Source: Eubacteriaceae bacterium (GTDB lineage: Bacteria; Bacillota; Clostridia; Eubacteriales; Alkalibacteraceae). From it: a stretch of 35,444 bases of DNA. Each line of letters opens with the position of its first letter. The first letter of the stretch is position 1. The stretch covers positions 1-35,444 of the forward strand of contig JAAXUP010000014.1 of NCBI GenBank assembly GCA_013335935.1, read 5' to 3'. The notes below the pieces were generated by a model. It searched no databases, was not told where the DNA came from, and was given only the letters and a program-made list of their open reading frames with translations. Below are positions 1-35,444 of this stretch, in pieces. Position numbers and translations under genes: made by a program.

Positions 1-126
1 GGGCAGCGAAAATACGAGTTGCTTGATATGGACTATCACCTGAAGGATGTTAAACAGATTAATCCTAAAGATATTGAGGAATATCGTAAGATATTTTTAG
101 AAAATGGATTTGATTGCTATATATAA
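1..126 (+). CDS. Probable glycyl radical enzyme activase, C-terminal end only
   Basis: The window opens inside a reading frame whose last 41 residues are visible, ending with TAA. The tail has the layout 'KYELLDMDYHLKDV...' followed by a short helix, which resembles the extreme C-terminus of radical-SAM GRE-activating enzymes (PflE/PflC/HpdA type). None of the catalytic CX3CX2C part is visible. It lies 144 bp upstream of and co-directional with a GRE gene, which is where a cognate activase would be expected. In this family the activase installs the glycyl radical using SAM and a 4Fe-4S cluster. The assignment rests on the tail pattern plus context, so it is moderate. Confidence 0.55.
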   Translation, partial: GQRKYELLDMDYHLKDVKQINPKDIEEYRKIFLENGFDCYI

Positions 127-161
127 CTGAAATAAAAAAAATTTCGAATGAAACCTAATGA

Positions 162-190
162 TTGACATATGAAATTTAAAATGATAGAAT
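162..190 (+). promoter_or_regulatory. Sigma-A-type promoter for the first GRE gene
   Basis: TTGACA (162-167), a 17-bp spacer and TAGAAT (185-190) lie about 80 bp upstream of the GRE start. The GRE can therefore be transcribed independently of the upstream activase. I looked for a -24/-12 element here, because a sigma-54 activator is encoded nearby, and found none with correct spacing. Confidence 0.65.
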
Positions 191-270
191 ATCTTTAATG
201 ATAGGGCTGGCTAAGAGACTATGCTGGTCTATAAAATGAAATTTAAGTTCTAAGAAAACTGGAGGAAAAA

Positions 271-2679
271 ATGAGCGATTATTTTGGAAAGTTAACAGAC
301 AGGATGGAAAATTACCGGGAAGAAGTATTGAGTACGAAACCCATGGTTTGCGCACAGAGGGCAGTTTATACTACGGAGAGTTATCAGGAGCACATCGACC
401 AACCGGTAGTCCTGAAACGAGCTCACATGCTTGAGAATATCTTAAAGAAAATGAATATTTTTATTGAAGCAAATACGCTGATTGTCGGAAACCAGGCATC
501 TGCTAATCGATCTGCTCCGATTTTCCCAGAATATGCCATGGACTGGGTAATCAATGAACTGGACGAGTTTGAAAAGCGAGATGGAGATATATTCTATATT
601 ACTGAAGAAACAAAACAACAGCTTAGACAGATTGCTCCATTCTGGAAACATAATACCACTAAGGAGCGCGGACTCGCCGCAATGCCGCCATCAAGCAAAC
701 TATTTTATGACCTGGGAATCATCAAGGCTGAAGGAAACATAACCTCTGGGGATGCTCATATTGCCGTGGATTACGGTCACATCATGACAAAAGGGCTTAA
801 AGAGTATCGCGATCGAACAGTGCAGATGATGGAAAGTCTGGATTTAACAAATTATAAAAACATGAAGAAATCCTATTTCTATACTTCAATACTCATTGTT
901 ATCGATGCAGTGGTTGCATTCGCAAAAAGGTACGCCGATCTGGCTTTTGACATGGCACAAAAAGAAGCAGATATGAAAAGATCCGAGGAACTGCGTGAAA
1001 TCGCAAGGATCATGAACAAAGTTCCATATGAACCCGCAGAATCCTTCCATGAAGCTATTCAGGCCATGTGGCTCGTCCAATTGGTGCTTCAAATCGAATC
1101 CAATGGTCATTCCCTGTCCTATGGCAGGATGGACCAGTTTCTGTATCAGTTCTACAAGAATGATCTTGAAACCGGTCTGATTACTGAAGAAGCCGCATGT
1201 GAACTTCTGACCAATCTTTGGATCAAAACTATGACTATCAATAAGATTCGGAGTTGGGCGCATACCCAGTTCAGTGCAGGGAGTCCCCTCTATCAGAATG
1301 TGACAATAGGTGGACAGACAGTTGATAAGAAAGATGCGGTAAATCCCCTTTCCTATTTGATTTTGAAAAGCGTCGCGCAGGCGAAGTTACCCCAGCCAAA
1401 TCTGACTGTTCGGTATCATGCAGGTTTGGACGACCGTTTTATGAAAGAGTGTACTGAACTCATCAGATTAGGAATAGGTATGCCCGCATTCAATAGTGAT
1501 GAAATCATCATCCCTTCTTTCTTAGAAAGAGGAATCAGCGAAGAGGATGCCTACAATTACAGTGCAATCGGATGCGTTGAGGTTGCAGTACCTGGGAAAT
1601 GGGGCTACCGTTGTACGGGAATGAGTTTTCTGAATTTTCCAAAATCACTGCTCATTGCCATGAACGATGGGGTAGATCCGAAGTCCGGTGTTAAGGTAGT
1701 CAACGGTGTAGGACATTTTAAAACAATGGTAAATTTTGATGATCTCATGAAGGCGTGGGATGTCATTATAAGAGATTTCACACGTCATAGCGTCATCATC
1801 GAAAATGCTTGTGACATGGTACTTGAGGAAGATGTACCTGATGTCCTTTGTTCAGCACTAACAGAAGATTGTATCGGAAGAGGAATAACCATCAAGGAGG
1901 GTGGCGCAGTATACGATTTTATCAGCGGGCTCCAAGTTGGCATCGCTAATCTTGCAGATTCTCTAGCCGCAATAAAAAAATGTGTTTATGAAGATAAAAA
2001 GATTTCCCGGGATGAACTTTGGAATGCTTTGATGACCAATTTCTCGGAAGAAGATGGTGAAAGGATACAAAATATTCTGATAGAAGAAGCGCCCAAATAT
2101 GGAAATGATGATGATTATGTCGATTTGCTGGGGACTCAGGCTTATCGAAGCTATATTGATGAAGTCGTGAAATATCCAAATACCCGATTTGGCAGAGGTC
2201 CAATTGGAGGAACGAGATATGCTGGAACATCATCCATATCGGCAAATGTTGGCCAAGGCTTGGGGACTATGGCTACTCCGGATGGGAGAAACGCATTTAC
2301 GCCACTTGCCGAAGGCTGTTCACCAACCCATGCCATGGATCAGCATGGTCCTACTGCAGTATTGAAGTCCGTCTCTAAACTACCGACTAAAGAAATTACG
2401 GGTGGTGTTCTCCTGAACCAGAAAATTACACCTCAGGTACTTGAAAAAGAAGTAGACCGAATGAAACTGATTGCTATGCTCAGAACTTTCTTTAACAGGC
2501 TCAAAGGATTTCACATACAGTACAATGTAGTTTCGAGAGATGTTCTCTTGGATGCTCAGAGGAACCCAGAAGCCCATAGGGACTTGATTGTTCGTGTTGC
2601 AGGATACTCTGCGTTCTTTAATGTGCTTTCTAAAATGACCCAGGATGACATCATTGAAAGAACGGAACATATCTTATAA
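271..2679 (+). CDS. ybiW: Glycyl radical enzyme, YbiW (PflF)-like; candidate 1,5-anhydroglucitol-6-P lyase
   Basis: An 802-residue cytosolic GRE of full family length. The thiyl-radical cysteine is Cys435 in GCVEV, with the dehydratase/lyase-type glutamate Glu437. The glycyl radical is Gly778 in VRVAGYSAF, near the C-terminus. The GCVE signature rather than a Cys-Cys pair excludes true pyruvate formate-lyase. The stretch after the cysteine (VAVPGKWGYRCTGM) and the motifs KEGGAVYDFISGLQVG and GGTRYAGTSSISANVG closely resemble, from memory, E. coli YbiW. YbiW has been reported to open the ring of 1,5-anhydroglucitol-6-phosphate to 1-deoxyfructose-6-phosphate. The start follows GGAGG with good spacing. 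It has its own promoter and a strong terminator. A phosphosugar substrate fits the nearby PTS. Family is certain, substrate inferred. Confidence 0.85.
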   Translation: MSDYFGKLTDRMENYREEVLSTKPMVCAQRAVYTTESYQEHIDQPVVLKRAHMLENILKKMNIFIEANTLIVGNQASANRSAPIFPEYAMDWVINELDEFEKRDGDIFYITEETKQQLRQIAPFWKHNTTKERGLAAMPPSSKLFYDLGIIKAEGNITSGDAHIAVDYGHIMTKGLKEYRDRTVQMMESLDLTNYKNMKKSYFYTSILIVIDAVVAFAKRYADLAFDMAQKEADMKRSEELREIARIMNKVPYEPAESFHEAIQAMWLVQLVLQIESNGHSLSYGRMDQFLYQFYKNDLETGLITEEAACELLTNLWIKTMTINKIRSWAHTQFSAGSPLYQNVTIGGQTVDKKDAVNPLSYLILKSVAQAKLPQPNLTVRYHAGLDDRFMKECTELIRLGIGMPAFNSDEIIIPSFLERGISEEDAYNYSAIGCVEVAVPGKWGYRCTGMSFLNFPKSLLIAMNDGVDPKSGVKVVNGVGHFKTMVNFDDLMKAWDVIIRDFTRHSVIIENACDMVLEEDVPDVLCSALTEDCIGRGITIKEGGAVYDFISGLQVGIANLADSLAAIKKCVYEDKKISRDELWNALMTNFSEEDGERIQNILIEEAPKYGNDDDYVDLLGTQAYRSYIDEVVKYPNTRFGRGPIGGTRYAGTSSISANVGQGLGTMATPDGRNAFTPLAEGCSPTHAMDQHGPTAVLKSVSKLPTKEITGGVLLNQKITPQVLEKEVDRMKLIAMLRTFFNRLKGFHIQYNVVSRDVLLDAQRNPEAHRDLIVRVAGYSAFFNVLSKMTQDDIIERTEHIL

Positions 2680-2718
2680 ATTAAATAGGGATTCGTGTGA
2701 TTAACTGGGATCATACAG

Positions 2719-2768
2719 GATGCAAAAACGGTGGGGCTAAGTTCCCGCTGTTTTTGCATCTTGAATTT
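2719..2768 (+). terminator. Rho-independent terminator between convergent genes
   Basis: An 11-bp perfect outer stem (GATGCAAAAAC at 2719-2729 with GTTTTTGCATC at 2750-2760) continues inward with GGG/CCC pairing and is followed by a T-rich stretch. It ends the GRE transcript. Because the stem is symmetrical it may also stop transcription of the convergent activator gene. Confidence 0.8.
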
Positions 2769-2797
2769 TGATAGAAAAAGCAACTGTGTTGGAACCT

Positions 2798-5467
2798 TCA
2801 CTGATGCAATAAATAATCCAAAATAAAGCAGGTTTCATCTCGGGTAAGTGTAATGGAATATTTCTCCGTTAGTGTGGTGAGGTTTTCACTAATAGTATTG
2901 AAAATCTGCAAATTATTCTGTATAGCATCTTCACGGTCTGGGTATTCAACGGATTTTTCGCCTTTTTTCATACGACTTATCATAAAAGCCATATGAAGAA
3001 TCAGACCTACAAGGGTAGAATCCTTTAAACCAATGGCCAACCTCTCTTCAAGGATTTTCAATGAATGACAAATATCTTTGTATAGCTCTGCACCGTCCAG
3101 ATTGTCAATGTTTTCCTTTAGAATCATTGGCATCTTGACTAGTGTGGATTTGATATCGATACTTTCCTGGAGTTCTCCCATCACTTTCATACTGATTACA
3201 TCATACATATTATACTGCCTAACCTCCACATCAAGGGGGAAGGAAGAGACAATAAAAAGGACGTCGCGTTCTTCCTGGATTTTATTCAGGGTCTGACGGA
3301 AATAATTTTTGTCCAAGGAGTTAAGTGTGATGATCTCAAACAGATCCTTGTCATACTTCAGTGAATTATTCAGAATACTTTTTACTGCAATAGAACCTCC
3401 TTCGCCAGTAAGACAAGTAGAGATGATGGCGATTTTTTTATTTCCAGACAAAGGCTGGACAGTTCCTCGTGTGGAATCCAAATATGAATTCACAAGCAGG
3501 ACATCTTTATGGATTTCATCAAGTGAAAATCCCAGCAAAGCTTTTCGTGTGGCTTCTAGGACGTGGAGAGTGGACACTAGAGTGATTGCTTTTGCCGGAA
3601 TATGAAATTCATTTGCAATGACATCGGCAAAAGTTGTCAGAGAACCCATATCCACTAAAAGCAGGCAACCACTTGAAGTAATTTCTTTTCGGACGATTTC
3701 TCGAAGCTGATCTAAAACGAATGCAGGGCTGACATCCAATGGCATGTCGATGGCGATAGTGTAGTTTTCTCCCAACAACCTGTTAGCGACGTTAGCCATT
3801 GAGGTCGATGTGGAATCGCCATGGGCGATAAGAATGATTCTTACCTTGTCATCAAGACCTTCGTGGACCCGTTCTTCAGGAAGGAGAAAGATCGTAAGAA
3901 ATCCAGCTTCGTCATCGGGAATAGACCGATGAATAAAATTTTCAAGGATTGTCTTGGCCTTCAGTGCAATATCAAATTCTCTGGGGTAAAGTTCTTTCAA
4001 TTTGCTCAGATGTGGATTATAAATACTTTTGCCACTATTGACTCGCCTGAAGAGCGTATTGATATGAAGGGCAAGTGCGGTATAGAGGTTGTTGCTGAAT
4101 GTCCTGTTTAGGGTATCTGAAAGGTAACTGATGACTTCATCAACACAATTAAGGACTTCCTCCCCTAAAAGGTTAAGAATTTCTGTTTTGTTAATTTCAT
4201 CGTTGATTCCGTCAATGTGCTTTTGGAAATGTTTTGAGATATCTTTTTCCAAGATATGTTCAATATCGATATTTGATATCCCTTTGGATTTCAGGTTGCC
4301 AAGTTTTTTCTCAATAATTTCATAGATACTGTTGTCTTCAGTCTCCTGAGGTCTGGGGTTTTCCACTGTGGCAGAGGAGAATTTAAAATATTCGATCTCT
4401 TCACCAGTGAGTTTATTCCACAGCATTCGATGTTCTTTTTCCTTGAGCAGACCTTCCCGAATATAAAGAGGAAGACTGCGGCTGTTTATACGTACATCTG
4501 ACCGGATATTTGTCAATAATTCAGAGTAGGCTTTTGCACAAAGAAGCTGGATATCACTTTTTAACTGCCCAATATTTCCGGGACAGTCATAGGATAGAAG
4601 TGCTCTGATCGTATTGGATGAGACGCAAATCTCCCGGCTTAACTTGATGCTCTCGCTTTTGAAAAAGTCCTTAATCAGTTGAAGTCTTTCTTCAAATGAC
4701 CTCTCCTTTAGTGAAGGGATCTGAATGGTCATGGGGATCCTTCTTGTGAAGGTCTTCAACAGCGCAGAGGAAGGTTCTTCTGTAGTAGCCGTGATGATAA
4801 GGACATTAGATTTTCGTATGGAAGAATCTCCCATACGGCGAAAGGTATCCGTATCCATGAAGGTGAATAATGCTTCCTGGCCTTCTGGAGGGAGTCTGTG
4901 GACTTCATCCAGAAACAGAACTCCGCCGTCAGCCTGTTCGATGAGACCGGACTTGTCGGTATCTGCGCCAGTGAAAGTACCTTTCTTAACACCGAAAAGA
5001 TGAGATACGAGAAGCTGTGGATTGTTACTATAGTCTGCACAGTTGAAAATAATAAATGGGGAATTTTTGGCAAGTATACCCATATCCACAGCATAATAAT
5101 ACATTAATGTAGCAAACATTGATTTCCCTACTCCTGTATCCCCTAATATGAGTGTGGAGATCCCTTTGGGGGGATAAAGTATTGCAGCTTTTGCCTGTTC
5201 GCCTGCCTGTTTCAAACTGGTATTATTTCGGATCAGTGCATCAAGCTCACTCAATTTTTCTTTTTCTAAATTTTGAGCAGAAAGAGGATAAAAGTGAACC
5301 GGTCTTCCCGTTGATTTACCGATTCTCCCTTCCTTACATAACTTGTTCAGCTCGTGACTGACATTAGAGCGGCTCATTCCCAGAATCAAGGATAGTGTTT
5401 GTGCACTCATCCCGTTTTCATCAGACATCTCCAGAAGTTTATTGTATATTGTAGTTTTATTATTCAT
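2798..5467 (-). CDS. LevR-type sigma-54-dependent activator with PTS regulatory domains
   Basis: An 889-residue transcriptional activator. An N-terminal winged helix (about residues 1-60) is followed by an AAA+ domain with Walker A GDTGVGKS (109-116), the sigma-54 contact loop GTFTGA (163-168) and Walker B VLFLDE (183-188). The C-terminal half carries a PRD (histidine in ALALHI), an EIIA-Man-like domain with a candidate phospho-histidine in IAHGDSTSTS, an EIIB-like STCLTGEG segment, and a second PRD (LILHMAF). Such proteins activate -24/-12 promoters of PTS operons, and PTS phosphotransfer controls their activity. It is divergent from the PTS IIA-IIB-IIC operon, whose upstream region holds a matching sigma-54 promoter. 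That makes this operon its most likely target, with the adjacent GRE as a possible second one. Confidence 0.9.
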   Translation of the reverse strand: MNNKTTIYNKLLEMSDENGMSAQTLSLILGMSRSNVSHELNKLCKEGRIGKSTGRPVHFYPLSAQNLEKEKLSELDALIRNNTSLKQAGEQAKAAILYPPKGISTLILGDTGVGKSMFATLMYYYAVDMGILAKNSPFIIFNCADYSNNPQLLVSHLFGVKKGTFTGADTDKSGLIEQADGGVLFLDEVHRLPPEGQEALFTFMDTDTFRRMGDSSIRKSNVLIITATTEEPSSALLKTFTRRIPMTIQIPSLKERSFEERLQLIKDFFKSESIKLSREICVSSNTIRALLSYDCPGNIGQLKSDIQLLCAKAYSELLTNIRSDVRINSRSLPLYIREGLLKEKEHRMLWNKLTGEEIEYFKFSSATVENPRPQETEDNSIYEIIEKKLGNLKSKGISNIDIEHILEKDISKHFQKHIDGINDEINKTEILNLLGEEVLNCVDEVISYLSDTLNRTFSNNLYTALALHINTLFRRVNSGKSIYNPHLSKLKELYPREFDIALKAKTILENFIHRSIPDDEAGFLTIFLLPEERVHEGLDDKVRIILIAHGDSTSTSMANVANRLLGENYTIAIDMPLDVSPAFVLDQLREIVRKEITSSGCLLLVDMGSLTTFADVIANEFHIPAKAITLVSTLHVLEATRKALLGFSLDEIHKDVLLVNSYLDSTRGTVQPLSGNKKIAIISTCLTGEGGSIAVKSILNNSLKYDKDLFEIITLNSLDKNYFRQTLNKIQEERDVLFIVSSFPLDVEVRQYNMYDVISMKVMGELQESIDIKSTLVKMPMILKENIDNLDGAELYKDICHSLKILEERLAIGLKDSTLVGLILHMAFMISRMKKGEKSVEYPDREDAIQNNLQIFNTISENLTTLTEKYSITLTRDETCFILDYLLHQ

Positions 5468-5592
5468 ATTTATGTACTCCTATAATTTATATTTCTAAAA
5501 ACATTATACACTATTATGGAAAAGTAAGCTATATAGAGTTTGAATTACTTAAGCACTGTTTAGAAAAAGCAGTAAAAACATGAGATTAGCAT

Positions 5593-5639
5593 AAACACTA
5601 AAAGGAAAAATTCAAACACTAACCTGAAATCAGACACTA
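5593..5639 (+). promoter_or_regulatory. Candidate upstream activating sequence: ACACTA repeats
   Basis: AAACACTAA occurs at 5593-5601 and again at 5614-5622, exactly 21 bp apart (two helical turns). A shorter ACACTA follows at 5634-5639. The repeats lie about 50-95 bp upstream of the -24/-12 promoter, where enhancer sites of LevR-type activators are usually found. Binding is inferred from spacing and context only. Confidence 0.4.
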
Positions 5640-5686
5640 TCGTTGAAATAGAGGAAAAAAGGAACAAAATCTGGACATATAGTGTT

Positions 5687-5702
5687 TGGCATGGTAATTG
5701 CA
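5687..5702 (+). promoter_or_regulatory. Sigma-54 (-24/-12) promoter of the PTS operon
   Basis: TGGCAT (5687-5692), five bases, then TTGCA (5698-5702) matches the TGGCAC-N5-TTGCW consensus with exact GG-to-GC spacing. It lies about 45 bp upstream of the IIA start, and a sigma-54 activator gene is divergent to it. Confidence 0.8.
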
Positions 5703-5747
5703 TATATAAATAGCATAAAGATAATATATGAAAAGGAGAAAATAACA

Positions 5748-6095
5748 ATGACTGAAATGGAACTGAAAATTATGGATTTGATTATATATTCAGGAGATGC
5801 AAAAACAAAAGCTTACGAAGCTTTGTATAGAGCGAACGAAGGTGATTATGTTGGGGCAGACAAAAAAATACAGGATGCCCATGAGGCGCACGTGATCGCT
5901 CATAATACCCAGACATCATTGCTGCAGAAAGAAGCAGCCGGAGAGAAAATTGAAATTTCAGCACTATTCGTTCATGCTCAGGACCATTTGATGACCTCAA
6001 TGAGCGAAATCAATATGATCGAGCAGATCATCGAACTTAGAAAAGTTGTGAACACATTAATGGACGAAGTTAAGACTTTAAAAGGAGGAAAGTAA
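5748..6095 (+). CDS. PTS lactose/cellobiose-family IIA component
   Basis: A 115-residue cytosolic phosphocarrier of the Lac family. It is an all-helical protein with the conserved LFVHAQDHLMTS segment; His76 of HAQD is the expected phosphorylation site and Asp79 the metal-coordinating residue. It passes phosphate from HPr to the IIB protein encoded next. I start it at ATG 5748, preceded by AAAAGGAG with a normal gap; an ATG further upstream in frame would place the sigma-54 promoter inside the gene. It is the first gene of a IIA-IIB-IIC operon, with one base between its stop and the IIB start. Specificity within the diglucoside/chitobiose/glucitol-like range cannot be read from IIA. Confidence 0.93.
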   Translation: MTEMELKIMDLIIYSGDAKTKAYEALYRANEGDYVGADKKIQDAHEAHVIAHNTQTSLLQKEAAGEKIEISALFVHAQDHLMTSMSEINMIEQIIELRKVVNTLMDEVKTLKGGK

Positions 6096-6096
6096 A

Positions 6097-6405
6097 ATGA
6101 TTAAAATAAGACTGTTTTGTGCTGCTGGATTTTCAACCAGCGCATTGGTAGACAAAATGCTGAAAGCTGCTCAGGTTAAGGGAATTGATGTAGATATCGA
6201 AGCATGCTCCCAAAGTCAATTGGCTAAGAGCCTTGATGGAGTGGATGTTGCGCTGTTAGGACCTCAGGTTGGTTACACGATGCCGAAATCTAAACAGATT
6301 TGTGACGAGCGGTGTGTACCAATTGCTATAATACCGATGACTGACTATGGAACCATGAATGGTGAAAAAGTATTGGACCTTGCAATAAGTTTGATCAAAA
6401 AATAA
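6097..6405 (+). CDS. PTS lactose/cellobiose-family IIB component
   Basis: A 102-residue IIB domain protein with the P-loop-like active site LFCAAGFSTS; Cys8 is the phosphorylated cysteine. It receives phosphate from IIA and transfers it to the sugar bound to IIC at the membrane. Its length is the family norm for stand-alone IIB. It is preceded by AAAGGAGG overlapping the end of the IIA gene, which suggests coupled translation. Confidence 0.93.
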   Translation: MIKIRLFCAAGFSTSALVDKMLKAAQVKGIDVDIEACSQSQLAKSLDGVDVALLGPQVGYTMPKSKQICDERCVPIAIIPMTDYGTMNGEKVLDLAISLIKK

Positions 6406-6461
6406 AGTAGGCAGAAATTATTCTAGCTCACTTTTATTATAAAAAAATAGGAGGTAATATT

Positions 6462-7796
6462 ATGTCGCAAACTAACAATTTTGGGGCAAAACTCATTGAA
6501 GTCATGATGAGGTTTGTAAATATGAAGGGAGTCGTTGCATTAAAGGATGGTATGCTGAGTATCCTGCCTTTAACGGTAGTAGGATCACTATTCCTGGTAA
6601 TTGGCCAGATCCCATCGGCGGATATCAATAACTGGATAGCTAGTATTATGGGTCAAAACTGGACAGAACCATTTATGCAGGTTTATGGAGGTACCTTTGC
6701 CATCATGGGGATGATTGCCTGCTTTGCCATAGCATATGCTTATGTTACTAATGAAGGCTACGATGCTTTACCAGCTGGTGTCTTGTCAGTTGCTTCATTT
6801 TTCATCACAACAAATTCTTATGTGATAAGCGCTAAAGGTGAAAAAGTGACAGATGTCATTTCAAAAGGTTGGACCGGCGGACAAGGAATTGTTGCAGCAA
6901 TTATTATTGGATTGACAGTCGGCGCGGTTTATTCATGGTTTATGAGGAAAAACATTGTTATTAAAATGCCGGATTCTGTACCGAAAGCGGTATCCAGGCA
7001 GTTTACAGCGTTAATACCTGCAGCATTTATTTTTACAGCAGCTTCGGCTATCTATGCGTTTTTCAAATTTGTTTTGGATACAACTTTTATTGAATGGATT
7101 TACAAAGTTATCCAACTTCCCCTTCAAGGGCTTACAGATACATTGCCAGGCGTTATTGGTATAGCATTCTTTATATCATTTCTTTGGTGGTTCGGTGTAC
7201 ATGGGCAATCAATTGTCAACGGTATTGTTTTTTCATTACTTACAGCGAATGCAATGTCCAATACTGAGATGCTTAAAAAGGCAGGAGAATTGACGGTACA
7301 AAGTGGTGCCCATATTGTAACTCAGCAATTTTTAGACAGTTTCTTATTGATTTCTGGTTCAGGGATCACATTCGGATTGGTTGTTGCGATGCTATTTGCT
7401 GCAAAATCAGAACAATATAAGAGTTTGGGAAAATTATCTCTTTTCCCTGCGATATTTAACATCAATGAACCAGTAACTTTTGGGTTTCCTATTGTGTTAA
7501 ATCCACTAATGTTCATACCTTTTGTTGGTGTGCCTGTGTTATCTGCATTATTAGTTTACGGATCCATTGCAATCGGATTTGTTCAGCCATTCTCAGGAGT
7601 ATTGCTTCCCTGGAGTACACCGGCAATCATTTCTGGCCTTATGGTAGCAGGTTGGAAGGGAGCATTGTTACAGATAGTGATTATGGCAATATCTGTTGTT
7701 GTATACTATCCGTTCTTCAGGAAACAGGATCAAATTGCTTATCAAAATGAGCAAGGAATGAACGAAGAATTAACCCTAAATAAAGAAGTCGCATAA
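6462..7796 (+). CDS. PTS lactose/cellobiose-family IIC permease
   Basis: A 444-residue polytopic membrane protein with about ten hydrophobic segments. It carries the family signature FNINEPVTFGFPIVLNP (N333, E336, P337), which shapes the sugar site, and WWFGVHGQ, which contains the conserved histidine. It translocates the sugar while IIB phosphorylates it, normally on O6. The start follows a clear AGGAGG. It is the last gene of the operon, ended by a strong hairpin. Together with the YbiW-like GRE next door, a plausible cargo is 1,5-anhydroglucitol or a related polyol, which would arrive as the 6-phosphate. That specificity is inference; the family annotation alone would suggest cellobiose or chitobiose. 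Confidence 0.92.
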   Translation: MSQTNNFGAKLIEVMMRFVNMKGVVALKDGMLSILPLTVVGSLFLVIGQIPSADINNWIASIMGQNWTEPFMQVYGGTFAIMGMIACFAIAYAYVTNEGYDALPAGVLSVASFFITTNSYVISAKGEKVTDVISKGWTGGQGIVAAIIIGLTVGAVYSWFMRKNIVIKMPDSVPKAVSRQFTALIPAAFIFTAASAIYAFFKFVLDTTFIEWIYKVIQLPLQGLTDTLPGVIGIAFFISFLWWFGVHGQSIVNGIVFSLLTANAMSNTEMLKKAGELTVQSGAHIVTQQFLDSFLLISGSGITFGLVVAMLFAAKSEQYKSLGKLSLFPAIFNINEPVTFGFPIVLNPLMFIPFVGVPVLSALLVYGSIAIGFVQPFSGVLLPWSTPAIISGLMVAGWKGALLQIVIMAISVVVYYPFFRKQDQIAYQNEQGMNEELTLNKEVA

Positions 7797-7798
7797 AT

Positions 7799-7840
7799 AA
7801 AACTCCCCGGAATTGAATTTGATTTCCGGGGAGTTTTATT
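7799..7840 (+). terminator. Rho-independent terminator of the PTS operon
   Basis: AAAACTCCCCGGAA (7799-7812) pairs perfectly with TTCCGGGGAGTTTT (7824-7837) across an 11-base loop and ends in a T run. It lies directly after the IIC stop codon. Confidence 0.92.
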
Positions 7841-8063
7841 TATGCAGTCATAGCAGTTTATTAAAATATTTTGTGAAATTTGTAGTAATAAGTAATGTAG
7901 TTGATAGAGATATTGTTCTTTTGGGAAAAAATCATATTATGCTTGGTTTTCATAGTTTGCAGAGAGAAGTTAGATATATCCTTTCTGAAGTTAGATTATA
8001 AATGAATTGTTTGAATGAATACTTTACTATCGAACTTACTGATGGAAGTATCGTTTAGTATTG
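7841..8063. other. Intergenic stretch with no convincing gene
   Basis: This AT-rich stretch separates the PTS operon terminator from the DeoR promoter. A 62-codon frame crosses it, but it begins inside the terminator hairpin, has no ribosome-binding site and shows no recognisable composition. I see no gene here. Confidence 0.6.
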
Positions 8064-8092
8064 TTGACAAGTGTTTTGTATTGTAATATATT
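8064..8092 (+). promoter_or_regulatory. Sigma-A promoter of the DeoR-family gene
   Basis: TTGACA (8064-8069), a 17-bp spacer and TATATT (8087-8092). The expected start of transcription near 8099 leaves too little leader for the ATG at 8105. This supports the downstream start at 8165. Confidence 0.7.
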
Positions 8093-8164
8093 TAGTATGT
8101 ATTAATGCAAATTTTTTTTGACTTTATAACTGACCAGCTTTCACTAATAGGAGATAAGATTATT

Positions 8165-8926
8165 ATGTTTGCAGAAGAACGACATGAAAATATCATTACT
8201 ATGATCAAAACAAATGGAACCGTTAAAGTTAAAGACTTAAGTTCAGAATTCAGGGTAACTGAAGACTGTATACGAAAAGATTTAACTTATTTAGAAAAGG
8301 AAGGTTATCTGAGAAGAATATATGGCGGTGCAGTACTTCCGAGGCAAAACTTACATTCATTCGAAGTAGAAAAAAGAAAAAATCTTAATACAGATGCTAA
8401 AAAAGTAATTGCAGCAAAAGCAATGGATCTTATTCACAACGGGGACACTATTTATCTTGATGTCTCTACAACTAATATTCATCTTTCTAATCTTCTTCTA
8501 AATAGCAGCAAGGAAGTGATCGTTGTCACTAACATGATAGAGATCGTATCCATTTTATCAAAGAACAGAAATATCAGAGTAATTTCTGTTGGAGGGATGC
8601 TTAATCGCCCTGGAGATGCTTTCGTCGGAAGCATGAGTAATGAAATTATTGGCAAGTTTAAATTTGATCTCAGTTTCATGGGTGTTGTTGGGGTAGATGT
8701 CAATCAAAACAACGTATCGACCTATGATGTCGATGATGGAATTACAAAATTCGCAGCCGCTGCTGCAAGCAAGAAAGTCTATCTTGAAGCAGAAGAAATC
8801 AAGTTTCATATGGATGGAAATTATAAATATATGAAGTTAAGCAATGTTACCGGAATCATTGTGGATAAAAAACTACCTGAAAAGATTTTAAGAGAACTGC
8901 AAAAGTACAATATAACAGTGATATGA
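8165..8926 (+). CDS. DeoR/GlpR-family transcriptional repressor
   Basis: A 253-residue regulator. The N-terminal DeoR winged helix (MFAEERHENIITMI ... VKVKDLSSEF ... DLTYLEKEGYLRRIYGGAV, about residues 1-57) is followed by a sugar-phosphate-sensing DeoR C-terminal domain (AAKAMDLIHNGDTIYLDVSTT, then SFMGVVGVD). I place the start at ATG 8165 because MFAEER is the standard family beginning, AGGAG precedes it, and the longer version would overlap the transcription start. Members of this family are usually released from DNA by a phosphorylated sugar, which suits a gene lying between two PTS/GRE modules. Its likely target is the downstream GRE promoter, where an inverted repeat is present. Confidence 0.9.
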   Translation: MFAEERHENIITMIKTNGTVKVKDLSSEFRVTEDCIRKDLTYLEKEGYLRRIYGGAVLPRQNLHSFEVEKRKNLNTDAKKVIAAKAMDLIHNGDTIYLDVSTTNIHLSNLLLNSSKEVIVVTNMIEIVSILSKNRNIRVISVGGMLNRPGDAFVGSMSNEIIGKFKFDLSFMGVVGVDVNQNNVSTYDVDDGITKFAAAAASKKVYLEAEEIKFHMDGNYKYMKLSNVTGIIVDKKLPEKILRELQKYNITVI

Positions 8927-8936
8927 ATTTTATTTA

Positions 8937-8968
8937 AAAGATATTGTTTATCCGATATCTTTTTTTTA
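8937..8968 (+). terminator. Terminator after the DeoR gene
   Basis: AAAGATAT (8937-8944) and ATATCTTT (8955-8962) form a stem followed by more T residues, 10 bp after the DeoR stop codon. Confidence 0.75.
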
Positions 8969-8990
8969 TGCAAAGCAATCCATAAACCAC

Positions 8991-9019
8991 TTGCGAAACA
9001 ATAAATAAAAACATATAAT
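8991..9019 (+). promoter_or_regulatory. Sigma-A promoter of the second GRE operon
   Basis: TTGCGA (8991-8996), a 17-bp spacer and consensus TATAAT (9014-9019), about 110 bp upstream of the GRE start. A long untranslated leader with two inverted repeats follows. Confidence 0.6.
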
Positions 9020-9036
9020 GATAAAAAACAAGTATA

Positions 9037-9064
9037 AACAATATAAAACAAATGTAATATTGTT
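9037..9064. promoter_or_regulatory. Inverted repeat, candidate operator for the second GRE operon
   Basis: AACAATAT (9037-9044) and ATATTGTT (9057-9064) are a perfect 8-bp inverted repeat with a 12-bp spacer, starting 18 bp downstream of the -10 box. That is a repressing position. A second small palindrome, CCTATA-TGT-TATAGG (9081-9095), follows. The DeoR protein encoded just upstream is the natural candidate to bind here, but this is inference. Confidence 0.45.
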
Positions 9065-9128
9065 ATTCATTCTAGTGATCCCTATATGTTATAGGAATAA
9101 TATTAAATGAGCGAGGTGCACTACTGTT

Positions 9129-11480
9129 ATGGAATTGAATTTGACAAATCGAGTGAGTACATTAAAAAACAAAATGCTGGAAGAAGAAAGATATTTATCT
9201 ATCGAGCAGGCTCAAATAATCACTCAAATATACAAAGAAAACGAAGAAAAATCGGTTGCATTGAAAAGAGCACTTTCACTCAAGGCTACATTAGAGAACT
9301 TAGAGATCGATATTCAAAATGAAGAATTGATCGTCGGAAACAGAACGAAAGGGGTAAGGGGAGGAGTAGTATTCCCCGAAAGTGGGATAGGCTGGATCCA
9401 TAAAGAAATCGAGACCATACAAAACCGTCCTCAGGATAAATTCAATGTCCATCCGGAAGATATTCACATTTTCAGAAAATCAATTGAACCTTACTGGAGA
9501 GAGATTTCTCTTGAAGCAGCTATTAAAAAACGATATGGAACTGAAATATCGGAAATAGAAAAAGTGGTCAAAATCAACCAAAAGGACCATGCACAGGGTC
9601 ATATTTGTCCAAACTGCGAGAAATGGCTGAAATTTGGACCTAGCGGAATTTTAGCTGAAGCGAAAATGAAAATAAAAAATGCATCTAAAGAGAAAAAGGA
9701 GTTCTATGAGAGTGTGATCATCGTTATGGAAGGTGTTCAGACCTTCATGCTGAGGTACAGGGACCTGCTCTATGAAAGATCATTAGCGGAATCTGATGAA
9801 GCGCTCAAAAGCAGTATGAAAAAATTGGCTGAAATATGTGAAAAACTATCATTTAGCAAGCCGGAATCATTCCATGAAGCTGTGCAATCGATTTGGTTCC
9901 TATTTGTTGTACTTCAAATGGAATCAAATGCATCTTCGTTTTCTCCAGGAAGAATGGATCAATATCTTCATCAGTATTACAAGAATGATATGGAAAATGG
10001 GAATTTAACCAAACAAGAAGCTCTGGAAATTATCGAATGTGTCTGCATTAAATTTAATCAGATAGTTTATATGAGAAATTCACATAGTGCAAAATTCTTT
10101 GCTGGATTTCCAATTGGTTTTAATATTGTCATTGGAGGTCAGGATGAAAAAGGAAATGACGCCACAAATGAGCTGTCATATTTGTTTTTGACAGGACAGA
10201 AACATCTATTGTTGCCTCAGCCAAATTTGTCAGTAAGGTTGCATAACAATACTCCAGGAGAATTTCTGAAAGAGTGTGTAAGAGTTGTTGCGTTGGGGAA
10301 CGGGATGCCCCAATTTTTCAATGATCAGTCTGTAATGCCGGCACTTCGTGAATTGAATATTGAAGAGAATGATGTTAAAGACTATGCTGTTGTTGGTTGT
10401 GTAGAAATAACAACTCAGGGCAATAACCTTGGGTGGAGCGATGCAGCAATGTTCAATTTGAACAAGGTGCTTGAACTCACTTTAAATCATGGCAAGTGTC
10501 TGATCACAGGGAAGCAAATGGCACCTGACCAGGGAAGTCTGTCAGAATTTGAAACATATGAAGACTTGGAGAAGGCTTTCGAAAGTAATATCAAATATTT
10601 TATAGGGGAAATGATATCAAGTTGTGAAGTCGTCGAAAAGGCACACATGGATTTACTGCCATCTCCGTTCTTGTCTGCTGTCGTTGATGATTGCATGGAA
10701 AAAGGTATTGATATTACATGCGGCGGCGCTAAATATAACCTTTCTGGAATCCAAATGATACAGGTTGCAAATCTTGCGGACAGTCTGGGGGCTATCAAAT
10801 CCTTGGTATTTGACAGAAACAAAATCAGTAGATTCGATATGCTTAATGCACTTCAAAATAATTATGAAGGTAACGAACTTATGAGGGCAATCATATTGAA
10901 TAAAAGCCCTAAGTATGGAAATGACGTAAAATGGATCGACGAGATCGGGGCTAAATGGGCTGAGATATTCAAATCTGAGTTGTCAAACTATAAAAATTAC
11001 AGAGGCGGGAAATACCATACCGGAATGTATACGGTATCGGCTCATGTCCCTATGGGTGAAAATGTGGGAGCCTCGCCAGACGGAAGATACGCGATGTCTC
11101 CCCTTGCAGATGGTGGGATGTCACCGGTTTATGGCAGGGATACGTCGGGGCCAACTGCCGTTTTAAAATCAGTTGCCAGACTGGATAACAACCTGACAAG
11201 CAATGGCGGACTTCTGAACATGAAATTCTTACCGGAATTTTTTAGCAACGAATCAGGTATCGATAAATTTTCCATGTTTCTCAGAGCATTTGTCGATCTG
11301 GAAATTCCACACATACAGTTTAATGTTATAAGAAAAGAAGATTTGATAGCAGCAAAGAAGGATCCGGAAAACTACCGGGGACTTACTGTGCGTGTGGCAG
11401 GTTACACTGCATATTTTACTGAACTAGCGGATGAACTTCAAAATGAGATCATAGCGAGAACTAGCTACGGTGATTTATAG
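9129..11480 (+). CDS. Glycyl radical enzyme, distantly PflD-like, substrate unknown
   Basis: A 783-residue GRE with thiyl cysteine Cys424 and Glu426 in GCVEI, and glycyl radical Gly758 in VRVAGYTAYF. The GCVE signature places it among dehydratase/lyase-type GREs, not pyruvate formate-lyase. Segments such as YTVSAHVPMG, DGRYAMSPLADGGMSP and GPTAVLKSVARLDN resemble E. coli PflD from memory, and PflD has been reported to open 1,5-anhydromannitol-6-phosphate. The loop after the catalytic cysteine (TTQGNNLGWSDAAMFNLNK) differs from what I recall for PflD, so the substrate may differ. The start is ATG 9129 after GAGGTG. The activase gene begins at the very next base, so the two are co-translated. 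The fructose-family PTS downstream suggests a phosphorylated substrate. Confidence 0.85.
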   Translation: MELNLTNRVSTLKNKMLEEERYLSIEQAQIITQIYKENEEKSVALKRALSLKATLENLEIDIQNEELIVGNRTKGVRGGVVFPESGIGWIHKEIETIQNRPQDKFNVHPEDIHIFRKSIEPYWREISLEAAIKKRYGTEISEIEKVVKINQKDHAQGHICPNCEKWLKFGPSGILAEAKMKIKNASKEKKEFYESVIIVMEGVQTFMLRYRDLLYERSLAESDEALKSSMKKLAEICEKLSFSKPESFHEAVQSIWFLFVVLQMESNASSFSPGRMDQYLHQYYKNDMENGNLTKQEALEIIECVCIKFNQIVYMRNSHSAKFFAGFPIGFNIVIGGQDEKGNDATNELSYLFLTGQKHLLLPQPNLSVRLHNNTPGEFLKECVRVVALGNGMPQFFNDQSVMPALRELNIEENDVKDYAVVGCVEITTQGNNLGWSDAAMFNLNKVLELTLNHGKCLITGKQMAPDQGSLSEFETYEDLEKAFESNIKYFIGEMISSCEVVEKAHMDLLPSPFLSAVVDDCMEKGIDITCGGAKYNLSGIQMIQVANLADSLGAIKSLVFDRNKISRFDMLNALQNNYEGNELMRAIILNKSPKYGNDVKWIDEIGAKWAEIFKSELSNYKNYRGGKYHTGMYTVSAHVPMGENVGASPDGRYAMSPLADGGMSPVYGRDTSGPTAVLKSVARLDNNLTSNGGLLNMKFLPEFFSNESGIDKFSMFLRAFVDLEIPHIQFNVIRKEDLIAAKKDPENYRGLTVRVAGYTAYFTELADELQNEIIARTSYGDL

Positions 11481-12392
11481 ATGAAAAAAGCAAGAATATT
11501 TGATATCAGGCGATTTTCTACTCATGACGGGAGCGGGATTCGAACAACGGTTTTCATGAAAGGATGTCCTTTGGATTGTATATGGTGTCATAATCCAGAA
11601 GGAATATCAAGGAATATAAATTTGTTATATTTCAAAAACAAGTGTATGAACTGTCATATCTGCATAGAAAAATGTCCCCGAAAAGCATTGAGCTTAGGCA
11701 GGAACGGGATTTTAATTGATCAATCTGCATGTGATCTATGCGGAATCTGCACAGAAGAATGTCCAGGAAACGCCCTTAATATGGACTGTATGGAATTTAC
11801 TCTTGAGCAGGTTTTGGTGGAAGTTATGAATGATCAACCTTTTTTTAAATATGGCGGCGGGGTAACAATTACCGGTGGAGAGCCTTTGTTGCAAGCTGAT
11901 TTTGTTATTGAATTGTTTAAGGGACTAAAGAGGAAAGGCATTCATACCGCCGTAGAGACCAGCTTGTTTGGATCAAATGAGGATTTGAAAAAAATGTTGC
12001 CATACCTTGATGAAATATTTTGTGATCTCAAATTATTAAGTAGTGAGGATCATTTTAATTACACTGGCGTAAGCAATTTAATCATACTGGAAAACTTGGA
12101 AGCCATTCTTGTTTCTGAAGAAAAGACCAAGGTCATAGTTCGTACTCCGCTTATCCCAGATCATACGGCGAATGAAGAGAATATCACAAGGATATGCAGT
12201 TTTATCACCGGGATTTATCCGGATGTCCAATACGAATTATTAAATTATAATCCGTTAGCAAGTTCGAAATACCACCTGATTGGCAGAGAATATTGCTTTG
12301 AAGATAATCCGAAAATGTATAGTGTAGAAGAAATTGAATATTTCCGATCGGTGGCAATAAAAGCCGGAATCAAGAATATGATTGAGGATTGA
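11481..12392 (+). CDS. Radical-SAM glycyl radical enzyme activase
   Basis: A 303-residue activating enzyme with the SAM-cluster motif CPLDCIWC (Cys29, Cys33, Cys36; the CX3CX2C spacing of GRE activases). Two inserted ferredoxin-type 4Fe-4S sites follow (Cys55/58/61/65 and Cys84/87/90/94), as in PflC, HpdA and CutD but absent from PflA. GGEP-type residues appear in TITGGEPLLQ. It abstracts hydrogen from the radical glycine of its partner using reductively cleaved SAM. The ATG immediately follows the TAG of the GRE gene, so the pairing is secure. Confidence 0.93.
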   Translation: MKKARIFDIRRFSTHDGSGIRTTVFMKGCPLDCIWCHNPEGISRNINLLYFKNKCMNCHICIEKCPRKALSLGRNGILIDQSACDLCGICTEECPGNALNMDCMEFTLEQVLVEVMNDQPFFKYGGGVTITGGEPLLQADFVIELFKGLKRKGIHTAVETSLFGSNEDLKKMLPYLDEIFCDLKLLSSEDHFNYTGVSNLIILENLEAILVSEEKTKVIVRTPLIPDHTANEENITRICSFITGIYPDVQYELLNYNPLASSKYHLIGREYCFEDNPKMYSVEEIEYFRSVAIKAGIKNMIED

Positions 12393-12513
12393 TCGTAAAA
12401 GTTAGTTCAATTTTTCAACATTATTGCGGAAATGATTGTGAACACGGAGCTATTTATTCTTTTAACACAGGATGTTAACATAAAGGTAACAACAGATTGA
12501 AGGTGAGGTAATC

Positions 12514-14553
12514 TTGTTGGAAAGCCATAAAGAATTAAATCTCGAAATACTCAGTATGCTGATTGAATGCAAAGAACCGTTGACTGCTGAAGATATCGCC
12601 GGTAAGACTGGAAAATCATCACGTACGATAAGAACATATCTTAAGGAGATAGCAGAGATTCTTCAGGAAGATGGAATTGCCCTTGTAAGAAAGCCAAATG
12701 TAGGGATATATCTCCTTGCAGAAGAAAATGAAAGAAAATGCCTTAAAGATAAATATATCAGACGAGTAAACAAATGTGAAGTGTACGACTCCAAATACAG
12801 GAAAGATTATATCCTGGAAATCCTTCTTGTCAATAAATTCAAGTATACAATGCAGATGTTCGCCGATGATTTATACTGCTGTAAATCAACTATTGCAAAT
12901 GATTTTGAAGCTGTTGACGAATGGCTGACAAAGCATAAATTGAAACTCGTACGAAAGAAAAATCGAGGATTCTGGATTGAAGGAACCGAAATTGAATTTA
13001 GAAGTGCAATAATGGCATATCTAACAGAAACTGATAAAACAGATATTCCCGAATCGGATTTAAATCTAGAGGATGTTGATTTCAGACTGAGCATAACCAA
13101 CTTTAACAAACTAAGAGAATTCTTCCCGGATATTGATTTGATGGCAGTTCAAAATCTCATTTTAAAAGCAGAAGAAAATCTTGGGTCGTCTTTTGCTGAT
13201 CAGGCATTTATCAACCTGATCACTCACATTGCAATAACAATCAAACGAGTTAAAGAAAAACAAGAAATAATCATGCCTCAGGAATTCAATGAGAAATTTA
13301 AAAACACTGATATTTATCCTGTGGCAGAAATACTAGTTGAGGGTATTGAAAAAGCGTTTAAGGTAGAAATGCCTGAAGATGAAGTTTGCTATATCTGTCT
13401 ACACCTTCTGGGGTCGAAAATTCATGAAAATATAACCGACGATAATTGCCAGGATATTCTGGATATTCAAGATGAGTTTAATATAAAGATCGCCAAAGAA
13501 ATCATTGACATTACCGGAGAGGTGTTAAACATTGATCTTGGTCACGATGAAATACTCCTTGCCTCTTTAGTGCTTCATATACGACCAGTAATCGTGAGAC
13601 TAGAAAATGGCTTGAAATTGAACAATCCAATGCTTCAAACGATAAAAAATGAATATGGTAATATATTTTGTGCATCTTGGGTAGCTGGAACAATATTTGA
13701 AAATGAGTGTGGACTCATGATCAATGAAGATGAAGTTGCATATATTGCAATGCATATCGCAGCTGCGATTGAAAGATTAGACAAACGTGTAAAAACGATC
13801 GTTGTCTGCTCAAGCGGAATAGGTACAGCGCAGTGGATAAAGAGTAAATTAACTCGGAAATTCAGTAATCTGGAAATCATCAGAGTCCTCTCGGTTGATA
13901 AGCTTACCCCAAACATGATGGAATCATGTGATTTGATAATATCGACTGTGCCTTACAAAATCAATTCCAAAAAAGCGGTTTATATCAGTGCTCTTCTGAA
14001 TAATGAAGATATCGACAGAATCAAGGAAACAATCGGCGAGTTGGATATAAGGACAATCGATTATCTTACGGAAATTACAAGTACAATAGATCTTGAACTG
14101 ATTTCGGAAGATTATTGTTTTATTGAAAACGATATTAAAGATTATCATGAAATTATTAAGAAGTATGGGGAGTTTCTCATCCAGGATAATTATGCAAAGC
14201 AAGGGTACATTGAAAGTGTGCTTGAACGAGAAGTAGTATCGTCCACGTATTTAGGCAAAGGAATCTCAATACCTCACTCATCAATAGAGTATGTTAATAA
14301 GTCAAAAATTGCAGTAATTAAACTTGGAAATCCTATTATGGATAAACGTGACCCAATAGAAATAATATTTATGCTATGTCTCAAAATCGATGGGTACGGC
14401 ATAGCGACAAACATATTCACCGAATTCTATGGGATGATTGACAACGATGAATATATGAAGCAACTTAAATTTACAAATGACCCAAAAGAAATGAATAAAA
14501 TGCTAAGGAGATTTAATTATGGTAAAACAGGTCAAAGAGAACTTGATAAATGA
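12514..14553 (+). CDS. PRD-containing PTS-controlled transcriptional activator (BglG/MtlR type)
   Basis: A 679-residue multidomain regulator. It has an N-terminal HTH (AEDIAGKTGKSSRTIRTYLKEI), a Mga-like second HTH, PRD1 (His238 in LITHIAITIKR), PRD2 (LVLHIRP), an EIIB-like domain with Cys432 in VVCSSGIGTAQ, and a C-terminal fructose-type EIIA domain with His588 in ISIPHSS. Phosphorylation by HPr and by the cognate EIIB sets its activity. Start is TTG (12514, or TTG 12517) after GGTGAGG; no ATG is nearby. Its last 35 bases overlap the downstream IIA gene. It probably activates this PTS set and perhaps the upstream GRE operon. It binds DNA rather than RNA, as judged by the HTH domains. Confidence 0.9.
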   Translation: MLESHKELNLEILSMLIECKEPLTAEDIAGKTGKSSRTIRTYLKEIAEILQEDGIALVRKPNVGIYLLAEENERKCLKDKYIRRVNKCEVYDSKYRKDYILEILLVNKFKYTMQMFADDLYCCKSTIANDFEAVDEWLTKHKLKLVRKKNRGFWIEGTEIEFRSAIMAYLTETDKTDIPESDLNLEDVDFRLSITNFNKLREFFPDIDLMAVQNLILKAEENLGSSFADQAFINLITHIAITIKRVKEKQEIIMPQEFNEKFKNTDIYPVAEILVEGIEKAFKVEMPEDEVCYICLHLLGSKIHENITDDNCQDILDIQDEFNIKIAKEIIDITGEVLNIDLGHDEILLASLVLHIRPVIVRLENGLKLNNPMLQTIKNEYGNIFCASWVAGTIFENECGLMINEDEVAYIAMHIAAAIERLDKRVKTIVVCSSGIGTAQWIKSKLTRKFSNLEIIRVLSVDKLTPNMMESCDLIISTVPYKINSKKAVYISALLNNEDIDRIKETIGELDIRTIDYLTEITSTIDLELISEDYCFIENDIKDYHEIIKKYGEFLIQDNYAKQGYIESVLEREVVSSTYLGKGISIPHSSIEYVNKSKIAVIKLGNPIMDKRDPIEIIFMLCLKIDGYGIATNIFTEFYGMIDNDEYMKQLKFTNDPKEMNKMLRRFNYGKTGQRELDK

Positions 14554-14980
14554 GGAAATGATTTTTCCAGAGCAAGAATTTGCTACTAAATGTGAAATCA
14601 TTGAATTTCTCGGTAAAAAGATGAATGAACTTGGAAGACTGAACGATTATGATCAATATATTCAATCCGTTTATGATAGGGAAGAATGTTTTGCAACTTC
14701 CATAGGTTTTGGTATTGCAATACCACATGGTAAATCGGATAGTGTGAAAATACCATCTTTAGCTTTCATGAGTCTCAAGGATAAAATCGTATGGATTGAA
14801 GATGAAGAAGTCAATATGATTTTCCTAATTGCAGTGCCTAATAAAGCTGCAGGAAATTTTCATCTGAAGGTACTTGCTGAACTATCCAGAAAACTTATTG
14901 ATGAAGAATTCAGAACCCGAATTTTAGGGATGACTGATATTTCTGAGATATGTGAAATGCTTACATTCAACATTGATTAA
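14519..14980 (+). CDS. PTS fructose-family IIA component
   Basis: A 153-residue IIA protein of the fructose/mannitol family with phospho-histidine His70 in GIAIPHGKS. It accepts phosphate from HPr and passes it to the IIB protein encoded at 16095. The start codon follows AAGGAG and overlaps the end of the PRD activator gene, so the two are translationally coupled. The same domain also ends the activator, a duplication common in this regulator class. Confidence 0.9.
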   Translation: MVKQVKENLINEEMIFPEQEFATKCEIIEFLGKKMNELGRLNDYDQYIQSVYDREECFATSIGFGIAIPHGKSDSVKIPSLAFMSLKDKIVWIEDEEVNMIFLIAVPNKAAGNFHLKVLAELSRKLIDEEFRTRILGMTDISEICEMLTFNID

Positions 14981-15002
14981 ATATAAAAAAGGAGGATTTT
15001 CA

Positions 15003-16061
15003 ATGAATGAATTAATGGAAATTTTAAAAGACACAAGGAAACATCTCATGACTGGGGTATCACACATGATACCGATTGTAGTAGCTGGGGGTGTTCTGAT
15101 CGCTTTGTCAGTAGCGTTTTCTGGCTCGCCAGCAGTTCCGGCAGATGGAACATTTCTAAGAGGAATATTTAATATTGGTGCAGCAGGTTTTTCACTGATG
15201 GTACCCTTTCTTGCAGCGTACATCGCATATTCGATTGCTGACAGGCCAGGACTAGCACCAGGCGCAATTGGTGGGGTGCTATGTAATCAAATTGGGGCAG
15301 GATTTTTAGGTGGACTTATCGTAGGTATAATTGCAGGAATTATAGCGTACTACTTAAAGAAGATTAAAGTGCCTACAACGATAAAACCTGTTATGCCAAT
15401 ATTCGTAATACCACTTGTTACATCTTTGTTGGTAGGAGCTTTAGTAACTTGGGTAATCGGAACTCCGATTTCATCTATGATGTCCGGCCTTACTGCCTGG
15501 CTTGTGGCTTTAAACACAGGCAATAAAATTTTGCTTGGAGCAATTATTGGAGCAATGTGCGCTTTTGATATGGGAGGTCCGGTTGGAAAAGTAGCATACA
15601 CATTTGGTGTTGGACTTTTAGCATCTGGAGTGACCACTGTTATGGGAGCAGTAGGTGTTGGAGTTTGTATCCCGCCTTTAGGAATGGCACTTGCTACGTT
15701 TTTAGCACCTAAGAAATATACAATGGCAGAGAAAGAAAATGGGAAAGCAGCGCTAATTATGGGTACAATAGCAATATCAGAAGGTGCAATACCATTTGCA
15801 GCAATGGATCCAATTAGAGTAATCCCATCCATGATGCTTGGTGGTTCAATCGGTTCTGCACTTGCAATGATGTTTGGCGCTACTGATGCTGCTCCTTGGG
15901 GTGGGTTGATCGTCTTGCCAGTAGTTGGTAATCCTATTGGATACTTGTTAGCGATAGCAGTGGGTGTCGTGATAACAGCAGTAACAGTCAATCTATTGAA
16001 ACCTGTTGTAACAGAAGATACAGATGCAGAACTTGAAATGGAGTCAATGGAATTGAGTTAA
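15003..16061 (+). CDS. PTS fructose-family IIC permease
   Basis: A 352-residue polytopic membrane permease of the fructose family, with the signature segments DMGGPVGKVAYTFG and AISEGAIPFAAMDP that line the sugar path. Start at ATG 15003 after AAAGGAGG; a longer frame begins 51 bp upstream but lacks a ribosome-binding site. IIC as a separate protein with separate IIA and IIB resembles the frwC/frwB arrangement beside pflDC in E. coli. It probably imports a hexitol, anhydrohexitol or ketose as its phosphate; the exact cargo is unknown. Confidence 0.92.
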   Translation: MNELMEILKDTRKHLMTGVSHMIPIVVAGGVLIALSVAFSGSPAVPADGTFLRGIFNIGAAGFSLMVPFLAAYIAYSIADRPGLAPGAIGGVLCNQIGAGFLGGLIVGIIAGIIAYYLKKIKVPTTIKPVMPIFVIPLVTSLLVGALVTWVIGTPISSMMSGLTAWLVALNTGNKILLGAIIGAMCAFDMGGPVGKVAYTFGVGLLASGVTTVMGAVGVGVCIPPLGMALATFLAPKKYTMAEKENGKAALIMGTIAISEGAIPFAAMDPIRVIPSMMLGGSIGSALAMMFGATDAAPWGGLIVLPVVGNPIGYLLAIAVGVVITAVTVNLLKPVVTEDTDAELEMESMELS

Positions 16062-16094
16062 TCGTTAAGCAAATTAGAAAGGAGTGAAAGGTAC

Positions 16095-16406
16095 ATGAAA
16101 ATCGTAGCCGTTTGTGCTTGTCCTTCAGGTGTTGCTCATACTTATTTAGCAGCGGCTTCCCTAAAAGATGCTGCAAAAAAAAATGGTTTTGATATAAATG
16201 TTGAGACACAGGGTGCCATTGGAATCGAAAATCCTATAAAACAGACCGAAGTTGATGCAGCAGATTGTGTGATCATTACAAATGATACTGGTTTAAAAAA
16301 TATGTATAGGTTCAATGGTAAAAAAATATATGCAATAAAAGCTAGTGAAGCTATTAAAAAAGCAGACATCATAATGAAAAAAATCAAAGATGAAATAACA
16401 GTGTAG
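16095..16406 (+). CDS. PTS fructose-family IIB component
   Basis: A 103-residue IIB protein with active-site Cys9 in CPSGVAHTYLAA, the classic fructose-IIB phosphocysteine loop. It is the last gene of the second PTS set, preceded by AAAGGAGTG, and ended by a hairpin about 80 bp downstream. It hands phosphate to the sugar on IIC. Family assignment is firm. Confidence 0.93.
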   Translation: MKIVAVCACPSGVAHTYLAAASLKDAAKKNGFDINVETQGAIGIENPIKQTEVDAADCVIITNDTGLKNMYRFNGKKIYAIKASEAIKKADIIMKKIKDEITV

Positions 16407-16488
16407 TTAAGTTAGGTCTTTGTTAGACAATTACAAATCTCTAATCTTAGCTTTGGAGTTAATACATTTATAAACATTGTGTTAGCTT

Positions 16489-16540
16489 AACCTCTATACT
16501 TATGATATAACTATCTTAAATATAGAGGTTATTATTTATT
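16489..16540 (+). terminator. Terminator of the second PTS operon
   Basis: AACCTCTATA (16489-16498) and TATAGAGGTT (16521-16530) form a perfect 10-bp stem with a 22-base loop, followed by ATTATTTATTT. The stem is AT-rich and the tract is broken, so termination may be moderate. Confidence 0.6.
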
Positions 16541-17090
16541 TAAGGTAGGGGGTACAAGGGGGTGCAAATCTCAATCCATAAGCATATTCCGCGTATTAGT
16601 ATCATCATATTGCCCAAACACATGTTGAGACAGTCGTGCTGATAGAGTGCCGAAAGCCATGATATACAGCGGTTGTAGCGTTTTAGGTAACTGAATAGTG
16701 ATCCCGAAATTCCTATTTTTTGTGATGAAAACAGTTGTTTTGCTTAGGGGGGTCGCACTTTTTCGCGAATATAAACAAATGCGCGGAATTCATAGGATTT
16801 CGCGTAATGGTTATGAATTAACCCAAAAGGCAACGATGTGTTTCCATAGTTGGGACAGCATGAAAGTGAATCCTTAACGGCTAACGTCTGCTTAGGTCTG
16901 CAGTTCCGTTACCAGCAAGGAAAAGTAGAGGTCAACCATAACTAGCGAGTTGGCTTATTATGCAAATGAATTTATATACAAAAAATGGGTATATAATTAA
17001 TAATTAGTAAGTCACGGTCATTAATAAAACAAGTTCAGCTTGGAAAGAGTTAACGAAAATCTCGATGAAGTATTTCACGCTATATAGGTT
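16541..17090. other. Non-coding stretch, possible mobile-element debris
   Basis: About 550 bp with no plausible coding frame and higher GC than its surroundings in places. It contains G runs (16548-16563, 16747-16752). An imperfect inverted pair is present, CGAAATTCCTAT (16705-16716) against ATAGGATTTCG (16792-16802), near several TTCGCG/GCGCG motifs. This looks like the leftover end of an insertion element, but I cannot assign a family. Confidence 0.35.
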
Positions 17091-17117
17091 CAAATGGAAA
17101 TGTTGGGAAGTGATGAA

Positions 17118-18371
17118 ATGCAAAAGGTTGAAAAAATTAAAGTCGGAATCGGATTTGCGACTGGGCGGAAGAGTTTTCAAAAGGTATTAAAGTCATACGT
17201 GCATGGGTTGAATCAGAGTAGTTTTGTGAAAAACAATAAAATTGGTTTTAATCTTATTGTCGCATATGATCTTACATATAATAAAACCAAAGCTACAGAT
17301 TACACTAAAATCTCATCGGAAATAGTTGAACAGATTAATAGCAGCAGATTTATTACAAAGATTTCCATAAAGGATGAAATTGACTTTCTAGTTCAAGAAA
17401 CCATTGTTAGCGAGGATGAAGCTCACATGATCTTTGGAAAAGGCTATGCGGCAAGGCGAAATGCGGTGCTCTATAACGCTATAAAGTACAAAATGGATTA
17501 CCTGATTTTTCTTGATGATGACGAATATCCAGTAGCAGTAACTAAAACACATAAAAACGCAGTTTGGGGTGGGCAAAATGTTTTAACCTCTCATCTTAAA
17601 AATATTACCCAGGCTGACATCACCAACGGACATCACTGCGGTTACATATCACCTATTCCATTTCTTGAATTTAGTGATAAAATGACTGAAACAGATTTTC
17701 GATCTTTCATTGAAGCGATAAGCAATGACATCCTAAACTGGGATAATATCAAGGCCGTTATGGAACGTGGTGGAGTAACATATGCCGATACTAAAATACT
17801 GACCACTGATGATGCAATAGAGGTACAGGAAATAAATCGTGCCAAATTTATATCGGGTGCTAATCTATGTATTAATCTTACTGAGCCCAAACGAGTTTTC
17901 CCATTTTACAATCCACCAGGAGCTAGAGGAGAGGATACTTTTTTAAGTACATGCTTAAGTGAACGTAAAGTTCTGCGTGTGCCATGCTATACATTCCATG
18001 ATGGATTTTCTACTTATAATCAACTTCTGGAGGGTGTTCTCCCGATACGACTGAAGTTTATCAAAGCCGATAGTGAAAAGATTACCACACGCTTCTACAG
18101 AGCCTGCTTAGGCTGGATCCGATATAAACCACTCCTGCTCTATATCACACAGCCAGAGTGTTACGAGGAAAAGATTAAAATAATGAGGGAACAGCTTAAC
18201 CGGACATTACCTAAAATCTGTTCGTATTTCGGACAAGCTGAATTTATGAATGTTTTAGCTGAATTGGAAAAGTACCATAAAAGAGTTGAAAAACATCATG
18301 ATGAATTCCTTGAAACAAAACGTATTTGGGCAAATATCATGGAATTCTATGCAAATAATTTGAGTATATAG
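17118..18371 (+). CDS. GT-A-like glycosyltransferase of unknown role
   Basis: A soluble protein of 417 residues from ATG 17118, which has GGGAAG seven bases upstream; an in-frame ATG at 17094 would add eight residues. Features consistent with a GT-A glycosyltransferase are an N-terminal 'GFATGR' beta-alpha start, a DXD-like cluster LIFLDDDEYP, a GHHCGYISP segment, FISGANLCINL, and a later GARGEDTFLS with RVPCYTFHDGF, which could supply the catalytic acid and a metal-binding histidine. There are no membrane helices or signal peptide. It stands alone between apparent mobile-element debris and an IS110 element, with its own terminator, so it may be a transferred cargo gene. The family call is moderate and no substrate can be proposed. 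Confidence 0.55.
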   Translation: MQKVEKIKVGIGFATGRKSFQKVLKSYVHGLNQSSFVKNNKIGFNLIVAYDLTYNKTKATDYTKISSEIVEQINSSRFITKISIKDEIDFLVQETIVSEDEAHMIFGKGYAARRNAVLYNAIKYKMDYLIFLDDDEYPVAVTKTHKNAVWGGQNVLTSHLKNITQADITNGHHCGYISPIPFLEFSDKMTETDFRSFIEAISNDILNWDNIKAVMERGGVTYADTKILTTDDAIEVQEINRAKFISGANLCINLTEPKRVFPFYNPPGARGEDTFLSTCLSERKVLRVPCYTFHDGFSTYNQLLEGVLPIRLKFIKADSEKITTRFYRACLGWIRYKPLLLYITQPECYEEKIKIMREQLNRTLPKICSYFGQAEFMNVLAELEKYHKRVEKHHDEFLETKRIWANIMEFYANNLSI

Positions 18372-18387
18372 CTGATTAATAAATATG

Positions 18388-18414
18388 GGAACTACTGAGG
18401 CAGTTCCTTTTATT
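18388..18414 (+). terminator. Terminator of the glycosyltransferase-like gene
   Basis: GGAACT (18388-18393) pairs with AGTTCC (18402-18407) over an 8-base loop, followed by TTTTATT. It lies 16 bp after the stop codon. Confidence 0.75.
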
Positions 18415-18605
18415 GAATAAAATGGATATATATACAGCTTAATTTATTTCTATGGGGGTAAAAATATTGTAAGAGTAAATAGTAAAAGAAAGCAATCTGG
18501 TAATATGTCAAGCGATAAATCAAAAGATAGTTTAGCAGAATGAATAAAAAAGTGCATGACAAATAAACCTCGAGATTTCAAAGAAAAAATCAAGGCAATT
18601 TGAAG
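18415..18605. other. AT-rich flank of the IS110 element
   Basis: About 190 bp without a complete gene. Short peptide-like frames after GGGGG (18452-18456) run into stops within 25 codons and may be remnants of a disrupted gene. The right end of the IS110 element should lie here, close to the transposase stop, but IS110 ends lack diagnostic inverted repeats so I cannot place it. Confidence 0.4.
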
Positions 18606-19892
18606 CTATAAATTCGGAGTATGATCTACTCCTTGAGGAACAAAAAGTTGATTTTTGGCCAGCAATCCAAAAACCAAACGGATAAATTTCCGTGATGTAA
18701 GTGCGAGTGCTCTTTTGTGTTGATGGATTTTCACTTCATGGAACTTCTTTTGATAAAAGGCATCATACTCTGGAAGATGACGAACAACACTTCCTGTAGC
18801 TTCTATCAGGTAATAGCGAAGAAACTTGTTACCAGCCTTGCTCATCTTGGTGTCATCAGAATGAAAGTCGCCAGACTGATTTTCATTCCATACAATCCCT
18901 GCATATTTAGCTAGCGCTGAGTGACTGGAAAATGCATGCATACTGCCGATTTCAGCAAGTATACCAGAGGCAAAAACCGGACCGATACCAGGTATGGATT
19001 TCAAGCAGAGGTATTCTGTAGGATTAAGTCCGGAAACTGTTTTTTCAATAGCCTTGTCAATGGCCTTGATTTCAGCCTCGAAAGCTTTTATACAGTTTAA
19101 AGAAGATGCAATTGCGATGGTTAAGGGTTCGTAAAGACACTTGTCTAAACGATATGAATTTCTAGCAGCTGCTTGCAATATGGAAGCTACCTCTTGGGGA
19201 TTGCTGAAGCGATTTTTTCCTTTCTCACAAACGAAAGAAATAAGCTCTTCAATCGATGCTTCAGCGATCTGTTCATTGGAAAGAAAATCGGTTAGAACAG
19301 CAGAAGCCGTAGCGCCATATTTGTTTGAGAAAGGGTGATTGTCATTTGTCAGTGTGGCAAACTCACTGAATTTTAGAAATACATTTGTAAGCATGTAAGT
19401 TTTTTCTCTGGTCAAGCATTCAACTAAATGCAGACGATGTCTGGTTAAGCGCTGCAGAGCCAGAAACTGTGAGCCTCGCCAGGGTTCGCAAGAGATTCTT
19501 CCAACTCGGGCAAAGTCAGCAATGACAAAGGCATCAATGGGATCCTTTTTACCCATGCCAATAAAAGACTTCTTGTAGTTGGCAACCATCTTTGGATTGA
19601 GACAGTAAACATATGTATTATAAGGAGCCAGAAGAGCACAAGAAGATAGAAAATTGGCAATATGAATCCCATAAAAAGAAGTGGACTCTAAAGCAATAAT
19701 AATGCGTGTGAAATGGCTGCCAGCTAGCAAAGCAGAAAGTTTATCAGCGATTTTATCGGCGCCAGGCTGAGAATTAGGAACAGTAAATTCTAAAAGCTTA
19801 TCCTGTTCGAAATTCAAGGTGCAAATTACGTTTTCACGGGCAGATACATCAATGCCAACAAACAAAGTAGATAGATACTCAGATTTTTTCAT
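18606..19892 (-). CDS. IS110-family transposase (DEDD plus serine recombinase)
   Basis: A 428-residue transposase from ATG 19892, which follows AAAGGTGGTGAT; the frame extends 30 codons upstream without a binding site. The N-terminal RuvC-like DEDD domain shows Asp15 (VGIDVS), Glu69 (IALEST), and Asp117 and Asp120 (KKDPIDAF). The C-terminal Transposase_20 domain has the helix-hairpin-helix LKSIPGIGPVFASGIL and a catalytic serine candidate in KMSKAGNKFLRYYL. All catalytic elements and full length are present, so the enzyme appears intact. IS110 enzymes use an RNA transcribed from an element end (bridge RNA) to select donor and target. The large non-coding region is upstream of the gene here, as in the IS110 rather than IS1111 group. 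Confidence 0.93.
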   Translation of the reverse strand: MKKSEYLSTLFVGIDVSARENVICTLNFEQDKLLEFTVPNSQPGADKIADKLSALLAGSHFTRIIIALESTSFYGIHIANFLSSCALLAPYNTYVYCLNPKMVANYKKSFIGMGKKDPIDAFVIADFARVGRISCEPWRGSQFLALQRLTRHRLHLVECLTREKTYMLTNVFLKFSEFATLTNDNHPFSNKYGATASAVLTDFLSNEQIAEASIEELISFVCEKGKNRFSNPQEVASILQAAARNSYRLDKCLYEPLTIAIASSLNCIKAFEAEIKAIDKAIEKTVSGLNPTEYLCLKSIPGIGPVFASGILAEIGSMHAFSSHSALAKYAGIVWNENQSGDFHSDDTKMSKAGNKFLRYYLIEATGSVVRHLPEYDAFYQKKFHEVKIHQHKRALALTSRKFIRLVFGLLAKNQLFVPQGVDHTPNL

Positions 19893-20160
19893 GATATCAC
19901 CACCTTTCATGATAGAGATGAGGAAATTAGAGAAAGAATATCCTAATCTTAAGCACTGACTGAAACCTCGCATAATAAGCATTCAACCAACAGAAATACC
20001 TTGCTGGGGGCTACTGTAGGGGATGCAACATCTGAGTGAGCAGCATTTGATACTTAAGTCAGGGAGCAAGCTTTCTTAGCAATAGCACATAGCTTTGCAA
20101 GGAGTGATAGCTCAAACCTTCGCTAATAACCCTATATGGTTATTGTAGCATTAGGATATT
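19893..20160 (-). ncRNA. IS110 left-end non-coding region, candidate bridge RNA
   Basis: About 265 bp of structured non-coding DNA upstream of the transposase. An 11-bp perfect inverted repeat brackets most of it: AATATCCTAAT (19938-19948) and ATTAGGATATT (20150-20160). Inside lies a strong hairpin (GCTAATAACC 20122-20131 with GGTTATTGTAGC 20138-20149) and several smaller ones. In the IS110 group such left-end sequence encodes the bridge RNA that pairs with donor and target DNA. Exact RNA ends and guide loops cannot be determined here. Confidence 0.5.
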
Positions 20161-20182
20161 ATAAGTAAAAATAAATAAGAAT

Positions 20183-20203
20183 ATAGCTGTGATTATTAGC
20201 TAT
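20183..20203. promoter_or_regulatory. Inverted repeat, candidate TetR operator
   Basis: ATAGCT (20183-20188) and AGCTAT (20198-20203) with a 9-bp spacer lie just upstream of TATACT/TATAAT sequences and about 27 bp before the TetR start. This is a common autoregulatory position. No convincing -35 box was found. Confidence 0.4.
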
Positions 20204-20229
20204 ACTCTTATAATACGAGGAGTGTGTGT

Positions 20230-20883
20230 ATGGCTACCAATAAAAAGGGAGATCTCACGAAGGAACACATCTACCAGACTTCGAAAACCTTGTTCTACAA
20301 AATCGGTTATACAAAGGCAACACTATCGAAGATTTCACATGAGGCATCCGTTCCTATCGGCCTGATCCCTTATCATTTCACCAACAAAGATCATATTGTC
20401 AGCATGATCTATTCCGATTTCATGAGAAGCATAGACGAGTGCATAGAGGCTCAAATGAAAGATGAAATTGACAACAGCATTCTTTTCCATGCTGTCCAGG
20501 AGAGGATCTATTTCCAAATCATTCTTAATGACGAAAACAACCTCCGCTTTTATCACGAATTTCTAAATAAAAAGTCCAACTATCGTATATTGAATTTTCT
20601 TATTGGCGAACGTTATCGACAATACCTGATTGACTTTGAGATTGAAATTGATGAAACAACATTTACCGCGCTGCTCCATGCGGATTTTGGAGCCAGACGA
20701 GAATTTTTCTTATATTATATGAAAGATCTGAATATTATGGACATTCAGGATGCCGTTTCATTCCTTCATGGAATCGTCCCCCGTCTGCTGAAAATCGATC
20801 AAAAAAGAGTGGATGAAATCCTGGAAAAATCTTTTGAAATTTACACAAGGATAGATTGCAGAGATCTTTGTTTTTTAATTTGA
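20230..20883 (+). CDS. TetR-family transcriptional regulator
   Basis: A 217-residue protein with an N-terminal TetR HTH (KTLFYKIGYTKATLSKISHEASVPIGLIPYHFTNKDHIVSMIY, broken here only by its turn, about residues 19-60) and an unassigned all-helical ligand domain. ATG 20230 is preferred over the in-frame GTG at 20224, since AGGAG at 20218-20222 leaves seven bases to the ATG but only one to the GTG. The gene is alone on its strand, between the IS110 element and the met transporter, and its target is not evident. The inverted repeat upstream may be its own operator. Confidence 0.85.
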   Translation: MATNKKGDLTKEHIYQTSKTLFYKIGYTKATLSKISHEASVPIGLIPYHFTNKDHIVSMIYSDFMRSIDECIEAQMKDEIDNSILFHAVQERIYFQIILNDENNLRFYHEFLNKKSNYRILNFLIGERYRQYLIDFEIEIDETTFTALLHADFGARREFFLYYMKDLNIMDIQDAVSFLHGIVPRLLKIDQKRVDEILEKSFEIYTRIDCRDLCFLI

Positions 20884-20907
20884 AGGCAGTATGCTTGATT
20901 TCTACAT

Positions 20908-20948
20908 TAAAAAGGGTGTAAACTAGTTCAGTTTTACACCCTTTTATG
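20908..20948. terminator. Bidirectional terminator between tetR-type gene and metQ
   Basis: AAAAGGGTGTAAA (20910-20922) and TTTACACCCTTTT (20933-20945) form a perfect 13-bp stem with A and T tracts on both sides. It can stop transcription from either of the convergent genes. Confidence 0.9.
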
Positions 20949-20971
20949 TTTCTATCCTAATAACTACTTCT

Positions 20972-21796
20972 TTAGAATGCAGGTACTACAGCACCTTTAT
21001 ACTTTTCTTCAATGAAGTTTTTCACGTCCTCAGACTGGATCACTTCTTTCAGGGTATCAAAAACGGCTCGGTCATCACCTGTTCTTATAACAACAACATT
21101 TGCATAGGTTTTAGCTGCAATAGAATCCTTCTCTTCCGATAGAAGTGCATCTGAAGTGTTAAAGCCGGCTTCAATTGCATAGTTCCCATTGATGACGGCA
21201 ATATTTACATCAGGAACAGAGGTAGGAACCTTTGCGGCTTCAACCTCAATGAATTTAAGGTTCTTAGGATTGCTTACGATATCCTTTACTGTGGCATTAA
21301 ACCCTGCGTCTTCCTTTACCTTAATTAGGCCTGCAGTTTCTAACAAAAGAAGTGCTCTGGCTTCATTTGTTGTATCATTGGGGACGGCAACGGTATCTCC
21401 ATCTTTCACTTCATCCAGAGATTTCGTTTTCCCGGCATAGATTCCCAGAGGTTCGAAGTGGACAGGAATGATCGCGGTAAGGTCGGTGTTGTTTTTTGCA
21501 TTGAAATCATCCAGATAGGGTACATGCTGGAAAAAGTTCGCATCAAGTTCTTTATTTTGCAATGCATTATTCGGCGCTACATAGTCAGTGAACTCAACAA
21601 TTTTTAGCTCAATGTTCTTTTCAGCCAGCAAAGGCTTTATAAACTCCAGGATCTCTGCATGGGGTACAGGTGTCGCACCGACGGTTAACGTAACCGTCTT
21701 GGAATCTGAACTGCTACCTGATTTTGAAGTGCAGCCAGCGAACACCCCTGCTGCTATCATAAAAATCGCAAATAAAATAATTCCTTTTTTCTTCAT
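20972..21796 (-). CDS. metQ: MetQ/NlpA-family substrate-binding lipoprotein
   Basis: A 274-residue lipoprotein of the NlpA family. The signal peptide ends in the lipobox VFAGC with lipidated Cys22, and the family core begins VTLTVGATPVPHAEIL, then VEFTDYVAPNNAL and FFQHVPYLDDF. It delivers methionine (D or L, or a related amino acid) to the MetNI permease. I start at ATG 21796; an ATG four codons earlier abuts the AGGAG and would be poorly initiated. The gene is separated from metI by 139 bp containing its own promoter, so the binding protein can be made in excess. Confidence 0.9.
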   Translation of the reverse strand: MKKKGIILFAIFMIAAGVFAGCTSKSGSSSDSKTVTLTVGATPVPHAEILEFIKPLLAEKNIELKIVEFTDYVAPNNALQNKELDANFFQHVPYLDDFNAKNNTDLTAIIPVHFEPLGIYAGKTKSLDEVKDGDTVAVPNDTTNEARALLLLETAGLIKVKEDAGFNATVKDIVSNPKNLKFIEVEAAKVPTSVPDVNIAVINGNYAIEAGFNTSDALLSEEKDSIAAKTYANVVVIRTGDDRAVFDTLKEVIQSEDVKNFIEEKYKGAVVPAF

Positions 21797-21862
21797 CTTT
21801 ACACTCATCTCCTTTTTATTATTACTAATCCTATGGTTTTAGTATGGATTTATGTAGATATA

Positions 21863-21891
21863 ATTCTAACCCTTTATGATCAGTCTGTCAA
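21863..21891 (-). promoter_or_regulatory. Promoter of metQ with adjacent direct repeat
   Basis: On the minus strand, TTGACA (21886-21891), a 17-bp spacer and TAGAAT (21863-21868). Just upstream lies a direct repeat, CATTGAAAATATA (21896-21908) and CATTGAAAATGTA (21911-21923) in plus-strand notation, 15 bp apart. This is a candidate site for a regulator such as the nearby Rrf2 proteins. Confidence 0.65.
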
Positions 21892-21935
21892 CACCCATTG
21901 AAAATATACACATTGAAAATGTATTGTACATATTA

Positions 21936-22598
21936 CTAATTCAGTTTATTGATTTTCTTTGAAATTCTATTGCCAGTAATTTGAATCAGCTGAACAATAG
22001 CCACCAATAGTACAATGGTCACCATCATCAAATCCCGTTCATACCTGTAATAGCCGTAACGGATGGCAATATCCCCTAAGCCGCCTCCACCAACAGCCCC
22101 TGCCATTGCAGAATATCCAACAAGGGTTATGGTCGTAATTGACGCTCCAAGGATAAGTGATGGCATGGATTCAGGAATCATCACTTTTGTTATGATCTGC
22201 ATATTCGAACACCCCATGGAAATTGCCGCTTCAATGATCCCTTTGTTCAACTCTCTGAGAGAACTTTCCACCATTCTGGCAACAAAAGGTACCGCTCCTA
22301 TCACCAGGGGGACGATTGATGCCGTTACGCCTATGGAAGTCCCTACAATAAGTCTGGTCAAGGGGATCACCGCAATGAGTAGGATGATAAAGGGAACTGA
22401 CCTGACGATATTTACAATTGTTCCCAAGATGTTATAACAGGTTTTAGCAGGCATTATGCCATTTTCATCCGTTACGACCAGTGCAATTCCTGCGGGAATC
22501 CCTATAAGATAGGAGAAAAAAACAGATACAAAAATCATATACAGGGAATCGATAGTGCCCTTTATAAGGATCGAACCATATTCATTTAACAATTCCAT
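21936..22598 (-). CDS. metI: MetI-type ABC transporter permease
   Basis: A 220-residue inner-membrane permease with five or more hydrophobic segments and the binding-protein-dependent transport loop (ELNKGIIEAAISMGCSNMQIITKVMIPESMPSLI, residues near 115-150, the EAA coupling motif). Length matches the MetI family. It begins two bases after the metN stop codon, so the two are co-translated and form the membrane part of the importer. Confidence 0.92.
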   Translation of the reverse strand: MELLNEYGSILIKGTIDSLYMIFVSVFFSYLIGIPAGIALVVTDENGIMPAKTCYNILGTIVNIVRSVPFIILLIAVIPLTRLIVGTSIGVTASIVPLVIGAVPFVARMVESSLRELNKGIIEAAISMGCSNMQIITKVMIPESMPSLILGASITTITLVGYSAMAGAVGGGGLGDIAIRYGYYRYERDLMMVTIVLLVAIVQLIQITGNRISKKINKLN

Positions 22599-22600
22599 TC

Positions 22601-23308
22601 CTATTCCCCCTCAAAATGATTGATCAAATCTGCAGTAAGACCATCCTTGACAATCTTTGCACTTTCGATTACCGCTACCCTGTTGCATATCGCTTCCACA
22701 ACTTTCATCTCATGGGTGATGATAATAATTGTAACGCCCAACCGTATATTGATACTTTTCAAAAGCTCCAGAATAGACAATGTTGTTACGGGGTCTAATG
22801 CAGAAGTAGCTTCGTCACAAAGCAGCACTTTAGGCTGATTGGCAAGGGCTCTCGCAATGGCTACCCTTTGCTTTTGCCCGCCGCTTAATTTGGCAGGATA
22901 GCTGTTTGCTTTATCTTCAAGACCTACTAGTTTTAACAGTTCCTGAACCCTCGCGTCAGCCGCCTTGCTGTCAAATCCTGCGATTTCAAGAGGAAACTTA
23001 ATATTTTGAAAGACATTTTTCTGCATAAGAAGATTAAAATCCTGGAAAATCATACCCAGACTTTGTCTCGTTTTTCGGAGTTCAGGTCCATTCATCAGCG
23101 TAATGTCTTCCCCATCGATCAAGATATTTCCAGCCGTAGGCTTTTCCAGGAGATTAATACATCGGACCAGTGTGCTTTTCCCAGCACCGCTTAAGCCGAT
23201 AACGCCGTATATGTCTCCTTTTTTAATATCCAGGTTAACGTGATCAAGTGCTAAAAAATCACCATGATCACTATGATATATTTTTGTTAAATTTTGAATT
23301 TTAATCAT
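22601..23308 (-). CDS. metN: MetN-type ABC transporter ATPase lacking the C-terminal NIL domain
   Basis: A 235-residue ATPase with Walker [11 protein letters not shown]-loop (IFQDFN), signature LSGGQKQR, Walker [13 protein letters not shown] and switch histidine ITHEM. It powers the MetI permease. Typical MetN is about 340 residues, with a C-terminal ACT-like NIL domain that binds methionine and inhibits transport. Here the protein ends soon after the nucleotide-binding domain, so that feedback control should be absent. The neighbouring metI and metQ make the family call solid, although substrate specificity (methionine or another amino acid) is inferred. Confidence 0.9.
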
Positions 23309-23321
23309 ATTAGACTACCTT

Positions 23322-23768
23322 TCATATATAATACATCTCAGGAAGCAAGTTGTTCATTTTTTTATATTCAGCCACCATATCCTCTAATGTGACCGCATCC
23401 ACCAAAGCATTCAGTTTATCATCGATTTTGCTCCATATATTTGCATAAATGCAATATATGATGTCGTTTTTCTCGATCTCCGTCTTTACTTTTTCATCAA
23501 CGATGGAAAGGTTGCCTTCCAGGGCTCTGAGAATTCTGCCCATGGTAAGATCTTTGGCAGGTTCATTCAGGAGATAACCTCCCTGGGCGCCTTTTATACT
23601 CTTTACGATTCCTGCTTTTCTTAATGTGGAGAATACCTGCTCAAGGTATATTTCAGAAATACATTCCCGCTCTGCGATATTGGATAATGACTGGTGCCCT
23701 TCTTCCGAAAATACCGCCAGATCGATCAGTGCCCTTAACCCATATCGCCCTTTAGTAGATAGTTTCAA
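23322..23768 (-). CDS. Rrf2-family regulator, CymR-like, without Fe-S cysteines
   Basis: A 148-residue Rrf2 winged-helix protein: MKLSTKGRYGLRALIDLA, IYLEQVFSTLRKAGIVKSIKG, GAQGGYLLNEPAKDLTMGRILRALEG, and an end in MYYI typical of CymR. It has only isolated cysteines (in ERECISE and IIYCIY) and lacks the three-cysteine Fe-S site. That agrees with CymR-type cysteine/sulfur control, which works through O-acetylserine sulfhydrylase. It lies 13 bp upstream of metN in the same operon, so sulfur amino acid status probably regulates the transporter. Confidence 0.85.
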   Translation of the reverse strand: MKLSTKGRYGLRALIDLAVFSEEGHQSLSNIAERECISEIYLEQVFSTLRKAGIVKSIKGAQGGYLLNEPAKDLTMGRILRALEGNLSIVDEKVKTEIEKNDIIYCIYANIWSKIDDKLNALVDAVTLEDMVAEYKKMNNLLPEMYYI

Positions 23769-23815
23769 TTAATTCACCTCATACAGATCTCATTTTATCA
23801 ATGCTGACCCAAAAT

Positions 23816-24265
23816 TTAAATAAAATACTCGATGGTTTCTTTTTTCATGTCTCTATATTTAAGGACCAGATCCTCAATAGTGACGGAGTCCACCACCTTG
23901 TCGATTTCATCAGACATACCTTTCCATAAAAGCCTGGAGACACATGATTTATATCTGCTGCAAGACATGGCATCCTTGCTGGAAACCAGACAGGCTACCG
24001 GTACAAGTTCCCCTTCCACAGCTCGTATTACCTCTCCTGCGGTTATTTTCTTTGCAGGTTTTGCCAGTTTGTATCCACCCTGGGCGCCTCTGATACTTTC
24101 CACGATTCCATTTTGTCTGAGTATAACAAAAAGCTGTTCTAAATAATTTTTTGATTTGTCCAATCTGTCCGCTATATTTTTTAAACTTTCAAGTTCATCG
24201 CTGGAATGATAAGCTAGATCAAGCACTGCTTCCAATGCATATCTTCCTTTTGTAGAAATTTTCAT
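23816..24265 (-). CDS. Rrf2-family regulator with a three-cysteine Fe-S site
   Basis: A 149-residue Rrf2 protein beginning MKISTKGRYALEAVLDLA, with wing motif SIRGAQGGYKLAKP. Unlike its neighbour it keeps a cysteine triad in the CX9CX5C arrangement (ACLVSSKDAMSCSRYKSC), where IscR and NsrR bind a cluster. It may sense iron-sulfur status, oxygen or nitric oxide. It is 47 bp upstream of the CymR-like gene, in the same direction, and probably starts the met operon. The two proteins are paralogues that share the N-terminal half. Confidence 0.85.
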   Translation of the reverse strand: MKISTKGRYALEAVLDLAYHSSDELESLKNIADRLDKSKNYLEQLFVILRQNGIVESIRGAQGGYKLAKPAKKITAGEVIRAVEGELVPVACLVSSKDAMSCSRYKSCVSRLLWKGMSDEIDKVVDSVTIEDLVLKYRDMKKETIEYFI

Positions 24266-24392
24266 AACACTACCTCCAAATTTACTCCTTTATATTATCA
24301 TTTCACCTATTTCTATTCAATACATTCCATACTTTTTGGATATAAAATCGATATTTTTACTATGTTATGATATTGGGATGAACTTTCCTGAT

Positions 24393-24426
24393 CTAAAAAA
24401 AACCTTGTGTCTGCACACAAGGTTTG
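24393..24426 (-). terminator. Terminator of the CopZ-like gene
   Basis: On the minus strand, AACCTTGTGT and ACACAAGGTT (24401-24410 and 24415-24424 on the plus strand) form a 10-bp stem with a four-base loop, followed by eight T residues. It starts a few bases after the stop codon. Confidence 0.92.
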
Positions 24427-24428
24427 TA

Positions 24429-24647
24429 TTACATATTAAATTGTTCTATCCCGTATACTTTGTAACCAGCTCTGCCAAGGGCAAATTTGATATCCGCATC
24501 ATCCACGTCATATCCATCCAGGACGGCAAATTTAGCGTCTAAATTTACATCCACCGCTGAAACTCCCACCAAACCCTTAAGTGATTCTATTATACGTCCT
24601 GCGCATTGTCCGCAGCTCATGCCTTCTATTGTAATCTTCTTTTTCAT
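24429..24647 (-). CDS. CopZ-like heavy-metal-associated (HMA) metallochaperone
   Basis: A 72-residue single HMA domain with the metal-binding motif GMSCGQC, a ferredoxin-like fold pattern, and normal length for copper chaperones. It would carry Cu(I) or a similar soft metal in the cytosol. No copper ATPase or CsoR is adjacent; the nearest P1B ATPase, at 31083-33275, is of the Zn/Cd type. It has a clear AGGAGG and its own terminator, so it is a single-gene unit. The motif makes the domain sure, and the metal is inferred. Confidence 0.88.
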   Translation of the reverse strand: MKKKITIEGMSCGQCAGRIIESLKGLVGVSAVDVNLDAKFAVLDGYDVDDADIKFALGRAGYKVYGIEQFNM

Positions 24648-24990
24648 ATGATTTTCCTCCTAAAACATTCAACCGGTACCTGTTGGATTTATCCGGCTAT
24701 CAAATTGATATTATTCTCCGATTATCTATACCATGGATTATACATGATACTTATGGAGAAGGTGTGTAGATGAGAATTTTCTATCTTTTTTATCAATTCG
24801 TGGAATCATCATATCATATAGGTATAATATTGTCTATTATATGTTAATCTTTTTATTACAAAAGTCTCATATTCGAGCAAGTGTAAACGTCGTCAAGTTA
24901 AGTACACTTAATACAGCGCGCTTTTTCCCTCTTCACCAGAGAACACCGTCTTCGACGAGTTGTTCTCGTGTGATTTACTATCACATAAAA
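24648..24990. other. Intergenic region with an isolated hairpin
   Basis: About 340 bp upstream of the copZ-like gene with no credible gene. It contains a stable hairpin, GAGAACA (24939-24945) with TGTTCTC (24961-24967), extended by CGTC-TTC-GACG inside. A TGTGA/TCACA pair sits at 24969-24985. The copZ promoter should lie near 24700, but I cannot define its boxes. Confidence 0.4.
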
Positions 24991-25048
24991 AGCACCTTTT
25001 ACATACATGATACACTCAATTAAGAGCATATCGTATGTAAAAGGTGCT
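24987..25048 (-). terminator. Terminator of the DASS transporter gene
   Basis: AGCACCTTTTACATAC (24991-25006) and GTATGTAAAAGGTGCT (25033-25048) are a perfect 16-bp inverted repeat; on the minus strand it is followed by TTTTTATG. The long stem, 27 bp past the stop codon, should terminate efficiently. Confidence 0.88.
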
Positions 25049-25074
25049 ATTAATAAGAACTTCGACCTAAGGGA

Positions 25075-26550
25075 TCAATTAAATCCCAGTACAGGACCCA
25101 GAGCGATGGTGAGTCCAGACATGACAAGAACCCAAAATACGCTTATTATTAATCCTGGGACGAACATATCCAGCATTTTATAATAACCTTTTGGATAGGT
25201 GATCAGGATCACCGTGTCAAGAGGCAGTAAAAATGCGCAGGATGCTGTAAAGGCAACGGGTATGCAATAAAGTGCTGGATTGACTCCAGTACTGGTGGCA
25301 AGTCCAATAATTGGTGGAATCACTGCTGCAATCAGGGCCGGATTGATGGGTATGGGAAGATGGATGATTACCGTAAAAGCAGACAGTATGATAGTTACCC
25401 ATATCACATCAAAGGCACCTATCCCGCTTAACACATTCTGCACTACCCAAGCAGACAACCCGGTATCGACAGATGCGAATCCAAGACACATGACTGATCC
25501 GACTAAAAGAACGACATTCCAACCGGTGTACTTGTGAACATCATCCCAGTCTACCAGACTAACCCCAGGTAAAAACATAACCACTGCTGCAAAAATCGCA
25601 ATTTGTACGATATCAAGGGTCCTTATCCATGAACTGGCTACCCATAAAACCATACTTATCATCATGATGATGGCCGTCTTATATTCCCTGGTGCTCCATT
25701 TTCCGAGTTCCTGTTGTTCCTTAACAAAAAATGCTTTTTCTCCGATGGATTCGATTTCCGGTGGGATGATCGTAATTAAAACAAACCATGCAATAACAAT
25801 CATTATTAAATACATGGGGACGCCTAACCCCATCCACTGAAAGAAAGTAATGTCGATGTTGGCAATAGACTTGATCAGGGACAAGGCTAAAATATTGATG
25901 GAGCTCCCCGCTGGAGTTGCAACCCCGCCGATAAGTGCCGCGATGGGGATACCGATCATGATGGCTTTCCCAAAATTACTTCCTGGCTTCAAATTCAAAT
26001 TATTAAGTATTGGAAGTGACAAGGTCATCCAAATGACACTCGAAGGCACATCTGATAGGAATGTGGAGGTGGTGGCGCAACCGAACATGAATACAAATAT
26101 TGCCGTTTTGCTACCTGTTCCTGTGTGATTGATCAGCATCAGGGCAAACCTGCGTCCCAGACCTGATTTTTCAACTGCTAAGGATAAAACAAAGGAAGCA
26201 ATGATGAAAAATATTACCGGACTGGAAAAGCTGGCTACTGCACTTCCCAAGCTTTTAGAAATTCCTAGTAGTGGCATTAAAGCAAGGATCAGCAGGGACG
26301 TAACCGCTACTGGAAGGCTCTCCATTGCCCAAAGGACAATCGCTGCGGTAAATAAGGCAGCCAGACTTCTGGCACTTGCCATCAGGCCTCCTGCGTCCGC
26401 ATTTCCAGCAGGCAGCAGATAATACACCAGAAGACCCGCAATAACGGCTATAACAATTCCTAGAATACTTCTTTTAACCGTACTTTTGTTCTCGGTTTGA
26501 ATAAATTTAACTTTAGAATCATTGCCTGACAAATCGTTTTTATTTTTCAT
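25075..26550 (-). CDS. DASS (SLC13) family sodium-coupled anion transporter
   Basis: A 491-residue membrane protein with about 12 hydrophobic segments. Its two inverted-repeat substrate/sodium regions show TSTFLSDVPSSVIW then TPAGSSINILAL in the first half, and HLPIPINPAL with FTASCAFLLPLDTVILITYPKGYYK in the second. These resemble DASS dicarboxylate/sulfate symporters (CitT, SdcS, YfbS group). Likely substrates are C4-dicarboxylates, citrate or another divalent anion. It is monocistronic, with a consensus promoter 316 bp upstream and a strong terminator. The N-terminal 25 residues are hydrophilic. Family is firm, substrate not determinable. Confidence 0.88.
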   Translation of the reverse strand: MKNKNDLSGNDSKVKFIQTENKSTVKRSILGIVIAVIAGLLVYYLLPAGNADAGGLMASARSLAALFTAAIVLWAMESLPVAVTSLLILALMPLLGISKSLGSAVASFSSPVIFFIIASFVLSLAVEKSGLGRRFALMLINHTGTGSKTAIFVFMFGCATTSTFLSDVPSSVIWMTLSLPILNNLNLKPGSNFGKAIMIGIPIAALIGGVATPAGSSINILALSLIKSIANIDITFFQWMGLGVPMYLIMIVIAWFVLITIIPPEIESIGEKAFFVKEQQELGKWSTREYKTAIIMMISMVLWVASSWIRTLDIVQIAIFAAVVMFLPGVSLVDWDDVHKYTGWNVVLLVGSVMCLGFASVDTGLSAWVVQNVLSGIGAFDVIWVTIILSAFTVIIHLPIPINPALIAAVIPPIIGLATSTGVNPALYCIPVAFTASCAFLLPLDTVILITYPKGYYKMLDMFVPGLIISVFWVLVMSGLTIALGPVLGFN

Positions 26551-26860
26551 GTGACCGCTCCTTCAAAATAGAGTGTGAAATAAAAAGTTGTTCTGCTTGA
26601 TCCGGAATAAAAATTTTTCCGGAAGTTTTGTTTTTCAAAATCGGTTTCTTCAGTTAAATTTTTTTAATAAAAATGCCCCGTCTGAGTAGACATCCATCCG
26701 AAATCAAACGCATTTAAACGTTTACATTATCAGCAGACATCACAAAATCAGCCCCCTTTAAGTTATTGTTTAAGAAATACAAAAGCAATGCAGATCCGGC
26801 AAATGAATTTCCAAGAAACAAAAATAGAAAATAGTGCAGGATTTATAACTATGAATACGT
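26551..26860 (-). promoter_or_regulatory. Long 5' leader of the DASS gene with a small upstream frame and hairpin
   Basis: The consensus promoter implies about 300 nt of untranslated leader. It contains AAAGGGGG followed by a possible 8-codon frame (ATG TCT GCT GAT AAT GTA AAC GTT TAA), then a second short frame. Near the gene a hairpin forms from TCCGGAA and TTCCGGA (26601-26623). I do not recognise a known riboswitch. A leader this long suggests attenuation or translational control. Confidence 0.4.
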
Positions 26861-26865
26861 ATACA

Positions 26866-26894
26866 ATTATACCTATATAATTTTTTCATGTCAA
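26866..26894 (-). promoter_or_regulatory. Consensus sigma-A promoter of the DASS gene
   Basis: On the minus strand, TTGACA (26889-26894), a 17-bp spacer and TATAAT (26866-26871), both boxes perfect. The next gene on this strand starts at 26550. Confidence 0.85.
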
Positions 26895-26933
26895 CGGGAA
26901 TCTTGTTCATCTGCACACAAAAAAACTCCGAAA

Positions 26934-27594
26934 TCAACATGGGTTGTTCTTTTTCATTCTCTTGAAAACAGCCAAATCAGCCTGATCCAACCACTCTTTG
27001 CACATGTAGTTGGTCGTCATAACTAAGACATCGCTATCGTCAACATCGAAAAAACGCCGTTTAATCCAGTGCTTTTCGTTCCAGGGGTTCAGTGTCATGG
27101 TCCACTGTTTAAACAGATTCTCAGGCACCTCTCCACGTATGGATTCATCTAGTATATCGAAATCAGATTCATTCATGATCTCATAGGCTTCATCAATCCA
27201 GCCCCAGCACAGAACGCCAATGTCCACGGTTATTGATGTGATTTTCAGCGGATCATCAAGCCACTAAAATAAATCTTCTAGTCAGTTGGTTTATATGTCA
27301 TTTCAAGCGGAGATTCCTTGATCTCCCAATAATCATCCAGCTCCAACCGGTGTATCGCCCATTTAAGTTCAGCAAAACAGGAATCTTTTAGTGTCCGGAA
27401 AGTCTTACGGTAACCAACAGGTTGGCCTGTGGATACTTCACCATGTTTGTCACAAACCACAAAGCTGCTGTTTTTAATTTCTTTGATGCATGGCTGCCCT
27501 TTACCACTCGATAGCAACCTTTAAAGCTCCAAAAGGTTTTATATCCCCTGCAACTACCTTGGGAAGACTGATTTTTTTCAATTTTCAAGCTCAA
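26934..27594 (-). pseudogene. Phage terminase large subunit remnant
   Basis: Three minus-strand frames combine into one PBSX-type terminase large subunit N-terminal half. Frame one reads FWSFKGCYRVVKGSHASKK (degenerate Walker A region). After a shift, YRKTFRTLKDSCFAELKWAIHRL ... ESPLEMTYKPT continues to an in-frame TAG where a glutamine would be expected. After another shift near 27260 it continues LDDPLKITSITVDIGVLCWGWIDEAYEI, the Walker B region, to RFFDVDDSDVLVMTTNYM and stops at KKNNPC. At least two frameshifts and one nonsense codon are present, and the nuclease half is missing. It starts at TTG 27594, overlapping the small-subunit remnant as in intact phages. Confidence 0.85.
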
Positions 27595-28019
27595 TCTCCC
27601 CTGTGATCACTACAGGTAGTGCGCCTTCCAGCTTTAACTTGTCAGTGAACAAACCATATCGTTTACCAAGAAGCTCAGCTGATCTTAATCTAGCTTTTTC
27701 AGAAGGCTCCTTCAATATCTTCCTGGCCTTACTCACTCCGTCCCCGCAGCCCTCGACCACAATTTCTGTTGAGAGACACTCACCGCGCAATACAGACTTC
27801 AGATATTTTAAGATTTCATCTTGATTTGCTATCAAATCGGCTGATTTCTCGCTCATTCGTTTTTCCAACACTGCTTTATTCAGGTTTTTTTAAGTTTTCA
27901 TCACCAATTTGTCCTGCTGTTTTTACCGAGTACCCAGCCCGTATTGAAGCCTGTATTGCATTCAAATCGATAAGATATTCATCACAGAATCTTTTCTGTT
28001 TTTGGGTAAGCTTTTTCAT
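27578..28019 (-). pseudogene. Phage terminase small subunit remnant
   Basis: From ATG 28019 (after TTGGAGG) the frame reads KLTQKQKRFCDEYLIDLNAIQ then ASIRAGYSVKTA and GDENLKKPE, the DNA-binding N-terminus of PBSX-type small terminases, and hits TAA. A one-base shift at that point restores VLEKRMSE and the rest (YLKSVLRGE to the end at 27578). So it is a single frameshifted small-subunit gene next to the large-subunit remnant. It would mark packaging sites in a functional phage. Confidence 0.82.
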
Positions 28020-28032
28020 ACGTACCTCCAAC

Positions 28033-28062
28033 AAAAAAAGAACCCGAAAGGATTCTTTTTTT
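28033..28062 (-). terminator. Terminator after the PASTA protein gene
   Basis: A short stem (AGAA/TTCT and CC/GG around a GAAA loop, one mismatch) is flanked by seven A and seven T residues, so it can act in both directions. It lies 27 bp past the stop codon of the gene at 28089. Confidence 0.65.
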
Positions 28063-28088
28063 GAAATAGTATTCAGTTTTGATACCTA

Positions 28089-28934
28089 CTAAATTGCAGG
28101 TGGCTCCTCCTCGTCAGGCTGTAGTTCCTCAACATTTGGCTGTGGTTCCTCAACATTTGGCTGTGGTTCCTCAACAACAGGCTGAGGCTTCTCTGTTCGC
28201 TGTATCCAAATGTAAAAGAAACTATCCGTCAGCCGCTCTGTACCAGGTTCATAATCTTGACGGAAACATATACCGTCTTTAAAATCACCACCTGAGTCTT
28301 CATAAGTGATTCGAGGTACTAAACCGTTTGACTTTAATATACTGATAGCTTCTGATTCAGTTTTTCCCCTTACATTTGGTACAATTGACCAATCATACAT
28401 TTTATGTTCATCTTTAGTCTGAATAAAAATAAAGAAACTAGCATCAGTATTCCACTTGGTGCCTGCCGCTGTATCTTGATAATAACAAATTCCCTCTTCT
28501 ATATTTTTACCTGAATCTTGGTAGGAAACTCGACCAACAAAACCGCTTGCTTTTAAAGTACTAACCGCTTTAGATTCAGTCATTCCAACTACATTGGGTA
28601 CAATCAACCATCTTCTCGGTTCACTTATCATTTTAATTTCATCTTCTGAATATATTTTCTTTAAACTTTCGATATATTCAGGATCGTTACTCAAATCTCT
28701 TCCTTGATCATCATCAGGCACATATTTTCCATCATTTAAATCTTCTCCTTGACCTAAATCAGATATTTCTTGTGTGGTAATATCAATTTCTTTATTCCTC
28801 AAATTTCCTAAAAATGATTCAGATTGATCTGCTTTTAAAAAAAATATAGTAGTTCCTACAAAAAAAACTACTAAAACAGCAAAAATCTTAATACGGTTGT
28901 TTTTTGATTTTAAAAAAGCAATAATTTTGTTCAA
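28089..28934 (-). CDS. Membrane-anchored protein with two PASTA domains, no kinase
   Basis: A 281-residue protein. A basic N-terminus and one membrane helix (about residues 15-33) are followed by an acidic linker, then two PASTA domains (about 110-178, IVPNVVGMTESKAVSTLKASGF; and 183-248, IVPNVRGKTESEAISILKSNGL). The tail is a run of seven-residue EEPQPNV-type repeats rich in Pro and Glu. PASTA domains bind muropeptides or beta-lactam-like ligands in Stk kinases and PBPs. Here no kinase or transpeptidase domain is attached. Predicted topology puts the PASTA domains outside. It has its own promoter, a palindromic operator candidate and a terminator, and sits inside decayed phage genes without being decayed itself. 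Its role is unknown. Confidence 0.75.
   Translation of the reverse strand: MNKIIAFLKSKNNRIKIFAVLVVFFVGTTIFFLKADQSESFLGNLRNKEIDITTQEISDLGQGEDLNDGKYVPDDDQGRDLSNDPEYIESLKKIYSEDEIKMISEPRRWLIVPNVVGMTESKAVSTLKASGFVGRVSYQDSGKNIEEGICYYQDTAAGTKWNTDASFFIFIQTKDEHKMYDWSIVPNVRGKTESEAISILKSNGLVPRITYEDSGGDFKDGICFRQDYEPGTERLTDSFFYIWIQRTEKPQPVVEEPQPNVEEPQPNVEELQPDEEEPPAI
28119..28181. repeat. Three tandem 21-bp repeats in the PASTA gene
   Basis: Three head-to-tail 21-bp units (28119-28139, 28140-28160, 28161-28181) differ by one base between the first two and diverge at the end of the third. They encode the seven-residue EEPQPNV repeats, so copy number could vary by slippage without breaking the frame. Confidence 0.85.
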
Positions 28935-29037
28935 TTTAGATTCCCCTTTTTAGATGTACATATTAAATATTCAGATCATGAGAAAAACAAAATTAGCAAT
29001 GAGAATGCAACCTTTTCTATTTTTTTCTTTTGTAGTT

Positions 29038-29066
29038 ACTTTATCATTTTTGAATCCTTGTGTCAA
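29038..29066 (-). promoter_or_regulatory. Promoter of the PASTA protein gene
   Basis: On the minus strand, TTGACA (29061-29066), a 17-bp spacer and TAAAGT (29038-29043), about 100 bp before the start codon. Confidence 0.65.
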
Positions 29067-29076
29067 ATAATACCAG

Positions 29077-29100
29077 TACTTTTTAGTATATTAAAAAGTA
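29077..29100. promoter_or_regulatory. 24-bp palindrome upstream of the PASTA gene promoter
   Basis: TACTTTTTA (29077-29085), six bases, then TAAAAAGTA (29092-29100) form a perfect inverted repeat. It ends 10 bp upstream of the -35 box, a typical activator or shared operator position. The regulator is unknown. Confidence 0.45.
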
Positions 29101-29169
29101 TGCTAATTATTGGACGTTACATTTCTTTACTATCACTTTATCACATGGAATCATAAAGTGTTGTGCCTC

Positions 29170-29373
29170 TTAGTGGCGAATCTTTGATGCAACCCTTCGG
29201 ATATGATCATAGCTGTAACCTGTTTCGTATGCGATTTCCTTAAGAGATTTGCCTTCAAAAAGCTGCATATTTGATTTTCTGTCAATGCCTTCTAAGCCAC
29301 GTATTAAATTTCTAATCTCTCTTTGACTACTTTTGATTTCTTTAATTCGAGTCATGCATTCTTCTATTTTCAT
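29170..29373 (-). CDS. Small phage-type HTH protein, probably a fragment
   Basis: A 67-residue protein with a C-terminal helix-turn-helix (SLKEIAYETGYSYDHIRRVASKI) like region 4 of phage late sigma-like regulators (ArpU/DUF1492 type), preceded by a charged coiled segment. The open frame continues about 25 codons upstream without a start codon (LDSDGIRSQSYYGF), so the current ATG may be internal to a truncated gene. It probably once regulated late phage genes. Confidence 0.5.
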   Translation of the reverse strand: MKIEECMTRIKEIKSSQREIRNLIRGLEGIDRKSNMQLFEGKSLKEIAYETGYSYDHIRRVASKIRH

Positions 29374-29583
29374 AAAGCCATAATATGATTGGCTTCTGAT
29401 ACCATCTGAGTCTAAGAAACTCGTCCTTTTGGATAACCTCTTGGTCTTTGCCTATTGATAATACGTTGTTTTCTCTTCTCCAGGTGCGCTAGAAATCTGT
29501 TCTCGATTTCCAGCTCTTTCCTCAAATTGATCATACAGTTCAATCACATCACTTCCTTTCTCTAAAACCTTGGATATCCCCAA

Positions 29584-29661
29584 TTAGAATGGCAGATCAT
29601 CATCATCAAGTGGTTCAAAATCCGATATATCCTCTTGTTGCTCTGGCCCTTTTTCGTCCGT
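29584..29661 (-). pseudogene. C-terminal tail of a phage single-stranded DNA-binding protein
   Basis: Minus-strand frame of 25 residues ending DFEPLDDDDLPF then TAA. The acidic tip DDDLPF at the stop codon is the diagnostic SSB tail that recruits replication and repair partners. The OB-fold part is gone; a stop codon and unrelated integrase sequence lie directly upstream, so this is a deletion junction within a prophage remnant. Confidence 0.75.
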
Positions 29662-29670
29662 TCATATCTG

Positions 29671-30511
29671 ACCGGAGAATCAAGATTCAGATTCTTGATT
29701 ACATCACAGCCGGATGCATCAGGAAAAAGTCATCACCAGATTTTGGGACGAACAAAATCTTGAGCAAATTCTTTGGGTACTGCGTGCAAGAATGCTATAT
29801 CAAACGGAATCCATATGCCGGAATCAAGCTTGCTGCTTATAAGGAAGTTGATGATGAAGTCAGGGATGAAGGAGCGGTTGAGACGTTCACAGAGGACGAA
29901 ATTAACAGATACTCAAACACATTGATAAGAACGTCAAGTTGCGTACTTTAGTTAAATTTGCTCTTTCTACGGGCTTAAGGCAAGGAGAGCTACTTGCATT
30001 AAGCGTTGATGATATAGATGATATGACCGTATCCGTGAATAAAAGGGTTAAAATGGTTAAAATATTTTCTTCACGAAAAGAATTCACATATGAATTCCAG
30101 ACATCTGCCCCTAAAACGGAAAGCTCTATCCGGAAAGTACCAATACCTTCCTGGCTATTGGCAGATCTTAAAGAACTTGAAAAACTAAGACATCTGGAAA
30201 AGCTAAAAACAGGGGAAGCATATCATGATATCGAGTTTTTATTTCCTTCCGAGGTTAGAACAACGCTGAATGCAAGAAATCTTCTGCGCTCCTGGCAACG
30301 GATCTTCGAGACAATCTACGTAACATATAAGAAGTTTCACGTGCTGAGACACACTTACGTTACGCTGCTACTTAAAAAAGGTACGCCCCTCTTGACCGTT
30401 TCGCGGCTCCTGGGACAAACCTCTATTAAAACTACACAAATCTAAACTCACGTCGTAGAAGAAAGCAAGAAAAACGAAGTAGAAAAACTTAACGAAATAC
30501 TTAGTGTTTAA
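29671..30511 (+). pseudogene. Tyrosine recombinase (integrase) pseudogene
   Basis: Two plus-strand frames form one phage integrase. Frame one holds the end of the core-binding domain (NKILSKFFGYCVQECYIKRNP ... EDEINRYSN). A lost base near 29920 shifts to frame two: KNVKLRTLVKFALSTGLRQGEL (catalytic Arg I), then FHVLRHTYVTLLL (His-x-x-Arg), then SIKTTQI. At 30443-30445 the codon expected to encode the nucleophilic Tyr (QI-Y-THVV) is TAA, after which the family tail THVVEESKKNEVEKLNEIL continues to 30511. The N-terminal arm-binding domain is missing. The gene ends 66 bp before a tRNA-derived repeat, the expected place for an integrase. Confidence 0.88.
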
Positions 30512-30577
30512 ATAGTGGTTAAATTTTCTTATTTCAAGCTTCGAATTTTATATAAAAGCTCTGAAAGCCTTGATAAC

Positions 30578-30626
30578 AATGGTGATCCCGACTGGACTTG
30601 AACCAGTGACCTCTACCGTGTCAGGG
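30578..30626. repeat. att-like copy of the tRNA-Val 3' half
   Basis: 49 bp matching 30914-30962 with a single mismatch (A for G at 30591), spanning the tRNA from its CCA end through the anticodon loop; the rest of the tRNA is absent. This is the signature of a tRNA-targeting integrative element, as attL/attR. It lies just past the integrase pseudogene. Confidence 0.85.
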
Positions 30627-30857
30627 AGGACCTGCATACAAAACACTGAAGCCTTTAGTGTTTCTTTATCCTAAAAAGTGCTCTATTAATCAGAAGTTGC
30701 CACACAAGTTGCCACACAAAACGATGAGGGTTAACCCCTCCTCGTTGCAATTATATACCTGTAAATTGGCTTCAATCACCTCTTAAGCCATAGCAGTCAC
30801 ACGCATAAAAATGGTTAAGGTTTGACCATTGGGCTACCGAACAGAGTTGCAAATAAA
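30627..30857. other. Stretch between att copies with integrase arm-like repeats
   Basis: About 230 bp without a gene. It holds two adjacent exact copies of GTTGCCACACAA (30696-30707 and 30708-30719), a near-palindrome around GGGTTAACCC (30728-30737), and a 7-bp inverted repeat AAACACT/AGTGTTT (30641-30663). The tandem repeat resembles arm-type integrase sites found beside att sites. This may be what is left of a second, collapsed element. Confidence 0.45.
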
Positions 30858-30899
30858 AAAACTCTGAAACGCAGATGCACGAAGGCACTCGTCAGAGCT
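30855..30899 (-). terminator. Terminator of the tRNA-Val transcript
   Basis: On the minus strand CTCTGA and TCAGAG (30892-30897 and 30862-30867) bracket a partly paired loop and are followed by seven T residues. It lies 17 bp beyond the tRNA 3' end. Confidence 0.6.
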
Positions 30900-30915
30900 T
30901 TATCATTATAAAAAA

Positions 30916-30991
30916 TGGTGATCCCGGCTGGACTTGAACCAGTGACCTCTACCGTGTCAGGGTAGCGCTCTCCCAGCTGAGCTACGAGATC
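30916..30991 (-). tRNA. trnV: tRNA-Val (anticodon GAC)
   Basis: A 76-nt tRNA including an encoded CCA. The acceptor stem pairs GATCTCG with CGGGATC (one G-U), the D arm has AGCTCAGCTGGGAGAGC, the anticodon stem CTACC/GGTAG closes the loop CTGACAC with anticodon GAC, and the T arm has GGTTCAAGTCC. It reads GUC and GUU valine codons. Its 3' half is repeated at 30578-30626, so it served as an integration site but remains intact. Confidence 0.95.
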
Positions 30992-31002
30992 ATTACCAAC
31001 TT

Positions 31003-31031
31003 ATTATAACGACTAATGTTTATATTTTCAA
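31003..31031 (-). promoter_or_regulatory. Promoter of the tRNA-Val gene
   Basis: On the minus strand, TTGAAA (31026-31031), a 17-bp spacer and TATAAT (31003-31008), 11 bp upstream of the mature tRNA 5' end. Confidence 0.75.
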
Positions 31032-31082
31032 GACTTATTTACACTTTGTTTCTTTTTTCGTAATTTAACACATCATTTCTGG

Positions 31083-33275
31083 TCAGGCAGCTGCTGGTTT
31101 GTCCATCTTTTTGCCTGCATAAAATATTCTGCTAACATTGAGAACTGCGATAAGTGCTACGCCCACATCGGCGAATACCGCACTCCACATGTTGGCATAG
31201 CCCAGAGTGCCCAGTATCATAACCAGTATTTTTACCCCCAGAGCAAAGAAGATGTTTTGTATGATGATTTTATGAGTGTACTTGGCAATACGTATTCCCA
31301 ATACGATCTTTGAGGGATCATCTTTCATCAGTACGATGTCAGAAGCCTCAATGGCTGCATCTGAACCCAGGGATCCCATGGAGATGCCCACATCCGCCAT
31401 AGCCAGCACTGGGGCATCATTGATTCCATCACCTACAAATCCAATGGTTTTTTTGCTGGACTGCAAGCTTTTCAGCCGTTCAAATTCAAATACTTTATCC
31501 TGGGGCAGGAGTTCAGCCTTGACTTCGTCTATTTCAAGTATCCCCTTGATATATTCTGCAATATTTTTATGGTCTCCCGTAAACATAACGGTTTTTTTGA
31601 TACCTTCTTTTTTGAGATCATCAACGAGACTCAGGGTATTACTTTTTATCTCATCGGTGATCAGCATATAACCCAGGTACTTTTTGTCTCTGGCAACATG
31701 CACGATGGTACCTGCTTCTTTTGGATTGATGATTGCTATCCCATTTTCCATCATCAGTTGCTGATTGCCTGCAATAATAGACTGTCCTTGATAAGAGGCT
31801 TTCACTCCTCTGCCAGGATTTTCGATGTAGTCTTTAACCGTGTCCAAGTCGATATTTTTTTTGTAGAACTTTGTTATCGACCTGGCAATGGGGTGATTTG
31901 AATAAGCTTCTGCAGCTGCAGCAGCTTCCACAATCGACTCGACTGTCTCATCTTTTGCCGTTATGATTTCCGTCACTTCAAAGACTCCCTTGGTAAGTGT
32001 GCCGGTTTTGTCGAATACTATGGTATCCATATTTTTCAGGGCTTCCAGATATTGTGTGCCTTTTATAAGGATCCCCTGGCCGGATGCCGCACCCACACCA
32101 CCGAAATAACCCAGGGGTATGGAAATCACAAGAGCGCAGGGGCAAGATACCACCAGAAATATCAAACCTCTCTGAAGCCACTGACTGAAGGGATCGCCTG
32201 TCACTAATGGGGGTACAACAGAGATGAGCACTGCAAAGAGTACAACGATAGGCGTATAATACCTCGCAAATTTTGTTATCAATTTCTCCGTGTTGGATTT
32301 TTTTGAACTGGCATTTTCGATGAGATACAGTATTTTTGCTACAGCTGAATCTTCATAGACTTTTTCAACTTTCATCTTCAGGGAAGAGGTGGTATTAATA
32401 AATCCACTTAAGACCTTGTCACCCTCCCTTGCGGACCTTGGGATCGATTCCCCGGTCAGAGGTGAGGTATCCATCATTGAGCTTCCTTCGACAATTTCAC
32501 CATCCACTGGGACCTTCTCTCCTGGCTTAATGAGTATGATATCTCCAACTATAAGCGTTTCAGGCGTTACCTTCGTCAGGGCTCCGCCCTCGTATCTGTT
32601 GGCATATTCCGCTTTAATGTCGATTAAATCCTTAATCGATTTTCTTGAACTATCTACCGCATAAGACTGGAACACCTCTCCGATTTCGTAAAAGAGCATA
32701 ACGGCTACGCCTTCGCTGAATTCACCTATTGAAAAAGCTCCAACTGTAGCGATAAACATTAAGAAATTTTCATCGAAGAGTTCCTTATTCATGATGTTTC
32801 TTATCGCTGATTTAATGACATCGTAACCGATCAGAAAATAAGCGGCAAGGTACAATACGAGGTAGTTTTCTTGATAATATCCCATGAGCGCCGCTGTCAA
32901 ATAAATCATTATCCCTGCCAGAAGGCGGTAATTTGTCAGAAAATATCTGAGTATACTTTTCTTTTTTTCAACTGATTTTACGGGAGCGTTATCCGTACCG
33001 CATGAAACACAGGAAATTCCATCCTCAGAATACATTTTGTTTGAGTCTTTTCTGCTGACGATGACCTGAGGCTCTATCCTCTTAATAATTTTTTCTACCT
33101 TTTCCAATACAAGGGTTTCGTCCTCACCAGACTCCAGCTCTATATTAAAAGTGCTGGCCGCAAAGCTGATGGATGCTCCCTTTACCTGAGGAAGTTTACT
33201 TACAGCATCTTCTATTTTACCTGCGCAGCTGGAACAGCTTAATCCTTCTAAATATAATTGCAGCAATTTAATCAC
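31083..33275 (-). CDS. cadA: Zn/Cd/Pb-exporting P1B-type ATPase
   Basis: A 730-residue metal efflux ATPase. It has an N-terminal HMA domain with GLSCSSC (Cys14, Cys17), a linker with a second CXXC (Cys89, Cys92), the actuator TGES (274-277), the transport motif CPC (378-380), phosphorylated Asp422 in DKTGTLT, the HP locus SNHPIARS, and the hinge GDGINDAPVLAMADVGIS. After these, a lysine in GVKILV and an aspartate in FADVGVALIAVLN are the TM7/TM8 signature of the Zn/Cd/Pb class rather than the copper class. It pumps divalent metal from the cytosol. Its ATG overlaps the stop of the ArsR-family regulator gene by four bases, making a two-gene metal-resistance operon. Confidence 0.93.
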   Translation of the reverse strand: MIKLLQLYLEGLSCSSCAGKIEDAVSKLPQVKGASISFAASTFNIELESGEDETLVLEKVEKIIKRIEPQVIVSRKDSNKMYSEDGISCVSCGTDNAPVKSVEKKKSILRYFLTNYRLLAGIMIYLTAALMGYYQENYLVLYLAAYFLIGYDVIKSAIRNIMNKELFDENFLMFIATVGAFSIGEFSEGVAVMLFYEIGEVFQSYAVDSSRKSIKDLIDIKAEYANRYEGGALTKVTPETLIVGDIILIKPGEKVPVDGEIVEGSSMMDTSPLTGESIPRSAREGDKVLSGFINTTSSLKMKVEKVYEDSAVAKILYLIENASSKKSNTEKLITKFARYYTPIVVLFAVLISVVPPLVTGDPFSQWLQRGLIFLVVSCPCALVISIPLGYFGGVGAASGQGILIKGTQYLEALKNMDTIVFDKTGTLTKGVFEVTEIITAKDETVESIVEAAAAAEAYSNHPIARSITKFYKKNIDLDTVKDYIENPGRGVKASYQGQSIIAGNQQLMMENGIAIINPKEAGTIVHVARDKKYLGYMLITDEIKSNTLSLVDDLKKEGIKKTVMFTGDHKNIAEYIKGILEIDEVKAELLPQDKVFEFERLKSLQSSKKTIGFVGDGINDAPVLAMADVGISMGSLGSDAAIEASDIVLMKDDPSKIVLGIRIAKYTHKIIIQNIFFALGVKILVMILGTLGYANMWSAVFADVGVALIAVLNVSRIFYAGKKMDKPAAA

Positions 33276-33583
33276 CCTCTCTTATGTTTGATATGCTCCA
33301 GTGAAATCTTGATAATGGATTTCACATATTCGTCATCCAGAGAGTAAAACATCTGTTTTCCTTCTCTTCTGTATTTCACAAGCCCACTTTGCTTAAGCAG
33401 CCTCAACTGGTGGGATACGGCAGACTGAGATACATGGGTAAGCCTGGTTATACAGCCTACACAAAGTTCTTCATCAAGCAAAGTGCTAAGTATCTTAACT
33501 CTTGTATAATCCCCAAACACCTTGTATAGTTCTGCCAGATCGTTTATTTCGCTATCATTCGGAATATAAGATTCATTAATCAT
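33272..33583 (-). CDS. ArsR/SmtB-family metal sensor repressor (CadC/CzrA-like)
   Basis: A 103-residue winged-helix repressor (recognition helix VSQSAVSHQLRLLKQSGLV, wing YRREGKQMFYSLDD). Two cysteines lie in the ELCVGC segment (Cys41, Cys44), like the alpha-3 thiol site of CadC. The alpha-5 zinc site of CzrA is mostly kept (Asp84, His97, His100), but the position of CzrA His86 is Tyr86. It should leave its operator when Cd, Pb or Zn rises, inducing itself and the downstream ATPase. It is the first gene of the operon; a near-perfect operator overlaps the start of transcription. Confidence 0.9.
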   Translation of the reverse strand: MINESYIPNDSEINDLAELYKVFGDYTRVKILSTLLDEELCVGCITRLTHVSQSAVSHQLRLLKQSGLVKYRREGKQMFYSLDDEYVKSIIKISLEHIKHKRG

Positions 33584-33599
33584 GGCCGTCCTCCGTCCT

Positions 33600-33625
33600 T
33601 ACATATGAATATGTGTTCATATGTA
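33600..33625. promoter_or_regulatory. ArsR-family operator of the metal-resistance operon
   Basis: TACATATGAA (33600-33609) and TTCATATGTA (33616-33625) form a perfect 10-bp inverted repeat with a 6-bp spacer, just downstream of the -10 box. It matches the SmtB/CzrA-type TGAA-N6-TTCA operator form. Confidence 0.85.
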
Positions 33626-33627
33626 GA

Positions 33628-33656
33628 ATTATAAAACAGCTTATCGCTGATGTCAA
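33628..33656 (-). promoter_or_regulatory. Promoter of the metal-resistance operon
   Basis: On the minus strand, TTGACA (33651-33656), a 17-bp spacer and TATAAT (33628-33633), both consensus. The operator begins 2 bp beyond the -10 box, so bound repressor would block initiation. Confidence 0.88.
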
Positions 33657-33674
33657 TACGCAAGGTAATTTTAT

Positions 33675-33703
33675 TTGATATACTTTCCTTTGAGATGTAC
33701 AAT
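33675..33703 (+). promoter_or_regulatory. Promoter of ung
   Basis: TTGATA (33675-33680), a 17-bp spacer and TACAAT (33698-33703), about 40 bp before the start codon and divergent from the metal operon promoter. Confidence 0.6.
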
Positions 33704-33742
33704 TATCTTGTAGCAATTCAACGAACATAAGGGAGAAATCAA

Positions 33743-34420
33743 ATGACTGCAATATTTGATAATGACTGGTCTGAAATTTTAAAAGACGAATTCGAAAAGG
33801 ACTATTATAAATATTTAAGGTCCGTGCTTAAAAACGATTATAAAAATGGCAGCGTATATCCTTCAATGGAAAACATATTCAATGCCCTGCATTTTACTTC
33901 CTATAAAGATACACGAATACTGATCCTGGGTCAGGATCCTTATCACGGACCAAATCAAGCCCATGGACTCTGTTTTTCTGTGAACAACGGCGTACCTATC
34001 CCTCCCTCTCTCCTCAATATTTATAAGGAATTGAAGGATGATTTGGGCTGCTACATTCCTAACAACGGCTGCCTGAAAAAATGGGCTGATCAGGGTGTGT
34101 TGCTTCTGAATGCCGTGCTGACTGTCCGGGCTGGTATGGCTGCCTCACATAGTAAAATAGGGTGGGAAAAGTTTACCGATCATATTCTATCCATGCTAAA
34201 CGAGAAATCAGAGCCCGTCGTGTTTATATTGTGGGGAAAATATGCACAATCCAAAGAATCCTTGATTACAAATAGCAGACATATGATCATAAAATCTGTT
34301 CACCCAAGCCCCTTATCAGCCTTCAGAGGATTTTTCGGGAGCAAACCATTTTCAAAAGCCAACGTGTTCCTGAAAGCTCATGGATTTAAGGAAATCGACT
34401 GGCAGATTGAAAACATTTGA
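33743..34420 (+). CDS. ung: Uracil-DNA glycosylase, family 1
   Basis: A 225-residue base-excision repair enzyme. The water-activating loop GQDPYHG (63-69, catalytic Asp65) and the DNA-intercalation loop [13 protein letters not shown], with its catalytic histidine, are both present. [12 protein letters not shown] includes the uracil-recognition asparagine. It removes uracil arising from dUTP misincorporation or cytosine deamination. Length is normal for bacterial Ung; the start follows GGGAG. It is monocistronic and appears intact. Confidence 0.97.
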
Positions 34421-34450
34421 TCACCGAATCATAATGTGCTTGTTTCTCTT

Positions 34451-34468
34451 ATATAGTATGTACTATAT
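34451..34468. promoter_or_regulatory. Palindrome upstream of the class III FBPase gene
   Basis: ATATAGTA (34451-34458) and TACTATAT (34461-34468) form an 8-bp inverted repeat with a 2-bp spacer, about 75 bp before the fbp start codon. It could be an operator; no regulator is evident, and I cannot define a convincing promoter here. Confidence 0.3.
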
Positions 34469-34542
34469 CTTGTTAAGTTTGATTTAAATGAAGGGTTATA
34501 GTATTATATGGTATATACTAAACAATCGTGGAGGGTTGAACC

Positions 34543-35444
34543 TTGAATAATTTTACGACAAAAGAACTTCAGCTACACCAGGACTATCTGGAACTTTTAT
34601 CCCAGAATTTCCCAAGCATATCCCAGACAGCCTCAGAAATCATCAACCTCAAGTCTATTTTGAATCTTCCAAAAGGAACAGAGCACTTTCTGACCGATCT
34701 TCACGGAGAGTACGAGTCCTTCAATCACGTTGTAAGGAATGCCTCCGGTGTCGTAAAAAGAAAAATCAATGATGTGCTGGGAAAAACACTGACACAAAGC
34801 GATATCAGCGAGTTGGCTTCCCTTATCTACTATCCTGAAGAAAAACTCCAGATGGTAAAGGAAAATGAAGAAAATATCTCCGACTGGTACAAGACCACCA
34901 TCTATAGACTGATTCAAGTGTGCAGAGATGCCTCTTCCAAATATACCCGTTCCAAGGTAAGAAAAGCTCTTCCAACGGATTTCGCATACATTATTGAAGA
35001 ACTTCTTCATGAGGACGAAGAAAGATTCAATAAAAAGGAATATTACAATAAAATCATCGACACCATCGTCGAACTGGACAGAGCTGATGACTTTATCGCT
35101 AATTTGTCAGCCGTCATACAAAGACTGACGATTGACCACCTGCACATCATTGGGGATGTATACGACCGCGGTCCAGGTCCGCATTTTATTATGGATACGC
35201 TCATGAAGCACCATTCGGTTGATATTCAATGGGGAAATCACGATATCCTCTGGATGGGGGCAGGCGCAGGAGACCGTGCCTGCATTGCCAATGTCATACG
35301 AATTTGTCTCAAATACACCACGATGGATATCCTTGAGGAAGGCTACAGCATAAACCTCTTTCCCCTTGCGACATTTGCCATGAACACCTATGCCGATGAT
35401 GACTGCACCAAATTCAAACCCAAAATCGGTCCAAATGAAATTGT
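34543..35444 (+). CDS. fbp: Class III fructose-1,6-bisphosphatase (partial, 3' end outside the window)
   Basis: The first 300 codons are visible and the gene runs off the window. It begins at TTG, with GGAGGG (34530-34535) seven bases upstream and no ATG nearby. The N-terminus [19 protein letters not shown] is typical of the Firmicute class III enzyme. The metallophosphatase motifs follow: [21 protein letters not shown] and [15 protein letters not shown]. It hydrolyses fructose-1,6-bisphosphate to fructose-6-phosphate for gluconeogenesis. The family is about 640-670 residues long, so more than half is missing here. Confidence 0.93.

Follow-up and report, generated by a model that had tools for sequence, protein, structure and literature searches.

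An IS110-group element at the start of a TetR-type gene

The window, by which we mean the whole 35,444-nucleotide stretch of DNA that was analysed (contig JAAXUP010000014.1, from a Eubacteriaceae bacterium), carries an IS110-group insertion sequence at the start of a gene for a TetR-type regulator. The features of this locus are listed here with the basis for each in brackets; in these and later sequences, a slash marks an edge of the core.

18491..20219, minus strand: complete IS110-group element of 1,729 bp, both CT cores included (ends common to other copies, core, empty site of a relative)
18491..18492, minus strand: right core CT (ends of copies, junction register)
18506..18511, minus strand: TTGACA, -35 half of the predicted junction promoter (sequence)
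18606..19892, minus strand: DEDD/serine recombinase (transposase), 428 aa (Pfam, NCBIfam, residues D15, E69, D117, D120, S340)
19937..20160, minus strand: predicted bridge RNA domain, 223 nt, closed by an 11-bp repeat (P1, 20150-20160 with 19937-19947) (covariation, model R1)
19967..19979, minus strand: putative right donor guide CTTATTATGCGAG, against the left end (reverse complement CTTATAATACGAG) (by eye only; the left ends are too alike)
20029..20035, minus strand: putative left donor guide TCAGATG, against the right-end donor CCAGATT (5/7)
20071..20079, minus strand: putative right target guide CTAAGAAAG, complementary to CTTTCTT in the right flank (7 nt, counting the core)
20100..20110, minus strand: putative left target guide CTATCACTCCT, whose CACTCCT equals the left target CACTC/CT (loop reading and permutation)
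20177..20209, minus strand: 12-bp 5' stem-loop in the predicted RNA (z -4.8; same place in 5 relatives)
20210..20215, minus strand: TATTAT, -10 half of the predicted junction promoter (sequence)
20218..20219, minus strand: left core CT, which is AG on the plus strand, within the Shine-Dalgarno sequence of the TetR-type gene (left-flank pattern, junction promoter)
20218..20232, plus strand: AG-GAG-N7-ATG, Shine-Dalgarno sequence and start of the interrupted gene, which keeps AGGAG (sequence)
20230..20883, plus strand: TetR-type regulator with an interrupted 5' leader (Pfam TetR_N, 25.7 bits, cut-off 24)

Other copies of the element fix its ends, as the earlier note had hoped. In its own genome (G000), this is the only full copy; besides it, there is a right end of 116 bp that lies at the edge of contig C118. 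The same-family genome G001 has five left ends that are nearly identical and five right ends at contig edges, along with one older left end and a 26-bp remnant. The right end is common to the C118 and G001 copies, which set it at 18491; the left end is common to the G001 copies, which place it within a few bases of 20219. The earlier note's reading of an intact IS110 element holds, but its limits (18560-20160) do not: judging from the ends in other copies and the position of the core, they fall short of the actual ones by 69 bp at the right end and 59 bp at the left end. We found no relative of the element in the viral contigs that we scanned.

The recombinase scores 97.8 bits against DEDD_Tnp_IS110 and 81.6 bits against Transposase_20 in Pfam, and 214.5 bits against the NCBIfam IS110 model (cut-off 140). 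It has both a DEDD RuvC-like domain and a Transposase_20 domain with a conserved serine, as expected for the IS110 family. The DEDD residues and the serine motif reported by the earlier note are indeed present (D15, E69, D117, D120, and S340). All five align opposite identical residues in ISCro4, and from established knowledge of the family, we take them to be the catalytic residues. An alternative start at 19982 would give a 458-aa open reading frame, which overlaps the predicted RNA; from the sequence, we prefer the start at 19892. The best solved structures by sequence are the transposases of ISCro4 (PDB 9t56, E = 2.5e-08) and IS621 (8wt6, E = 3.7e-08). Both are distant, with best stretches of 95 and 142 of the 428 residues respectively, and the IS621 chain has 328 residues instead of 428 (8wt6). 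At E = 1e-40, the recombinase is present in 21 of 391 genomes of the class.

The non-coding ends of the element are of 327 bp (left) and 115 bp (right), and there is no plus-strand open reading frame of at least 80 aa within 18491-20219. The same recombinase family also includes the IS1111 group, whose guide RNA lies downstream, but IS1111 elements have a long right end, and here it is the left end that is long. We also searched for inverted repeats of at least 10 bp between the two ends and found none, while the subterminal repeats of IS1111 elements are of 7-17 bp. We consider membership in the IS1111 group to be extremely improbable. Separately, a 10-bp stretch of the transposase gene (19615-19624) matches the left end (20207-20216) perfectly in inverted orientation (GTATTATAAG), which is likely due to chance.

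The core, the joined ends, and the empty sites of a relative

If the ends are joined at the CT core, they read TTGACA-TATTACCAGATTG-CT-CG-TATTAT, which is a sigma-70-like promoter with a 17-bp spacer. This predicted promoter would form anew when the right end meets the left, as is characteristic of the IS110 group; a junction promoter of this kind is described for IS621 (PMC11208160). The same register, TTGAC(A/T) and an AT-rich hexamer 17 bp apart, appears in all 23 elements that we compared, but this is a description and not a test, because the anchors were chosen in that register. These 23 elements, which are also used for the duplex energies below, exclude L060, L040, L059, and the repeat copies L117 and L119-L122; in the register used, L060 has a junction spacer of 15 bp. 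We also considered a core at 20222-20221, where similarity between copies ends. We rejected it: it gives weak Shine-Dalgarno strings and a 20-bp spacer, as against fuller motifs and a spacer of 17 bp.

A related element (L044), whose occupied site reads CTC/CT-element-CT/TTTTTAAT, can be compared with four related sites that lack the element (L099, L101, L102, and L103). The left flank aligns with these sites as far as the base that immediately precedes the core, which fixes the left junction of L044 to the base. The empty sites continue with CC-TTTT (CC, not CT), and the preceding triplet is CTC in three of them and TTC in the fourth. On the right, homology returns 8-42 nt past the core with a length difference of 4-5 nt, so the right junction is known only to within a few bases. 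Apart from that difference to the right of the core, the empty sites show no target duplication, and there is probably none beyond the core for the copy in the window either. Elements of the IS110 family lack terminal inverted repeats and any target duplication beyond the core, and on these results, with end-to-end repeats of at least 10 bp searched for, the window element agrees with this.

For the window copy itself we found no empty site; its TetR-type gene gave partial matches of 68-93%. Among the genomes of the family, the flank of L025 matches only G001 itself, besides element ends and a 40-bp piece in G005. There was no empty site for L041, whose genus is represented by one genome.

A predicted bridge RNA in the left end

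The left end contains a predicted RNA domain closed by the 11-bp repeat. The earlier note had described this repeat as perfect, spanning 19938-20160. All 11 of 11 positions do pair, but the span was off by one base, as the arms lie at 19937-19947 and 20150-20160. It had also allowed for the repeat lying outside the insertion sequence, and the repeat falls within it. An 11-bp repeat in two copies could arise by chance alone; the arms covary across eight aligned relatives, which counts against this. In the end-to-end alignment of these eight elements, 58 predicted pairs are kept, and 15 of the 58 have changed on both sides. Shuffled alignments gave a mean of 4.9 such changes (none of 500 reached 15) and slid versions gave 3-4, although some lean is built into this count because the structure was derived from the same alignment.

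Folded as a single sequence, the 223-nt domain of the window is modestly more stable than shuffles (z = -2.29, with 5 of 200 shuffles equally stable). The 5' hairpin is strong in all six elements that were folded (z from -4.8 to -5.9), and its stem sequences differ among them. We set aside the idea that this hairpin is a terminator and read it, provisionally, as RNA structure, because it is at the start of the predicted transcript.

No Rfam family of bridge RNAs matched the region at the gathering threshold or at E up to 5; Rfam may not hold such families. A covariance model built from the eight relatives (R1) does find the RNA elsewhere: in 8 of 391 genomes of the class, 5 of them strongly (the genomes used for building are included), and in 7 of the 28 genomes of the family of G068, 4 of them strongly. 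So, of the covariance search that the earlier note had proposed, the Rfam part found nothing and the purpose-built model identified further genomes. With the repeat inside the element and guide stretches in the predicted loops (see below), these results support its bridge-RNA reading. The element has a long non-coding left end with a conserved, predicted RNA structure, as the IS110 group does. Bridge RNAs are predicted for 85.7% of IS110-group elements (PMC11208160), so an RNA is to be expected here. In three other elements (L074, L049, and L081), the left end is longer than usual through extra sequence, and the left target guide is 308, 250, and 389 nt from the core, respectively, instead of the usual ~110-160 nt.

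Putative guides that track the targets and the ends

Within the domain, the putative guides are in the order left target, hairpin, right target, left donor, hairpin, and right donor. The loops complementary to both element ends and both flanks that the earlier note had suggested looking for can be identified. In the window, the two target guides match their own flanks by 7 nt (CACTCCT) and 7 nt (CTTTCTT), core included. Loops predicted to be complementary to target and donor on opposite strands are a feature of the IS110 group, and this element has them.

If these are guides, then they should fit their own targets better than those of other elements. The left target guide has a mean run of 4.57 nt with its own target and 2.32 nt with swapped targets (n = 22). 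At positions -4 to -7, beyond the shared CTC, the values are 2.27 and 1.27. For the right target guide, the runs are 4.13 and 2.79 (n = 23). The left donor guide matches 5.81 of 7 positions versus 3.38 (n = 21), or 6.12 versus 3.49 if close relatives are collapsed (n = 16). In each of these five comparisons, none of 20,000 permutations did as well; the permutations ignore relatedness. Guide columns came from the alignment in close relatives and were placed by eye at a conserved motif in the others, so a bias in the fit is possible for the latter.

Some elements fit poorly: L040, L059, and L045 (0), L025 (1), and L050 (2) for the left guide, and L047 (0) for the right guide, with fits of 2-3 nt in nine other rows. 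Because the candidate in L044 ends in CG rather than CT, so that only CTC could match, this element was omitted from the left-guide test. L014, L042, L073, and L051 have no right end and are absent from the right-guide test. In Enterococcus, the left guide varies with the target; E. faecium and E. hirae have TTTCCTCCT, for example, and E. raffinosus has TGCCCTCCT.

The structured left end might instead be a leader that regulates translation of the transposase, as the domain stops ~45 nt before the transposase start. A leader would leave unexplained why the guides track flanks and ends in 16-23 elements, and we think that this role is very unlikely. We return to the bridge RNA below.

The target is a Shine-Dalgarno sequence near a start codon

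The left flank of the window element reads CAT-ACACACA-CTC/CT. On the opposite strand, this is AGGAG-TGTGTGT-ATG, the start of the TetR-type gene. The insertion site is AAAGGAG-N7-ATG, with the element within the Shine-Dalgarno sequence, and the left target guide resembles the anti-Shine-Dalgarno tail of 16S rRNA.

This arrangement is common among related elements. Of 27 left flanks, 22 have an ATG (CAT as read from the element) at a distance of 9-12 nt from the core, and in 14 of these it is at exactly 10 nt. (One G001 element contributes five insertions to the 27, and two copies share one flank.) In the DNA that we collected, which includes the elements and overlapping loci, an ATG is found at this distance from 7.5% of all positions and from 17.7% of CTC/CT-like positions. 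Read outward from the ATG, the frame stays open for 38 codons or more in 20 of the 22 cases; the other two are L045 (2 codons) and L050 (24 codons). The five flanks with no ATG at 9-12 nt are L015, L040, L059, L080, and L081, and three of these have TTG or GTG at 11 nt, with frames of 5, 12, and 33 codons. The 27 leave out L043, L046, L048, L053, and L079, which lack a recognisable left end; the fragments L054-L058, L061, and L062 and the remnants L018, L019, L026, L036, and L037 were not counted.

We also looked at plasmid copies with annotated genes. These IS110-family elements from Enterococcus, Priestia, Bacillus, Cytobacillus, and Alicyclobacillus are ~37-45% identical to the window element in protein sequence and have similar ends, and they differ in their left target guides and donor sequences. 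Only two of the first five fit by annotation (L078 and L082). A later set of 14 copies, none of them used earlier, was chosen by hand from 391 plasmid records at E of 1e-70 or better; one of these (L125) has no left end at the expected place, and in all 13 others, there is an annotated start codon 9-12 nt from the core (12 ATG and 1 GTG). The 13 copies represent nine distinct sites, eight of them new, as five share a common flank and L119 is at the site of L082. Overall, an annotated start codon is at this distance in 15 of 19 plasmid copies; L079, L080, L081, and L125 do not fit by annotation.

A selective explanation for this pattern is that the guide specifies a CTCCT-like string only and that selection removes insertions at other places, so that the association with ribosome-binding sites reflects survivorship. 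In the collected DNA, only 28 of 101 CTCCTTT sites have an ATG at 9-12 nt, versus the 22 of 27 element sites, so the central letters of the guide alone do not account for the excess. On the other hand, the match between guide and target extends beyond those letters, and selection and targeting may work together. We regard survivorship as the whole explanation as rather unlikely, though it is the most serious of the alternatives.

It is also conceivable, but highly unlikely, that the CTC beside the left core belongs to the element rather than to the target, so that the insertion sequence carries part of the Shine-Dalgarno pattern with it. CTC is the commonest triplet at this position. However, the triplet varies by copy (CCC, TTC, TAC, CGC, and CTT are also seen) and does so several times together with the guide (L039, L047, and L078); CTC or TTC is already present in the empty sites described above, where there is no element; and the start codon is outside CTC in any case.

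Our interpretation is that the target is the Shine-Dalgarno sequence itself. Judging from these flanks and guides, the element seems to belong to a wider set in Clostridia and Bacilli that is found in ribosome-binding sites. The element's own genome contains CAT-N7-CTCCTTT at 29 sites (versus 9 for the reversed pattern), so suitable targets are not rare. Four short or diverged left-end remnants (L037, L026, L018, and L019) have a CAT ~10-11 nt from the core, by eye, and L036 has CAC; this suggests that remnants in related genomes are old insertions at translation starts. The copies L040 and L059 from G282 have the same odd left flank, with no nearby start codon and no guide match, and there may be a second repeat or an assembly join at this flank.

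Proposed cycle and the effect on the interrupted gene

We conclude that this is very probably an intact IS110-group insertion sequence with a bridge RNA that guides insertion into Shine-Dalgarno sequences. This covers the anatomy, the ends, the guide-target matching, and the target class, which can be read from the DNA, and also a cycle whose transcription, circle, catalysis, and effect on the downstream gene we infer. The recombinase would excise the element as a circle, and the joined ends would form a promoter, with the -35 from the right end and the -10 from the left end. This promoter would transcribe the left end to give a bridge RNA with the 5' stem-loop and the domain closed by the 11-bp stem. 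Its two pairs of guides would bind the donor (the element's own ends) and the target. Like the anti-Shine-Dalgarno tail of 16S rRNA, the left target guide (CACTCCT) would pair with the AGGAG strand; the right guide would pair with the bases immediately upstream. Recombination at the core, CT (or AG when read in the direction of the gene), would then place the element inside AAAGGAG-N7-ATG, and the AGGAG that is retained by the gene could continue to bind the ribosome.

The gene retains AGGAG because the motif is cut on its 5' side. We predicted duplex energies with the anti-Shine-Dalgarno sequence, using the known sequence of the 16S tail. Across 23 elements, the mean is -9.9 kcal/mol for empty sites and -10.1 kcal/mol for occupied ones, and 11 of the 23 are at least as strong after insertion. 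In the window, the predicted pairing weakens, from -15.8 to -11.1 kcal/mol. On average, then, insertion would leave the pairing unchanged, mostly through the position of the cut and not through the left end itself. We found no outward promoter: there was no plus-strand match in the left end, and the region as a whole had 5 matches, versus 5.1 in shuffles. The TetR-type gene may therefore rely on read-through from its old promoter, through the whole element.

Relation to other IS110 elements

The element is similar to IS621 as described in PMC11208160, in that both have a DEDD/serine recombinase, an RNA in a long left end, a promoter at the joined ends, and a CT core. In both, the left target guide corresponds to the bottom strand and the right guide to the top strand (PMC11208160). 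They differ in their targets, as IS621 inserts in REP sequences and the window element in a Shine-Dalgarno sequence, and in the RNA, which is ~177 nt in IS621 (PMC11208160); here, we predict a 223-nt domain with a long-range 11-bp closing stem, plus a 5' stem-loop. Extended Data Fig. 5a of that paper covers 16 guides with target motifs and may include Shine-Dalgarno targets. Searches of open-access full text, judged by titles and the openings of abstracts, gave no paper that ties a bridge or seek RNA guide to the Shine-Dalgarno sequence.

IS900 reportedly targets translation initiation signals, going by the title of a 1997 paper by Doran. The target motif of IS900, from Mycobacterium avium subsp. 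paratuberculosis, is given as CATGNNNNNNTCTCCTT in PMC8141618. This motif consists of a start codon and an anti-Shine-Dalgarno string, with spacing as in the window element, and both elements are in the IS110 family. The joined flanks in the window, CAT-N7-CTC/CT/TTC, fit an IS900-like target of CAT-N7/8-CTCCTT (motif from PMC8141618). Given the IS900 motif and the 1997 title, this target class has a precedent. One difference is that IS900 carries the antisense hed open reading frame, which has no equivalent of at least 80 aa on the plus strand of the window element. Also, with the ends of IS900 as they are said to lie, the ribosome-binding site falls on the side of the element, whereas in the window, AGGAG stays with the host gene.

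We think it likely that this lineage has turned its target guide into a mimic of the 16S anti-Shine-Dalgarno tail, so that the code for translation starts is also the code for insertion. As guides drift, they would stay complementary to Shine-Dalgarno sequences; a cut at the 5' edge would preserve the ribosome-binding site; and the same rule would explain IS900. The lineage in Clostridia and Bacilli appears to be a little-described one of a known kind of element, with a target rule that is unusual but, on the evidence of the flanks and guides, well supported. It has long been observed that some IS110 elements insert at translation starts; this proposal would give a concrete RNA-based reason for that, and it is directly testable. 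A target that is present at very many genes, with damage limited by the position of the cut, is a plausible route to tolerated sites. The variety of natural guides and ends, with their matched targets, also provides comparative material on how pairing works in bridge recombinases beyond the IS621 branch.

Other features of the window

Beside the right end of the element is a 425-aa open reading frame (17094-18371) with no match in Pfam or NCBIfam. It has relatives at the DNA level in its own genome, in contigs C64 (86%) and C88 (72%), so it represents a multicopy family. The intergenic region at 16489-16858 is a dispersed repeat, with pieces that are 82-86% similar in contigs C163, C188, C184, and C64 of the same genome. 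Further away, two large open reading frames (271-2679 and 9129-11480) presumably encode glycyl-radical enzymes, by resemblance, and we take 11481-12392 to be activase-like and the genes between the two large frames to be PTS-like. Two overlapping short open reading frames at 29589-30445, near a tRNA-Val gene (30916-30991), look by eye like a frame-broken tyrosine integrase, and this region is perhaps a decayed island.
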